From Candidatus Niyogibacteria bacterium (GTDB lineage Bacteria; Patescibacteriota; Minisyncoccia; JACROR01): a stretch of 54,318 nucleotides of DNA. This document shows, in pieces, positions 1-54,318 of the stretch; position 1 is the first letter of the stretch; each line of letters opens with the position of its first letter. The notes beneath the pieces were generated by a model. That model was not told where the DNA came from. It did no database searches and saw nothing but the letters and a program-made list of their open reading frames with translations. Location: the NCBI GenBank assembly GCA_016186495.1, contig JACPLO010000012.1, positions 1-54,318 on the forward strand, in the 5' to 3' direction. The position numbers and the translations under genes are program-made.

Positions 1-70
1 CCAAAGGCGAAGGCAGTCAGTTGGCGCACACCTGACCCTGAAACACGAAAGCGTGGGGATTGAAAAGGAT
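1..70 (+). rRNA. rrs: 16S rRNA, upstream exon (5' truncated by window start)
   Basis: This is the stretch just before the universally conserved GGATTAGATACCC segment of 16S rRNA. It includes GCGAAGGC and CGAAAGCGTGGGGA, which match the E. coli 690-790 region. The window starts inside the gene, so everything upstream is missing. The exon breaks off after GGAT (about E. coli U788) and the rRNA resumes at 608. The last base is T, as expected at a group I 5' splice site. Confidence 0.9.
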
Positions 71-607
71 TAACAAATGCTGTTTACAAGACAGCTTAGT
101 CCCCTCGGATTAATTTCCGAGGATAAAAAACTTGGCTATATCGGGGAAACTCTCCTGAAAATTTTATGGAGACAATCCCGAGGGAAGGAGGAGATAATTA
201 TGGCTGAAGGCAAAGGTAAAAAGATTTCACAATTAAAAAAGGCATTAGAGGAGCATGATAAAGAAATAAAAGAAGAAGAATATAATTGGAGAGAAATTAA
301 ATTAGAATTTGGAGTAGAAATTGTTGTTCCGGCATATCCAAAACATTTACAAAGAAAGGCAACGATTGATTCCGAATTCATAAAAAAAATCAGAAAAATT
401 ATTTCCTAACCCGTAGAGACTATACGCCAGGAGGTTAATAGATGGGCGGCGAGAATTAAAAACTTTTCCGCCCGTCAATATTTAATCTATGATATAGTCC
501 GAACTCTGTGGCGACATAGAGAGGTAAACAGAAATGTTTTACCCGCATTATTGTAATTTCATTAGAAATTGAAAATTAGAAATTACAATTTTGCAGCAAC
601 AAAATTG
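71..607 (+). ncRNA. group I intron in 16S rRNA, at about E. coli position 788
   Basis: The 537 bases interrupt GGAT|TAGATACCC of 16S rRNA. All four conserved group I core elements are visible in order: P (ATCGGGGAAAC, about 140-150), Q (ACAATCCCGAGGGAAG, about 172-187), R (GTAGAGACTATACG, about 413-426) and S (GATATAGTCC, 491-500). R and S pair as P7 (GACTAT with ATAGTC). The upstream exon end GGAT can pair with GTCC at about 109-112 as P1, with the usual G-U at the splice site, and the intron ends in G607. A 69-residue ORF lies between Q and R, in a P6-type loop. Near the 3' end (about 552-589) is an A+T-rich inverted repeat. Introns in 16S genes are known from Candidate Phyla Radiation bacteria. 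Boundaries could shift by one or two bases. Confidence 0.9.
200..409 (+). CDS. intron-encoded small charged protein (69 aa), function unknown
   Basis: The ORF begins at ATG 200 behind one of the few strong Shine-Dalgarno sites of the window (AAGGAGGAGATAATT). An open frame continues upstream to 77, but that part holds the folded intron core, so the internal ATG is preferred. The product is rich in Lys and Glu, has an N-terminal helical charged stretch (residues about 1-30), a short hydrophobic patch (FGVEIVVPAYP, about 38-48) and a basic C-terminus. No LAGLIDADG, GIY-YIG or HNH motif is visible and it is far shorter than typical homing endonucleases. It could be a remnant of one, an RNA-binding splicing helper, or an unrelated small protein carried in a peripheral loop. 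I do not recognise the family. Confidence 0.55.
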   Translation: MAEGKGKKISQLKKALEEHDKEIKEEEYNWREIKLEFGVEIVVPAYPKHLQRKATIDSEFIKKIRKIIS

Positions 608-1339
<732 letters not shown>

Positions 1340-1352
1340 AAGAGATTTATCC

Positions 1353-1389
1353 ATTCCGCGCGTAATGCTTTTAGCAATAAGCGCGGAAT
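1353..1389 (+). other. hairpin directly downstream of 16S
   Basis: ATTCCGCGC (1353-1361) pairs perfectly with GCGCGGAAT (1381-1389). It lies just after the 16S 3' end and could act in rRNA processing or as a weak terminator; there is no T-tract. The rest of the spacer up to 1554 shows only further short hairpins (for example around GCCTGCCTATCGGCAGAC, near 1500) and no 23S or 5S sequence. Confidence 0.45.
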
Positions 1390-1554
1390 CAGGAAGGTTG
1401 ATTTATCAGCGCTTTGCGGCGCTGGTTAGAGTGTTGGCCTTGGAGCTCTAAATTAAGGCTAGCGGAACAAAAGAAAGAATTTTTATAAATGTTTAATAAA
1501 GCCTGCCTATCGGCAGACAAGGTCGTTTTATAAATAAAATTTTATCTGTATTTT

Positions 1555-1710
1555 ATGGAAAAAATTCAAGGACATTGCATGAAATGCAAGAAAAGCGGCA
1601 AAGAAATGGTTAATGTGGAAGAAGTGGTGATGAAGAACGGCATGAAAGCCGCCAAAGGAAAGTGTAAAGATTGCGGTTGCGGAATGTATAAAATTCTGGG
1701 AAAAAAATAA
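1555..1710 (+). CDS. small zinc-ribbon-like protein, DUF5679 type (51 aa)
   Basis: The frame starts at ATG 1555 and encodes 51 residues with two Cys pairs, CMKC (residues 8-11) and CKDCGCG (37-43), separated by a Lys/Met-rich middle segment ending in AAKGKC. This layout matches the short DUF5679 proteins found widely in Candidate Phyla Radiation genomes; the biochemical role is unknown, and a zinc-binding nucleic-acid contact is only a guess. It sits between 16S and tRNA-Ile, where many bacteria continue into 23S. A strong terminator follows at once, so it is a single-gene unit. There is no Shine-Dalgarno site. The opposite-strand frame over the same bases lacks any recognisable feature. Confidence 0.75.
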   Translation: MEKIQGHCMKCKKSGKEMVNVEEVVMKNGMKAAKGKCKDCGCGMYKILGKK

Positions 1711-1715
1711 TTCAT

Positions 1716-1757
1716 AACAAAAAATCATCCCGCTTTTCAACGGGATGATTTTTTGTT
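1716..1757 (+). terminator. Rho-independent terminator after the DUF5679 gene
   Basis: A 17-bp perfect inverted repeat (1716-1732 with 1741-1757, core ATCATCCCG / CGGGATGAT) with an 8-base loop and flanking A and T tracts. It ends the small zinc-ribbon gene and, being symmetric, could act in both directions. Confidence 0.9.
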
Positions 1758-1782
1758 ATTTTAATAAAAGATTAAAATTTTT

Positions 1783-1854
1783 GGGCGTATAGCTCAGTGG
1801 TAGAGCGCGTCACTGATAATGACGAGGTCGAAGGTTCGATCCCTTCTACGCCCA
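1783..1854 (+). tRNA. tRNA-Ile (GAT)
   Basis: A full 72-nt cloverleaf: acceptor GGGCGTA/TACGCCC, D arm GCTC-AGTGGTA-GAGC, anticodon stem CGTCA/TGACG with loop CTGATAA (anticodon GAT), T arm GAAGG-TTCGATC-CCTTC and discriminator A. CCA is not encoded. In many bacteria tRNA-Ile sits in the 16S-23S spacer; here it follows 16S, but no 23S comes after it. Confidence 0.95.
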
Positions 1855-1980
1855 TACCTTAGAAAAACGCAAGTCGCCGCCGCAGGCGGCGACCAAATCG
1901 TATGGTTTTGCCCACACAACGGAACTGGCGGTCGTGCGGTAAAAGAAAATTTTCATGTTAATTTATTATTAGTATTTTTT

Positions 1981-2358
1981 ATGAAATCACCAGAACAAAT
2001 GGGCGGGCCGCCCGAACAATCAAAGGAGAAGCCGGTGGAAAATAAGGAAGAAAAAGAACGTAAGGTGACGACACCTGAAGAAGCCGCGGAAATGACGCGA
2101 CAGAGAAGAAAAGATTTTGATCTTGAAGAAGAAAAAGAGCTGACACAAGAGCAAGCCGAGGAACTTGAAGGATCTATTAAAAAGCTTCTGGGAGACTTGG
2201 ACCAGTACGACTTTGAAGGTTGCAGTCCCAAAAGACAAAAAGAGTGGTACTGGGTTGAACAAGAAGTGCAAGTAGGCAAGGATCGGGAACTCGCAAAGGC
2301 CAATCTCGAAAGATTACTTAAGGCATTACAAGAGGAGGCTGGGAAGCCAGAAAAGTAA
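1981..2358 (+). CDS. hypothetical charged helical protein (125 aa)
   Basis: The frame is open from inside the tRNA, but the first sensible start is ATG 1981, giving a 125-residue, very polar protein. Residues about 1-60 are disordered and rich in Pro, Glu and Lys; residues about 65-125 look alpha-helical and could form a coiled coil (repeated EEL, RLLKALQEE). There is no signal peptide, membrane segment or Cys motif. I recognise no family. The gene is flanked by two G+C-rich hairpins built on the same core (CGCCGCAGGCGGCG near 1875-1890 and its reverse complement near 2520-2535), which may mark an inserted segment. Confidence 0.55.
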   Translation: MKSPEQMGGPPEQSKEKPVENKEEKERKVTTPEEAAEMTRQRRKDFDLEEEKELTQEQAEELEGSIKKLLGDLDQYDFEGCSPKRQKEWYWVEQEVQVGKDRELAKANLERLLKALQEEAGKPEK

Positions 2359-2578
2359 TAAAGTCAGATTGCGGCGAAGCTGCAAAATGCGTTCGGACTA
2401 TTTTCAGAATACTCCACCAAAAAGTTGGTCAATTTTCCGAAAGTTAGATTTTAGTGCGTCTTTATGAGCTCGCTCGGACCTATTTTAGCAGGAATTTTTG
2501 AACGGAAACAGCCGCCCCGCCGCCGCCTGCGGCGACGACAAAGAAGATGATGATAGACAAGTAATCTAATTTTTATCC
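2359..2578. other. intergenic stretch, no gene recognised
   Basis: This stretch between the charged hypothetical and the next promoter holds a G+C-rich hairpin (about 2517-2538) and otherwise no convincing frame. On the minus strand a short run reads DQLFGGVF then stop, which may be decayed coding sequence, but I cannot name a parent gene. Confidence 0.4.
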
Positions 2579-2607
2579 TTGACAAATTTGTTATATTAGT
2601 GTATTAT
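2579..2607 (+). promoter_or_regulatory. consensus-like sigma70 promoter of the 3D-domain gene
   Basis: TTGACA at 2579-2584, a 17-base spacer and TATTAT at 2602-2607. This is one of the best full -35/-10 pairs in the window. The predicted transcript would start near 2614 and have a leader of about 40 bases. Confidence 0.8.
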
Positions 2608-2616
2608 TTAAAAACA

Positions 2617-2648
2617 ACAAAAATCTCTGCTTAGGTAGAGATTTTTGT
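2617..2648 (+). promoter_or_regulatory. leader hairpin just before the start codon
   Basis: A perfect 12-bp stem (ACAAAAATCTCT, 2617-2628, with AGAGATTTTTGT, 2637-2648) and an 8-base loop lie between promoter and ATG 2657. The T-run on the 3' side makes it look like a terminator, so it may attenuate transcription or limit ribosome access. No known riboswitch fold is recognised. Confidence 0.5.
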
Positions 2649-2656
2649 TTATAAAA

Positions 2657-3187
2657 ATGATTACAATACTAAAGTCTAATAATTTTTGGCTTAATAGAGT
2701 CGTAATATCATTGATTATACTGGTTTTAACGCTTAATGCTTCTATAAAAGAAGCAAGCGCCGCTTGGGATTATAGCGATATAGCGATTTTTATAACCAAC
2801 AAAATGAAAAATCAACAAAAGTTGCTTATAGCTGCAAGCGGAGATTTCAGCGGAGATTCTGATAAAAAAATTGAAGAAACGAATAAATCTTTACCTCCAA
2901 AAACGATAAAAGTCGTTTTAACCGGCTATTCTTCAACAATTGATCAAACTGATGATACGCCGTTTATAACCGCTTCTAATACCCGCGTTCGCGATGGCGT
3001 GGTGGCGGCTAATTTTTTGGCTTTTGGCACCAAAGTTCAGATACCGGCGCTTTTCGGCAATAAAATTTTTATTGTTGAAGACCGCATGGCTAAAAAACAC
3101 AATAATAAAATAGACATCTGGTTTTCTGAAAGATATTTAGCAAAGAATTTTGGAGTTAAAGAAACAGAGGTGATGATTTTAGAATAA
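2657..3187 (+). CDS. secreted 3D-domain protein (MltA/YuiC-like), cell-wall related
   Basis: ATG 2657 is chosen over an upstream TTG because it gives a clean signal peptide: two Lys/Arg-containing residue groups, a hydrophobic run (VVISLIILVLTL, residues about 15-26) and a small-residue cleavage region (EASAA). The mature C-terminal half (about 85-176) is a 3D domain: TGYSS near its start, TASNTRVRDGVVAA and FGTKVQIP in the middle, and the signature VEDRMAKKHNNKIDIWF, where the Asp residues give the domain its name. Such domains occur in MltA-type lytic transglycosylases and Bacillus stationary-phase wall enzymes. The protein therefore probably acts on peptidoglycan outside the membrane; the enzyme activity itself is not proven for 3D-only proteins. 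It has its own strong promoter and terminator. Confidence 0.8.
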   Translation: MITILKSNNFWLNRVVISLIILVLTLNASIKEASAAWDYSDIAIFITNKMKNQQKLLIAASGDFSGDSDKKIEETNKSLPPKTIKVVLTGYSSTIDQTDDTPFITASNTRVRDGVVAANFLAFGTKVQIPALFGNKIFIVEDRMAKKHNNKIDIWFSERYLAKNFGVKETEVMILE

Positions 3188-3196
3188 AATTCTACT

Positions 3197-3233
3197 AAAA
3201 AAATCGCCTCGTATTAAACGGGACGATTTTTTT
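3197..3233. terminator. bidirectional terminator between the 3D gene and htrA
   Basis: AAAAAAATCG-C-CTCGT pairs with ACGGG-A-CGATTTTTTT around a 6-base loop. T-tracts on both strands fit the convergent genes on either side. Confidence 0.8.
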
Positions 3234-3243
3234 ATTCTTATTA

Positions 3244-4392
3244 TTATTCTTTTTCTTCTTTTATTGTGTCTATTATATTCAAATCTATCTCCGCAGATTC
3301 ATCTGTTTTTTTCTTCAAAATGATACTCAACTTTATTATTTTTCCCTGGCGTTGAATTTCCGCCAGAATTATTTTACCGGGTTTCTGCAAAGTTATAGTC
3401 TGACTGAAATCAATCGGGCCTATTATTTGCCTGCCATCAATAGTCTGGATAATATCTCCGATTTGCAAGCCAGCCAATTCAGCCGGACTTTCTTTTTCAA
3501 CATCAGTTATAAAAATACCATTTCTGTCTTCCGCGACATAAGTTTTAAACTTTTTCGGAATTTCCTGATAAGGAGAAACAAATGTGATGCCTAAATAACT
3601 TCTTTCCAGTTTAGTTTTTTCTTCCAAAAGACGGGGGAGGAGAACTTGAATGTCGCCTATCGGCACCGCCATATTTAATCCAGCATTAATGGGGTGTCCT
3701 GTCGGGGCAATTAAAATACTGTTTAATCCGATTAATTCTCCTTTCATATTAAGCAAAGGGCCGCCGGAATTGCCGGAATTAATCGCGGTGTCGGTTTGAA
3801 TAAAATAACTATATTCTTCTTTAAAATTAATAATGGCAAATTCTTTGGAAATACTCCCTTGAGTAACGGTCCAATTCAAACCTAAAGGGCTGCCGATGGC
3901 AAAACATTGGTCGCCTACTTTGGGATTATCTCCAAATTTTATTGTTGAAAATCCATGACCGTCTATTTTAAGCAAAGCTAAATCTTTCTCTTCATCATAA
4001 TTGACAATCTTAACATCGGACCGCAGGCGCTGACGCATGGCGTTCAGATCGCCGATGTAGCGACTCTGATGGTCTTCTGAGGCCGGAAGATAATGAATAG
4101 CTAAATCATCCTCATTAAAATCTCTGACCACGTGATAATTGGTCAGGATATATCCGTCTTCGCTTACAAATACGCCGTTGCCGAGAGTAAAATTGCGAAT
4201 AACATCATTAATGATTCTTTTAACCTCAATTACAACTACGGCTTTATTTGCTTTTCTGATTATTGAAGCAAATTCAAACTCAAAATCAAGATTTTGAGTT
4301 TGAGTTTCTGCGGCTGCTGAAAATTGAGGAATAAAATTCAGAACAAAAAACATCATTACTGCCAAAAAAACAGCCATTAAATTTCTTTTCAT
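3244..4392 (-). CDS. htrA: HtrA/DegP-family serine protease with one PDZ domain
   Basis: A 382-residue envelope quality-control protease. Residues 1-27 form a signal peptide or N-terminal anchor (Lys/Arg, then a long hydrophobic run ending in SAAA). The trypsin-like domain shows the full catalytic triad: His87 in TNYHVV, Asp137 in EKDLALL and Ser209 in GNSGGPL. A single PDZ domain follows (about 270-360), with PAELAGLQIGDIIQTIDG. The length fits a one-PDZ HtrA acting outside the membrane on misfolded proteins. The start is ATG 4392; GGAGG lies only four bases upstream, one of the rare purine-rich sites here. It converges on the 3D-domain gene with a shared terminator. Confidence 0.9.
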   Translation of the reverse strand: MKRNLMAVFLAVMMFFVLNFIPQFSAAAETQTQNLDFEFEFASIIRKANKAVVVIEVKRIINDVIRNFTLGNGVFVSEDGYILTNYHVVRDFNEDDLAIHYLPASEDHQSRYIGDLNAMRQRLRSDVKIVNYDEEKDLALLKIDGHGFSTIKFGDNPKVGDQCFAIGSPLGLNWTVTQGSISKEFAIINFKEEYSYFIQTDTAINSGNSGGPLLNMKGELIGLNSILIAPTGHPINAGLNMAVPIGDIQVLLPRLLEEKTKLERSYLGITFVSPYQEIPKKFKTYVAEDRNGIFITDVEKESPAELAGLQIGDIIQTIDGRQIIGPIDFSQTITLQKPGKIILAEIQRQGKIIKLSIILKKKTDESAEIDLNIIDTIKEEKE

Positions 4393-4471
4393 AAAACCTC
4401 CTTTTTTGGTTTTGTTTAAATTTTTAAGGTGCCGCTAAAAAAAAATTTCCGTCAGTTTTTTCTTTATCTTC

Positions 4472-4708
4472 CTACAGATCTTTCCAATCACTGCGCCAAA
4501 GGCGGATTTCTTTTAAAATCTCCGGTGAAGGATTTTCAGCCCACCATTTCTTGTCAGGGCCAAGAAAAATAATGACGTCTTCAAAAGAAACTCCTTCGGG
4601 CAGGCCGCTGATTTCGCCTTTTTCTCCGATTTCTATCTGCCACAGACGGCGTTTTTCTTTTGAAAAACTTTTTTCTGATTCCGAAAATTTTTCTTCAGAA
4701 TGTTCCAT
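4472..4708 (-). CDS. hypothetical small acidic protein (78 aa)
   Basis: ATG 4708 is preferred over the upstream TTG because GATAAT lies seven bases before it (4716-4721), the spacing seen at many starts in this window. The product begins with a Ser/Glu/Lys-rich tail (residues 1-20) followed by a compact region with LWQIEIGEKGEISGLPEG and WWAENPSPEILKEIRLWRSDW. There is no membrane segment. I do not recognise the family. It lies in the same direction as htrA, upstream of it, with about 80 bases between them, and is divergent from panD. Confidence 0.5.
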   Translation of the reverse strand: MEHSEEKFSESEKSFSKEKRRLWQIEIGEKGEISGLPEGVSFEDVIIFLGPDKKWWAENPSPEILKEIRLWRSDWKDL

Positions 4709-4810
4709 ATTATTTATTATCGCTTTTTGGCAAAGAAAAAGCAAATGCTTGTTTTTCTTGTTATTTTATTTACGCAATATTAAAATAAAAAGGAGATTAA
4801 AATAATTAAA

Positions 4811-5152
4811 TTGAGATTTATTTTGCGTTCAAAAATTCATAAAGCCGTAGTGACTGAAGCTGATTTGAATTATATCGGCAGCATTACGATTGACGAAGAG
4901 CTTGTTGAGAAAGCCGGTTTTTGGCTTGGGGAAAAAGTGTTGGTGGCAAGCAATACTTCCGGCGTTCGCCTTGAAACTTACGTGATTGCGGGTCAGCGCG
5001 GATCCGGGATTATTCGCATGAATGGCGCCGCCTCGCGCCTTATTAAAAAAGGCGAAGAAATTATTGTGATGGGATTTGAGCTGGCTGATCAGCCGATAAA
5101 ACCAAAAAATATTCTCGTTGATAAGAATAATAAATTTATCCGTTTTCTTTAA
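4811..5152 (+). CDS. panD: aspartate 1-decarboxylase precursor
   Basis: PanD converts L-aspartate to beta-alanine for pantothenate and CoA synthesis. The 113-residue protein matches the family over its full length: KIHKAVVTEADLNYIGSITID contains the Gly-Ser self-cleavage site that creates the pyruvoyl group, followed by TYVIAGQRGSGIIRMNGAA and the double-psi barrel tail. A TTG start at 4811 is used because the family begins about nine residues before the KxH motif and because TAAAAT (4798-4803) lies seven bases upstream. AAGGAG is also present but is 13 or more bases away. No other pantothenate gene is in the window. A terminator follows at once, so it is transcribed alone. Confidence 0.9.
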   Translation: MRFILRSKIHKAVVTEADLNYIGSITIDEELVEKAGFWLGEKVLVASNTSGVRLETYVIAGQRGSGIIRMNGAASRLIKKGEEIIVMGFELADQPIKPKNILVDKNNKFIRFL

Positions 5153-5204
5153 TTTTTTAGATTATTTGAAAGTGCAATATGTGTGTGAACATTATCTTTG
5201 ATTA

Positions 5205-5236
5205 ACGCCATACTTAATTGTATGGCGTGTTTTTTT
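5205..5236 (+). terminator. Rho-independent terminator after panD
   Basis: ACGCCATAC (5205-5213) pairs perfectly with GTATGGCGT (5220-5228) around TTAATT, followed by a T-tract. Its presence shows that the open frame running through it is not the true start of the next gene. Confidence 0.9.
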
Positions 5237-5280
5237 AAGTTGATAAAAACAAAAAAACCAGTTAAAATAAAAATTGCCAT

Positions 5281-6472
5281 GCCAAGAAAAAAACCAAAAT
5301 TAAATCGCGGTCTTAGGCCGAAAACGCTTGAAATTCACGGCGGCGGTTCGGAAAAAGACATTGAGATACGGCCGGGGCTTCACCGCTCCGTGGCTTTTCC
5401 GATGAAATCTTTTGAGCGCGCCCGCCGGCTTTTTGAGGGAAAAGAAGAAGGTTTTATTTATACCAGAATAAACAATCCGACCGTTGATAAGTTGGAAAAA
5501 CGTTTGGCGGCGCTGGAAGGAGCCGAAGCCGCTTTAGCGACTTCTTCCGGCATGTCGGCGATAACGCTTTTGGCTTTGCATCTCGCCAGTCCGGCCGGAC
5601 ACATTGTTTCTTCCAACCGGCTTTATGGCGGAGTATTCCATTTATTCAGGGACCGTTTGCCGGCTCTCGGCATTCCGGTAACTTTTGTTGAGAACCCTTT
5701 TAATCAGAAAGAATGGGAAAAAGCGGTTAAGCCGAATACGAAATTTTTATACGTTGAAACCCCCTCCAATCCCGTTATTGATGTTTTTAATATAAAATCT
5801 CTGGCGATTCTCGCTAAAAAGAATAAAATTCCTTTGGCGGTGGACAGCACTTTGGCGACTCCGGCGCTTTTGAATCCGATAAAACAGGGAGCCGACATTG
5901 TCGTTCATTCTTTGTCAAAATACATGGGCGACGGCGAAGTCATCGGCGGCGTTATTTTGGGAAAAAAATTTTTGATTGATAGTATGCGCCAGGAATGGTT
6001 TCGCGATACCGGCCCATGCCTTTCGCCGGACAACGCCGCAATTTTATGTTCGCATATTGAATCGCTTTTCGGGAGAATGGAGGAACATTGCCGAAACGCG
6101 GAAAGCGTCGCTAAATTTCTTTCAAAACATCGGAAAGTCGCCAAAGTTTTATACCCGTCTTTAGGTTCGCGCGCCGCGGCCAACAAAAAAATTATGCCCA
6201 AAGGGTTCGGCGGACTTATGGCTTTTGAAGTCAAAGGAGGAAGAAGCGCGGCCAAAAAAGTTTTGGAAAGCCTTAAGCTTTTTTGGCACGCTCCGAATAT
6301 CGGCGAATCAAGATCATTGGTCATCCATCCGGCCACCACCACTCACGGCCAGATGGCTGAAAATGAACTGAAAAAAGCCGGCATTTCTCAAGGCACTTTG
6401 CGGCTTTCCATCGGTCGGGAAGATCCGCGGGATTTAATTGACGATTTAAAACAAGCGCTTTCCAAAATTTAA
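5281..6472 (+). CDS. Cys/Met-metabolism PLP-dependent enzyme (methionine gamma-lyase / cystathionine synthase-like)
   Basis: The start is set at ATG 5281, after the panD terminator, giving 397 residues, typical for the family. It carries the fold-type I PLP features: the substrate-loop region YTRINNPTVDKLEKRLAALEG, the glycine-rich SGMSAI, YVETPSNPVIDV, the cofactor Asp in AVDSTLATPALLNP, and the Schiff-base lysine in HSLSKYMGDG. C-terminal residues include SLVIHPATTTH and LRLSIGREDP, as in methionine gamma-lyase, cystathionine gamma-synthase and O-acetylhomoserine sulfhydrylase. The exact reaction cannot be decided from sequence alone. The basic N-terminal stretch (MPRKKPKLNRG) is slightly longer than usual. 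It stands alone between panD and ddl. Confidence 0.85.
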
Positions 6473-6528
6473 TTCGTTAATTTAATTCGTTGTTTTCTAT
6501 TTTTTGCCGATTGCGGTAAAATAAAATT

Positions 6529-7497
6529 GTGAACAAAATAACTGTCGGAGTTTTACGGGGAGGGCCTTCTTCGGAATATGAAATTTCTCTTCGCACGGGA
6601 CAGAATGTCTTGAAACATTTAGCGCGGGATAAATATCGGCCATTGGATATTCTTTTGACTAAAAAAGGAGAATGGCATGTTAACGGCATAATCGCCACTC
6701 CGGACAAGATTTTCAGGGCAATTGACGTTATTTTTAACGCTTTACACGGAGAATTCGGAGAAGACGGCAAAGTTCAGCGTCTTTTTGAAATTTACAACAT
6801 CCCTTATACCGGTTCCGCGAGCTGGACTTCTTTTTTGGCGATGAATAAAATAATGGCGCGAGAATCTTTTAAAAATGCCGGTTTAAAAATAGTGGAAGCA
6901 AAAGCGGTTAAACAGGAAGATAATTTAGATAAAGCCATTTTTAGCGTGGTCAGAAAAATGGCTCCGCCTTGGGTAATAAAGCCGGTTTCGCGCGGATCTT
7001 CAATCGGAATCTCAATCGCTAAGAATATCGAAGAATTGCCGAATTCTTTAAAAAAATCTTTTCAATGCGATGAAACCGCGCTGGTTGAAAAATATATCAA
7101 AGGAAGGGAAGCCACTTGCGCGGTCCTGGAAAATTTCCGGGGAGAAAATTTATACGCTTTTCCGGCTGTGGAAATTGTACCGCCAGAAACCAGCCGATTT
7201 TTTGATTATGCCGCGAAATACGGCGGCGCTGCGCAGGAAATTTGTCCGGGCCGTTTTTCCGTAAAACAAAAGCAAGAAATTCAGGAAATGGCGCGAAAAG
7301 CGCATCAAATTTTGGGTTGCCGGCATTATTCACGCTCTGATTTTATCGTTGCCCGCGACGGCGTTTATATTCTGGAGACAAACACTCTTCCGGGATTGAC
7401 CGCGGAGTCTCTTTTTCCGAAAGCAGCTGGCTCAATAGGATTGGAATTTCCAAAATTGTTGGATCATTTAATTCAGTTGGCGCATATAAGAAAGTGA
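6529..7497 (+). CDS. ddl: D-alanine--D-alanine ligase
   Basis: Ddl joins two D-alanines with ATP for the peptidoglycan stem peptide. The 322-residue protein has the ATP-grasp layout: GGPSSEYEISLRTG near the N-terminus, NALHGEFGEDGKVQ, YTGSA, the ATP-binding KPVSRGSSIGI loop, EKYIKGREATCAV, and the metal-binding C-terminus ILETNTLPGLT. The start is GTG 6529, which has TAAAAT six bases upstream (6517-6522) and no Shine-Dalgarno site, so a leaderless mRNA is likely. The stop codon ends at 7497, immediately next to the 3' end of the convergent tRNA-Ala. Confidence 0.93.
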   Translation: MNKITVGVLRGGPSSEYEISLRTGQNVLKHLARDKYRPLDILLTKKGEWHVNGIIATPDKIFRAIDVIFNALHGEFGEDGKVQRLFEIYNIPYTGSASWTSFLAMNKIMARESFKNAGLKIVEAKAVKQEDNLDKAIFSVVRKMAPPWVIKPVSRGSSIGISIAKNIEELPNSLKKSFQCDETALVEKYIKGREATCAVLENFRGENLYAFPAVEIVPPETSRFFDYAAKYGGAAQEICPGRFSVKQKQEIQEMARKAHQILGCRHYSRSDFIVARDGVYILETNTLPGLTAESLFPKAAGSIGLEFPKLLDHLIQLAHIRK

Positions 7498-7570
7498 TGG
7501 ACCCTAGGAGATTCGAACTCCTTACCTCCGCATTGCAAATGCGGCGCTCTGCCAAATGAGCTAAGGGCCC
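7498..7570 (-). tRNA. tRNA-Ala (TGC)
   Basis: A 73-nt cloverleaf on the minus strand: acceptor GGGCCCT/AGGGTCC with one G-U pair, anticodon stem CCGCA/TGCGG with loop TTTGCAA (anticodon TGC), T loop TTCGAAT and discriminator A. CCA is not encoded. Its 3' end directly abuts the ddl stop codon. Confidence 0.95.
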
Positions 7571-7619
7571 GTAATTTTAAATTATCATAAAATTAGGCAA
7601 ATTAAAATTGTGAATTAAA

Positions 7620-8888
7620 ATGTTGGACATAAAATTTATTCGTGAAAATCCGGATTTAATCAAAGCCGCGGCCAGAAAAAAACGCGTTGATTTTGACGTG
7701 AATGAACTTTTGAAAACAGACGAGGAAAGAAAAAATCTGCTGGCAAAAATTGAAGAATTGCGGGCTAAACAAAATAAAGTTTCGGAAGGAATCGTTCGGA
7801 TAAAAAATGAAGCGGAAAAACAAGCGGCAATAGAAATTTCACGAGCGCTTAAAAATGAACTTTCCGCGCGCGAAAATGAGTTTAGAAAATTAGACGAGAG
7901 ATGGCGGGATTTGATGCTGGCGGTTCCAAACATTCCTGATCCGGAAGTGCCGGAAGGGGAGAGCGACGCGCAAAATAAAGAAATAAGGAAATGGGAGGAA
8001 ACGCCGCGATTTGATTTTCCGATAAAAGACCATCTTGCCTTGATGCGGGATTTGAATTTGCTGGACTTGGAACGCGGGGCAAAAGTTTCCGGATTTCGCG
8101 GTTATTTTTTAAAAGGAGAAGGGGCTTTCCTTTCGCTGGCTTTGTGGCAATTGGCTTTAAAAATGCTTGAAGAAAAAGGATTTACGGCGGTTTTTACCCC
8201 CGTTTTGGTCAGGGAAAAAAATTTTATCGGTACCGGCTGGCTGCCTCAAGGCAAAGAAGAAATTTATAAAACTCAAGATGAACTTTATCTGGCCGGCACC
8301 GCTGAAGTGCCGATGATGGGTTATTACGGCGATGAAATTTTAAAAGAAGATGATTTGCCGATTAAATTTGCGGCTTTTTCCCCTTGTTTTAGGCGTGAAG
8401 CCGGCAGTTATGGCAAAGATACCCGCGGCATTTATCGGCTTCACGAATTTATGAAAGTGGAACAAGTCGTGCTTTGCCGGGCCGACCATCGGGAATCCGT
8501 CAAATGGCACGAAGCAATCACAAAAAATTCCGAAGAATTGGTTCAGGCGTTAGGATTGCCTTATCGCGTCGTGTTAAATTGCGGGGGCGATCTTGGCCAA
8601 GGCCAGGTTAAAAAATATGATCTGGAAATTTGGGTGCCGTCGGAGAAAAAATACCGCGAATCGCATTCTTCTTCGTATTTTCATGATTTTCAAACCAGGC
8701 GTTTGAATATCAAATATCGCGGCGCGGACGGAAAAATTCGTTTTGCCCATTCGCTCAATAATACCGCCGTCGCCACGCCGCGGATTTTGATTTCTCTTTT
8801 GGAAAATAATCAGCAAAAAGACGGTTCAATAAAAATTCCGGAAATTTTACAAAAATATGTCGGCAGAGATTTTATTAAACTCCCGTAA
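7620..8888 (+). CDS. serS: seryl-tRNA synthetase
   Basis: A class II synthetase of 422 residues, the normal length. The N-terminal tRNA-binding coiled coil is clear (residues about 1-110, starting MLDIKFIRENPDLIKAA). Class II motifs follow: GTAEVPMMG, motif 2 around FRREAGSYGKDTRG with HEFMKVE, and motif 3 around AHSLNNTAVATPRIL. In most SerRS proteins motif 3 begins with NGSG or NGTA, so the SLNN version is a modest deviation. The start is ATG 7620; no Shine-Dalgarno site is present. It overlaps the ftsQ-like gene downstream by 32 bases and so is probably translated in one operon with it. Confidence 0.95.
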   Translation: MLDIKFIRENPDLIKAAARKKRVDFDVNELLKTDEERKNLLAKIEELRAKQNKVSEGIVRIKNEAEKQAAIEISRALKNELSARENEFRKLDERWRDLMLAVPNIPDPEVPEGESDAQNKEIRKWEETPRFDFPIKDHLALMRDLNLLDLERGAKVSGFRGYFLKGEGAFLSLALWQLALKMLEEKGFTAVFTPVLVREKNFIGTGWLPQGKEEIYKTQDELYLAGTAEVPMMGYYGDEILKEDDLPIKFAAFSPCFRREAGSYGKDTRGIYRLHEFMKVEQVVLCRADHRESVKWHEAITKNSEELVQALGLPYRVVLNCGGDLGQGQVKKYDLEIWVPSEKKYRESHSSSYFHDFQTRRLNIKYRGADGKIRFAHSLNNTAVATPRILISLLENNQQKDGSIKIPEILQKYVGRDFIKLP

Positions 8889-9651
8889 AACGCGGCGCCG
8901 CCGCGCGATTCGGCGTTTATTGTTCTTTATTTTCGGCGCGGGAATAATTTTAAGCGGCGCGATTTATGTTTTTTATCTTCCGAAATTCAGGATTAAAGAT
9001 ATTGATGTTCCGGCGTTAAAAACGCTGTCTCAAGACGAAATAAAAGAATTCTCAAAGGAAATTTTATCCGCCAAAATTGCCGGCCTTTTGCCGGCCGATA
9101 ATATTTTATTGGCGCCGATTGAAAAAATAAAAACAGGATTAAAATCAAAATTTTTAAGGATAAAAGAAATAGAAGTAAGCCGCCGCTGGCCGGATATTTT
9201 AAAAATAGATATTCTGGAACGTTCCACTTGGGCTGTTTATTGCCAAAAAGGCGAAAAAAACGGCTGTTATTTGAGCGATAATCAAGGATTGCTGTTCGCT
9301 TCGGCTCCGGAATTTGAAGGAAATCTTTTGCTAAAATTATATGATGAGAGACCATCGGCCGGTCAATTTTCCCTCGGCGATTTCATTTTGAATCAAAAAA
9401 ATTTTACTTTAATATCCGAATTTGAAAATGAATTGGAAAAAGCCGGAAAACATATTTCCAAAATAATTTTCAAAGACGATCAGGAGGAATTTTATGTGGG
9501 AAGTTGGAAAATAACGCTGGATTTTGAAATTAACAAGGAAACAGCGATAAAAAATTTATTTCTGGCTTTAACGGAAATTGGCGGCTTTGAAAATAAGCTT
9601 GATTACATAGATCTTAGATTTGGCGACAAAATATTTTATAAATTCAAATAG
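8857..9651 (+). CDS. ftsQ: FtsQ/DivIB-like division protein with POTRA domain
   Basis: The 264-residue protein has the layout of FtsQ/DivIB: a basic cytoplasmic N-terminus with a run of six Arg/Lys (residues about 10-19), one transmembrane segment (LLFFIFGAGIILSGAIYVFY, about 21-40), then a POTRA domain (FRIKDIDVPALKTLSQDEI, about 45-110) and the FtsQ-type beta domain containing SRRWPDILKIDILERSTWAVY. It would act in the divisome at the outer face of the membrane. Sequence identity with model FtsQ proteins is low, so the assignment rests on domain order and context. The ATG lies inside serS. A tRNA-Glu gene on the other strand follows after 18 bases. Confidence 0.8.
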   Translation: MSAEILLNSRKTRRRRAIRRLLFFIFGAGIILSGAIYVFYLPKFRIKDIDVPALKTLSQDEIKEFSKEILSAKIAGLLPADNILLAPIEKIKTGLKSKFLRIKEIEVSRRWPDILKIDILERSTWAVYCQKGEKNGCYLSDNQGLLFASAPEFEGNLLLKLYDERPSAGQFSLGDFILNQKNFTLISEFENELEKAGKHISKIIFKDDQEEFYVGSWKITLDFEINKETAIKNLFLALTEIGGFENKLDYIDLRFGDKIFYKFK

Positions 9652-9669
9652 TCCTGTTACAAAAATTTG

Positions 9670-9744
9670 CGCCCTTGTCGGGATTTGAACCCGAGTTTCA
9701 TGGATGAGAACCATGCGTCCTGGACCAAGCTAGACGACAAGGGC
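9670..9744 (-). tRNA. tRNA-Glu (CTC)
   Basis: A 75-nt minus-strand cloverleaf: acceptor GCCCTTG/CAAGGGC, anticodon stem CATGG/CCATG with loop TTCTCAT (anticodon CTC), T loop TTCAAAT and discriminator G, which is usual for tRNA-Glu. CCA is not encoded. Confidence 0.92.
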
Positions 9745-9797
9745 TGTTCTTTTTTATATTAGTATGAAATTCTCAATTTTTAAAGTATAATTAAAAA

Positions 9798-11381
9798 ATG
9801 GCTCATTATGATATTTTAATCAAAAACGGAATGGTGATTGACGGAAAGCGCGGCCGGATAAGGCGGGAAGATGTCGGCATTAACAACGATAAAATAAAAT
9901 TTATCGGAGATTTAGCCGGCGAATCTTCAGCGGAATTGGAAATTGACGCGAACGGAAAATACGTGGCGCCCGGCTTCATTGATCTGACTAATCATTCCGA
10001 CGCTCATTGGCGGATATTTTCAAGTTCCGGACAGGAAAGCATGCTTTATCAGGGGGTGACGACGATTTTAGGCGGCAATTGCGGCATTTCTTTAGCGCCG
10101 TTGATCAGCGGCAAGGATATAGAAGGATTGGAAAAATGGGTAAATGTTTCCGAAATAAACATTAACTGGCAAACAATGGATGAATTTCTGGAAGAAATGG
10201 AAAAGCAGAAATTAGGAGTGAATTTTGCCACTTTAGTCGGGCACGGCACGCTTCGCCACGGCATAGTCAAAGATAACAGTCCGGTCAGCGCGGCGGAAAT
10301 TAATCAGATGCGGCTTCTCTTGGATCGTTCCATTAAAGCCGGCGCTTTTGGATTTTCCACCAGTTTAGGGGCAATTTATGAAAAATCAGCTTCTCCGGAA
10401 GAGGTTATTGAACTTTTAAAAGTGGCGGCTGAACATAATGCTTTTTCAAAACATCATTTAAGGAATGAAGGAATGAATATCTTGCCATCTGTTTCGGAAA
10501 TCATCAGTTTTGCCAGAGAAAGCGGAGCAAATTGCCAGATTTCCCATTTAAAAGCGGTGGGCCGCCGCGGCGGAGAACACGTTCAAGATGTTTTAAATTT
10601 AATTAGCCAAGCGAGAGAAGAGGGATTAAAAATAACCGCCGATGTTTTTCCTTATACCAGCACGGGCTCCGATCTTTTCATGCTTTTACCGGCTTGGGTT
10701 TTGGAAGAAGGTAAAGATGCGATTTTGGAACAAATCCGCGATCAGGAAAAAAGAAAATCCTTAATTCTTTCTTTAAAAGAATTAACTTTGCATTTTGAAC
10801 GGATTATTATCGCTTCCGTGGCACGCGGAGCTTTAGCCGTTGCGGGAAAAACGCTTTTGGAAATCGCCGAAGACGCGGGCAAAGCGCCGGAAGAAGTGAT
10901 GCTTGATCTTTTGGATATCAACGAACTTCGCGTGAGTATTTTTAATGAAATAATAAAAAAAGAAGATATTGAAAAATTTATTATTCAAGAATACGCGATG
11001 GTTGCTTCGGACGGCGCGGGTTACGCGTTAGCGGATGCTTCAAAAAAAGATTTGCCTCATCCGCGTTCTTTTGGCGCTTTCCCTAAAGTTTTTGCTGATT
11101 TTGTCAAAGAAAAAAAATTATTCGGTTGGGAAGACGCGGTTTATAAAATGAGCGGTTTTCCGGCTTTGGTTTTAGGATTAAAAGATAGAGGAATTTTGGA
11201 AAAAGGAGCGATGGCCGACGTAACGATTTTTAATCCGGAAAACATCCAAGATCAAGCGACTTATAAAAATCCTTTTCAGCTCGCGAAAGGAATGGAATGG
11301 GTGATCGTTAACGGCCGCCCGATCATAGAAAATGGCGTTTTTACGGGTGCGCTGAACGGAAAAATTCTTAAAAAATTTTAA
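9798..11381 (+). CDS. amidohydrolase, N-acyl-D-amino-acid deacylase family
   Basis: A 527-residue member of the metal-dependent amidohydrolase superfamily, closest in layout to D-aminoacylases. It has a small N-terminal beta domain (DILIKNGMVIDG), then the TIM barrel. Likely metal ligands are H66 (FIDLTNHSD), C95 (GGNCGIS), the His in FSKHHLRNEG, the His in CQISHLKAVG and the Asp in MVASDGAGYA. The first His of the usual HxH pair is Thr64 here. The C-terminus returns to the beta domain (MADVTIFNPENIQD). Its place directly before ftsW and murG suggests a role in D-amino-acid or peptide turnover of the wall, but that is inference. TATAAT lies six bases before the ATG (9786-9791), so it probably starts a leaderless operon. 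Confidence 0.8.
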   Translation: MAHYDILIKNGMVIDGKRGRIRREDVGINNDKIKFIGDLAGESSAELEIDANGKYVAPGFIDLTNHSDAHWRIFSSSGQESMLYQGVTTILGGNCGISLAPLISGKDIEGLEKWVNVSEININWQTMDEFLEEMEKQKLGVNFATLVGHGTLRHGIVKDNSPVSAAEINQMRLLLDRSIKAGAFGFSTSLGAIYEKSASPEEVIELLKVAAEHNAFSKHHLRNEGMNILPSVSEIISFARESGANCQISHLKAVGRRGGEHVQDVLNLISQAREEGLKITADVFPYTSTGSDLFMLLPAWVLEEGKDAILEQIRDQEKRKSLILSLKELTLHFERIIIASVARGALAVAGKTLLEIAEDAGKAPEEVMLDLLDINELRVSIFNEIIKKEDIEKFIIQEYAMVASDGAGYALADASKKDLPHPRSFGAFPKVFADFVKEKKLFGWEDAVYKMSGFPALVLGLKDRGILEKGAMADVTIFNPENIQDQATYKNPFQLAKGMEWVIVNGRPIIENGVFTGALNGKILKKF

Positions 11382-11382
11382 A

Positions 11383-12477
11383 ATGCCGTTTTTAAAAACT
11401 TATGACAAACCGTTTGCGATAATTTTTACGGCTTTGGTTCTTTTCGGCCTTTTGGCTTTAGCTTCGGCTTCTCTCGGCCAAGCCGCTAAAGAAGGAATTT
11501 CTTTTTATAATTATCTTTCGCGCCAAATTATTCTCGGTTTAGGGTTAGGCGGTATTCTGTTTTTTCTGGGTTTGCGCTTGCCTTATAAACTTTGGCGTCG
11601 GTTGGCGCTGATCGTTTTTTTAACGGGATTAGGACTAATGTTTTTGGTTTACGTGCCGTATCTTGGATTCAGCCACGGGGGAGCCCGGCGCTGGCTTAAT
11701 TTTGGATATTTTTTTCTTCAGCCGGTGGAATTTTTAAAATTCGGCTTTATCGTTTATTTATCTTCATGGATGGCTTCTCGAAAGGAGCAATTATCTTCTT
11801 TTGAATTTGGTTTAGCGCCTTTTTTCGTATTTTTAGGGTTGATCGGCATTTTGCTTTTTTCCCAGCCGGATATGGGCAGTTTTGGCATAATCGGGCTTAC
11901 GGCCTTAGTTTTATTTTTCATCGGCGGCGCAAAAAAATCTCATTTAGCGGCGATAATTATTTTAGGTTTAATCGCCGCCGCCTTACTGGTGGCATTCGAA
12001 CCTTACCGCCTTTCTCGATTTATGACTTTTATTAAGCCGGATGACGATTTAAGAGGGGCGGGCTGGCAACTCCGTCAATCTTTGATTGCCATCGGTTCGG
12101 GAAATGTTTTTGGAAAAGGCCTGGGCCGGGGTATCCAGAAATTTGATTATTTGCCGGAGGCGGCGGGAGATTCAATTTTTGCGGTTATCGCGGAAGAATT
12201 CGGTTTTTTAGGCGGATTTTTTTTAATCGCGGCATTTTTGTTTTTTCTCTGGCGGGGACTTTTTATCGCTAAAAACGCGCCGGATGTTTTTGGTAGACTT
12301 TTAGCCGCCGGTTTTGTTATACTTGTGATATTGCAAAGTTTTATCCATATCGGAGGATTGGTCGGAATTTTTCCTTTAACCGGCCTGCCTTTGGTTTTTA
12401 TAAGCCAAGGAGGCTCATCGCTCGCTGTTTCATTTTTGATGGTGGGAGTAATTTTGAATATTTCAAAATATAGTTAA
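11383..12477 (+). CDS. ftsW: FtsW/RodA/SpoVE-family glycosyltransferase
   Basis: A 364-residue polytopic membrane protein with about ten transmembrane segments, the SEDS-family layout. Diagnostic stretches include GGARRWLNFGYFFLQPVEFLKF, FSQPDMGS, GWQLRQSLIAIGSGNVFGKGLG and the C-terminal PLTGLPLVFISQGGSSL, which favours FtsW over RodA. SEDS proteins polymerise lipid II into glycan strands. It starts one base after the deacylase stop and is followed by murG after nine bases, giving a wall-synthesis operon. Confidence 0.9.
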   Translation: MPFLKTYDKPFAIIFTALVLFGLLALASASLGQAAKEGISFYNYLSRQIILGLGLGGILFFLGLRLPYKLWRRLALIVFLTGLGLMFLVYVPYLGFSHGGARRWLNFGYFFLQPVEFLKFGFIVYLSSWMASRKEQLSSFEFGLAPFFVFLGLIGILLFSQPDMGSFGIIGLTALVLFFIGGAKKSHLAAIIILGLIAAALLVAFEPYRLSRFMTFIKPDDDLRGAGWQLRQSLIAIGSGNVFGKGLGRGIQKFDYLPEAAGDSIFAVIAEEFGFLGGFFLIAAFLFFLWRGLFIAKNAPDVFGRLLAAGFVILVILQSFIHIGGLVGIFPLTGLPLVFISQGGSSLAVSFLMVGVILNISKYS

Positions 12478-12486
12478 TCATAATTT

Positions 12487-13617
12487 ATGAAGATATTAAT
12501 GGCCGGAGGGGGAACGGGCGGACATTTTTATCCTATTGTGGCCGTGGCCCGCGCTTTGCGCGAATTAGCGGAAAAAGAACGGATTGCGCGCCTTGATTTG
12601 ATTTTAATGTCAGATTTCCCTTACGACGAAAGTATTTTAAAACAAGAAGAGATTATTTTTGAAAAATCTCCCGCCGGAAAATTGCGGCGTTATTTTTCTT
12701 TTAAAAATTTCAGCGATATTTTTAAAACTTTTTTCGGCATTTTGCGCACTTTGGGAAAAATGTTTTTAAATATGCCGGACGCGGTTTTCGCCAAAGGAGG
12801 ATACGCCAGTTTTCCCGCTTTAGTCGCGGCAAGAATTTTCAGAATTCCAGTGCTTTTACATGAATCAGACGCGGTTCCCGGCTTGGTTAATCGCTGGGCG
12901 GGTAAATTTGCCGAAAAAATTGCCATATCTTTTCAGGAGAGCGCGCCGTATTTTCCCGAAGAAAAGACCGCTCTTCTGGGAAATCCGATAAGAAAAAGGG
13001 TGATTAGCGGAAACGCGGATGAAGCGCGCCGCGTTTTTGATCTGGAAAAAAACATTAAAACGGTTTTAATTCTCGGCGGTTCGCAGGGTTCTCAAAAAAT
13101 AAACGATACGGTTTTAACGATTCTTCCTTCTCTAGTTGAAAATTACAATGTCGTTCATCAATGCGGAAAATTAAATTATAAAGAAACCAGCCAGAGAGCG
13201 CAGGTTATTTTAAAAGATTATCCTTTCGCTAAACGGTATCATTCCGTGCCTTTTTTAATTGAAAGCGATTTAGGCAATATCTCAAAAATAACGGATTTGG
13301 TAGTTTCCCGGGCCGGCGCCGGCGCCATTTTTGAAATTGCCGCTTGGGGACTGCCCAGCATTTTAATTCCTTTGGATAATTCTGCCGCCGACCATCAGAG
13401 AAAAAATGCCTATATTTACGTAAAAAAAGGAGCTGCCGCGATTATTGAGGAGAAAAATTTAAAACCGCACATTTTTTTATCTGAAATAGAAAAATTTCTG
13501 CATAATGAAGAAAAAATGGAAGAAATGAAGAGAGCGGCCCGGAATTTTGCCAAAATTGACGCGGCTGAAAAAATCGCCCGGGAATTGATGAATATGGCGT
13601 TAAAACATGCCCAATAA
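12487..13617 (+). CDS. murG: UDP-GlcNAc:undecaprenyl-PP-MurNAc-pentapeptide GlcNAc transferase
   Basis: MurG makes lipid II on the inner membrane face. The 376-residue protein starts with the glycine-rich GGGTGGHFYPIVAVA loop and has LHESDAVPGLVNRW, a second-domain GGSQGSQKIND loop, and SRAGAGAIFEIAAWGLPSILIPLDNSAADHQ for nucleotide-sugar binding. These are the standard GT-B motifs. Length is normal. Its last 11 bases overlap the start of gltX in another frame. It follows ftsW, as in dcw clusters. Confidence 0.95.
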   Translation: MKILMAGGGTGGHFYPIVAVARALRELAEKERIARLDLILMSDFPYDESILKQEEIIFEKSPAGKLRRYFSFKNFSDIFKTFFGILRTLGKMFLNMPDAVFAKGGYASFPALVAARIFRIPVLLHESDAVPGLVNRWAGKFAEKIAISFQESAPYFPEEKTALLGNPIRKRVISGNADEARRVFDLEKNIKTVLILGGSQGSQKINDTVLTILPSLVENYNVVHQCGKLNYKETSQRAQVILKDYPFAKRYHSVPFLIESDLGNISKITDLVVSRAGAGAIFEIAAWGLPSILIPLDNSAADHQRKNAYIYVKKGAAAIIEEKNLKPHIFLSEIEKFLHNEEKMEEMKRAARNFAKIDAAEKIARELMNMALKHAQ

Positions 13618-15040
13618 AATAATTAAAACCCGCATCGCTCCATCACCCACCGGATTTTTGCATATCGGTACGGCTCGCACCGCGCTTTTTTCCTGGGCGT
13701 TTGCCCGCCAAAATAAAGGAAAATTTATTTTACGCGTTGAAGATACGGATTTGGAACGGTCTGATCCGCGTTTTGAAAAAGACATTATTGACGGTTTGAA
13801 ATGGCTTGAAATTGACTGGGACGGCAAAATATACCGCCAATCCGAACGGCTGGATATTTATAAAAAATATCTCACCCGTCTTTTAAAAGACGGTAAAGCT
13901 TTTTGGTGCCGCCACAGTGAAGAAGAATTAGCCGAAGAGCGGGCTACGCAGATGAAAAAAAATGAAATATCGCGGCATTTTTGCGAATTCAGGGAAAATT
14001 TTCCTCAAAATCAAAATCAAACAAAATCCAATTTTGGCATAATTCGCTTTAAAAATAATGCCAAAGAAGACATAAAATTTAACGATCTTATCCGCGGTGA
14101 AATCGTTTTTTCTCCGGAAATTTTAGGAGATTTTTCTTTAGCCAAAAATTTATCCGCTCCTCTTTATAATTTTGCGGTGGTGGTTGACGATTTTGAAATG
14201 GAAATTTCGCATATTATCAGGGGAGAAGACCATATTTCAAACACGCCTAAACAAATTCTAATTCAAAGAGCTCTTGGTTTTCCTTTGCCTCAATACGCCC
14301 ATTTGCCTCTTATTTTAAACAAAGATCGGGCCAAACTTTCCAAAAGAGACGGCGCGATTTCAATAAACGAATACCAAAAAGAAGGCTATTTGCCGGAAAC
14401 GATGTTTAATTTTATCGCTCTTTTGGGCTGGCATCCGAAAGACGACCGGGAAATTTTTTCCCGCGAATATCTTCTGAAAGAATTTTCTTTCAGCCGCGTG
14501 CAGAAAGGGGGAGCGGTTTTTAACCTTGAAAAATTAAATTGGATGAATAAAATTTATTTTAAATCGCTGGCAATCGGGAAAGCGGCGGATCGCGCTTTAA
14601 ATTTTTTGCCGGAAGAATGGCAAAAAATTTGCGTTAAAAACAAAAAATTCTGGCGCGCCATCGTTAAACTTGAAAAAGAAAGAATTGTGAAATTTTCAGA
14701 ATTGGCGGAAAAAATTGATTATTTTTTTAAAGAGCCGGTTTATTCAAAAGAAATTTTACGTTGGAAAGAAAAGCAGAATTATGAAGATATTGTGCGACAT
14801 TTAACTTATATTTTGAAATTGTTTGAGAAAATGCCGATTTTAGCTTTTTCTAAAGAAAAAGCGGAAAAAATCATAATGCCTTACGCTGAAAAAGAAGGGA
14901 AAGGGGAAGTTTTATGGCCTTTTCGGGTTGCGCTTTGCGGAAAAAAATATTCTCCCGGGCCTTTTGAAATCGCGGCGGTTCTTGGAAAAAAAGAAGTTTT
15001 AAAACGGCTTAAAAATGCTGTCGAAAAAATCCAGAATTAA
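13607..15040 (+). CDS. gltX: glutamyl-tRNA synthetase
   Basis: A class I synthetase of 477 residues. The HIGH motif is in APSPTGFLHIGTARTALF, the KMSKS motif is KLSKRDG (in KDRAKLSKRDGAISINEY), and DTDLERSDPRFEKDIIDGLKWL is typical for GluRS. The C-terminal anticodon-binding helical region is complete and ends in LKRLKNAVEKIQN. Because the window also encodes GatB, the enzyme may be non-discriminating and charge tRNA-Gln as well; this cannot be decided by eye. The TAA stop (15038-15040) coincides with the left end of a palindromic element, and the next gene starts inside gltX. Confidence 0.95.
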   Translation: MPNKIIKTRIAPSPTGFLHIGTARTALFSWAFARQNKGKFILRVEDTDLERSDPRFEKDIIDGLKWLEIDWDGKIYRQSERLDIYKKYLTRLLKDGKAFWCRHSEEELAEERATQMKKNEISRHFCEFRENFPQNQNQTKSNFGIIRFKNNAKEDIKFNDLIRGEIVFSPEILGDFSLAKNLSAPLYNFAVVVDDFEMEISHIIRGEDHISNTPKQILIQRALGFPLPQYAHLPLILNKDRAKLSKRDGAISINEYQKEGYLPETMFNFIALLGWHPKDDREIFSREYLLKEFSFSRVQKGGAVFNLEKLNWMNKIYFKSLAIGKAADRALNFLPEEWQKICVKNKKFWRAIVKLEKERIVKFSELAEKIDYFFKEPVYSKEILRWKEKQNYEDIVRHLTYILKLFEKMPILAFSKEKAEKIIMPYAEKEGKGEVLWPFRVALCGKKYSPGPFEIAAVLGKKEVLKRLKNAVEKIQN

Positions 15041-16448
15041 TCCCGTTAGAAAGTTGTTTTTTAAATCTACAAGAATAAGATCTGTTTTTGAGTGTTTGCA
15101 AAGCAAGCTTTCTAACGGGATTAAATTGGCAATAAGTATTTTGTCGGTGTTTGGCTTTTTATTTTTTATCAATCATAATGTTGATAATGTTTTCGCGTCA
15201 AAAATAGACGAACTTAAAACGCAAATTGGCGAACGTTCCCGGGAAATTGAAAGAATAGACGAAGAAATCGCAAAATACGAATCCGAGCTCGCAACGATTG
15301 AAGAAAAATCGCGCACTCTTCAGACTCAAATATCAAAAATTAATCTTTCTTTATCAAAAACAAAAGCGGATATAAAACGGGCTGAATCCGCGATGAATAA
15401 AACTCAACTGGAAATAGAGGAAACTCTTCTGGAGATCAGCGCTAAAGAGGAGGAAATGGAAAATAACAAAAAAAATTTAGCCGAAACTTTAAGGGAAGTG
15501 GATAAAACAGAATCCGAATCATTAGTGGAAATTTTCCTTAAAAATGAGAAAATGTCGGATTTTTTCGGAAACTTAAAATATATGGAAGATTTGGAAACAA
15601 GTATCGGCAATAAGCTCGCGTCTCTCCGTGAAATAAAGAATCTTTTGGAAGAAAAAAAGAAAGAATATCTGGGCGAAAAACTCCGTTTAGCGGAATTAAA
15701 GGATGAATTAAACGATCGAAAAGCCATTGAAGAAACGGCGCGGCTTGAAAAGAAAAACATTTTAACCGTGAGTAGAAATAAAGAAACTGAATTTCAAAAA
15801 ATTTTGGAAGAAAAAAGAAACCAAAAAGAACAGTTTGAAAAAGAATTAATGGAACTTGAATCTTCTCTTCGCATCACTATTGATCCGGAAAGCATTCCAG
15901 CGGCGCGCGCCGGAATTTTGAAATGGCCTTTTAGCGAAGAATATATGAAGCAATGCCGCTCTTACGGCGATTTGCTTAAAAATATTTTTTGTCTTACTCA
16001 ATATTTCGGCAATACGAAATTTGCCCAAACCGGAGCTTACGGCGGCCAGGGCCATAATGGCGTTGATTTTAAAGCGGCGATTGGCACAAAAATTTACGCG
16101 GCTCTTGGCGGAATCGTAAAAGGAGTCGGGGACACGGATACTATTCCTAAATGTTATTCTTACGGAAAATGGGTTTTAATTGAACATCCAAACGGCCTTT
16201 CTTCGCTTTATGCCCATCTTTCGCTGACAAAAGCATCATTGGGACAGGAAATAAACACGGGAGATTTAATCGGCTATTCAGGAAATTCCGGCTATTCAAC
16301 GGGGCCGCATCTGCATTTTACGGTTTACGCCACCCAGGGAGTGGAAATAAAACGTTTAGGGGATATTAAAAAGATTACTAAATGCGCGGAAGCGCGCATT
16401 CCAATCGCGCCGCTTGAAGCTTATCTTGATCCGTTGAATTATTTGTAA
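15015..16448 (+). CDS. secreted M23 (LytM) peptidase with long coiled coil, EnvC-like
   Basis: The 477-residue protein has three parts. The N-terminal leader starts at ATG 15015 inside gltX, is basic (MLSKKSR), is then interrupted by a 28-codon palindromic element (INPVR to LSNG), and continues with the hydrophobic run of a signal peptide (LAISILSVFGFLFFI). A long coiled coil follows (about 65-290, Glu/Lys/Leu-rich heptads). The C-terminal LytM domain (about 325-475) keeps the zinc ligands in GHNGVDFKA and GPHLHFTV. This is the architecture of EnvC and similar murein hydrolases or amidase activators. The intact zinc motifs suggest real hydrolase activity. It closes the deacylase-ftsW-murG-gltX operon. 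Confidence 0.88.
   Translation: MLSKKSRINPVRKLFFKSTRIRSVFECLQSKLSNGIKLAISILSVFGFLFFINHNVDNVFASKIDELKTQIGERSREIERIDEEIAKYESELATIEEKSRTLQTQISKINLSLSKTKADIKRAESAMNKTQLEIEETLLEISAKEEEMENNKKNLAETLREVDKTESESLVEIFLKNEKMSDFFGNLKYMEDLETSIGNKLASLREIKNLLEEKKKEYLGEKLRLAELKDELNDRKAIEETARLEKKNILTVSRNKETEFQKILEEKRNQKEQFEKELMELESSLRITIDPESIPAARAGILKWPFSEEYMKQCRSYGDLLKNIFCLTQYFGNTKFAQTGAYGGQGHNGVDFKAAIGTKIYAALGGIVKGVGDTDTIPKCYSYGKWVLIEHPNGLSSLYAHLSLTKASLGQEINTGDLIGYSGNSGYSTGPHLHFTVYATQGVEIKRLGDIKKITKCAEARIPIAPLEAYLDPLNYL
15039..15122. repeat. palindromic NPVR/SNG element, copy A
   Basis: Perfect 15-bp terminal inverted repeats AATCCCGTTAGAAAG (15039-15053) and CTTTCTAACGGGATT (15108-15122) enclose 54 bases. 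The total is 84 bases, 28 codons. It is read in frame in the M23 peptidase leader (INPVR to LSNGI), and its left end forms part of the gltX stop codon. Confidence 0.9.
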
Positions 16449-16477
16449 TTTTATAAATATGGTATGATAAAAATACA

Positions 16478-16741
16478 ATGAAGAACGGATTTATCCAAAT
16501 AATAATTATATTTTTGCTGCTTTTAGTGATTATCAGTTTAATGGGAGTCAGCCTTTTGGATATTATCAATAATAAATTAATCAAGGATAATTTTTCTTTT
16601 GTTTGGAATTTCAGCAATTGGCTTTGGGATAATTATCTTCACAGTCCAATAAAAATCGCTTGGCAGCTTTGGGTGGAACTTATCTGGGAACCATTTGTGG
16701 GAGCAATGAATAAGATAAGGGAAGGAAAATCCCCCAATTAA
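16478..16741 (+). CDS. hypothetical small membrane protein (87 aa)
   Basis: A single strongly hydrophobic segment (IIIIFLLLLVIISLMGVSLL, residues about 8-27) is followed by a Trp-rich region (FVWNFSNWLWDNY, WQLWVELIWEPF) that probably lies along the membrane surface. There is no recognisable family. TATGAT lies nine bases before the ATG (16463-16468) and there is no Shine-Dalgarno site, so it is probably transcribed separately from the M23 peptidase gene upstream. Confidence 0.6.
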   Translation: MKNGFIQIIIIFLLLLVIISLMGVSLLDIINNKLIKDNFSFVWNFSNWLWDNYLHSPIKIAWQLWVELIWEPFVGAMNKIREGKSPN

Positions 16742-16835
16742 ATTATATCTAATGTCGTAAAATGATTATTGTGCGTCATTTAATAAGTATGTTTATTATC
16801 GTTCCCCTATTATTTTTCCGTAGAACTCAATTAGT

Positions 16836-17987
16836 ATGCGCACTTCTTATTCCGCTTTAGATACTTATAAAACTTGCCCGCTTAAATATAAATACCAGCA
16901 AATAGACAAAATTAAAGCTCCTAAAAGTAAAGAAGCGATTTTTGGCGCGATTATTCATCACGCCCTTAAATTTATGTTTAAAAGAGACCCTCTCTACCCT
17001 GCTTTGAATGAAGTTATTAATTTTTTCAGCGAAAAATGGCAAGAACAAAAAAAAGAAAAAATTGAATGGTCGGAAAAAGAACAGGATACTTATTATAATG
17101 ACGGTTTGGATTTGCTTAAAAAATTTTACGCCAAAAATCAGCCTTGGAATTTTAATGTTGTGGATCTGGAATCCCGCTTCGAAACACCGCTGGAAAATCA
17201 TATTTTAACCGGTATTATAGACAGAATTGACAAACTAAACGAAGATACCTACGAAATTATTGATTATAAGACGGCGCGCCGAATGCCTTCGCAGGAAACG
17301 CTTGACCGCAATCTTCAGATGTCTATTTATCATCTGGGGCTTATCCGCCGCTGGCCGCATCTTGAAAACAGGAAAATTAAATTAAGCCTTTATTTTCTGA
17401 AACACGGAGAAAAAATATCCACGATTCGCGATGAACAATCTCTCCAAAAAACAAAACATTCCGTTTTGAGTATTATTAAAGAAATAGAAAAACGAAGCAA
17501 AAACAACGATTTTTCTCCCACTCCCGGCCCTCTTTGCGATTGGTGCGGCTATAAGCCGATTTGCCCGGTTTGGAAGCACCTTTACAAAAAAACAGAAATC
17601 GAACCTGATGAGGCAAAAATTCAGGAAACATTAAAAGAATATTTTAATCTTAAAGAAAACGCTTTTAAAAATGCCAACCGAATAAAAGAAATTCAGGCCG
17701 TTCTTTCCGATTATATGCGCCAAAAAAATATGCTTCGCCTTTTTGGCGGCGAAGGTTATGTCAGCAAGACAATCAAAACCGGCGTCAAATACGATTTGGA
17801 AAAAATCCGGGAAATTTTGGAGCCGCTTGGCAAATGGTCGGAAATCTTAAAAGCCGACGAAAAAAAACTTGAATCCCTTCTCCCTGCTCTGCCGGATGAT
17901 ATCCGCCAAAAAATCAAAGCCGCATCAACAATAAAGACTTCCGAAATCCTCATCGTTTCCCGTAAAAAAATCACCGCCAATAATTAA
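16836..17987 (+). CDS. PD-(D/E)XK nuclease, RecB/AddB/Cas4-like with Fe-S cysteines
   Basis: The 383-residue protein starts MRTSYSALDTYKTCPLKYKY, the typical N-terminus of RecB-family nucleases with the first Cys of an iron-sulfur cluster. The nuclease core has GAIIHHALKF, then GIIDRIDKLNEDTYEIIDYKT, which supplies the Asp, acidic residue and Lys of the PD-(D/E)XK site. A three-Cys cluster CDWCGYKPICP (about 229-239) completes the Fe-S site. It probably cleaves DNA ends during repair, like the AddB or RecB nuclease domain. No CRISPR genes or helicase lie next to it. Decayed copies of the C-terminal region of a close paralogue occur at 25974-26052 and 26971-27027. Confidence 0.85.
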   Translation: MRTSYSALDTYKTCPLKYKYQQIDKIKAPKSKEAIFGAIIHHALKFMFKRDPLYPALNEVINFFSEKWQEQKKEKIEWSEKEQDTYYNDGLDLLKKFYAKNQPWNFNVVDLESRFETPLENHILTGIIDRIDKLNEDTYEIIDYKTARRMPSQETLDRNLQMSIYHLGLIRRWPHLENRKIKLSLYFLKHGEKISTIRDEQSLQKTKHSVLSIIKEIEKRSKNNDFSPTPGPLCDWCGYKPICPVWKHLYKKTEIEPDEAKIQETLKEYFNLKENAFKNANRIKEIQAVLSDYMRQKNMLRLFGGEGYVSKTIKTGVKYDLEKIREILEPLGKWSEILKADEKKLESLLPALPDDIRQKIKAASTIKTSEILIVSRKKITANN

Positions 17988-18025
17988 GATAATCTCGCTT
18001 AATATATAGTTAATATCGCGAATTT

Positions 18026-18412
18026 TTAAATTCCCTTGCAATTGGCGGACGGTTTATAACCCGCTTTTTCCGCGTCTTCTTTGCTTGCGAACCAAATTTT
18101 ATTTTCTTCTTTAATCCGTTGAACGCCGGAACACCACGGTAAATAATATTTATCGCTGTTTTTGCTCGCGATATACATTTTTTCTTCGTTTAAAAGAACT
18201 TTCAAATTGGAAAAATCGGCAACAGCGGCGGCCTTATCCGCCGAAACTTTAGGATATTCTATTTCAATTGATTTTTTTTGCCCATAAATCGCCGATAATC
18301 TTCCCAAACCAAAACCCGCAACGGCCGTTAAAATAATAATTCCGGCCGTAAAAATATCGTTTTTATGCGATTCTAATTTAATCTTGATTATATTAACGGT
18401 TTCTGATAACAT
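18026..18412 (-). CDS. membrane-anchored protein with Ada-type metal-binding-like domain
   Basis: The start is set at the internal ATG 18412, because the upstream ATG lies inside the divergent rpmA gene. One transmembrane segment ([18 protein letters not shown], residues about 20-37) anchors a C-terminal domain reading [20 protein letters not shown] and [20 protein letters not shown]. This pattern resembles the Ada metal-binding fold and its many stand-alone relatives, although only two Cys remain (WC and NC). The function is unknown; a sensor or DNA-contact role at the membrane would be guesswork. It starts six bases from rpmA, divergently. Confidence 0.65.
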
Positions 18413-18418
18413 AAATTT

Positions 18419-18709
18419 ATGGCTCATAAAAAATCGGGCGGTTCGGCTAAAAATTTAAGAGATTCCCAGCCTAAATATCTAGGCATAAAACTCTCCGACG
18501 GACAAAAAGCGCGCAGAGGTTCTATTATTGTGCGCCAGCGAGGAACGCGCATTCTCGCCGGCCGGAACACGCGTCTTAGCCGCGATCACACTATTCATGC
18601 GTCGGCGGACGGCGTGATCAAGTTTCGTAAAATTTCAAAAACTAAATTTGACGGTTCTAAAAGAAAAACTAAAATAGTTGATGTTATTATCGGTTCAGTT
18701 AAAAGCTAA
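18419..18709 (+). CDS. rpmA: 50S ribosomal protein L27
   Basis: A 96-residue L27. The family signature is present: [22 protein letters not shown], then [15 protein letters not shown] and [16 protein letters not shown]27 contacts the peptidyl-transferase centre. Here the mature N-terminus needs no cleavage, since the protein starts directly at AHKKSGGS. It shares the 12-base palindrome CATAAATTTATG with the divergent gene, both start codons being at its ends. Its stop overlaps the convergent rplI stop (CTAA). L21, its usual partner, is encoded 5 kb away. Confidence 0.95.
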
Positions 18710-19155
18710 TCAGTTTTCAGAGAGTTAATAATTAAAATAAATTCTGCTTTTAATCCTTCTTTTTCAACGGATATTTTATATTCCCCTATTTGTTTGATCG
18801 GCGCGTCAAATTTAAAATCTTCTTCTTCAATTTGTCCGAATTTAGCGGCTAATTCTTTTTTAATCCTATTTTTATTGATACTGGCGAAAAGCCGGCCTCC
18901 TTTATCGGCTTTTTCTTCAATAATTATTTTTTGGCCTTTTATTTTTTCAAGAACCGTTTTGACGGATTGTTTTTGTTTTTTCTGTTTAATTTCTTCTTTT
19001 GATTTCGCGATTTGAGCGTTTTTTACGATTTCCGGCGTCGCAAAATTCGCCAAATTTTTAGGCAAAAGAAAATTTCGCGCGTAACCATCGCTGATTTCTT
19101 TAATGTCGCCTTTCCGGCCGATTTTAGGAATATCTTGAAGCAAAATGACTTTCAT
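18706..19155 (-). CDS. rplI: 50S ribosomal protein L9
   Basis: A full-length L9 of 149 residues: [32 protein letters not shown] is the N-terminal domain, followed by the long connecting helix and a C-terminal domain with [13 protein letters not shown]9 is missing from some Candidate Phyla Radiation groups, so its presence argues against those. It lies 22 bases downstream of the processing-protease gene on the same strand. A hairpin (CCCAAGGGTtACCCTTGGG, 19169-19187) overlaps the protease stop codon just before it. Confidence 0.95.
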
Positions 19156-19177
19156 ATTTTTATAACATTCCCAAGGG

Positions 19178-20466
19178 TTACCCTTGGGTTTGTGTTAATA
19201 ATTCAATTGCTTTTTCCATTTGCGGATCGCGGTTCGCGGCTTCGTCTTCAGCCGTTATCGCCACGGTCACATCCGGCTCCAGCCCTTTTTCAGAAATTGA
19301 ACGGCCATTTGGAGTCAGCCAGCGCGCGATGGTAACTTTTAAAAATGTCTCTTTAGTAATAGGAACGATTTCTTGAACCGAACCTTTGCCGAAAGTTTTT
19401 TCTCCCACCAGCGTGGCTTTGCCGTGTTCGTTTAAAGCGCCAGCCAAAATTTCCGAAGCCGAAGCCGAACCTTCGTTTAAAAGAATCACCGTGGGAATAT
19501 CCCGGAGCGCGCCATATCCTTTGCTTCGATAAAGCGTTTCCCGGCCGTCGCTGAATTTTTCTTTAGCCACTATCTTTCCCATTGGCAGCCACCAGCTGGC
19601 GATGTCTACCGCCACTTCCAGATAACCGCCCGGATTGGAACGAAGATCTAAAATCAGTTTATTTTTTCCGGAAAGCGCCATTTCTCTCAACGCGCCGCGG
19701 AAAGCGGCCAGCGCGTTTTCGTTGAAATTAAAAAGACGGATGATAAAAATTTCTTTTTCCGCGGCCGCGTATTTTTTTCCGCTGTTTTCCCGCGAAATCC
19801 CGTTTGTTTCAATCGCCGGAATTTCTATGCGGTCCCTGATAACGCTTATTTCCCGAGTTTTTTCTTCCCCTTTTCTAAGAATAATCAAAATTACTTTCGT
19901 GCCTTTCTGGCCTCGGATCAAGCGAACCGCTTCATCAATGGTCATATCCATCGTCGGCTTTTCATCCACTTTTAAAATCATATCTCCTGTTTTTATTCCC
20001 GCCCGATGCGCCGGCGTTCCTTTTAAAGGCGAAATAACCGTTAAAATGTTGTTTCTAATCCCTATTTCCATCCCCACTCCTTCAAAATCCCCCCGAATCT
20101 GGCTTTCAAACATTTCCTTTTCTTTCGGCGGAAAAAAAACCGTGTAAGGATCTTTCAGCGATTTTGTCATCCCTTCAATCGCGCCCCAGACCATTTCTTG
20201 TCCGGAAAGCCCGTCGTTTGAAACATATTTTTCTTCAATCGCGTTCCAAGTTTTCCAAAACGGTTCAAAATTTATTTTAGCCGCGGCTTGGGAATTGATT
20301 TTAGAATCTTTATTTACGACCGATAATATTTTTTCCATCGCCGGCCTTTGATTATAGCCGAAATAAGCGCCGCTTAAAAAAATTAAAACCCCTGATAAAA
20401 AAAACACCGCCCCTAAAACCGTTTTTTTATTTTTAAGAAAAATTTTATTAAAAGTTGTTTGAACCA
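19178..20466 (-). CDS. C-terminal processing peptidase, S41 family with PDZ domain
   Basis: The start is set at ATG 20466 rather than 20476, because the more upstream ATG overlaps the predicted -10 element (20475-20480). The product of about 429 residues has an N-terminal membrane segment (VLGAVFFLSGVLIFLSGAYF), a PDZ domain (PAHRAGIKTGDMILKVDEKP), and the S41 catalytic core: LRSNPGGYLEVAVDIASWWLP, then the Ser in EGSASASEILAGAL and the Lys in GEKTFGKGSVQ, which form the Ser-Lys dyad. CtpA-type enzymes trim envelope proteins outside the membrane. It is divergent from cysS and upstream of rplI. Confidence 0.9.
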
Positions 20467-20474
20467 TTAAAATC

Positions 20475-20484
20475 ATTATATAAT
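20475..20484. promoter_or_regulatory. overlapping divergent -10 elements for cysS and the S41 protease
   Basis: ATTATATAAT reads TATAAT forward (20479-20484), six bases before the cysS ATG, and TATAAT in reverse (20480-20475), eight bases before the protease ATG. The two start codons are only 24 bases apart, so both transcripts are predicted to be leaderless or nearly so. Confidence 0.7.
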
Positions 20485-20490
20485 AAATAA

Positions 20491-21843
20491 ATGAAATTCT
20501 ACAATACTCTTGCCGGAAAAAAAGAAAAATTCAAGCCGCTTAAAAAAAAATTCGCCGGCCTTTATACCTGCGGCCCCACGGTTTACGATTACGCCCATCT
20601 CGGCAATTTGCGCACTTATATTTTTGAAGATGTTTTGAAACGCGCGCTTATTTTGAACGGCTACCGGATAAAACACGTGATGAATATCACCGATGTCGGA
20701 CATCTTACTTCCGACGCCGATGAAGGAGAGGATAAAATGACTAAAGCTCTCCGTCGCGAAGAAAAGCCATTAACAATGGAAGCGATGAAAGAGCTGGCTT
20801 ATTTTTACGCCGAAAAATTTAAAAAAGACATCGCTGAACTGAACATTTTGCCGCCCGATATCTGGTGTTTCGCTTCTGAACATGTCAAAGCGCAGATAAA
20901 TCTTATAAAACGGCTGGAAAATAACGACTATGCTTATTCAACAAACGACGGTGTTTATTTCAATGTTGTTAAATTTAAAGATTACGGCAAATTAGCCCGG
21001 CTTCGGCGGCTGGACAATAAAAGCCGGACGCGCGTCATTAATCCGGAAAAGAAAAATCCGCGCGATTTCGCGTTGTGGAAATTTAATGAAAAACTTGGCT
21101 GGGAAAGCCCCTGGGGCAAAGGATTTCCCGGCTGGCATATTGAATGTTCGGCGATGGCGATGGAATATCTCGGCGAAAGTTTTGACATTCATTGCGGCGG
21201 CATTGACCATATCCCCGTTCATCATACCAACGAAATCGCCCAAGCCGAAGCCGCGACCGGAAAAAAATTCGTGAATTATTGGCTGCATGGAAATTTTCTG
21301 ACTTTAAAAGGCGCGCGAATGGGAAAATCAAAAGGTAATTTTTTAAATTTGGCGGAAATAAAGAAAAAAGGGTTTCATCCTTTGGATTTCCGCTATCTGG
21401 CTTTAACCGCGCATTACCGTTCTCCCCTGCTTTTCAGTTTGGAAGCGTTAAAAGCCGCCAAAATTGCCCGCCAACGTTTAAATAATTTATTTGAATTTTC
21501 TTTCAAACTGCTTAAAAATCAAAATTCTAAATTCAGAGAAGCATTTTTTAACGCTGTTAACGATGATTTGAATACTCCGCGGGCTTTGGCTGTTTTATGG
21601 AAAAACATAAATTCTCTCAATTCAAGAGATTTTCTCTGGGCGGATCGTATTTTAGGTTTAGGTTTTGATAAAATAAAAAAAATTGGAATCCCAGCTGAAA
21701 TCGCGGCTTTAGCCGAAAAACGGGAAAAATTCAGGCGAGAAAAAAAATGGAAGGAAGCGGATAAATTGCGGAAAGAATTGGCTTCTTTAGGCTGGTTAAC
21801 GGAAGACACGCCAACCGGCTCGCGCCTTATAAGAAAAATATAA
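20491..21843 (+). CDS. cysS: cysteinyl-tRNA synthetase
   Basis: A class I synthetase of 450 residues. The N-terminal CGPTVYDYAHLGNLRTYIFED holds the HIGH-like motif and the first zinc Cys. WHIECSAMAMEYLG and HHTNEIAQAEA supply the remaining zinc ligands, and the KMSKS motif is MGKSKGN. The length is close to that of the E. coli enzyme and the C-terminal anticodon region is present. TATAAT lies six bases before the ATG with no Shine-Dalgarno site, so the mRNA is probably leaderless. Confidence 0.95.
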   Translation: MKFYNTLAGKKEKFKPLKKKFAGLYTCGPTVYDYAHLGNLRTYIFEDVLKRALILNGYRIKHVMNITDVGHLTSDADEGEDKMTKALRREEKPLTMEAMKELAYFYAEKFKKDIAELNILPPDIWCFASEHVKAQINLIKRLENNDYAYSTNDGVYFNVVKFKDYGKLARLRRLDNKSRTRVINPEKKNPRDFALWKFNEKLGWESPWGKGFPGWHIECSAMAMEYLGESFDIHCGGIDHIPVHHTNEIAQAEAATGKKFVNYWLHGNFLTLKGARMGKSKGNFLNLAEIKKKGFHPLDFRYLALTAHYRSPLLFSLEALKAAKIARQRLNNLFEFSFKLLKNQNSKFREAFFNAVNDDLNTPRALAVLWKNINSLNSRDFLWADRILGLGFDKIKKIGIPAEIAALAEKREKFRREKKWKEADKLRKELASLGWLTEDTPTGSRLIRKI

Positions 21844-21899
21844 TGCCATTATTAGCGGGAGTTTGAGAATTTTCTTTTATTTTGTTATTATCCAATAAT

Positions 21900-23273
21900 A
21901 TGGCCGCAAAAAAATCTTCCCAATCTTCTCTTAAAATGCCGCCTCAAAATCTGGAAGCGGAAATGTCCGTTTTAGGCGCTTTAATGCTTGACCAAAAAGC
22001 GATTATCAAGATCGTGGATATTTTAACGACGGAAGATTTTTATTATCCTTCCCATCATAAAGTTTTTGAAGCGATAATGGATCTTTTTAAAAGAAATAAT
22101 CCGATAGATTTGCTTTCCGTTTCCACGCGCCTGAAAGAAAAAAATGATTTGGAAGAAATCGGGGGAAATTCTTATCTCGCCGAATTGGTTAACTCAGTTC
22201 CGACCGCTTCCAATATTGAACATTATGCCGATATTGTCAGAAAAAAATCCGTTCTCCGAAATTTAATTGAAGCCTCTTCCCATATTTCCCAGCTTGGTTA
22301 TCAGGAAGAAGAAGACGTGGATACTGTTTTAGACAGCGCGGAAAAAAAGATTTTTAGCATTTCTCAACGGTCTCTTCGGCAGAATTTTTTTTCCGTGAAA
22401 TCCGCTTTGGCGCAAGCTTGGGAAAGGATTGAAGATTTGCATAAAAATAAAGGAAAACTGCGCGGCGTTCGCACCGGTTTTAAAGAATTGGACGGCATTC
22501 TTTCGGGATTGCAAAAATCCGATCTGATTATTTTAGCGGCGCGCCCTTCCGTGGGTAAAACGGCGCTGGCTTTGGATATCGCCCGCAGCGTGGCGATTAA
22601 TGAAAAACTGCCGGTCGGCCTTTTCAGTCTGGAAATGTCCATTGAACAACTGACCGACCGTTTTATTTCCGCCGAGGCGCGCGTGGACCTTCATAAACTT
22701 CGCACCGGCCGGCTTTCCGAAGAAAATGGCGATTTTACCAATATCCAGCACGCTCTGGGAAAACTTTCCGGCGCGCCGATTTACGTTGACGATGAAGGGT
22801 CAAATACCGTTTTACAGATGAGAGCGATGGCCAGGCGGCTTCAGGCTGAACACGGCCTCGGGCTTTTGATTATTGATTATCTTCAAATGATCCATCCCCA
22901 GCGCGGAGTCATAGACAATATGGTCCAGCACATTACCGAAGTTTCCCGTTCTTTAAAAGCTTTGGCGCGCGAATTAAACGTGCCGGTTTTAGCGTTAGCC
23001 CAGCTTTCGCGGGCCGTTGAAATGCGCCATCCTCCGATTCCCCGTTTGGCCGATCTTCGCGATTCCGGTTCCATTGAACAGGACGCCGATGTCGTGATGT
23101 TTATTTATCGGGAAGATCGCTATAAAGAAGACAGTGAAAGAAAAAATCAGGCTGATATTACCGTAGCCAAGCATCGGAACGGCCCCTTGGGAAAAATTCA
23201 GCTTTATTTTAATCAAAACATCGCCAGTTTTAATGATTTGGAAAATACCGCTGATTATCGGGAAAATTTTTAA
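21900..23273 (+). CDS. dnaB: replicative DNA helicase DnaB
   Basis: The start is ATG 21900; an upstream in-frame TTG is disfavoured because TATTAT (21886-21891) lies eight bases before the ATG. The 457-residue protein has the N-terminal collar domain (PQNLEAEMSVLGALMLDQ) and the RecA-like motor with Walker A ARPSVGKTALALDIA, Walker B LLIIDYLQMI, and the DnaB motifs VLALAQLSRAVEMR and LADLRDSGSIEQDADVV. It unwinds the replication fork. No intein is present. recR starts at the base after its stop codon. Confidence 0.95.
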   Translation: MAAKKSSQSSLKMPPQNLEAEMSVLGALMLDQKAIIKIVDILTTEDFYYPSHHKVFEAIMDLFKRNNPIDLLSVSTRLKEKNDLEEIGGNSYLAELVNSVPTASNIEHYADIVRKKSVLRNLIEASSHISQLGYQEEEDVDTVLDSAEKKIFSISQRSLRQNFFSVKSALAQAWERIEDLHKNKGKLRGVRTGFKELDGILSGLQKSDLIILAARPSVGKTALALDIARSVAINEKLPVGLFSLEMSIEQLTDRFISAEARVDLHKLRTGRLSEENGDFTNIQHALGKLSGAPIYVDDEGSNTVLQMRAMARRLQAEHGLGLLIIDYLQMIHPQRGVIDNMVQHITEVSRSLKALARELNVPVLALAQLSRAVEMRHPPIPRLADLRDSGSIEQDADVVMFIYREDRYKEDSERKNQADITVAKHRNGPLGKIQLYFNQNIASFNDLENTADYRENF

Positions 23274-23891
23274 ATGAGCGATTACTTAAAAAAATTAGCG
23301 GCGCTTTTTGAACAGCTTCCCGGCATCGGGCCGCGCCAAGCCGCGCGTTTTGCTTACTCGCTTTTGGATGAAAAAGAAGAAGTTTTAAAAGAAATGTCCG
23401 CCGCGCTTTTGAATTTAAAATCGGAAGTAAAAAGATGCGCGGAATGTTTCAGAGTTTTTGATGTTAAAAAAAATAAATCAAAAGAAAAGAATGTCTGCCT
23501 GGCTTGCCTGGCTCATCGTTCTCCGATTTCTATTTTAATAGTGGAAAAAGATATTGACCTTGAGAATATAGAAAAACTGGGAATTTATGACGGCCGGTTT
23601 TACGTTTTAGGCGGAGTAATTTCTCCTTTTAACGGCGGAATTGATAAAATCCGCCTTCAAGCGCTTTATCGTTTGATTAAAAATTCGCCTTCTTTGAAAG
23701 AAATAATTTTAGCCACTTCCGCGACCAGCGAAGGCGACGCCACCGCTTCTTATTTAGAAAAGATATTTGAAGAATTCACAAAAACGAAAAAAATCAAAAT
23801 CAGCCGGCTGGGCCGCGGACTTTCCACCGGTTCATATCTGGAATTTTCCGATCGCGATACTCTTAAAAATGCCTTGAATAACAGAAAATAA
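23274..23891 (+). CDS. recR: recombination protein RecR
   Basis: A 205-residue RecR, slightly longer than usual. The N-terminal helix-hairpin-helix (FEQLPGIGPRQAARFAY), the four-Cys zinc finger (CAEC, then CLAC after about 20 residues) and the Toprim domain (SILIVEKDIDLENIEK, FYVLGG, ILATSATSEGDATASYL) are all in place. RecR helps load RecA at single-strand gaps. It is translationally coupled to dnaB, with no bases between stop and start. Confidence 0.94.
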   Translation: MSDYLKKLAALFEQLPGIGPRQAARFAYSLLDEKEEVLKEMSAALLNLKSEVKRCAECFRVFDVKKNKSKEKNVCLACLAHRSPISILIVEKDIDLENIEKLGIYDGRFYVLGGVISPFNGGIDKIRLQALYRLIKNSPSLKEIILATSATSEGDATASYLEKIFEEFTKTKKIKISRLGRGLSTGSYLEFSDRDTLKNALNNRK

Positions 23892-23904
23892 CCCTCACAC
23901 TTCC

Positions 23905-24390
23905 TTAATCAGGGTTAATTTCTTTAATTTTTATTTCGCTATACGGCTGGCGATGCCCTTTTTTCTTGCGATAGCGGGTTTTGGAATGATAACGAAAAAT
24001 CAGGACTTTCCTGTTGCGTCCCTCTTTTTTTATTTCCGCCATGACTGCCGCTTCTTTTAAATAAGGCGCGCCTATTTTCACGTTTTGGCCGTCGCTGGCC
24101 AAAAGAATTTTATCAAATTTTATTTCTTGGCCTTTTGCCGGTTTTGGGATTTTTTCTATTTTTAATTCCATTCCCGGTTCCACCAAGTATTGCTTTCCGC
24201 CGGTTTCTATCACGGCAAAAGAATTTGGCGCATTAGCTGTTTTTTTAGCGGTTTTTATCCCGTTAGAAGTTCGGCCGAGATTATTATTATTCATACTTTT
24301 ATCAGCGAATGCGCCTTCGGCTTTCTTTTTGGATAATATTTTTTCTCCTGTAAAACTTCTAACGGGATTAATTTTTTTTGAGATAGCCAT
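23905..24390 (-). CDS. rplU: 50S ribosomal protein L21 with N-terminal insertion
   Basis: The canonical L21 body starts at FAVIETGGKQYLVEPGMEL and ends in YSEIKIKEI, with FRYHSKTRYRKKKGHRQ near the C-terminus. In front of it is an extension of about 57 residues. It begins MAISKK, continues with a palindromic element translated as INPVR to TSNGI (38 codons), and ends in a short Ala/Asn linker. Ordinary L21 starts close to FAVIETGG, so most of the extension is foreign. It must lie outside the ribosomal core or be removed. The gene follows rmuC on the minus strand after 11 bases. Confidence 0.93.
   Translation of the reverse strand: MAISKKINPVRSFTGEKILSKKKAEGAFADKSMNNNNLGRTSNGIKTAKKTANAPNSFAVIETGGKQYLVEPGMELKIEKIPKPAKGQEIKFDKILLASDGQNVKIGAPYLKEAAVMAEIKKEGRNRKVLIFRYHSKTRYRKKKGHRQPYSEIKIKEINPD
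24256..24369. repeat. palindromic NPVR/SNG element, copy B, inside rplU
   Basis: Perfect 14-bp inverted repeats ATCCCGTTAGAAGT (24257-24270) and ACTTCTAACGGGAT (24355-24368). The codon-to-codon span is 114 bases (38 codons), read in frame on the minus strand as NPVR to SNGI within the N-terminal extension of L21. Confidence 0.9.
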
Positions 24391-24401
24391 AAGTTTATAT
24401 T

Positions 24402-25442
24402 TTAATCAATTTCCGACGGTTTGTCCACTTTTTGCGGCTCAATACCGATTTTTTCACCCGTAATCCTTAAAACATCTTTATCTATTTTAGCCAGTTCTTT
24501 ATAAGAAACGTTATAAGCGTTAACCGTCGTGTTTAAATTACCGCCCAGCCGCGCCATAAATTGTTCGTAATTTCCCAAATGCCGGCCCAATTCTTCCACT
24601 CTTTTTCTGATTTCTTTGGCTGATTCTTCAATTTTTAACGCCCTTAACCCCTGAAGAACGGTCTGAAGATAAGCCATAAAAGAAGTCGGTGAAACGATAA
24701 TCACGTGTTTATCTTTGAAAGCATATTCTATTAAATCGCGAGTTGAAGTTTTAACCGCTCCAACTTGATTTATCAGGAGATCGTAATAAATGGCTTCGGA
24801 AGGAATAAACATAAAAGCAAAATCCATCGTGCCCTCTTTTGGCCTGATATATTTTGAAGTCTCGTCAATTCTTGTTTTTAAATCTTGTTTAAAAACTTTT
24901 TCTAAACGCTCTCGATCCTCCTTATTATTTGTTTCAAGTATCCGGTTATAATTTTCCAGAGAAAATTTAGAATCAATCGGCAAAAACTTATTTTTATCAA
25001 GAAAAATCACGGCATCCACTATTTCTCCATCTTCAAATTTATACTGCATTTGATATCCAGCCGGCGGCATAACATTTTTTAAGACCGTCTCCAGATAATA
25101 TTCCCCCAAAACGCCGCGCTGTTTCGGATTTTTCAGAATATCCTGAAGCGATTGAAGCTGGTCGGCAAACCCCACTACCTGCCGGTTGGTTTCGTCCAGT
25201 TTGGCAAGCCGGTCAGTCACATCCCGAATAATGCGAGTGGAAACTCCGAACTGTGTCTGGATTGCCTTGGTGGATTCGCCCAGTTTGGCGTCCAAAGTTC
25301 TGGTAATTTCATTTAGCTGATTTTGGAGCAAAAGAAGCGCGTTGTCGTCCGTCCGCCGGCTTTTGAAATAAAAATAAAAAAAAGCGATTCCGATTGCCGT
25401 CAAAATAATCGCGCCGATAATTATTAAAGCAGTTGTCGCCAT
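24402..25442 (-). CDS. rmuC: DNA recombination protein RmuC
   Basis: A 346-residue RmuC. One N-terminal transmembrane segment (TALIIIGAIILTAIGIAFFYFYF) is followed by a coiled coil (about 30-110) and the RmuC core: GVLGEYYLETVLKNVMPP, VDAVIFLDKNKFLPIDSKF, FMFIPSEAIYYDLL and VIIVSPTSFMAYLQTVLQGL. RmuC proteins have a restriction-endonuclease-like core and limit DNA rearrangements at inverted repeats, which is of interest in a genome with many palindromic elements. It lies between rpsP and rplU on the minus strand. Confidence 0.92.
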   Translation of the reverse strand: MATTALIIIGAIILTAIGIAFFYFYFKSRRTDDNALLLLQNQLNEITRTLDAKLGESTKAIQTQFGVSTRIIRDVTDRLAKLDETNRQVVGFADQLQSLQDILKNPKQRGVLGEYYLETVLKNVMPPAGYQMQYKFEDGEIVDAVIFLDKNKFLPIDSKFSLENYNRILETNNKEDRERLEKVFKQDLKTRIDETSKYIRPKEGTMDFAFMFIPSEAIYYDLLINQVGAVKTSTRDLIEYAFKDKHVIIVSPTSFMAYLQTVLQGLRALKIEESAKEIRKRVEELGRHLGNYEQFMARLGGNLNTTVNAYNVSYKELAKIDKDVLRITGEKIGIEPQKVDKPSEID

Positions 25443-25456
25443 AATTCTATGATATC

Positions 25457-25484
25457 AAAAAACTCGCGGAACGGCGAGTTTTTT
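25457..25484 (-). terminator. Rho-independent terminator after rpsP
   Basis: A perfect 11-bp stem AAAAAACTCGC / GCGAGTTTTTT with loop GGAACG. It lies between rpsP and rmuC; the following T-run on the minus strand fits termination after rpsP. Confidence 0.85.
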
Positions 25485-25492
25485 GGAAAAAT

Positions 25493-25891
25493 TTATTTAC
25501 TATCGGCTTTTTCTTCTTTTGTTGTTTCTTCCGGTTTTTCTTCAACTTTTTTTTCAGATTTCTCTTTTATTTTTTCTTTTTCAGCTTTTTCTTCCGGTTT
25601 TTCTCTTGATTTTTCTTTCTTTTTTTCGGAAGGAGAAACGTTGATTTTCGGGCCTTTGATAATTTTAGCGTCAACAAATAAGTTATGGGCCGTGCCTGAC
25701 AGCTGAACACCCTGCGAAAGCCAGTATTTTATTCTGTCTTCTTTCAATTTGGCATTGTTTTTGCGAATATCATAAGAGCCGACTATTTCCAGAAAACGGC
25801 CGCTTTTTGGAGCGTTTTTAGACTCGGTCACCACGATTTTAAAATAAGGCTGATTTTTCTTGCCCGCGCGCTGAAGTCTGATTTTTAACAT
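25493..25891 (-). CDS. rpsP: 30S ribosomal protein S16 with Lys/Glu-rich tail
   Basis: The first 85 residues are a normal S16 (MLKIRLQRAGKKNQPYFKIVV, RFLEIVGSYDIR, RIKYWLSQGVQLSGTAHNLF). They are followed by a tail of about 45 residues made almost only of Lys, Glu and Ser. Such low-complexity tails on ribosomal proteins are frequent in this group and are probably disordered. A terminator follows at once. Confidence 0.95.
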   Translation of the reverse strand: MLKIRLQRAGKKNQPYFKIVVTESKNAPKSGRFLEIVGSYDIRKNNAKLKEDRIKYWLSQGVQLSGTAHNLFVDAKIIKGPKINVSPSEKKKEKSREKPEEKAEKEKIKEKSEKKVEEKPEETTKEEKADSK

Positions 25892-25973
25892 AAAATCAGT
25901 TTAATGAAAAAATTTCAGAAAGTCAAACAAACAAGTAAATAGTTAACATATATTAACTTAAAAAATAACCGTC

Positions 25974-26052
25974 CTTCTCCCTGCCCTGCCGGATGATATC
26001 CGCCAAAAAATCAAAGCCGCCTCAATTCTAAAAACTTCCGATTTATTAAATT
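25974..26052 (+). pseudogene. relic of a PD-(D/E)XK nuclease paralogue, left fragment
   Basis: The sequence translates as LLPALPDDIRQKIKAAS then ILKTSD, nearly the same as the C-terminal LLPALPDDIRQKIKAAS of the nuclease at 16836-17987, and is almost identical in DNA over about 50 bases. No start or upstream part is present. It lies just before the MNT-HEPN gene. Confidence 0.8.
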
Positions 26053-26086
26053 TGCGGATAATTTCTATTTGGGGTATAATTAAAAA

Positions 26087-26941
26087 ATGACCGGAAACAA
26101 AATAACGCGGCAACTTAAAGAATATTTTAAAAAACGGGATGATATCTTGATGGTTTTCATTTTTGGTTCTTATGCTAAAAATCAGCAGACAACTGAATCA
26201 GATTTTGATATTGCGGTTTACTTCAAACCGAAAACAAAAATGCTTGGACTTGAATGGGAAAGTGAAAATTCTTATCAAGACGAAGATAAAATTTGGGGAG
26301 ATGTTGAAAAAATAGCCGGCCGGCGAACCGATTTTGTTGTTTTAAACCGCGCTCCCTCAACCTTGGTTTATTCAATCCTTCAAGAAGGAATTCCTCTTGA
26401 GATAAAAGATCGTTCTTTTTATTTAAGATTTTTTTTAATGATAAGTTCAGCCGCCGAATATTTCAGGGAATTCACTAAAAATTTTTGGGAAATAAAACAA
26501 CGTTCATTATCGCTTACCGAAATTGACAAAAACAGGCTTATAAATATACTTGATTTTTTAAAATCAGAATTAAAAGATTATCCAAAATTTACCGATCTAG
26601 AACAGTTAAACTATCAATCCGATAATGTTCTAAAAAGAAATGTGGAAAGATGGGTTGAAAATATTATAAATTCGTCAATTGACATTGCTAAAATTCTTTT
26701 AGCTTCTGAAAAAAAGAAAATTCCGCAAACTTATCGCGAAATAATGCGGGAACTTTCATTGATTAAGAACTTTAAATCTGAAACAGCGGAAAATCTTGCC
26801 ATTTTTGCGAAACTGCGCAATATCCTCGCTCATGAATATCTTGATATCCGTTTTACTCAAATTAAAAAGTTTATTCAAGAATCAGAACCGGCCTATCAAA
26901 GCTTATCCAAATTTACGGAAGATTTTATCGCCAATAAATAA
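26087..26941 (+). CDS. fused MNT nucleotidyltransferase-HEPN protein (type VII toxin-antitoxin-like)
   Basis: The 284-residue protein joins two domains that are normally separate genes. Residues about 1-120 are a minimal nucleotidyltransferase with FGSYAKNQQTTESDFDIAV (G27, S28, D39, D41). Residues about 135-280 are a helical HEPN/DUF86-type domain ending with LRNILAHEYLDI, which holds the RX4HXY motif (R244, H249, Y251). In two-gene systems MntA transfers AMP to that Tyr of the HepT toxin to silence it. Here the modifier and target are covalently linked. TATAAT lies six bases before ATG (26075-26080), with TTGCGG 17 bases further up, so the mRNA is probably leaderless. It is flanked by relics of a nuclease gene. 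Confidence 0.82.
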   Translation: MTGNKITRQLKEYFKKRDDILMVFIFGSYAKNQQTTESDFDIAVYFKPKTKMLGLEWESENSYQDEDKIWGDVEKIAGRRTDFVVLNRAPSTLVYSILQEGIPLEIKDRSFYLRFFLMISSAAEYFREFTKNFWEIKQRSLSLTEIDKNRLINILDFLKSELKDYPKFTDLEQLNYQSDNVLKRNVERWVENIINSSIDIAKILLASEKKKIPQTYREIMRELSLIKNFKSETAENLAIFAKLRNILAHEYLDIRFTQIKKFIQESEPAYQSLSKFTEDFIANK

Positions 26942-26970
26942 AAAAAATTGGAAAGTCAATTTTTTCTTAC

Positions 26971-27027
26971 TCAACTCTAAAAACTTCTGAAATCTTGATT
27001 ACCTCCCGCAAAAAAATCACTTCTTAA
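26971..27027 (+). pseudogene. relic of a PD-(D/E)XK nuclease paralogue, right fragment
   Basis: Nineteen codons read STLKTSEILITSRKKITS and stop, matching the last residues STIKTSEILIVSRKKITANN of the nuclease at 16836-17987. The DNA shares CTCAAYTCTAAAAACTTCYGA with the left fragment (26021-26041 and 26970-26990), so about 21 bases are repeated on both sides of the MNT-HEPN gene. Confidence 0.8.
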
Positions 27028-27095
27028 AAAGTTATTTTTATTTTTTCTATCCTGTCATTTTGCTCCGATACTAGTTACTTTATTTTTATAAAAAA

Positions 27096-28334
27096 TTAAT
27101 CAGAAATTCTTACGGCATAAAATATAACTCCGCTATAAGCGGCGTAAATGTTTCCTGTACTTGTATTACAATTAAAATATACATCAAAGGTATCAGTTGC
27201 TGTTTGTACTAAATGAATAATTTCTTTATTTACATTACCTACTGAACCAGTTCCTGTGGGATAATATATGGATAACGCTTCGGCTAAAGAACTGCCGTTT
27301 TTAAATAACTTTCCGTAATTAAATTGTGCTATAGTCCCGTCAAAATTAAGAGCGTAACCTATTTTGTATGTTCCGGGTATTGTTGGAGACCAGACATTAG
27401 AGGCAAAATTTCCATTATTATCAATAATTTCAGTATCAAAAGTAACTTGAACATCCGCCCCGTTCGATAACCCCTGATTACTTGTTTTTCTTGCCAAAAA
27501 TGATGGTTGCACTCCCTTCAAACTCGCAATCCATGTTCCGTTAACAGCACTAAACAATTCCCATTTACTGCCGACTACGCTGCTTGTCGCCGCTGTTAAT
27601 CCCGTAGCCGCGCCAATGGTTATTGTATCTGTTCCCGCTCGGTTGATGCCAATGGCTTGAGCTGTTACCACTTCAACCATTATTTTATAACCAGCCGTAG
27701 CGGCCGGCAAAGTAAAAGTTATTTGGCCGGAAGCGTTATAATTGGTAAATAAGGTCAATCCGTTAGCTTCTGCAGCCGTAATTGTATAATTAGAGGTTTT
27801 ATTTGAAATCGCAAACCCGGCTGCTGCAGTCTGTGTGGTCCCGTCCGGAAACTTGATTCCTCCGGAGCCGGAATAAATAGTTCCGGCAACAGAGAATTTC
27901 TCACTCGGACTCGTGGTACCGATTCCTACCCTGCCGTTATTATCAATAACAAAGATTCCCTGGTTAGTTGAACTGGCAACCTGAAAAAGGTTTTCAGCGG
28001 CGTTTGAGCTGTTCACCGTCAGTTTATACATTGGAGTAGAAGTTCCAATCCCCACTCTTCCGCTATTATCAATGAAAAAACTGGTGGCGGTTGAAGAGCC
28101 GACCACGAATGAAGGGATTCCCGAACCAAGACCGTTGGGATTGATTGAAAATAAACCGAATGGCGTGCTCGTTCCAATCCCGACATATCCCGAATCTTTA
28201 ATGATGAATTTGGGAGTAGAAGAGCCGATGACAAAAGGATCGATTCCAATTGGATCATTTAAGCCAAACAATCCTCGGGGAGTGGTCGTGCCGATTCCCA
28301 CCCGATTATTAGCTTGGTCATAGAGTCGGAACAA
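27096..28334 (-). CDS. surface fibre protein, C-terminal part with VGIGTxxP repeats and C1q-like tip
   Basis: About 412 residues in the frame following the upstream fibre gene. The first 140 residues are repeats of VGIGTxTP followed by FVIGSSTxKFxIxDxG or FQVASSTNQGIFVID modules, typical of trimeric tail-fibre or adhesin shafts. A middle part (YTITAAEANGLTLFTNYNASG) and a C-terminal domain (about 280-412, VQVTFDTEIIDNNGNF, FYAVRISD) look like a C1q/TNF-type jelly-roll tip. The apparent TTG start overlaps the end of the upstream gene by 17 bases in the +1 frame, and no own promoter is visible. It is most likely the second half of one gene split by a frameshift or an assembly join. Confidence 0.7.
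   Translation of the reverse strand: MFRLYDQANNRVGIGTTTPRGLFGLNDPIGIDPFVIGSSTPKFIIKDSGYVGIGTSTPFGLFSINPNGLGSGIPSFVVGSSTATSFFIDNSGRVGIGTSTPMYKLTVNSSNAAENLFQVASSTNQGIFVIDNNGRVGIGTTSPSEKFSVAGTIYSGSGGIKFPDGTTQTAAAGFAISNKTSNYTITAAEANGLTLFTNYNASGQITFTLPAATAGYKIMVEVVTAQAIGINRAGTDTITIGAATGLTAATSSVVGSKWELFSAVNGTWIASLKGVQPSFLARKTSNQGLSNGADVQVTFDTEIIDNNGNFASNVWSPTIPGTYKIGYALNFDGTIAQFNYGKLFKNGSSLAEALSIYYPTGTGSVGNVNKEIIHLVQTATDTFDVYFNCNTSTGNIYAAYSGVIFYAVRISD
28183..28323. repeat. 141-bp exact repeat, internal copy
   Basis: Identical, base for base and in the same orientation, to the last 141 bases of the window (54178-54318). It encodes the first VGIGTTTP modules of the fibre. Its right end coincides with the point where the two fibre frames overlap. 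Confidence 0.97.
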
Positions 28335-30270
28335 TTGAAGTTGAGGTGGCGATTGACCAGGCGTTGACCGTCAGATTGGGAATGGTGGAAGTCGCCCGAT
28401 TGTTGAAAACCAGACTGCCGGAATTGAATGTAACCAGATCGCCGATGGCGTCTCCAAAAATAGTATTGTTTTCAACCAGCAATGTTGAAGCCGTGGTTGA
28501 AGAAAGAGTCTGGCCTCCGACTGAAGTCAGAGAATTGGCAAAGATGTCTCCTTCGGCGTCAACCATGAATTTGGAAGCGTCGCTGACTGCGATGCCGAAA
28601 AGAACAGTGTCGGCCGCGGCTGAAGCCGGATTAACAAGAAGGGAGGAGTTGAGCAAAGACGAGGTTGCCATTCCCAGGGACCAGGTTGAAAAACTGTGGG
28701 CGATTGAAGGAACTTTGCTCAGGCTGAGAAGTCCGGCAATAGTTGAAGTTCCGGTTCCTGAAACATAAAGAAGACTGGTTGAGGCTGTTCCCGAAACCGT
28801 CAAAGCCGTGGTGGAAGCGTAAGGAATGATGGAAGCCCAGCCATCGCCTCTTAAAGTAGTGGTGGAAGTTCCGCCGATCCAAATCTGATCAAAGATTGAA
28901 ATTCGGGTGGAAGAAGATTGGGAAAAAGAGAGATTAATGCCGATTAAATCTCCGGTCAAAGTTCCTCCGGTAAGAGGCAGATAGTTTGAAGCGGTGATGG
29001 CATTGGGAATATCCGAGTCAGTCAGACCGGAAAGGCCGGAGACCGTGCTGTTGGTAATGGCGACGTCATTCAAGTTCTTGATTCTCTGGGCCAGAGAAAG
29101 AGCGCCGGAGATTCCCGCGGTTTGTTTTGATTGGTTCTCGCTTTTGGAAAAAAGATCGTTGATTCTTGATTCAATGCTTTGAAAACGGCTGTCGTCCAGA
29201 GTAATGGTTTCTTTGGTGATTTCTTTGATAGGAATGATCCTTTCAATGATTCTTTCCGGGAAAGTTTTCTTTTCTTCCGGTTTGGTTTCCACAAGCAAAG
29301 GCGGAGTTTCAGTTTTCGGTTCTTGTTTGTCCGCCTTAGGCAAAAAGGGTTCAGAAACTTCTTTCGTGAAAACTTCGGAGGACAAGGATTTTCTTTCAAA
29401 TAAACTGGAAACATATTGCTTGGCTTTTTGGAGAGGTTTAGTCAAAGTTTCCTTGACGGTTTCTTGATCTTGGGAAGCAAGCTGAACTCCGGCTTTGAAG
29501 CCGAGATTGGAAACATATTCGGAGATTTTCTTTTCTGCATTCCTGATGTTTTTGGCTTCAATGATAATCTTGATTTTGGCGGAATCAAGGAATGAAAAAG
29601 CTTGTTCCGCCAAAGCTTGATTCAGAGAGCGGGCTTGGCTGTTAAGAGAGACAGAGAAAGAAGAGATTTGGCTGGGAAGATTAAGGGCAGTGTTTTGGAG
29701 AGAAACCGCGGCGAGCTGGGTTTTCTTGGCTGTTTGGTTAAATAAATGAGAAACTTGATTGGAAACTTGATTGGAAAAATTTTTAAAGTCTTTGAAATTA
29801 GCGTAAATTGATTCGGGATGCCTGTAGAAAAAAAACCCGATTAGAATAATAAAAATTAAAAAAACATTATAATGGCTTAAAAAAGTCGGTGAAGCGATAT
29901 TTTTTCTGCCAATTTTATCGGCGGATAAATTTTTAGAAGGTCGCTCAACCGATAAATTATTAAATAACGCTTTATCCCATTCGTCGCGAGTATTATTAAT
30001 GACAGGAATTTTTGAAATCGGCCGGACGATATTTTCACCTTGATTAACGCTATAGCTGATAAGTTTCTTTTTAGAGCCGTTTTTAGAAACTAAATTAAGG
30101 ATATCTTCTTTAGAAACCAGCCAATTATTTCCGATTTTTATTCCGTCAATTTTTCTTTCTCTGCAAAGGCGGCCGATATAATCTTTGTGATAACCGGTCA
30201 GGTCGGATGCCCGAACAATCGGAATATAAAATTTATTGTTTAGAAAAACTTCTTTTTCATTATCTCTCAT
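28318..30270 (-). CDS. HTH-transmembrane surface fibre protein, N-terminal part
   Basis: The 650-residue protein has an unusual order. Residues about 12-60 (YIPIVRASDLTGYHKDYIGR, KIGNNWLVSKEDI) resemble an excisionase/MerR-type helix-turn-helix. One transmembrane segment follows (FLIFIILIGFFFY, about 133-145). Then comes a long helical coiled-coil region (about 150-400), and finally a fibre shaft (NYLPLTGGTLTGDLIGINLSF, repeated STSTTTL-like Ser/Thr runs). It would place a helical DNA-binding-type domain in the cytoplasm and a fibre outside. TATAAT lies eight bases upstream of ATG 30270 on the minus strand. The frame ends in TSIVPTL and the next frame continues the same fibre. Confidence 0.7.
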   Translation of the reverse strand: MRDNEKEVFLNNKFYIPIVRASDLTGYHKDYIGRLCRERKIDGIKIGNNWLVSKEDILNLVSKNGSKKKLISYSVNQGENIVRPISKIPVINNTRDEWDKALFNNLSVERPSKNLSADKIGRKNIASPTFLSHYNVFLIFIILIGFFFYRHPESIYANFKDFKNFSNQVSNQVSHLFNQTAKKTQLAAVSLQNTALNLPSQISSFSVSLNSQARSLNQALAEQAFSFLDSAKIKIIIEAKNIRNAEKKISEYVSNLGFKAGVQLASQDQETVKETLTKPLQKAKQYVSSLFERKSLSSEVFTKEVSEPFLPKADKQEPKTETPPLLVETKPEEKKTFPERIIERIIPIKEITKETITLDDSRFQSIESRINDLFSKSENQSKQTAGISGALSLAQRIKNLNDVAITNSTVSGLSGLTDSDIPNAITASNYLPLTGGTLTGDLIGINLSFSQSSSTRISIFDQIWIGGTSTTTLRGDGWASIIPYASTTALTVSGTASTSLLYVSGTGTSTIAGLLSLSKVPSIAHSFSTWSLGMATSSLLNSSLLVNPASAAADTVLFGIAVSDASKFMVDAEGDIFANSLTSVGGQTLSSTTASTLLVENNTIFGDAIGDLVTFNSGSLVFNNRATSTIPNLTVNAWSIATSTSIVPTL

Positions 30271-30325
30271 TAGCTTTTATTATATCGCTAAACAAGAAGT
30301 AAGTCTTAGGATTATTATGAATTAT

Positions 30326-30334
30326 TGTGGATAA
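30326..30334 (-). promoter_or_regulatory. single perfect DnaA-box match
   Basis: TGTGGATAA is the reverse complement of TTATCCACA, the strong E. coli DnaA box. It lies in the A+T-rich gap between smc and the fibre gene. I see no second box and no dnaA or dnaN nearby, so this may be chance. Confidence 0.3.
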
Positions 30335-32566
30335 CTATTTTACCGCGTTAGAATAGCTTTCTAACGAAATTTTTTCCGCTTTTTCCAACTGAATGGAAAG
30401 TAAACAAGAAATACTGTCTCTTCCCATTGTAACGCCGTATAAAACTCCGGCGCTTCGCATTGTTTCGCGATTGTGCGTTATGACGACCAATTGGGTATTT
30501 TGGGAAAGTTCTTTCAACATCGCGGCGTAACGCCGGGAATTAGCTTCGTCCAAAGCGGCATCGGTTTCGTCCAGCACCAAAAATGGCGGCGGATTAACCG
30601 CTGAAAGCGCGAACAAGAGAGCGATAGAAGAAAGCGCTCTTTCTCCTCCGGAAAGCATTTCCAGTGATTTGACGCGCTTTCGGGGTAAATCTATGGATAT
30701 TTCCACTCCCATTTCCGCGTCTTCATTTGGGATTGTTTCCGGACTAATTTTCAAATCGTCTTCTTTTCGCAATCGTTGGAGTTTGATTAATTTCAGTCCG
30801 GCGCGGCCGCCGCCGAACATTGTTTCAAAATGCTTCTGAAATTCTTTATTGATTTTTTCAATGCCTATTTTAAAATCTTCTTCCAGTTTAATTTCCAAAT
30901 CTTTTATTATTTTTTTTAGATTTTGGCCGCTGTCTTCCAAATCTTTAAGTTCTTTAGCCAGAAACTCATCGCGTTTTTTTGTTTCTTCAAATTCTTTAAG
31001 CACCGAAAAATCCATCCCGCCGGCTTCTTCTGATCTTATTTTCATTCGCTCTATTTCTCTTTTCAGTTTTTCCCTTAAAACATCGCTGAAATCTTCTTCA
31101 AACTCCGCATTTTTTTCAAGATCAATTTTACCGAATAAGATTTCTGCTTCTTTTTTTTCTTTTTCAAATTCGCTTTGCCTTAATCGCAATTTTTCTTCCG
31201 CCAGATCAAAACCGCGCCAATCGTCTTTAATTCGGGAGGATTCCGATTCCAGCCGATAAATTTCCCGTTCCATTTCTCTTAAATTTTTAAACGAATCCTG
31301 AATTTCCGAAGACGTTTGATTGAATAATTTTTGCCGTTCTTCTTCATCTTTTTTAAAAGAAAAAAGATCTTTTCCAATTTTTGCCATTTTTTCTTCCAAT
31401 TCTTTTAAATCTGAAAAATCTTTCTTAGCGGAAGAAAATTTATCAAAAAAAGAGCCGATGATCCGCAATATTTCTTTAATGGATTCCTTGATTTTTCCCG
31501 GATTATCCGAAGATAACGTTTCGGTTAATTTATTTTTAAGTTTTTCAAAAAAATCTTTAATTTCTTCAGCTGGAATAGCCGAAGATTCTTTTTCCGTTTT
31601 CTGATTTTTTTTAAATTCAATTATTCCTTCCAGCCGTCCCATTTCCCGCTCCCGCCGGCGGATTTCTTCCCGCGCTTTCTCCATTTCACTTTTAATTTTC
31701 AGAAGTTTGTTATTTTCTTCCTGCTGGCTGTTCACGCCAAACGCTTCTTCTTTTTTTATTTTTTCTTTCAAAATCTTTATTTCTTTTTCTTTTTTAAAAA
31801 GATTTTTTTGAGGAATTTCTTTTTTAAGATTAATTTCTTCCGCTTGCGCCAAAAGGCAGGAATTTTCGCGCCGCAGATAATCCCGCAGTTTTTTCTCAAG
31901 TTCTTGGCGGATTTCTTCCGCTTTTTTAATTTTATCCGCCTGGAGGCCTAAAAATTTAAGATGCGGCTGAATTTCCCGGCGCAAAGAAGAAACTTGCTTC
32001 GTGTTCTCTTCGGTTTGCTCCAGCTTGCGCTCCGCTTCTTTTCGCTTTAACTGAAAAATTCTGATTCCCAAAGCATCCTCAATCATTTCTCTTTTTTCCG
32101 CCGCTGAAGCGTATAAAATCCTGTCGGCTTCTCCCTGGCTGATAATATGATGGCGGGAAGTTCCCAGCCCCACTCTGGCTAAAATTTCAATAATATCTTT
32201 AAGCCGGACTTTTGAACCGTTTAAAAAATATTCGTTCACGCCGTCCCGATAAACCCGCCGTTCAATAATTACTTCCTTAAAATTAATATCGCCGAATTTT
32301 TCGCCGCGATTATCAAAAACTATAGCCGCGGAAGCCCGGCCTAAACGCGAGGATGTCGGAGAGCCGGTAAAAATAAAATCTTCGCCTTTTTTCCCGCGAA
32401 GGCTTTTTAAGGATTGTTCTCCTAAAACCCACTGAATGGCTTCGGCCACGTTTGATTTGCCGGAGCCGTTGGGGCCGACGACCGCCGTAATGGGCGTTTG
32501 AAATTTTAAAACAGTCCGTTTGGCGAAAGATTTAAACCCGTTTAATTCAAGCCGTTTTAGATACAT
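30335..32566 (-). CDS. smc: SMC-family chromosome segregation ATPase, short and without hinge
   Basis: The head is a clear SMC: MYLKRLELNGFKSFAKRT, Walker A GPNGSGKSN (residues 31-39), QSLKSLRGKKGEDFIFTGS and RHHIISQGEADRIL at the N-terminus; LEMLSGGERALSSIALLFA, Walker B FLVLDETDAALDE and the D-loop at the C-terminus. The total is only 743 residues against about 1,180 in typical bacterial SMC. The arms are shortened and the globular Gly-rich hinge is missing; in the middle is a Pro/Asn-interrupted helical stretch (SSAIPAEEIKDFF to SSDNPGKIKES). It is the last gene of the rnhB-rpmF-nusB/Nudix-rnc-smc run. A small CGTTAGAA/TTCTAACG hairpin lies in its last codons. Confidence 0.88.
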   Translation of the reverse strand: MYLKRLELNGFKSFAKRTVLKFQTPITAVVGPNGSGKSNVAEAIQWVLGEQSLKSLRGKKGEDFIFTGSPTSSRLGRASAAIVFDNRGEKFGDINFKEVIIERRVYRDGVNEYFLNGSKVRLKDIIEILARVGLGTSRHHIISQGEADRILYASAAEKREMIEDALGIRIFQLKRKEAERKLEQTEENTKQVSSLRREIQPHLKFLGLQADKIKKAEEIRQELEKKLRDYLRRENSCLLAQAEEINLKKEIPQKNLFKKEKEIKILKEKIKKEEAFGVNSQQEENNKLLKIKSEMEKAREEIRRREREMGRLEGIIEFKKNQKTEKESSAIPAEEIKDFFEKLKNKLTETLSSDNPGKIKESIKEILRIIGSFFDKFSSAKKDFSDLKELEEKMAKIGKDLFSFKKDEEERQKLFNQTSSEIQDSFKNLREMEREIYRLESESSRIKDDWRGFDLAEEKLRLRQSEFEKEKKEAEILFGKIDLEKNAEFEEDFSDVLREKLKREIERMKIRSEEAGGMDFSVLKEFEETKKRDEFLAKELKDLEDSGQNLKKIIKDLEIKLEEDFKIGIEKINKEFQKHFETMFGGGRAGLKLIKLQRLRKEDDLKISPETIPNEDAEMGVEISIDLPRKRVKSLEMLSGGERALSSIALLFALSAVNPPPFLVLDETDAALDEANSRRYAAMLKELSQNTQLVVITHNRETMRSAGVLYGVTMGRDSISCLLSIQLEKAEKISLESYSNAVK

Positions 32567-32585
32567 AGAAAGAAATTTTCAATCC

Positions 32586-33293
32586 TTAATTAGTGTGGAG
32601 GTTTCCCCATTTTTTTGCCGCAAGAGCGTTTTCCGCGGCATTCTGCTGGGCGATTTGTTTTGACGAACCCTCGCCTTCCGCGATTAATTCTTCGTTTAAA
32701 TACGCTCCAACCGTGAAATGTTTGTCGTGATCCGGCCCCCATTCTTTTAAAACTTTGTAAGACGGAGTGATTTCCAGCTGTTCCTGCGCCTCTTCCTGAA
32801 ACAAACTTTTAGCGTCTTTAAAAAGTTTGTTTTTTATCACTTCAGAAATGTAAGGAAGAAGAACATTACTGATGAAAAGGCGCGTCGCTTCATATCCCTG
32901 ATCCAGATAAAGCGCGCCGATAAACGCTTCAAAAGTATTGGCTAAAATGAATTGCCGCGCCTTGCCGATGTCTTTTTTTTCGCCGCGCGAAAGAAGAAGA
33001 TAGTCATTCATTTCCAAATTATTAGCCATTTGAAAAAGCGTCTGCGAATTAACCAAGGCGGCCCGATAGCTGGTCAGCGTCCCTTCCGGTTCCTTGGGAT
33101 AATTTTCATAAAGATATTGGGTGACGATAAGCTCCAAAACCGCGTCGCCGAGAAATTCCAGCCGTTCATTGTTTTCCAATTTCCAGGAAGGATTTTCATT
33201 TAAATAAGAACGGTGGGTAAAAGCCTGTTTTAACAAACCCTGATTAAAAAAATGAAAGCCGATGCTTTCTTCAAATTTTGAAAAATCAGCCAT
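32586..33293 (-). CDS. rnc: ribonuclease III
   Basis: A 235-residue RNase III. The catalytic domain carries the signature NERLEFLGDAVLELIVTQYL, and TFEAFIGALYLDQGY supplies the second acidic cluster. A C-terminal dsRNA-binding domain follows (about 155-228, QEEAQEQLEITPSYKVLKEWG to QIAQQNAAENAL). It processes rRNA and structured RNAs as a dimer. smc follows after 19 bases on the same strand. Confidence 0.95.
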   Translation of the reverse strand: MADFSKFEESIGFHFFNQGLLKQAFTHRSYLNENPSWKLENNERLEFLGDAVLELIVTQYLYENYPKEPEGTLTSYRAALVNSQTLFQMANNLEMNDYLLLSRGEKKDIGKARQFILANTFEAFIGALYLDQGYEATRLFISNVLLPYISEVIKNKLFKDAKSLFQEEAQEQLEITPSYKVLKEWGPDHDKHFTVGAYLNEELIAEGEGSSKQIAQQNAAENALAAKKWGNLHTN

Positions 33294-33320
33294 AATGTTT
33301 TTATTTAGTTTAAAATTTGT

Positions 33321-33352
33321 ATTTTCATTTTCGATATATCGAAAATGAAAAT
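33321..33352. repeat. 32-bp perfect palindrome between nusB/Nudix and rnc
   Basis: ATTTTCATTTTCGATA is followed directly by its exact reverse complement. There is no spacer and no T-tract, so it is an unlikely simple terminator; a dimeric repressor site or an RNase III substrate is possible. Confidence 0.85.
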
Positions 33353-33376
33353 TATTTATAATACTTAATTTAGAAT

Positions 33377-34279
33377 TTAAGTTTTGATTAAAATATCGTT
33401 CGCTTTATCCAATAATTTTCTGATATCGCCGTATATTTTAAGTTCTGCGATTTCTTCATATTCAAACCATTTAGCGTCATCCAGCCCTCCGCCGGAGCTT
33501 AATTTAAGTTCTATTTCAGGCGTAAAAGCCAGAAAATAAGCCACATTTTTTCTAATCGGCCCTTTTTCGGGATCCGAAGCGATATATTCATTTTGGCCGA
33601 GTTCAGCTTTAATTTTCAAATCTTTTAAACCTAATTCTTTTTTTACTTCCCTTAAAGCGCCGGTTTCCGCGTTTTCATCTTTTTCCAAATGCCCTTTGGA
33701 AAGCGTCCAATAGCCAAAAAAATCGTGAACCAGCGCGAAAAACGTTTTATCGCCGTCTTTTCGGCAGACAACCGCGCCTGCTAAATTTTCTATCGGAAAA
33801 TTATCCGCGTCTTTCGGCAAAAAATCAGATTTCTTTTTGTTGGTTTCATCTTTTCCCGGCTCGCCGATTTCGCGATAAACCGTGCCTAAAACGCCGTTTA
33901 CGAATTTACCGGAAGAATCGCCGCCGAACGATTTAGCGAGTTCAATCGCTTCGTTAATCGCCACTTTTGGCGGCGCTTCTTCGCGGTTTCCGAACAAAAG
34001 TTCAAAAAGGCCGATTCGCAAAACATTTCTGTCTATCAGCGCCACTTGCTCTATCGGCCATTCCGGCGCCGCTTTTTCAATAATATCATCCAATTGTTTT
34101 CTTTTCTTTAAAATTCCTTCCATTAAAGCAGCGGTAAATCCGTTATCCTCAAAGCCGGGCGCAAATTCTTTTATGTTGCGTTCTAAAATAGCGGGAATTT
34201 TTTTATCGTCCTGATCATTAAAATCCCATTCAAATAAAGTTTGAAGAACAATGGAACGGGAAAGATGTCGATGAGCCAT
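33377..34279 (-). CDS. nusB: NusB-Nudix hydrolase fusion
   Basis: Residues 1-140 are NusB: HLSRSIVLQTLFEWDF, then WPIEQVALIDRNVLRIGLFEL, KVAINEAIELAKSFGGDSSGKFVNGVLG. NusB binds boxA RNA with NusE (S10) in rRNA antitermination. After a charged linker (about 140-160) follows a Nudix domain with the box G196-x5-E202-x7-R210-E211-V212, ending KKELGL; the usual EE pair reads KE. The preceding strand WTLSKGHLEKD is typical of NTP or Ap4A pyrophosphatases. The frame is continuous, with no stop or internal start at the joint. It lies between rpmF and rnc. Confidence 0.88.
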   Translation of the reverse strand: MAHRHLSRSIVLQTLFEWDFNDQDDKKIPAILERNIKEFAPGFEDNGFTAALMEGILKKRKQLDDIIEKAAPEWPIEQVALIDRNVLRIGLFELLFGNREEAPPKVAINEAIELAKSFGGDSSGKFVNGVLGTVYREIGEPGKDETNKKKSDFLPKDADNFPIENLAGAVVCRKDGDKTFFALVHDFFGYWTLSKGHLEKDENAETGALREVKKELGLKDLKIKAELGQNEYIASDPEKGPIRKNVAYFLAFTPEIELKLSSGGGLDDAKWFEYEEIAELKIYGDIRKLLDKANDILIKT

Positions 34280-34310
34280 AATAAAAACTCAACGCCGTTG
34301 AGTTTCGCGT

Positions 34311-34589
34311 TTATTTTGATAATTCTTCCGCGTTAAGCGGCTTATTTTTAGCTTCCGTTTCTTCCTGCGCTTTTAACGCTTTTTCTTTCTTTTTCTTTTC
34401 TTTTTTATTCAGCTTTTTTAAAACGTCAATAACCTGGCGTCCTTTGTAGGCGCCGCAATTAAAACAAGCGCGGTGAGGCGGAATTTCTTGGCCGCATTTC
34501 GGGCATTTTGAAAAATCAGCTTTTTTTAAAAAATGATGAGATCGGCGGTTTCGCGTATGGGATCTTGTGCTCCGCATTCGGATTACCAT
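34311..34589 (-). CDS. rpmF: 50S ribosomal protein L32 with charged tail
   Basis: The L32 core is RSTRSHTRNRRSHHFLK followed by a zinc ribbon, CPKCGQEIPPHRACFNCG. After about residue 55 a Lys/Glu-rich tail of about 35 residues is added. ATG 34589 is used because TAAAAT lies six bases upstream on the minus strand (34596-34601); an internal ATG four codons later is also possible. It is followed by nusB-Nudix. Confidence 0.93.
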   Translation of the reverse strand: MVIRMRSTRSHTRNRRSHHFLKKADFSKCPKCGQEIPPHRACFNCGAYKGRQVIDVLKKLNKKEKKKKEKALKAQEETEAKNKPLNAEELSK

Positions 34590-34628
34590 GTTTTTATTTT
34601 AAAATAATAGCGTGAAAAAAGCAATGCG

Positions 34629-35354
34629 TTATTTTTTTAAAACTTTTGGCTGAAAAAATGTCCGGCAATATAATTTACGATGAATTTCCGACAAGCCGTG
34701 TTTTTTAAGCGTCCGGTAATGCGCCGCGGTGCCGTATCCTTTATGCTGATCAAATCCGTATTGAGGAAATTTTTTATGGAAAATAAGCATTTTTTTGTCA
34801 CGCGTTGTTTTGGCGATAATTGAAGCGGCGGAAATAACCGGCACGGTTTCATCACCTCTGATAATGGTTTTTTGCGAATAATGTTTTGGCGCATAAAGAG
34901 ACCCGTCCAATAAAATCTTTGCCTCGTTAGAAAGTTGTTTTTTTAAACGAAGTGAATAATATCTTTTTTCTGATGATTGCGACGCGGACTTTCTAACGGG
35001 GTTTGCTTGCCGGCTGCCGCCTAATCGGCGCAATACTCTGGCCACCGCTAATTTCACGGATTTTTGGATGCCGATTTTATTTATCACGGCCGCCGACACA
35101 TTGGCAACGGCGTGAAAAATTTTAGGATGGTTTTTTAGATATTGAGACCACTCTTCCCGCTGTTGAGGAAAAAGTTTTTTTGAATCCTTTAGTTTTAATT
35201 TTGATTTTTTTTGAAAATTAGAAATTAAAAATTGAAAATTCCGCGGCAGCCGCACTGCCGCGACGGTAACCGGCCCCGCTAAAGGGCCTCTTCCCGCTTC
35301 ATCTACGCCAATAATATATTTTATTTTTCTTATTTTTGAATTGTTTTTAGGCAT
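34629..35354 (-). CDS. rnhB: ribonuclease HII with two in-frame insertions
   Basis: RNase HII cleaves RNA in RNA-DNA hybrids. The active-site strand GVDEAGRGPLAGPVTVAAV is intact, as are DSKKL, ILLDGSLYAPK, the GDETVPVISAASIIAKTTRD block and the YGFDQHKGYGT segment. At 241 residues it is about 30-40 longer than usual. One insertion is RNFQFLISNFQKKSKL before KLKDSKKL, encoded by an A+T-rich simple repeat. The second is a 28-codon palindromic element read as NPVRKSA to QLSNE before AKILLDG. Both lie in loops outside the catalytic motifs, so the enzyme may still be active. TATAAT lies eight bases before the ATG. Confidence 0.92.
   Translation of the reverse strand: MPKNNSKIRKIKYIIGVDEAGRGPLAGPVTVAAVRLPRNFQFLISNFQKKSKLKLKDSKKLFPQQREEWSQYLKNHPKIFHAVANVSAAVINKIGIQKSVKLAVARVLRRLGGSRQANPVRKSASQSSEKRYYSLRLKKQLSNEAKILLDGSLYAPKHYSQKTIIRGDETVPVISAASIIAKTTRDKKMLIFHKKFPQYGFDQHKGYGTAAHYRTLKKHGLSEIHRKLYCRTFFQPKVLKK
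34920..35003. repeat. palindromic NPVR/SNG element, copy C, inside rnhB
   Basis: CCTCGTTAGAAAGT (34922-34935) and ACTTTCTAACGGGG (34988-35001) form 14-bp inverted repeats with one mismatch. The 84-base span is read in frame on the minus strand as NPVRK to LSNE. Confidence 0.88.
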
Positions 35355-35362
35355 TTTATGAT

Positions 35363-35370
35363 ATTATAAT
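35363..35370. promoter_or_regulatory. symmetric divergent -10 for rnhB and dnaE
   Basis: ATTATAAT gives TATAAT forward (35365-35370), 26 bases before the dnaE ATG, and TATAAT in reverse (35368-35363), eight bases before the rnhB ATG. Confidence 0.6.
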
Positions 35371-35396
35371 TAGAACATTAAATAAAAAAAGTAAAA

Positions 35397-38300
35397 ATGT
35401 CATTTGTCCATCTTCATACTCACAGCCATTACAGCCTTTTAGACGGTCTAACTAAAATAGACGATCTTATCGCGGAAGCAAAACGGCTTAAGATGCCTGC
35501 TTTAGCTTTAACCGACCACGGCAATATGTACGGCGCCGTGGAATTTTATAAAAAAGCCAAAGCCGCCGGTTTAAAGCCGATTATAGGCGTAGAAACTTAT
35601 CTCGCTCCTAATTCGCTTAAAGATAAAAATCCCGGCATAGACGACAAACGCCATCATCTGGTGCTGCTGGCTAAAAATAACGAAGGATATAAAAATTTGC
35701 TTAAATTAATCGGCATTTCGCATCTGGAAGGCTTTTATTATAAACCGAGAATAGATAAAGAAGTTCTGAAAAAACACAGCCAGGGGCTGATCGGCCTTTC
35801 CGCCTGCCTTTCCGGGGAAATTCCCAAAGCGCTTTTAACGGAAAACAAAAATCGCGCCGAAGAACTCGTTTCCGAATATAAAAATATTTTTGGCGAGAAA
35901 AATTTTTTCATTGAAATAGAACATCATCCCAATATCCCCAATCACAACCGCGTCCAAAAAGCGCTTAAGGAACTGGCTAAAAAAACCAACACTCCTTTGG
36001 TGGCGACTCAAGACATCCATTACCTGACTTCAGAAGACGCTAAAGCGCAAGACGTGCTTTTAGCGGTTCAAACTAATTCCAAACTGGATGACGAAGACCG
36101 CCTGACGATGAAAGACGACGATTTTTCCATGCGTTCTCCCGAACAAATGAAAGAATTTTTTAAAGAAACGCCGGAAGCGTTTGACAATGCCTTAAAAATC
36201 GCCGAGCAATGCAATGTGGAACTAAAACTCGGCGAAATCCAGCTTCCTTTTTTTAAAGTGCCGGACGGATATTCTCCGGAATCTTATCTTGAATATCTTT
36301 GCCAAGCAGGCCTTAAGAAACGTTATCAAACGATTTCTCAAGAAATAAAAGAACGGTTGAAATATGAATTGTCTGTTATTGAAAAAACTGGTTTTGCTTC
36401 TTACTTTTTGATCGTTCAGGATTTCGTTAATTGGGCAAAAAACCAAAAAATCGTGGTGGGGCCGGGACGAGGATCGGCCGCCGGTTCTCTGGTTTCTTAT
36501 CTTTTAAATATTACGGATATTGATCCGATTAAATATAATCTGCTTTTTGAAAGATTTATGAATCCCGAACGAATCAGCCCGCCTGATATTGATCTGGATT
36601 TTACCGATACGCGGCGCGACGAAGTAATTCAATATGTTTCTGAAAAATATGGCCGGGATCACGTCGCTCAAATTATTACTTTTGGGACGATGGCCAGCCG
36701 CGCGGCAATCAGGGATACCGGCCGCGCTCTGGGATTAGATTATTCTTTCTGCGATCAAATCGCTAAAATGGTTCCTTTCGGCTATTCGCTGGGCAAAACA
36801 CTGGAAGAAGTGCCGGAATTTAAAGAATTTTACCAAAATAATTCTGACGCTAAAAAACTGATTGATTTTGCCAAAAAATTGGAAGGGGTGGCGCGCCACG
36901 CTTCCACGCATGCCTGCGGCATAGTGATTACCAAAGAACCCCTGACCGATTCCCTCCCTCTCCAATACGCCAGCGCTTCCAAAGGCGGCCAAAAAACACA
37001 AACCGTGGTGACGCAATACGGAATGAATTCCATTGAAGATTTAGGCCTTTTAAAAATGGATCTTTTAGGATTGGCGAATTTAAGCATTATTGAAGAAACT
37101 TTAAAACGGGTCAAGAAAATTCACTTAAAAGAAATTAAAATAGCCGATTTGCCTTTAAACGATGAAAAAACATTCAAACTTTTTTCGGAAGCAAAAACCA
37201 TCGGCGTCTTCCAATTGGAAAGCGCGGGAATCCGGCGCTATTTAAAGGAATTAAAACCAGGCAACCTGGAAGATATTATTGCCATGGTGTCGCTTTACCG
37301 TCCCGGCCCAATGGAACTTATCCCTTCTTATATCGCCAGAAAACACGGCCTTGAAAAAATAAATTATCCTCATTCAAAGATGGAACCGATTTTAAACAAC
37401 ACTTACGGCATAATGATTTACCAGGAACAACTGATGCAAATCGCGCGCGATCTGGCCGGTTTTAGCTTATCGGAAGCGGACATTTTAAGAAAAGCGGTCG
37501 GTAAAAAAATCAAAAAACTTCTTGACGAACAAAAGGAAAAATTTATTTCAGGGGTTGGAAAAACTATCGGTTCAAAAGAATTGGGACAAAAAATCTGGAA
37601 GCTGATTGAACCGTTCGCAAAATACGGCCTTAACCGTTCGCACGCGGCCAGCTACGCCATTATCGCTTATCAGACCGCTTATCTTAAAGCGCACTACTCT
37701 AAAGAATTTATGGCTTCCCTTTTAAACGCTAACGCCAAAGATATTGAAAGAATCTCTTTTTTGGTGACTGACGCTAAAACAATGAATATCGGAGTGCTTC
37801 CGCCGGATATCAATGAATCGCGTGGAACTTTTACCGTTGCCGATGAAAATATCCGTTTTGGCCTCGGCGCCGTCAAAAACGTCGGCCATAATATTGTTTC
37901 GGATATTATCGCGGAGCGCGATAAAAATGGCTTATTTAAATCGCTGATTAATTTGCTGGAACGGATTCCCTCTAAAGATTTAAACAGAAAATCAATTGAA
38001 GCGCTGATTAAATCGGGAGCGCTGGACAGTTTGGATGAAAGAAACAAGCTGCTGGAAAATATAGAAATTATTTTAGGTTATCATAAAGAATCGCAAGCCG
38101 AAAACGCCGCCAATCAATCTTCGCTTTTTTCGCTGGTCGCGGATTCTTCTTCCCTTCCTTCTTTAAAAATTAAACCGGCCAAACCCGCTTCTTTGGAACA
38201 AAAACTGCGCTGGGAAAAAGAATTGCTCGGACTTTATGTTTCCGGCCATCCCGTTGAAAAATTCATTTCTCATTTTCAAACACATAAAATGAACATTTCC

Positions 38301-38573
38301 GCGATTAAAACGATGAAAAATAATACGCCGGTTTTAGCTCTCGGCTTGGTTGAAAAAACCAAGAAAATTCTGACCAAGAAAGGCCAACCAATGATGTTTA
38401 TAAACTTAATTGACGGAAAAGACGCCATTGAAGTAGTGGTTTTTCCGGACGCGCTGGAATCTTTCGGACATTTGCTTCAAGATGAAAATGGCGTTAAAAT
38501 CAAAGGGAGAATTTCCTGGCGCAACGGTTCGCCAAGCATTATTTGCGATAAAGCCGAACTTCTTAAAGTTTAA
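35397..38573 (+). CDS. dnaE: DNA polymerase III alpha subunit
   Basis: A 1,058-residue C-family polymerase, about 100 residues shorter than E. coli DnaE. The PHP domain comes first (FVHLHTHSHYSLLDG, ALTDHGNMYGAVEFY) and keeps several His/Asp positions. The polymerase core has GPGRGSAAGSLVSYLL and the catalytic Asp pair in PPDIDLDFTDTRRDEV. Helix-hairpin-helix and a C-terminal OB fold follow (LGLVEKTKKILTKKGQPMMF). It replicates the chromosome. The ATG has no Shine-Dalgarno site; it is divergent from rnhB and followed by thrS after 15 bases. Confidence 0.95.
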   Translation: MSFVHLHTHSHYSLLDGLTKIDDLIAEAKRLKMPALALTDHGNMYGAVEFYKKAKAAGLKPIIGVETYLAPNSLKDKNPGIDDKRHHLVLLAKNNEGYKNLLKLIGISHLEGFYYKPRIDKEVLKKHSQGLIGLSACLSGEIPKALLTENKNRAEELVSEYKNIFGEKNFFIEIEHHPNIPNHNRVQKALKELAKKTNTPLVATQDIHYLTSEDAKAQDVLLAVQTNSKLDDEDRLTMKDDDFSMRSPEQMKEFFKETPEAFDNALKIAEQCNVELKLGEIQLPFFKVPDGYSPESYLEYLCQAGLKKRYQTISQEIKERLKYELSVIEKTGFASYFLIVQDFVNWAKNQKIVVGPGRGSAAGSLVSYLLNITDIDPIKYNLLFERFMNPERISPPDIDLDFTDTRRDEVIQYVSEKYGRDHVAQIITFGTMASRAAIRDTGRALGLDYSFCDQIAKMVPFGYSLGKTLEEVPEFKEFYQNNSDAKKLIDFAKKLEGVARHASTHACGIVITKEPLTDSLPLQYASASKGGQKTQTVVTQYGMNSIEDLGLLKMDLLGLANLSIIEETLKRVKKIHLKEIKIADLPLNDEKTFKLFSEAKTIGVFQLESAGIRRYLKELKPGNLEDIIAMVSLYRPGPMELIPSYIARKHGLEKINYPHSKMEPILNNTYGIMIYQEQLMQIARDLAGFSLSEADILRKAVGKKIKKLLDEQKEKFISGVGKTIGSKELGQKIWKLIEPFAKYGLNRSHAASYAIIAYQTAYLKAHYSKEFMASLLNANAKDIERISFLVTDAKTMNIGVLPPDINESRGTFTVADENIRFGLGAVKNVGHNIVSDIIAERDKNGLFKSLINLLERIPSKDLNRKSIEALIKSGALDSLDERNKLLENIEIILGYHKESQAENAANQSSLFSLVADSSSLPSLKIKPAKPASLEQKLRWEKELLGLYVSGHPVEKFISHFQTHKMNISAIKTMKNNTPVLALGLVEKTKKILTKKGQPMMFINLIDGKDAIEVVVFPDALESFGHLLQDENGVKIKGRISWRNGSPSIICDKAELLKV

Positions 38574-38588
38574 AAATAAATCAAAAAT

Positions 38589-40361
38589 ATGGCATTAAAA
38601 AATAACAAAATTATTGAAACTAAACGGCATTCGCTGGCGCATCTTTTAGCCATGGCCGTCCAAGGAAAACATCCTGACATAAAATTCGGCATCGGGCCGA
38701 TAATTGAAAACGGATTTTATTATGATTTTGATTTTTCAAAAATCGGCCATTCTCCTTCCCAAGATTGCCTGCCAAAACTGGAAAAAGAAATGCGCGAATT
38801 GATAAAAAAAGGCGTCAAATTTGAACGTCAAGAAATCAGCGCGAAAGAAGTAAAAAAGATATTCGCCAACCAGTCTTTCAAACTTGAACTTATCAATGAA
38901 TTTAAAAAAACCGGAGAAAAAATTTTAATTTATAAATCAGGAAATTTCATTGATCTCTGCGCCGGACCGCACGTGAAATCAACCAAAGAAATAAACGCTG
39001 AAGCGTTCAAACTGGTTAAAATTGCCGGCGCTTATTGGAAAGGAAGCGAGAAAAATCCAATGCTCCAAAGAATTTACGGCGTGGCTTTTGAAACAAAAAA
39101 AGATCTTCAGGATTATCTTAACCTCTTGGCCGAAGCGGAAAAAAGAGACCATCGAAAAATCGGCAAAGACCTTGATTTATTTATTTCAAGCGATTTGGTC
39201 GGAAAAGGTTTGCCTCTTTGGACCGAAAAAGGCGCGATCATCCGGCGCGAAATAGAAAAATTCATCGTTGACGAAGAAATAAAACGCGATTATCGGCATG
39301 TCATCACTCCCGATATCGCCAATGTCCGGCTTTACGAAATTTCCGGCCATTATCCTTATTATAAAGATATTATGTACCCGGCCATGGAAATTGACGGAGA
39401 AAAATTGATTCTGCGGCCAATGAGCTGTCCTCATCATTTTACGCTTTATCAGGATAAAATCAGAAGCTATAAAGAATTGCCGCTTAAAATCGCCGAACTG
39501 GCCAAACTCTACCGTTATGAAAAATCCGGCGAACTGACCGGCTTAATCAGAGTCCGAAGTTTTTGTCTGGCTGATTCCCATATTTTTTCCGCCGAAGAAC
39601 AGGCGGAAACCGTCATCAACGAAGTTTTGGATTTAATAGAATACGCCAACGGCGTCCTGGGTTTTAAAAAAGGCAAGGATTATGTTTATCGGCTTTCGCT
39701 TGGCGACAGAAAAAACGCTGAAAAATATTTTAAAAACGACAAAGCTTGGGTAGCAGGAGAAAAAACTCTGCGGTCGGTTCTGAAAAAACGCCGGGAAAAT
39801 TTTATTGAAGCAAAAGGAGAGGCTGCTTTTTACGGCCCTAAAATTGATATCCAGATGAAAAACATTTTAGGAAAAGAAGAAACCGCTTTCACCGTTCAAT
39901 ATGATTTTTGCCTGCCGGAACGTTTTAAGCTCCGCTATATCGGCAAGGACGGAAAAGAAAAACAGCCGATCGTCATTCACCGCTCTTCGGTCGGAGCCAT
40001 TGAAAGAACTATTGCTTTTTTAATAGAGAAATATGCCGGCGCTTTGCCTCTCTGGCTTTCGCCGATTCAAACAACCGTCATTCCTATAAGCGAGAAATCT
40101 GAAAAATACGGCGAAAAAGTTTTAGCCGAATTAAAAAAAAATAATATCCGGGCGGAATTGGCGGCCACCGGCGAAACATTAGGCAAGCGAATCCGCGAAG
40201 CGGAACTTTTAAAAATTCCTTATATTCTGATTGCCGGCGAAAAAGAAATCAAAAATAATTCCGTTAATGTCCGCCATTACAAACGCGGCCAAGAAGGAGA
40301 AATTAAAATTGAAAAATTGATTAAAAAAATAAAAAAAGAAATTGAAAATAAAATAATTTAA
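38589..40361 (+). CDS. thrS: threonyl-tRNA synthetase lacking the TGS domain
   Basis: The 590-residue protein starts directly at the editing domain (ETKRHSLAHLLAMAV, then FIDLCAGPHV), so the N-terminal TGS domain of about 60 residues found in E. coli ThrRS is absent. The class II core is complete: zinc-binding MSCPHHFTLY, motif 2 around YRYEKSGELTGLIRVRSF, motif 3 VIHRSSVGAIERTIAF and the C-terminal anticodon domain. It follows dnaE closely and is probably co-transcribed. Confidence 0.95.
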   Translation: MALKNNKIIETKRHSLAHLLAMAVQGKHPDIKFGIGPIIENGFYYDFDFSKIGHSPSQDCLPKLEKEMRELIKKGVKFERQEISAKEVKKIFANQSFKLELINEFKKTGEKILIYKSGNFIDLCAGPHVKSTKEINAEAFKLVKIAGAYWKGSEKNPMLQRIYGVAFETKKDLQDYLNLLAEAEKRDHRKIGKDLDLFISSDLVGKGLPLWTEKGAIIRREIEKFIVDEEIKRDYRHVITPDIANVRLYEISGHYPYYKDIMYPAMEIDGEKLILRPMSCPHHFTLYQDKIRSYKELPLKIAELAKLYRYEKSGELTGLIRVRSFCLADSHIFSAEEQAETVINEVLDLIEYANGVLGFKKGKDYVYRLSLGDRKNAEKYFKNDKAWVAGEKTLRSVLKKRRENFIEAKGEAAFYGPKIDIQMKNILGKEETAFTVQYDFCLPERFKLRYIGKDGKEKQPIVIHRSSVGAIERTIAFLIEKYAGALPLWLSPIQTTVIPISEKSEKYGEKVLAELKKNNIRAELAATGETLGKRIREAELLKIPYILIAGEKEIKNNSVNVRHYKRGQEGEIKIEKLIKKIKKEIENKII

Positions 40362-40371
40362 AATAAAAATA

Positions 40372-40394
40372 CCGTAAAAAGAATCTTTTTACGG
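40372..40394 (-). terminator. terminator of the candidate RNA, also after thrS
   Basis: CCGTAAAAA (40372-40380) pairs with TTTTTACGG (40386-40394) around GAATC. On the minus strand it is followed by TATTTTTATTTT; on the plus strand the T-run is weaker. Confidence 0.75.
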
Positions 40395-40576
40395 ATTTAG
40401 ATTTTTACTGTTTAATTCAGGATAAGCGCACTGACTGTAAATTTTTGGTCAATGCGCTCCCCTAGAGAGTTTGCTTCTTTGTTTTGACTTCGACTCAGAA
40501 TTATTTTGACTAGCAAACTCTCACTTTCTAATTTTTAAAATACATCCTGCCTGGCTATTTTTACCCTATTTTTACT

Positions 40577-40606
40577 TTATAAACTTTTTCCTTCACTTTC
40601 ACTCAT
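40577..40606 (-). CDS. possible nine-residue leader peptide
   Basis: ATG 40606 is preceded by AAAGGAGGTGAATAA, the strongest Shine-Dalgarno site in the window, and encodes MSESEGKSL then TAA. Such a short ORF with such a site, ahead of two hairpins, suggests a translated leader or a dual RNA. It may also be chance. Confidence 0.35.
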   Translation of the reverse strand: MSESEGKSL

Positions 40607-40661
40607 TTATTCACCTCCTTTCTTTTCTTTCTATAACCAATATTAATCTATATTAAAAAAT

Positions 40662-41999
40662 TTGTCAAGACATCAAACTTATTATCTCAAAACTTTCGGC
40701 TGCCAGAGTAATTTAGCGGATTCAAACCGAATCCGCTGGATTTTGGAATCTTGCGGTTATCAAAACGCCGCCAAAGAGGATGGCGCGGATTTAATTATTT
40801 ATAATACCTGTTCAGTGCGCGAATCTGCGGAAAACCGCGTTTTTGGCCGGAATAAAATCCTGAAAAAAATCAAAGAAAAAAATCCCCGCCTTAAAACAAT
40901 TCTGACCGGCTGTATGACGCACTACCGGAAAGATATTTTGAAAAAACGGCTTCCTTACATAGATTATTTCCTTCCCATAAAAGACATTGCTTCCCTGCCG
41001 GAAAAAATCGGTTCCCCGCTGAAAATAACCGCTGAAGAATATTTAAGCATTCCGCCGAAAACAGATTCTTCTTTCCGCGCCTTGATTCCGGTTTCTTACG
41101 GCTGTAATAATTTTTGCGCTTACTGCGTCGTGCCGTTTGCCCGCGGCCGCGAATATTCGCGGCCGGCCAAAGAAATTCTGGCCGAAGCAAAAAAATCCGT
41201 TAAAAACGGCGCGAAAGAAATCTGGCTTCTGGGCCAAAACGTCAATTCCTACGGCCTGACTGAAAAAACAGCTTGGGAAGGTAAAACCAAATCAGGTGAA
41301 AAACCGAAAATAAAAAAAGGCTGCATGACGTTCGCTAATCTTCTTCGCGCGGTTAATAAAATTCCGGGAAATTTCTGGATCCGTTTTACTTCCGCCCATC
41401 CCAAAGATTTTTCCGATGATCTTATTAAAGCTATGGCAAAATGCGAAAAATTTCCAAAATATCTGAATTTGCCGGTCCAATCCGGCGACGATGAAGTGCT
41501 AAAGCGGATGAACCGGCAATATACCAGAAAACATTTCATAAAACTGGTTAAAAAAATTCGCCGCCGCGTTCCGGAAATCGCCATTTCCACCGATACCATC
41601 GTGGGTTTTTGCGGCGAAACCGAAAAAGAATTTTCAAACACCCTGAAACTTTACCGCGAACTTAAATTTGATATGGCTTTTATCGCCGAATATTCTCCCC
41701 GGCCGAATACCGCTTCCGCTCTGGCTTTTAAAGATAATATCACTCATCAAGCAAAAGAAAGGCGCCGGAAAAAACTTAACGAAATTTTAAAAAAAACCGC
41801 GGCAAAAAACAGCAAAAAATTGCTTGGCAAAATTTTACCGGTTCTGATTGACGAGAAAAAAAACGGCCGTTTTTTCGGCAAAAGCCCTCAAAATAAGACA
41901 GTTGAAATTGTAAATTCCCGAAAACAAAAAATCGGAGATTTCAGCAAAGTAAAAATCATTAAAATAGGCCCTTGGATGTTGGAAGGAAAATTAATTTAA
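40662..41999 (+). CDS. miaB: tRNA-2-methylthio-N6-isopentenyladenosine methylthiotransferase
   Basis: A radical-SAM methylthiotransferase of 445 residues. The N-terminal MTTase domain has YYLKTFGCQSNLADSNRI and YNTCSVRESAENRVFG with two cluster Cys, and a third Cys in LTGCMTHYRK. The radical-SAM motif is YGCNNFCAYCVVPFARG (CxxxCxxC). NTCSVRE favours MiaB over MtaB or RimO. A TRAM domain closes the protein. The start is TTG 40662, with TATATT seven bases upstream and no Shine-Dalgarno site, so a leaderless mRNA is likely. The same bases hold the -35 of the opposite-strand RNA unit. Confidence 0.92.
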   Translation: MSRHQTYYLKTFGCQSNLADSNRIRWILESCGYQNAAKEDGADLIIYNTCSVRESAENRVFGRNKILKKIKEKNPRLKTILTGCMTHYRKDILKKRLPYIDYFLPIKDIASLPEKIGSPLKITAEEYLSIPPKTDSSFRALIPVSYGCNNFCAYCVVPFARGREYSRPAKEILAEAKKSVKNGAKEIWLLGQNVNSYGLTEKTAWEGKTKSGEKPKIKKGCMTFANLLRAVNKIPGNFWIRFTSAHPKDFSDDLIKAMAKCEKFPKYLNLPVQSGDDEVLKRMNRQYTRKHFIKLVKKIRRRVPEIAISTDTIVGFCGETEKEFSNTLKLYRELKFDMAFIAEYSPRPNTASALAFKDNITHQAKERRRKKLNEILKKTAAKNSKKLLGKILPVLIDEKKNGRFFGKSPQNKTVEIVNSRKQKIGDFSKVKIIKIGPWMLEGKLI

Positions 42000-42024
42000 C
42001 GCTATCCAAACGAAAAATGTTAAC

Positions 42025-42258
42025 TTAATTATCTTTTCTTTCTTGTTCTTTTGATTTTAAATATGCCTGATATAATTTATCGCTCGCTTTTTTCAAGCGT
42101 TCTTTTTCAAATTTTATCGCTCCTTCCCCTTCTTCTTCTCTAAGTTTTTTTTCTTCCGCGGGAGTCATTGTAAAAGAACTCGGCATCTCTTTTTCTTCAG
42201 TTTTTTCTTTTTTAAAATCAAATTTTCCTCTTACTTCTTTAAAAAAATTTTCAAACAT
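42025..42258 (-). CDS. hypothetical charged protein (77 aa)
   Basis: A small, highly charged helical protein (EEKKLREEEGEGAIKFEKERLKK) with no membrane segment. The position after gatB could suggest GatC, but the sequence does not show GatC features. TATAAT lies eight bases before the ATG, inside the end of gatB (42267-42272), so it has its own promoter. I recognise no family. Confidence 0.55.
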   Translation of the reverse strand: MFENFFKEVRGKFDFKKEKTEEKEMPSSFTMTPAEEKKLREEEGEGAIKFEKERLKKASDKLYQAYLKSKEQERKDN

Positions 42259-42267
42259 AATTTTAAA

Positions 42268-43734
42268 TTATAATTTTCTAAGATATTCGCGTAAAATCTT
42301 AACGGCCAACAAAGGATTGGCACGACCGTGGGTTTTCTTTACAACCCGACCAATCAAAAATTGAAGCGCTGTTTCTTTGCCTTTGCCGTATTCCGCTACG
42401 GGACCGGGATTATCTTTTACCACTGATTCTATTATATCTTTCAGCTGAAATTCATCGTTAATTTGCCTTAATCCTCCGCTTTCCACGATTTCCGAAGGGT
42501 CGCCGCCGCTTAAAAACATTTTTAAAAGAACGTCTTTCGCCGCGCGGGAAGAAATTTCGTTTTTTATGACCATTTTCATCAATTCCGCGAAATTTTCCGG
42601 CGTAATAAGAAGCTCCGAGAACGTTCCTTCTTTTTCCTTGATTAACGCTTGTAAATCGGAAGTAATGTAATTTATCGCCAATTTGATTAAATCTTTTTCT
42701 TTCAAAGCGTGGTCTTTTATCCATTCGGAAAGTTCTGACACGGATTTTTCCAAAAAATCAGCCATCTTGTTATCACGAACAGCCATCAGAAGGGCGTCTC
42801 CTTTTAGATTATATTCTTTTGCCAGCCGCTCTCTTTTTTGCCAGGGTAATTCGGGCAAAGCCGCTTTCAAGGCATCCAGATCAAAATCTTCTTTTTTCGT
42901 TAAATTCAACGATGGCAAATCCGGTTCCGGAAAATAACGATAATCATGAGCTTCTTCTTTTATTCTTTGAGAAAAAGTTTTTTGCTTATTTTCATCCCAG
43001 CCCCTTGTTTCCTGGGTTATTTTTCCGCCTTCTTTCAGAATTTTTTCCTGTCTTTCATTTTCATATTCAATCGCCCGTTCCACGGCCCGAAAAGAATTAA
43101 GATTCTTAATTTCCACTTTAACGCCTAACTTGGCGGCGGGGCCGCCAAGTGAGATATTAGCTTCAACTCTCATCTGGCCTTTTTCCATATCCGCGTCGGA
43201 AACTCCCAAATAGCGCAAAAGAAGCTGAAATTCTTCGGCAAAAGCGCGCGCTTCAATTGCCGAAAAAATATCCGGCTCGGTCACCAATTCCATCAAAGGA
43301 ACGCCGGCGCGATTGAAATCAACCAAAGAATCAACGCCGTCATGCAAAAGCCGGCCCGTGTCTTCTTCTAAATGAACGCGTATAATTCCGATTTTTCTGT
43401 CCGATCCGGGCAGAATAAGCGCGCCGCCGTTCACCAGCGGATATTTATATTGCGATATCTGATAACCCTTAGGCAGGTCGGGATAAAAATAATTTTTTCG
43501 GTCAAAATGGGAATAATCCGGAATTTTTCCGCCAAGCGCCAATCCTACGCGCAAAACATTCTCCACCGCCCGTTTATTGATTACCGGCAAAGTTCCCGGA
43601 TGTCCCATGCAAATCGGACAGATATTAATATTGGGATGGCGTTCAGCGGAGTCATTCAAACAGGCGCAAAACATTTTTGTCCGCGTTTTTAATTCAACGT
43701 GTATTTCAAGCCCGACGGCCAGCTTGTATTCCAT
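42268..43734 (-). CDS. gatB: Asp/Glu-tRNA amidotransferase subunit B
   Basis: A 488-residue GatB. The N-terminal kinase-like domain has AVGLEIHVELKTRTKMFC, CPICMGHPGTLPVINKRAVE, FDRKNYFYPDLPKGYQISQY and LEEDTGRLLHDG; the helical tail domain (about 340-488) with YqeY-like KEGTFSELLITPENFAELM is present. Together with GatA and GatC, not in the window, it would amidate Asp-tRNA-Asn and/or Glu-tRNA-Gln. This fits the nearby aspS and gltX genes. It is divergent from efp. Confidence 0.95.
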   Translation of the reverse strand: MEYKLAVGLEIHVELKTRTKMFCACLNDSAERHPNINICPICMGHPGTLPVINKRAVENVLRVGLALGGKIPDYSHFDRKNYFYPDLPKGYQISQYKYPLVNGGALILPGSDRKIGIIRVHLEEDTGRLLHDGVDSLVDFNRAGVPLMELVTEPDIFSAIEARAFAEEFQLLLRYLGVSDADMEKGQMRVEANISLGGPAAKLGVKVEIKNLNSFRAVERAIEYENERQEKILKEGGKITQETRGWDENKQKTFSQRIKEEAHDYRYFPEPDLPSLNLTKKEDFDLDALKAALPELPWQKRERLAKEYNLKGDALLMAVRDNKMADFLEKSVSELSEWIKDHALKEKDLIKLAINYITSDLQALIKEKEGTFSELLITPENFAELMKMVIKNEISSRAAKDVLLKMFLSGGDPSEIVESGGLRQINDEFQLKDIIESVVKDNPGPVAEYGKGKETALQFLIGRVVKKTHGRANPLLAVKILREYLRKL

Positions 43735-43740
43735 ATTATT

Positions 43741-43747
43741 TTATAAT
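43741..43747. promoter_or_regulatory. divergent -10 region for gatB and efp
   Basis: TTATAAT gives TATAAT forward (43742-43747) toward efp, and TTATAA or TATAAA in reverse five to six bases before the gatB ATG (43734). The start codons are 28 bases apart. Confidence 0.55.
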
Positions 43748-43761
43748 AAAATAACGGCATT

Positions 43762-44334
43762 ATGTTATCAATGACCGAACTAAAAAAAGGAACTTTAATT
43801 ATATTAGACGGCCTCCCTTACGAAGTGCTGGAACACAGTTTTATGCGAATGCAGCAAAGAAAACCGGTGGTTCAGGCAAAAATAAAAAATCTGATTTCAG
43901 GAAAAATTGCTTCGCGCACTTTTCACCCCGGCGAAAATTTTAAAGAAGCGGAAATTGAAAGAAAAGAAATAATGTTCATTTATTCCCACCGGAACGAATT
44001 TTGGTTTTGTTCTCCTCAAAATCCAAAAGAAAGATTTTCTTTGCCTTTGGAAATCATCGGCGAAAACGCGAAATTTTTTAAAAAAGACCTGATTGTTGAC
44101 ACTTATGAATTTAACGGCAAAATCATCAACATAAAACTGCCGATAAAAATTGACTATCGCGTCAAAGAAGCGCCGCCGGCCGTCAAAGGCGATACTGCCC
44201 AAGGCGGGTCAAAAACGGTTATTTTGGAAAACAATCTGGAAATAAACACCCCTCTTTTTATTGAAGAAAACGACATCATCCGCGTGAATACCGAATCCGG
44301 CGAATACACCGAACGCATAAAAAAAGCTATTTAA
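43762..44334 (+). CDS. efp: elongation factor P
   Basis: A 190-residue EF-P with three beta-barrel domains: KKGTLIILDGLPYEVLEHSFMRM and VVQAKIKNLISG in domain I, then SRTFHPGENFKEAEIE, and the C-terminal VKGDTAQGGSKTVILENNLEINTPLFIEENDIIRVNT. It relieves ribosome stalling at proline runs. The domain I tip reads MQQRKPVV; the residue aligned with the modified Lys34 of E. coli (PGKGQA) is Gln, so Lys34-type modification is unlikely. A second ATG lies three codons in. The last eight bases overlap the convergent aspS. Confidence 0.93.
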   Translation: MLSMTELKKGTLIILDGLPYEVLEHSFMRMQQRKPVVQAKIKNLISGKIASRTFHPGENFKEAEIERKEIMFIYSHRNEFWFCSPQNPKERFSLPLEIIGENAKFFKKDLIVDTYEFNGKIINIKLPIKIDYRVKEAPPAVKGDTAQGGSKTVILENNLEINTPLFIEENDIIRVNTESGEYTERIKKAI

Positions 44335-45712
44335 TCTTTATTTTTAATTCTTTCATCTGTTCTTTGCTGATTTCGCTCGGCGCATCCATCATCAGATCGC
44401 GGCCGTCGCCGGTTTTAGGAAAAGCGATGACTTCTCTTATATTCGGCTCATTTTCTAAAATCATTAAAAGCCGGTCTAATCCCGGCGCAATGCCGCCATG
44501 CGGCGGCGCGCCGTATTTAAAAGCCGTAAGCATATGTTCAAAATATGCCGTGTCTTTTTTTGAAAAACCGATTAAATCAAAAATTTTCTTTTGAATTTTT
44601 AAATCATGAATCCGAATGCTTCCGCCGCCGATTTCACAGCCGTTTAACACTAAATCGTGCTGGTAAGAACGGACTTGTTCGGGCGATGTTTCTAATTTCG
44701 GCAAATCTTCTTCTTTCGGCGCGGTAAACATATGATGGCCGGGCGCCCAATGGCCGTCTTTTTTTTCTTTTTCAAAAAGAGGAAAATTTATTATCCAGGC
44801 AAAAGCCAATTCATCGGAATCATTTTTATTTTTTCTTAAATCCGGCCGATCCGAACCGTATTTTTCCATAGCTTCTTCATAATCCAAGCGCGGCCAGGGA
44901 GTTCGCGTGATTTTTTTATCAGGATAAAGTTTAACGACCATTTTACAAAACATTTCTTCAATTAAATTCAAAATTTCTTCCTGGCTCATAAAACTCATTT
45001 CTATATCCACTTGGGTAAATTCCGGCTGGCGGTCGCCGCGCGTGTCTTCATCGCGAAAACAGCGGGCAATCTGAAAATATCGTTCAAAACCAGCAACCAT
45101 CAGAAGCTGTTTATATTGCTGGGGAGATTGCGGCAGAGCGTAAAATTTTCCGGGATGAAGCCGGGAAGGCGCCACGTAATCCCGCGCTCCTTCCGGCGTG
45201 GATTTGGTTAAAATCGGCGTTTCTATTTCCAGAAAATCTCTTTCCGTTAAAAAGTCGCGGATAAATTTAGCGGCTCTATGGCGATTCCTTAAATTTTTCT
45301 GAAGCCGCGGCCGCCTTAAATCCAAATAACGGTATTTAAGCCGCGCTTCTTCATTTATTTCATCTCCTTTTCCGGAAACGTCAATTGGCGGCGTTTCCGC
45401 CGGCGACAAAACTTTTAATTCCGCCACTTTAATTTCTATTCCGCCGGTTTTTAAATCGGAATTTTTCATTTTTTCCGGCCGTTCGCTTGCCAAACCAATT
45501 GCTTCCACCACCCATTCCGGCCTTACGGTTTCCGCAATTTTATAAGCTTGTTCGGCTTTCGGAGTAACCACTATCTGAACAACGCCGGAACGATCGCGTA
45601 AATCCAAAAAAATAAGTTTGCCGTGGTCGCGCCGGACATCCACCCATCCTTTAAGCAGGATATTCTCGTTTATTTTATTAATCGCGTCTTTAATTAATAT
45701 CCGTTGAGGCAT
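44327..45712 (-). CDS. aspS: aspartyl-tRNA synthetase without GAD insertion domain
   Basis: A bacterial-type AspRS of 461 residues rather than the usual 580-600. The anticodon-binding OB fold (LLKGWVDVRRDHGKLIFLDLRD), class II motif 1 region, motif 2 RCFRDEDTRGDRQPEFTQVD and motif 3 GIAPGLDRLLM are all present. Between YGSDRPDLRK and FAWIINFPLFE only about ten residues remain where other bacteria carry the GAD insertion domain of about 120 residues. With GatB encoded nearby, it may be non-discriminating and also charge tRNA-Asn. The ATG has TATAAA/TAATAT 4-6 bases upstream and no Shine-Dalgarno site. Confidence 0.93.
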   Translation of the reverse strand: MPQRILIKDAINKINENILLKGWVDVRRDHGKLIFLDLRDRSGVVQIVVTPKAEQAYKIAETVRPEWVVEAIGLASERPEKMKNSDLKTGGIEIKVAELKVLSPAETPPIDVSGKGDEINEEARLKYRYLDLRRPRLQKNLRNRHRAAKFIRDFLTERDFLEIETPILTKSTPEGARDYVAPSRLHPGKFYALPQSPQQYKQLLMVAGFERYFQIARCFRDEDTRGDRQPEFTQVDIEMSFMSQEEILNLIEEMFCKMVVKLYPDKKITRTPWPRLDYEEAMEKYGSDRPDLRKNKNDSDELAFAWIINFPLFEKEKKDGHWAPGHHMFTAPKEEDLPKLETSPEQVRSYQHDLVLNGCEIGGGSIRIHDLKIQKKIFDLIGFSKKDTAYFEHMLTAFKYGAPPHGGIAPGLDRLLMILENEPNIREVIAFPKTGDGRDLMMDAPSEISKEQMKELKIKIK

Positions 45713-45804
45713 TATTTTATATTAACATATTCTTATTTTCCCGACCGTTGTGCGGATCAGCCTTCGGTTGAAAAAAAGAGCTATTATATTTATCCAGCGC
45801 TGTG

Positions 45805-45877
45805 TCCGCCCACCAGGAATCGAACCTGGGACCTTCTCCTTAAAAGGGAGCTGCTCTACCAGCTGAGCTATGGGCGG
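45805..45877 (-). tRNA. tRNA-Lys (TTT)
   Basis: A 73-nt minus-strand cloverleaf: acceptor CCGCCCA/TGGGCGG, D arm GCTC-AGCTGGTA-GAGC, anticodon loop CTTTTAA (anticodon TTT), T loop TTCGATT and discriminator A. CCA is not encoded. About 80 bases further right (45950-45972) lies a short imperfect copy of its 5' end (CTATGGGCGG), perhaps a tRNA fragment. Confidence 0.93.
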
Positions 45878-45997
45878 ACACAACGCTTAATTTTTGATTA
45901 TTTTCCTCCAGAGGCATAAGGCATTACGGGCTAGTCTACCATCCGCCAGCTGGTGGAGAACTATGGGCGGAAAAATTTTGGAAGAAAATAAATTGAT

Positions 45998-46504
45998 TTA
46001 TTTTCTTCGGATAATAGCAAACAAAACAAATAAAGGCAAAATTAGCCACCAAAAATGAGCGTTCGGCGAAGCAAAAAAATAACTGACCAGCGGCGAAAAA
46101 GTGAAAAGTTCGGCAGCCGGCAAAAGCCGAAAAACAACGGAAATCAAAAGTCCCACTTCGGAAAAACTCAAAAGAAATATCTGCCACCATATTCCGGAAT
46201 CTTCCGATATTGGTCGAAAAACGTTCCGGATAAAAAAATGCGATAAAATAATAATTAAAACGAAAAACACGGCCGCTTTCAGCAGAAAAATTTCCATAAT
46301 TTTACGGCCTTCCAAAAAGAAATTAATAAAACGGGTATATTCAAATAAAAGCTGGGAAATATAAATACTCAAAAGAACCGCCGTCATTCTCGCCCGCCCC
46401 GCGGAAATGCCGTAAAAAAAACCGGCGGCCACGAAGAAAAAAACGGCTAAAACATCCCAAGTGGGATTGGCAAAAACAGATGAAAACGCGGCTAAATTAA
46501 GCAT
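45998..46504 (-). CDS. hypothetical polytopic membrane protein (168 aa)
   Basis: Four to five hydrophobic segments are visible (WDVLAVFFFVAAGFFYGISAG, MTAVLLSIYISQLLF, LLKAAVFFVLIIILSHFF, IFLLSFSEVGLLISVVF and a C-terminal FWWLILPLFVLFAII). The N-terminal region is loosely like CvpA/colicin-V-production proteins, but the match is weak. It starts one base after the dnaJ stop, so it is the last gene of the heat-shock operon. No function can be assigned. Confidence 0.6.
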   Translation of the reverse strand: MLNLAAFSSVFANPTWDVLAVFFFVAAGFFYGISAGRARMTAVLLSIYISQLLFEYTRFINFFLEGRKIMEIFLLKAAVFFVLIIILSHFFIRNVFRPISEDSGIWWQIFLLSFSEVGLLISVVFRLLPAAELFTFSPLVSYFFASPNAHFWWLILPLFVLFAIIRRK

Positions 46505-46505
46505 A

Positions 46506-47561
46506 TTAAATTCCTTCTTCTTTTAGTTCTTCTATGAGTTTTTTAGCTTTAGCGGAAAGCCGTTTAGGAGTTTTAACCCGCAGATTGATTATTAAATCGC
46601 CTCTTCCTCTTTCAAAAGGAATGCCTTTGCTTCGCACTTTAAGCATTTCACCGCTATCCACGCCAGCGGGAATTTTAACTTTTATCGCTCCATCCAAAGT
46701 ATTGACTGTTTTTTCCGCGCCTAAAATCGCCTCGGAAAATGGGATATCCATATCCATTAAAAGATTGCGGCCTTCCCGCGAAAAAACAGGATGCGGTTTG
46801 ATATGCACTTTAATGTAAAGATCGCCAGACCGGCCGTCCGTTGTCGCTTCTCCGGCGCCGGAAATTTTTATCATTTCATCGCTGTTTATGCCCGGCGGAA
46901 TGTCTATTATCACTTCGGCGTCGGATTTTATGACTCCCAAACCGCGGCATTCTCCGCAGGGCTTTTCAGGCGCTTCGCCGCGGCCCTGGCATTGGCCGCA
47001 TTCGCTCAAACTGGAAAAAACGCCGATAAATGAACGTTTAGTTTCTTTAACCGTCCCCGTGCCTTGACAAACCCCGCATTTTATTTTTTTTGTCCCTTTC
47101 GCCGCCCCGCTGCCGCCGCATTCGCGGCATTGATTTATTTTATTCAAAAGCACCTTTCTCTGCGTGCCGAAAACCGCTTCTTCAAAATTAAGTTCTACGT
47201 CAATGGAAATATCGCGGCCGCGCTTTTGGCGCTTTCCGGCGCCGCCAAAACCGCCGAAGAAATCGCCGAAGATTTCTCCGAAATCAAAATTAACTTCCGC
47301 GCCGCCGAAATTGCCGAATCCCCACGGCTCGCTTTGGCCGGTTCCTTGATCGCCAAAAACCTGACCGTAACGGTCGTATTCTCTCCGCTTTTTCTCGTTG
47401 CCCAGCACCTGATAAGCTTCATTCGCCTCTTTAAATTTTTCTTCATTTCCTCCTCCTTTATCCGGATGATATTTATGCGCCAAACGGCGATAACTTTTTT
47501 TTATCTCCTCCTGACTGGCGTTTTGAGAAACGCCGAGAATTTTGTAATAATCCTTGCTCAT
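46506..47561 (-). CDS. dnaJ: chaperone DnaJ
   Basis: A 351-residue DnaJ. The J domain ([24 protein letters not shown] in YHPDKGGG), the Gly/Phe-rich linker ([15 protein letters not shown]), the four CxxCxGxG zinc repeats ([32 protein letters not shown]) and the C-terminal substrate domains are complete. It stimulates the DnaK ATPase and delivers substrates. It follows dnaK on the minus strand. Confidence 0.96.
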
Positions 47562-47601
47562 TTTAATTATTTTTTACTTTAAATTACAAAATACGGACAA
47601 A

Positions 47602-49485
47602 TTATTTTTTGTCTTCATCCTTTACTTCTTTGTATTCCGCTTCTCTCGCTTTGCCTTCTCCTTCTTTATTATCACCCATCCCGCCTTTTTTATACAAGGC
47701 CTCGCCCACTTTTTGAGCCGCGGCTGAAAGCTCTTCCTGCGCTTTCTTGATCGCTTCCAAATCTTCCCCGTCTTTTACTTTTTTAAGCTCCGCGATTTTT
47801 TCTTCTATTTCTTTCTTAATGTCTTCGGAAATTTTATCGCCGGCTTCACGAACGGCTTTTTCCGTCGTGTAAATAAAAGTGTCGGCTAAATTACGCGCTT
47901 CCGCCGATTCTTTTTTCTTTTGGTCTTCGCCGGCGTGCGATTCGGCTTCCTTTTTCATTTTTTCAATATCTTCTTTGGAAAGGCCGCTAGAAGCTTCAAT
48001 TCTGACTGATTGCTCTTTGCCCGTGCCTTTGTCTTTGGCTTTAACGTTTAAAATTCCATTCGCGTCAATGTCAAAAGTCACTTCTACTTGCGGCATTCCC
48101 CGCGGCGAAGGCGGAATACCGTCCAAAATAAACCGTCCTAAAGTCTTATTATCGCCGGCCATGGGCCGCTCGCCTTGGAGAATATGGATTTCTACGGACG
48201 GCTGATTGTCAGCCGCGGTGGAAAAAACCTGGGTTTTTGAAACCGGAATAGTGGTGTTTCTGTCAATCAACTTGGTAAAAACGCCGCCCAAAGTTTCCAA
48301 ACCCAAAGAAAGCGGAATCACGTCCAAAAGCAGAATATCTTTAACATCGCCCTGCATAATGCCGGCCTGGACCGCCGCGCCCACGGCGACCACTTCGTCG
48401 GGATTAATTGATTTATTCGGCTCTTTGCCGAAAAATTTTTTAACCGCTTCCTGAATCGCCGGCATTCTGGTTTGGCCGCCGACCAAAATTACCTCGTTAA
48501 TTTCCGAAATTTTGAAACCCGACGCCGCCATTGCCTTTTTGGTCACGGCAATGGAGCGTTCAATATATTCACCCACCAATTCTTCCAGTTTAGCGCGGGA
48601 AAATTTCAATAAAAGATGGCGGGGTCCGCTGGAATCAGAAGTGATGAAAGGAATGTTTATTTCCGTTTCCACGGTGCTGGAAAGTTCATGTTTGGCTTTT
48701 TCCGCCGCTTCTTTCAGGCGCTGAAGCGCCAATTTGTCTTTGGAAATATCAATCGCCGATTCTTTTTTATATTCAACGGTAATCCAATCAATGATTTTTT
48801 GGTCAAAATCGTCTCCGCCCAGATGCGTGTCCCCGTCCGTTGATTTTACTTCAATCGTGTCTTCCGCCACTTCCAAAACCGAAATATCAAAAGTGCCGCC
48901 GCCAAAATCGTAGACCACGATTTTTTCGTCTTTTTTCTTATTTATTCCGTAAGCCAAAGCGGCTGCCGTCGGCTCGTTTAAAATTCTTTTTACTTTTAAA
49001 CCGGCGATTTCTCCGGCGTCTTTGGTCGCTTTTCTCTGTGAATCGTCAAAATAAGCCGGAACCGTGATAATCGCTTCTTCTATTTTTTCCCCCAGTTTTT
49101 TTTCAGCGTCGGTTTTAAGTTTTGCCAAAATCATCGCGGAAATTTCTTCAGGACGATGCCATTTTTCGCCCATTTTGACTTCCACGCCGCCGTTTTTGGA
49201 TTCGCGCAATTCGTAAGAAAGAAGTTTTTTATCTTTCTGGATTTCCGCGTCTGAAAATTTCCTGCCAATCAGCCGTTTTACGGAAAAAATCGTGTTTTGA
49301 GGATTAGTCACCGCCTGGCGCTTAGCCAAAAGCCCGGTCAGCCGATCACCTGATTTAGAAAGCGCGATTATGGAAGGCGTGGTACGGCCTCCTTCGCTGT
49401 TTTCTAAAATTTTCGGCTCCCCGGCCTCCACGACCGCCATCGCCGAATTAGTTGTTCCGAGATCAATACCTAGTATTTTTGGCAT
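47602..49485 (-). CDS. dnaK: chaperone DnaK (Hsp70)
   Basis: A 627-residue Hsp70. The ATPase domain shows [48 protein letters not shown] and [17 protein letters not shown]; the linker is [14 protein letters not shown], and the substrate-binding domain follows. The acidic C-terminus is short and lacks EEVD, as in bacteria. It is in the operon order hrcA-grpE-dnaK-dnaJ. Confidence 0.97.
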
Positions 49486-49491
49486 ATTATA

Positions 49492-49986
49492 TTAATTATT
49501 AATTATTAATTTCTCATATATTCCAACTTTAACTTTTGCCGGCCTTAATATCTTATCATACATCTTATATCCTCTCTGAACTTCCTCCAACACTAAATTG
49601 TCTTTATCGGGATCCGATATATTTATCTTTTCAATCGCTTCCTGCGCCGAAGGATTAAATTTTTTTCCCAAAGAATTTTCCAAAGGAGTAATTCCCGATT
49701 CTTCCAAAATTTTCATCAGCCTGGTTCTGGTATTTTCCATTCCGGCCAGCCAATTTCCTCCGTCTTTCGGCAAAATATCCCGATTGGCAAATGCTAAGTC
49801 AAAATTATCCGCCAGCGCCAAAAGTTTTTCCATAATGTTTTTTTGGGCAAAACGGATAAATTCTTCCCTTTCTTTTTCTTCTCCTTTTCTGGCGTTTATA
49901 AAATCCGCCCGGGCTCTTTGCCAGCCGGCCAGATATTCGTCTTTCAGTTTCCGGCACTCTTTCAATTTTTCTCTGATTTTTTTCAT
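49492..49986 (-). CDS. grpE: nucleotide exchange factor GrpE (N-terminus interrupted by TAA)
   Basis: The 164-residue frame from ATG 49986 is a GrpE: the long helix KECRKLKDEYLAGWQRARADFINARK, then LADNFDLAF, and the beta domain EEVQRGYKMYDKILRPAKVKVG. The natural start is probably ATG 50094, which overlaps the hrcA stop as ATGA and is in the same frame. That start encodes MTQKEF, then a TAA (50076-50074), then an acidic GrpE-type N-tail (EDIEKDENIEIVSEDGESAET) leading into Met 49986. The TAA stands where Lys is likely. It may be a sequencing error, a real nonsense mutation bypassed by internal initiation, or a strain variant. Confidence 0.88.
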   Translation of the reverse strand: MKKIREKLKECRKLKDEYLAGWQRARADFINARKGEEKEREEFIRFAQKNIMEKLLALADNFDLAFANRDILPKDGGNWLAGMENTRTRLMKILEESGITPLENSLGKKFNPSAQEAIEKINISDPDKDNLVLEEVQRGYKMYDKILRPAKVKVGIYEKLIINN

Positions 49987-50090
49987 TTGCGTTTCAGCCG
50001 ATTCTCCGTCTTCGGAAACAATCTCAATATTCTCATCTTTTTCAATATCTTCCTCTTTATTTTTTTTATTTTCTTAAAATTCTTTTTGGG

Positions 50091-50873
50091 TCATTTTTCA
50101 AAAAAATAGCGTAAAATGGAACAATTATATTCATAATTCATTCTTCGCGGCCCGATTATCAATAAGACGGCATTTTTTTCTCTGTTTTTGATTTTTCCTC
50201 CCACCACGCTCATCATTCGCGTTTCTTTCAATGGATTTTCTTTTCCGATAAATATGGTTTCTTCGTTGATCCGGCGCCGGTAAATATCGGCTATCTCATA
50301 TAAATTATCAAACAAACCGGCAAAATTATATAAAAGCTCGCCATCGGCGAATTCCGGTTCATCCAGCAGCCGTTGGACGCCGTAAAAATTTAATTGTTTT
50401 TTTCTGCCGAAATCCGCCATTATCGTAAAAAGTTTTGTCGCTTCCGATATGGTTTTATTCATCCCATTAGAAATAATACCCCACTGTTCTGCGGCGCGGG
50501 TTATCACGGAGAGCAACTCATGCGAAGATCGCCATTCCCCGCATGGATTTCTAACGGGATTCATTTCTTCAAAAGAATCGCCGCCGTTAATTTCTTTTAC
50601 TGTTTTGTCTGCTCCGCCGGATTCTTCTATTCTCATTAAATAATTAACGAAATAACGATACGCTTTATCAGTCGGGACGCGGCCGCCGGAAACATGCGGC
50701 TGTTCCAAAAAACCGTTTTCGTCAAGTTCACCCATGATATGACGAATCGTCGCCGGTCCCGCTTCAATATCGGTTTCTTTATGAACTCGGCCGGAAGAAA
50801 CAGGCAAACCGTGCCGAATATAATCACGGATAATAAAATCCAGTATTTGCGTTTTTCGCTCTTCTAAAAACAT
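50091..50873 (-). CDS. hrcA: heat-inducible transcription repressor HrcA with palindromic insertion
   Basis: A 260-residue HrcA. The N-terminal winged helix is clear (RKTQILDFIIRDYIRHGLPVSS, AGPATIRHIMGELDENGFLEQPHVSGGRVPTDKAYRYFV). The middle carries a 34-codon palindromic element, read as MNPVRN to ISNGMN; the C-terminal GAF-like part follows but is shorter than usual. HrcA represses chaperone genes by binding CIRCE, and such a site lies just upstream (50901-50927), so it should control its own operon. TATACT lies five bases before the ATG, indicating a near-leaderless start. Confidence 0.9.
   Translation of the reverse strand: MFLEERKTQILDFIIRDYIRHGLPVSSGRVHKETDIEAGPATIRHIMGELDENGFLEQPHVSGGRVPTDKAYRYFVNYLMRIEESGGADKTVKEINGGDSFEEMNPVRNPCGEWRSSHELLSVITRAAEQWGIISNGMNKTISEATKLFTIMADFGRKKQLNFYGVQRLLDEPEFADGELLYNFAGLFDNLYEIADIYRRRINEETIFIGKENPLKETRMMSVVGGKIKNREKNAVLLIIGPRRMNYEYNCSILRYFFEK
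50460..50561. repeat. palindromic NPVR/SNG element, copy D, inside hrcA
   Basis: ATCCCATTAGAAAT (50461-50474) and ATTTCTAACGGGAT (50547-50560) form 14-bp inverted repeats with one mismatch. The codon-to-codon span is 102 bases (34 codons), read on the minus strand as NPVRN to ISNGM. Both sides also show ATTCAT, which may be a target duplication or part of the element. Confidence 0.87.
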
Positions 50874-50900
50874 ATAAGAGTATAACTAAAGTTTATAAAA

Positions 50901-50927
50901 TTAGCAGTCCTCTGTCAAGACTGCTAA
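50901..50927. promoter_or_regulatory. CIRCE operator upstream of hrcA
   Basis: TTAGCAGTC-N9-GACTGCTAA matches the CIRCE consensus TTAGCACTC-N9-GAGTGCTAA, with one compensated change in each arm. The spacer holds TTGACA on the minus strand (50918-50913), so HrcA binding would cover the -35 of the hrcA-grpE-dnaK-dnaJ operon. A TATAAA follows 15 bases later and a TATACT next to the ATG. Confidence 0.9.
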
Positions 50928-50958
50928 TTTTATTTTTTAGGAAATAATTTTTACTCAG

Positions 50959-51231
50959 TTATTTTCGATTTTTATAAATTTTATCACGTCGATCAATATA
51001 ACAAATGATGATTGTCTGCTCTTTCCAATTAATTTTATATATTACTCGCCAATCACCTATTCGTAATTTATAAAATTCTCTAAATTCACTATTAAGAACC
51101 GATGGAAAAATTGTCTCAAAATTTTCTAAAAGCCAATCTAATTTATCAATAATTCGTCGCCGTATTTCACAGTCAAATTTCGTCAAATCACGTTCGGTAT
51201 TTTAAGAAAATTCCAACGACCATCGCTTCAT
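50959..51231 (-). pseudogene. RelE/ParE-type toxin, interrupted by an in-frame TAA
   Basis: The full frame from ATG 51231 starts three bases after the antitoxin stop and reads MKRWSLEFS, TAA (51204-51202), then NTERDLTKFDCEIRRRIIDKL to FYKLRIGDWRVIYKINWKEQ and CYIDRRDKIYKN. This is a RelE/ParE fold including the C-terminal Arg/Tyr region. Relatives have Lys at the position of the TAA (FSKNAEKDL type). A downstream TTG (51186) could restart translation to give 75 residues, but it would lack the first beta strand. The gene is therefore probably inactive, or the base is an error. Confidence 0.7.
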
Positions 51232-51234
51232 AGA

Positions 51235-51429
51235 TTAATAATATTTTTTCTTTATCTCTGAAAAAGAGATTGTTTTTTGTTTAGAAATTAATGCTTGGCG
51301 AAGTCTTTTCTTTACTTTTTCATTCAATTCTAATTTAAAATCAGAGTCGTTTATAACCTCATGAATTGTTTGGACTATAAAATTTTTTACTTCTTTATTT
51401 AATTTTTTTGGAATAGTAATGGTATTCAT
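51235..51429 (-). CDS. antitoxin-like protein of a RelE-type pair (64 aa)
   Basis: A small protein, MNTITIPKKLNKEVKNFIVQ, with an N-terminal beta strand and following helices as in ribbon-helix-helix antitoxins, and a basic C-terminus (FSEIKKKYY) that could wrap the toxin. It lies three bases before the toxin frame in the usual antitoxin-first order. TATCAT lies six bases before the ATG (51436-51441), so the mRNA is probably leaderless. The family is inferred mainly from context. Confidence 0.7.
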   Translation of the reverse strand: MNTITIPKKLNKEVKNFIVQTIHEVINDSDFKLELNEKVKKRLRQALISKQKTISFSEIKKKYY

Positions 51430-51486
51430 ACAATGATGATATCACAAATAAAAATTAAAAGTCAACAAAATTTAATTTTATATCTT

Positions 51487-53385
51487 TCACTCAAAAACAA
51501 TCATATCGTCGGGGATTCTTGAATCTCCTCTACTGCAAACTTCAAGAGCATATTCATATGTTGAAACCTGATTTAAGCCGAAATAAACATCGCTCGTCTG
51601 GGCATCCCAGCTTGATCCGTTCCATCTGGCAGGCGCGCCATCAGCATAACTGTTTGCGTCATCCGTGTTTATGCGGATAGCTCCGCTATTGGCATTCGTC
51701 CAAATTAAGACTAAATGATACTGGGTTCCGACCACCGGAGTATATGAGCCGCCAAAGCTATATTCGGTATAAGTCGGACTATTAGAAATCGTGGAAACAT
51801 TCATATTGGAAAAAGTCGCAAGGGACGCGTTCGGCTTGCCGGTTCCATCATCGCTGTAAATATAGCCGGTAAGAGTTCCGGTTTCGCTTCCGGTGTTTCT
51901 GGCTAATTTTACCGTGAATGCCGATATTGAAGTTGTTGAACCAACTTTAAATCCCTGTGAATATCTTAATTCAGTGGTATTAAAAGAAGCATTACTGTCG
52001 GTGTAGCCGCTGCCGGTAAAGCGAGCTATTCCTTTGCTTATTCTTAATTCGTCAATCCAACCTTTATAAATAGAGGTTCCGCTATTTCTGGCTCCTATTC
52101 CGATTCCGCCGGTCGGAGTCATGTTTAAGGTTTTTCCGGTGGCATCCTGCGTTCCGCGAGGTTTGCCGTCAACAAGCATCAATAAATTATTGCCTAATCT
52201 TATAAAAGCGAAATGCGCCCAAGTATTGGCTGATATTGCATTGCTCGTATCCCTTACATTTATTGCTGTTCCGTCGGTATAACTTCCTTCAGCCACTATG
52301 TAATTGTTAGTTCCATTGACAGCAACTTCCCATTCGCCGCTCGCACTTTCGTTATGGCCGATTACTGTTCCGCCGGTAGTGTCCGGAATTCTGACCCATC
52401 CGTCAACGGTAAAATCCCCTGTCCCGAAATCCCAGTCAGCGCTGTCGGCAGCAGTTAAATAATCTCCGGTGCCGTCAAAAGCGGCGGATTGAAAAAATTT
52501 GCCGGTAGAATCATCTGAAAAACTGGCGCTGCCATCCGTACCGTCAGCATGCACGAGCAATGAAGTATATTGATCGGGTGAATATGCCGCTGTCGGCGGC
52601 GTAAAATTAGCAGTCCAGCGTGCGATGCCTTTGGAGACGCGGAATTCATCGATGGAGCCGTTGAAATAATTAGATGGAGTTACCGTATAATAGCTTGCTA
52701 TATTGAACGCCTTGGAACTCATATTAAATGAACCTGAAACAGTTGTAGAACCATCAGATACTCCGTCTAAATATACAGTTACAGTTGTTCCATTTTTAAC
52801 AACGGCAATATGATGCCAATTTGTATCAGTAATAGCTGTATTAGCTGAAAAACTGTAACTTGTTCCGGCACTATTGTTTATATACATTCTTACCGCATTG
52901 ACTGTGGCATTGTTATTAAATTCTGCGTTAAAGTTATTTGTAGAATCTCCGGAATCCGTTCTCCAAGTCCAGATAGCTTGAGGGTTCCCTGAATCCGCTC
53001 GTTTAACCCATGTATCAATCGTAAAATCCCCGCTCCCGAAATCCCAGTCACTATTGTTCGGTATTGAAAGATAATCTCCGGTTCCGTCAAACAAACCCGA
53101 AGCTCCGCCGAATTTGCTATATGCGGTATCTATCTGAGCATTGCCGTTGGCGGTTACTGTTTTTCCTGTAGTAGTAGTATCTATCTGGGCATCGCCATTA
53201 GCATTCCAAGTATGACTTCCGCCAACGGCGCAATCAGGAAAACTTGTTGAAGCGTCAGTTCCGTTCATATGAAGCAAAGAAACAGTATTGCCGTCATTTT
53301 CCGCCAAAATGAATTTTATAAAAACAAAACCGGCTGCCAAAACCAGAACTCCGATTATTAAAATTTTTATTTTCTTTCTTTTCAT
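51487..53385 (-). CDS. surface protein with two LamG/concanavalin-like domains
   Basis: The 632-residue protein has a basic N-terminus and one hydrophobic segment (ILIIGVLVLAAGFVFIKFIL, residues about 8-27), acting as anchor or signal peptide. Two LamG-type jelly rolls follow: SGLFDGTGDYLSIPNNSDWDFG with DTWVKRAD, and AAFDGTGDYLTAADSADWDFG with DGWVRIPD. Each ends in DELRISKGIARF or a close variant. A C-terminal region (about 480-632) is a further beta domain with Cys near the end. Such domains bind glycans or other surface ligands, so attachment to a host or matrix is plausible. Its ATG (53385-53383) is formed by the end of a palindromic element. Confidence 0.8.
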   Translation of the reverse strand: MKRKKIKILIIGVLVLAAGFVFIKFILAENDGNTVSLLHMNGTDASTSFPDCAVGGSHTWNANGDAQIDTTTTGKTVTANGNAQIDTAYSKFGGASGLFDGTGDYLSIPNNSDWDFGSGDFTIDTWVKRADSGNPQAIWTWRTDSGDSTNNFNAEFNNNATVNAVRMYINNSAGTSYSFSANTAITDTNWHHIAVVKNGTTVTVYLDGVSDGSTTVSGSFNMSSKAFNIASYYTVTPSNYFNGSIDEFRVSKGIARWTANFTPPTAAYSPDQYTSLLVHADGTDGSASFSDDSTGKFFQSAAFDGTGDYLTAADSADWDFGTGDFTVDGWVRIPDTTGGTVIGHNESASGEWEVAVNGTNNYIVAEGSYTDGTAINVRDTSNAISANTWAHFAFIRLGNNLLMLVDGKPRGTQDATGKTLNMTPTGGIGIGARNSGTSIYKGWIDELRISKGIARFTGSGYTDSNASFNTTELRYSQGFKVGSTTSISAFTVKLARNTGSETGTLTGYIYSDDGTGKPNASLATFSNMNVSTISNSPTYTEYSFGGSYTPVVGTQYHLVLIWTNANSGAIRINTDDANSYADGAPARWNGSSWDAQTSDVYFGLNQVSTYEYALEVCSRGDSRIPDDMIVFE

Positions 53386-53502
53386 CCCGTTAGAAATAGG
53401 ACGCGGACGCCAAAAGAGCTGCGCGTTTTCCTTTATTGCTTATAAATTTATGTTTCATTAACATTATATTTTAATTACGCGTCCGCGATTTCTAACGGGA
53501 TT
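53383..53502. repeat. palindromic NPVR/SNG element, copy E, intergenic
   Basis: Perfect 14-bp inverted repeats ATCCCGTTAGAAAT (53384-53397) and ATTTCTAACGGGAT (53488-53501), extended inside by CGCGGACGC/GCGTCCGCG. The span is 120 bases, again divisible by three, but the frame has stops here. It fills the gap between the two surface-protein genes and donates the ATG of the LamG gene. TATAAT lies inside it on the minus strand. Confidence 0.88.
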
Positions 53503-53507
53503 CATAT

Positions 53508-54318
53508 TTAATCCGCTGTTTTTTCAAGAATAACGGTAATAGTCATTCGGTCATGGGCGTTCTGGGCGGTTGAACTGGCTTCAACTATAAAATCTTCAAA
53601 TCGGGTGAAAGTATTGTTGATCGTAGTTCTGGTTTCAACTCCCGAAGTGGTGCAAGTTCCCATTTCAGTCCAGTTAGACCCATCGCCGAATCTCAAATGG
53701 CCGGCATAAGAAGTCGCGGCGGTTGAAGTCGCTTTGCAGTAAAAACCATTCAGCGTCATCGCTTCAGGAAAATTTTTAAGCAAAATAGTGGTTGTTCCGT
53801 TCCGGAATTGCTTGCCATTTATGCTCATCGTGGTTGAAGCAAGGTTAAACGCGGGCGAAGTCGTGCCGGTGACAAGCTGAACTTTATTTCCGTCATACCA
53901 TTTTAGCTGGCCCGAAGTCGTATCTATAGCAATTTTACCCGCTATGTCTAAAACCGGCGTTGAACTTGCCGGAATAATCAATCCGTTATTCGGATCAATC
54001 CTTAAAGTGCCGTAAACATCCAAAGTAAAAGCCGGACTCGTTGTTCCAATCCCCACCCTGCCGTTATTATTAATAACAAAGATTCCCTGATTGGTAGAAG
54101 AAGCCACTTGAAAAAAGTTTTCAGTGGAAGTTGCATTAACAGTCAGTTTATAGAAAGGAGTGCTCGTCCCAATCCCCACATATCCCGAATCTTTAATGAT
54201 GAATTTGGGAGTAGAAGAGCCGATGACAAAAGGATCGATTCCAATTGGATCATTTAAGCCAAACAATCCTCGGGGAGTGGTCGTGCCGATTCCCACCCGA
54301 TTATTAGCTTGGTCATAG
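53508..54318 (-). CDS. surface fibre protein with VGIGTxxP repeats, 5' end missing
   Basis: The frame is open to the end of the window (YDQANNRVGIGTTTP), so the start is missing. It contains the same shaft modules as the fibre at 27096-28334 (VGIGTSTPFYKLTVNA, FFQVASSTNQGIFVINNNG), then ends in a different tip of about 130 residues (GKIAIDTTSGQLKWYDGNKV to DRMTITVILEKTAD). The first 141 bases are identical to 28183-28323. It could be a second fibre gene or an alternative 3' end of the same gene. Confidence 0.75.
   Translation of the reverse strand, partial: YDQANNRVGIGTTTPRGLFGLNDPIGIDPFVIGSSTPKFIIKDSGYVGIGTSTPFYKLTVNATSTENFFQVASSTNQGIFVINNNGRVGIGTTSPAFTLDVYGTLRIDPNNGLIIPASSTPVLDIAGKIAIDTTSGQLKWYDGNKVQLVTGTTSPAFNLASTTMSINGKQFRNGTTTILLKNFPEAMTLNGFYCKATSTAATSYAGHLRFGDGSNWTEMGTCTTSGVETRTTINNTFTRFEDFIVEASSTAQNAHDRMTITVILEKTAD
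54178..54318. repeat. 141-bp exact repeat, terminal copy
   Basis: Identical to 28183-28323 in the same orientation; the identity breaks at the base before 54178 and runs to the last base. This explains why the assembly stops here. Confidence 0.97.

Follow-up and report, generated by a model that had tools for sequence, protein, structure and literature searches.

A plausible lineage-specific minus-strand small-RNA gene in the thrS-miaB gap of a Patescibacteria-type genome

The genes thrS and miaB are separated by a gap of 300 nt, and the question raised by this locus is what that gap holds. The window analysed here, a stretch of 54,318 nt, is one contig of a 654-kb genome of 12 contigs, and its ThrS finds its best matches among Patescibacteria (Parcubacteria-type) genomes. 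The first-pass annotation had proposed a new structured RNA in the gap, read from the minus strand as TTGACA-N17-TAATAT, a strong Shine-Dalgarno (SD) site, a nine-codon ORF, two hairpins, and a terminator. All of these elements were confirmed to be present (Table 1). What the gap holds looks like a complete small-RNA gene, giving a plausible but unproven lineage-specific RNA.

Table 1. Window coordinates of the two flanking genes and of the minus-strand elements at their junction.
Feature	Position	Strand	Remarks
thrS	38589-40361	+	
miaB	40662-41999	+	
Promoter TTGACA-N17-TAATAT	40640..40668	-	-35 hexamer overlaps miaB codons 1-3
-35 TTGACA	40668-40663	-	followed by a 17-nt spacer
-10 TAATAT	40645-40640	-	
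Predicted transcription start	40632..40634	-	placed by its distance to the -10
Shine-Dalgarno AAAGGAGGTGA	40621-40611	-	predicted unpaired; four bases, then ATG
Nine-codon ORF (MSESEGKSL + stop)	40606-40577	-	ATG at 40606
Hairpin 1	40522-40465	-	11-bp perfect stem, 36-nt loop
Hairpin 2	40459-40424	-	11 pairs including one internal U-G (12 with outer G-U), 12-nt loop
Intrinsic terminator	40358..40394	-	10-pair stem 40394-40372, then U-tract TATTTTTATTTT; bidirectional

The promoter, SD, start codon, ORF, hairpins, and terminator follow one another in the correct order and with correct spacing. A purine-rich leader lies between TAATAT and AAAGGAGGTGA. The SD had a mean paired probability of 0.05, and the ribosome binding site of the short ORF is thus predicted to be accessible. 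A promoter scan of 6 kb returned 16 sites against 12.6 expected, so the promoter match alone means little; only five places in the window, however, combine an exact TTGACA with an acceptable -10. At the other end, the terminator stem was computed to be functional on both strands and may therefore also end thrS, and the U-tract is better on the minus than on the plus strand. Downstream of the candidate RNA the minus strand carries no gene, and the next gene, thrS, is convergent on the opposite strand, which bears out the first-pass statement that no protein gene except the end of thrS follows in this direction. At the sequence level, the locus shows the features of an independent transcription unit (promoter, terminator, and nothing downstream). 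Beyond the nine codons there is no substantial continuation of the reading frame, no coding remnant was detected in any frame, and the longest open stretches gave no Pfam match. This result indicates that the element does not look like a coding gene; it also makes a frameshifted pseudogene less likely. The RNA itself is the likely product.

The stems of the two hairpins had mean pair probabilities of 0.989 and 0.997. Hairpin 1 had been described as a perfect stem of 10 bp, and our recount gave 11 perfect pairs. The strand-specific G-U pair described for hairpin 2 held, as the plus strand has an A·C mismatch where the minus strand has the U·G pair. Among 1000 dinucleotide shuffles of the intergenic region, none contained even one such 11-bp Watson-Crick stem, and none (0/1000) contained two disjoint 11-pair stems. 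The hairpin region was strongly structured (z about -5.6). The predicted minus-strand RNA folded better than 200 of 200 shuffles (z -4.2); the plus strand also folded better than 200 of 200 (z -5.9) and was at least as strong, so the strand cannot be read from the fold by itself. In favour of the minus strand are the promoter, the SD, the U-tract, and one U-G pair. Strongly negative z values on both strands were observed in 4 of the 15 window gaps of at least 80 nt, namely the thrS-miaB gap and those at 1346-1782, 33294-33376, and 53386-53507. Strong intergenic inverted repeats or folds were also noted at 1714-1759, 2579-2649, and 53386-53507 of the window, and a promoter-like site at 2579 (plus strand, TTGACA-N17-TATTAT) has a terminator-like hairpin within about 10 nt downstream.

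The strong SD had been called striking in a genome that hardly uses such sites. This holds for the window, where an SD-like core is missing from 39 of the 44 ORFs that are 100 aa or longer and AAGGAGG was found in only one, and fails genome-wide, where AGGAGG-N3-9-ATG occurs 83 times versus 15 for the reversed control pattern (about 70 pairs above control). Strong SDs therefore serve a minority of genes, and the SD of the candidate RNA is not unique. Judged by eye from their sequences, the strongly SD-led genes include secreted proteins, short peptides, and pyrE-like genes. The genome holds 13 AAGGAGGTG sites, most of which precede a start codon at SD distance, indicating that the motif marks real or former translation starts. 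Several starts in the window have TATAAT-like boxes just upstream of the ATG, which suggests leaderless mRNAs.

Other short SD-led ORFs were noted in the same genome. ORFs of 56 and 40 codons on contig C6 (L133 and L134, about 15.1-15.5 kb) and contig C3 (L132, about 21.9 kb) look, by eye, like precursors of modified peptides (RiPPs), and one of them adjoins a 320-aa ORF that could, also by eye, be a maturation enzyme. On contig C10 (L139, about 27.7 kb), the eight-codon SD-led ORF MNLILSLF lies directly 5' of another strong SD and start and is leader-peptide-like.

A single 16S rRNA was detected in the genome, and it ends in GGTCGTGGAGTTTCTCTTTT, without CCTCC. Its 3' end lies in the window at 1288-1345 (plus strand; GGAGTTTCTCTTTT) and thus has no CCUCC anti-SD. 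By our own count, 18 of 29 readable 16S ends from this genome and its relatives (L142-L171) are without CCTCC. The SD of the candidate RNA pairs weakly with the 16S tail of its own host (-6.4 kcal/mol), compared with -22.2 kcal/mol for a canonical tail. Amin et al. 2018 (PMC6107228) report that, as a rule, SD motifs are missing too where an organism has no anti-SD. The present genome is an apparent exception to this rule, with strong SDs kept and the matching 16S sequence absent. The 16S gene also carries an intron-like insertion (window about 140-640, plus strand) with SD-led short ORFs (a 69-aa ORF near 202 and MGGEN near 442).

The search for known families and relatives gave the following. 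The Rfam search proposed in the first-pass annotation placed no Rfam 15 family above its gathering cut-off on the candidate RNA; only rRNA and tRNAs matched in the window, and at E 10 the matches near the candidate were far below gathering scores. BLAST against 55 genomes, the window's own included, found no homologue. Its six weak matches were rejected as homologues, being SD sites of ordinary genes, lysine-rich coding sequence, and AT-rich stretches. In one relative (G031), a similar promoter-SD module (CTTGACAAATTTTTTAA ... AAAGGAGG) was observed ahead of an ordinary ORF. A covariance model of the two hairpins, made from one sequence and so sensitive only to fairly or moderately close relatives, matched only the window itself in 384 genomes of the class and 380 of the phylum, two samples that overlap. 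Phages and plasmids gave no match to the candidate RNA, viral contigs searched for the exact stems contained none, and the search for a second copy in the genome itself returned only the self-palindrome of the terminator. As no homologues were found, there was no alignment and hence no covariation.

G001, the only genome of the same family that was compared, has thrS adjoining miaB with about 80 nt between them, which hold only a terminator-like hairpin. Lack of conserved stems in relatives with this gene order had been named in the first-pass annotation as evidence against its proposal; G001 provides such evidence in part, though as a distant relative (ThrS 49% identical, MiaB 66%). In other genomes, the regions preceding miaB or following thrS (L015, L029, L058, and L099-L105) showed short gaps or terminator hairpins and no similar element. 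As far as can be seen, the element is lineage-specific. The proposal of a new structured RNA is only partly supported. A complete minus-strand unit with structure beyond chance is present, but a new structured RNA calls for conservation or covariation, and the relatives searched yielded no homologue that could show either.

We tentatively explain the locus as a lineage-specific minus-strand small-RNA gene of about 265-275 nt with a sigma-70-type promoter, a leader ORF, and an intrinsic terminator, a reading to which we give a little less than an even chance. Transcription would run from the RNA's own promoter to the intrinsic terminator. A ribosome would enter at the unstructured purine-rich 5' end and translate the nine-codon peptide, and the two very stable hairpins would be the functional or stability part of the RNA body. 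Most likely the RNA would act as a small RNA of the leader-ORF ('dual-function') type, whose 5' segment, when bound by a ribosome, would load the transcript and protect it, while pairing with other RNAs would fall to the exposed loops and A-rich linkers. Searches of the genome found neither Hfq nor CsrA, and a base-pairing role, if there is one, would have to do without both. An Hfq-dependent small RNA was rejected on this ground, as was a CsrA sponge RNA (CsrB/RsmY type), which several GGA motifs had brought into consideration.

As the -35 hexamer lies on the first miaB codons, transcription of the candidate RNA should compete with miaB initiation in cis. The miaB start is probably the TTG at 40662, with a TATATT 7 nt upstream (window 40649-40664, plus strand). 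This TATATT (40649-40654) falls within the spacer that separates the -35 and -10 of the RNA and is placed right for a near-leaderless miaB start. The miaB message is probably near-leaderless, and its promoter would overlap that of the candidate RNA. If both promoters are real, they would be mutually exclusive, a simple cis link to miaB.

Two observations suggest that the candidate RNA may have been acquired recently: the sister genus lacks it, and it has a canonical SD in a host whose 16S carries no matching anti-SD. The same two observations also fit the strongest rival, a decayed imported small gene. Here a short gene (for a small peptide, or a leader with its gene) would have arrived by horizontal transfer, kept its promoter, SD, and start codon, and lost its coding part down to the nine codons that remain. 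Strong SDs mark a minority gene set that includes short peptide genes (L132, L133) with the same promoter-SD-ORF-terminator layout, and this agrees with such an origin. However, no frame holds a coding remnant, promoter and terminator are intact, and random decay does not predict so structured a hairpin region. We consider the remnant unlikely, though it keeps an appreciable chance. Acquisition also enters a further reading, of very slight probability, in which an acquired or newly arisen ribosome-binding RNA sits in a host whose 16S has lost the anti-SD. Initiation at its SD would follow a non-canonical route that also serves the several dozen other strongly SD-led genes, and the RNA would regulate translation through that route.

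The strand is the point at issue in another explanation, according to which the hairpins act on the plus strand (as thrS terminator and mRNA 3' end or stability element, or as miaB leader) and the signals on the minus strand arose by coincidence or reflect weak antisense noise. The bidirectional terminator stem, the plus-strand fold of equal or greater strength, and the terminator hairpin ahead of miaB in the sister genus (G001) and other relatives are consistent with this. It would, however, leave three minus-strand features all to chance, namely the TTGACA promoter, the perfect SD, and the usual spacing of its ATG, and both the A-C mismatch of hairpin 2 on the plus strand and the better U-tract on the minus strand point the other way; we regard it as rather improbable. 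If instead the peptide is what matters, either the nine-codon product or that of an overlapping 13-codon GTG frame would be functional and the hairpins would only stabilise the message. The strong, accessible SD and the other short SD-led ORFs of the genome agree with this, but nine codons are extremely short and the peptide has neither a homologue nor a recognised type, which leaves such a gene only a small chance. The least probable of the readings is that the RNA belongs to a known class (e.g. 6S or another housekeeping RNA) but has diverged too far for the Rfam models to recognise it. Patescibacterial RNAs are often divergent, but no such family appeared even at E 10, and the side-by-side hairpins with a translated-looking 5' end are unlike the layouts of 6S, tmRNA, RNase P, and SRP RNA.

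If expressed, the candidate would add a small RNA gene to a streamlined Patescibacteria-type genome; our literature search turned up no small-RNA studies on this group. It also draws attention to the strong SD sites retained despite a 16S rRNA without the matching sequence, which merit separate study.

Compared with known systems, the order SD, tiny ORF, hairpins, terminator resembles that of leader-peptide attenuators. Unlike in these, no regulated gene follows on the same strand, thrS being convergent, and MSESEGKSL contains no run of one amino acid; an attenuator was rejected on the missing downstream gene. With the short peptide genes L132 and L133 of the same genome the candidate shares the AAAGGAGGTGA-type module, promoter-like sites, and terminator-like hairpins, whereas their ORFs have 40 and 56 codons and the candidate has nine codons and two strong hairpins. 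SR1, SgrS/SgrT, and RNAIII/hld are dual-function bacterial small RNAs with a short ORF. The candidate, known from sequence alone, differs from them in its ORF of only nine codons and in having no homologues, no Hfq found, and no known target. It resembles them in its own promoter, an SD and short ORF on the 5' side, a structured body, an intrinsic terminator, and no downstream gene. It is a good candidate for an orphan small RNA of a known general kind.
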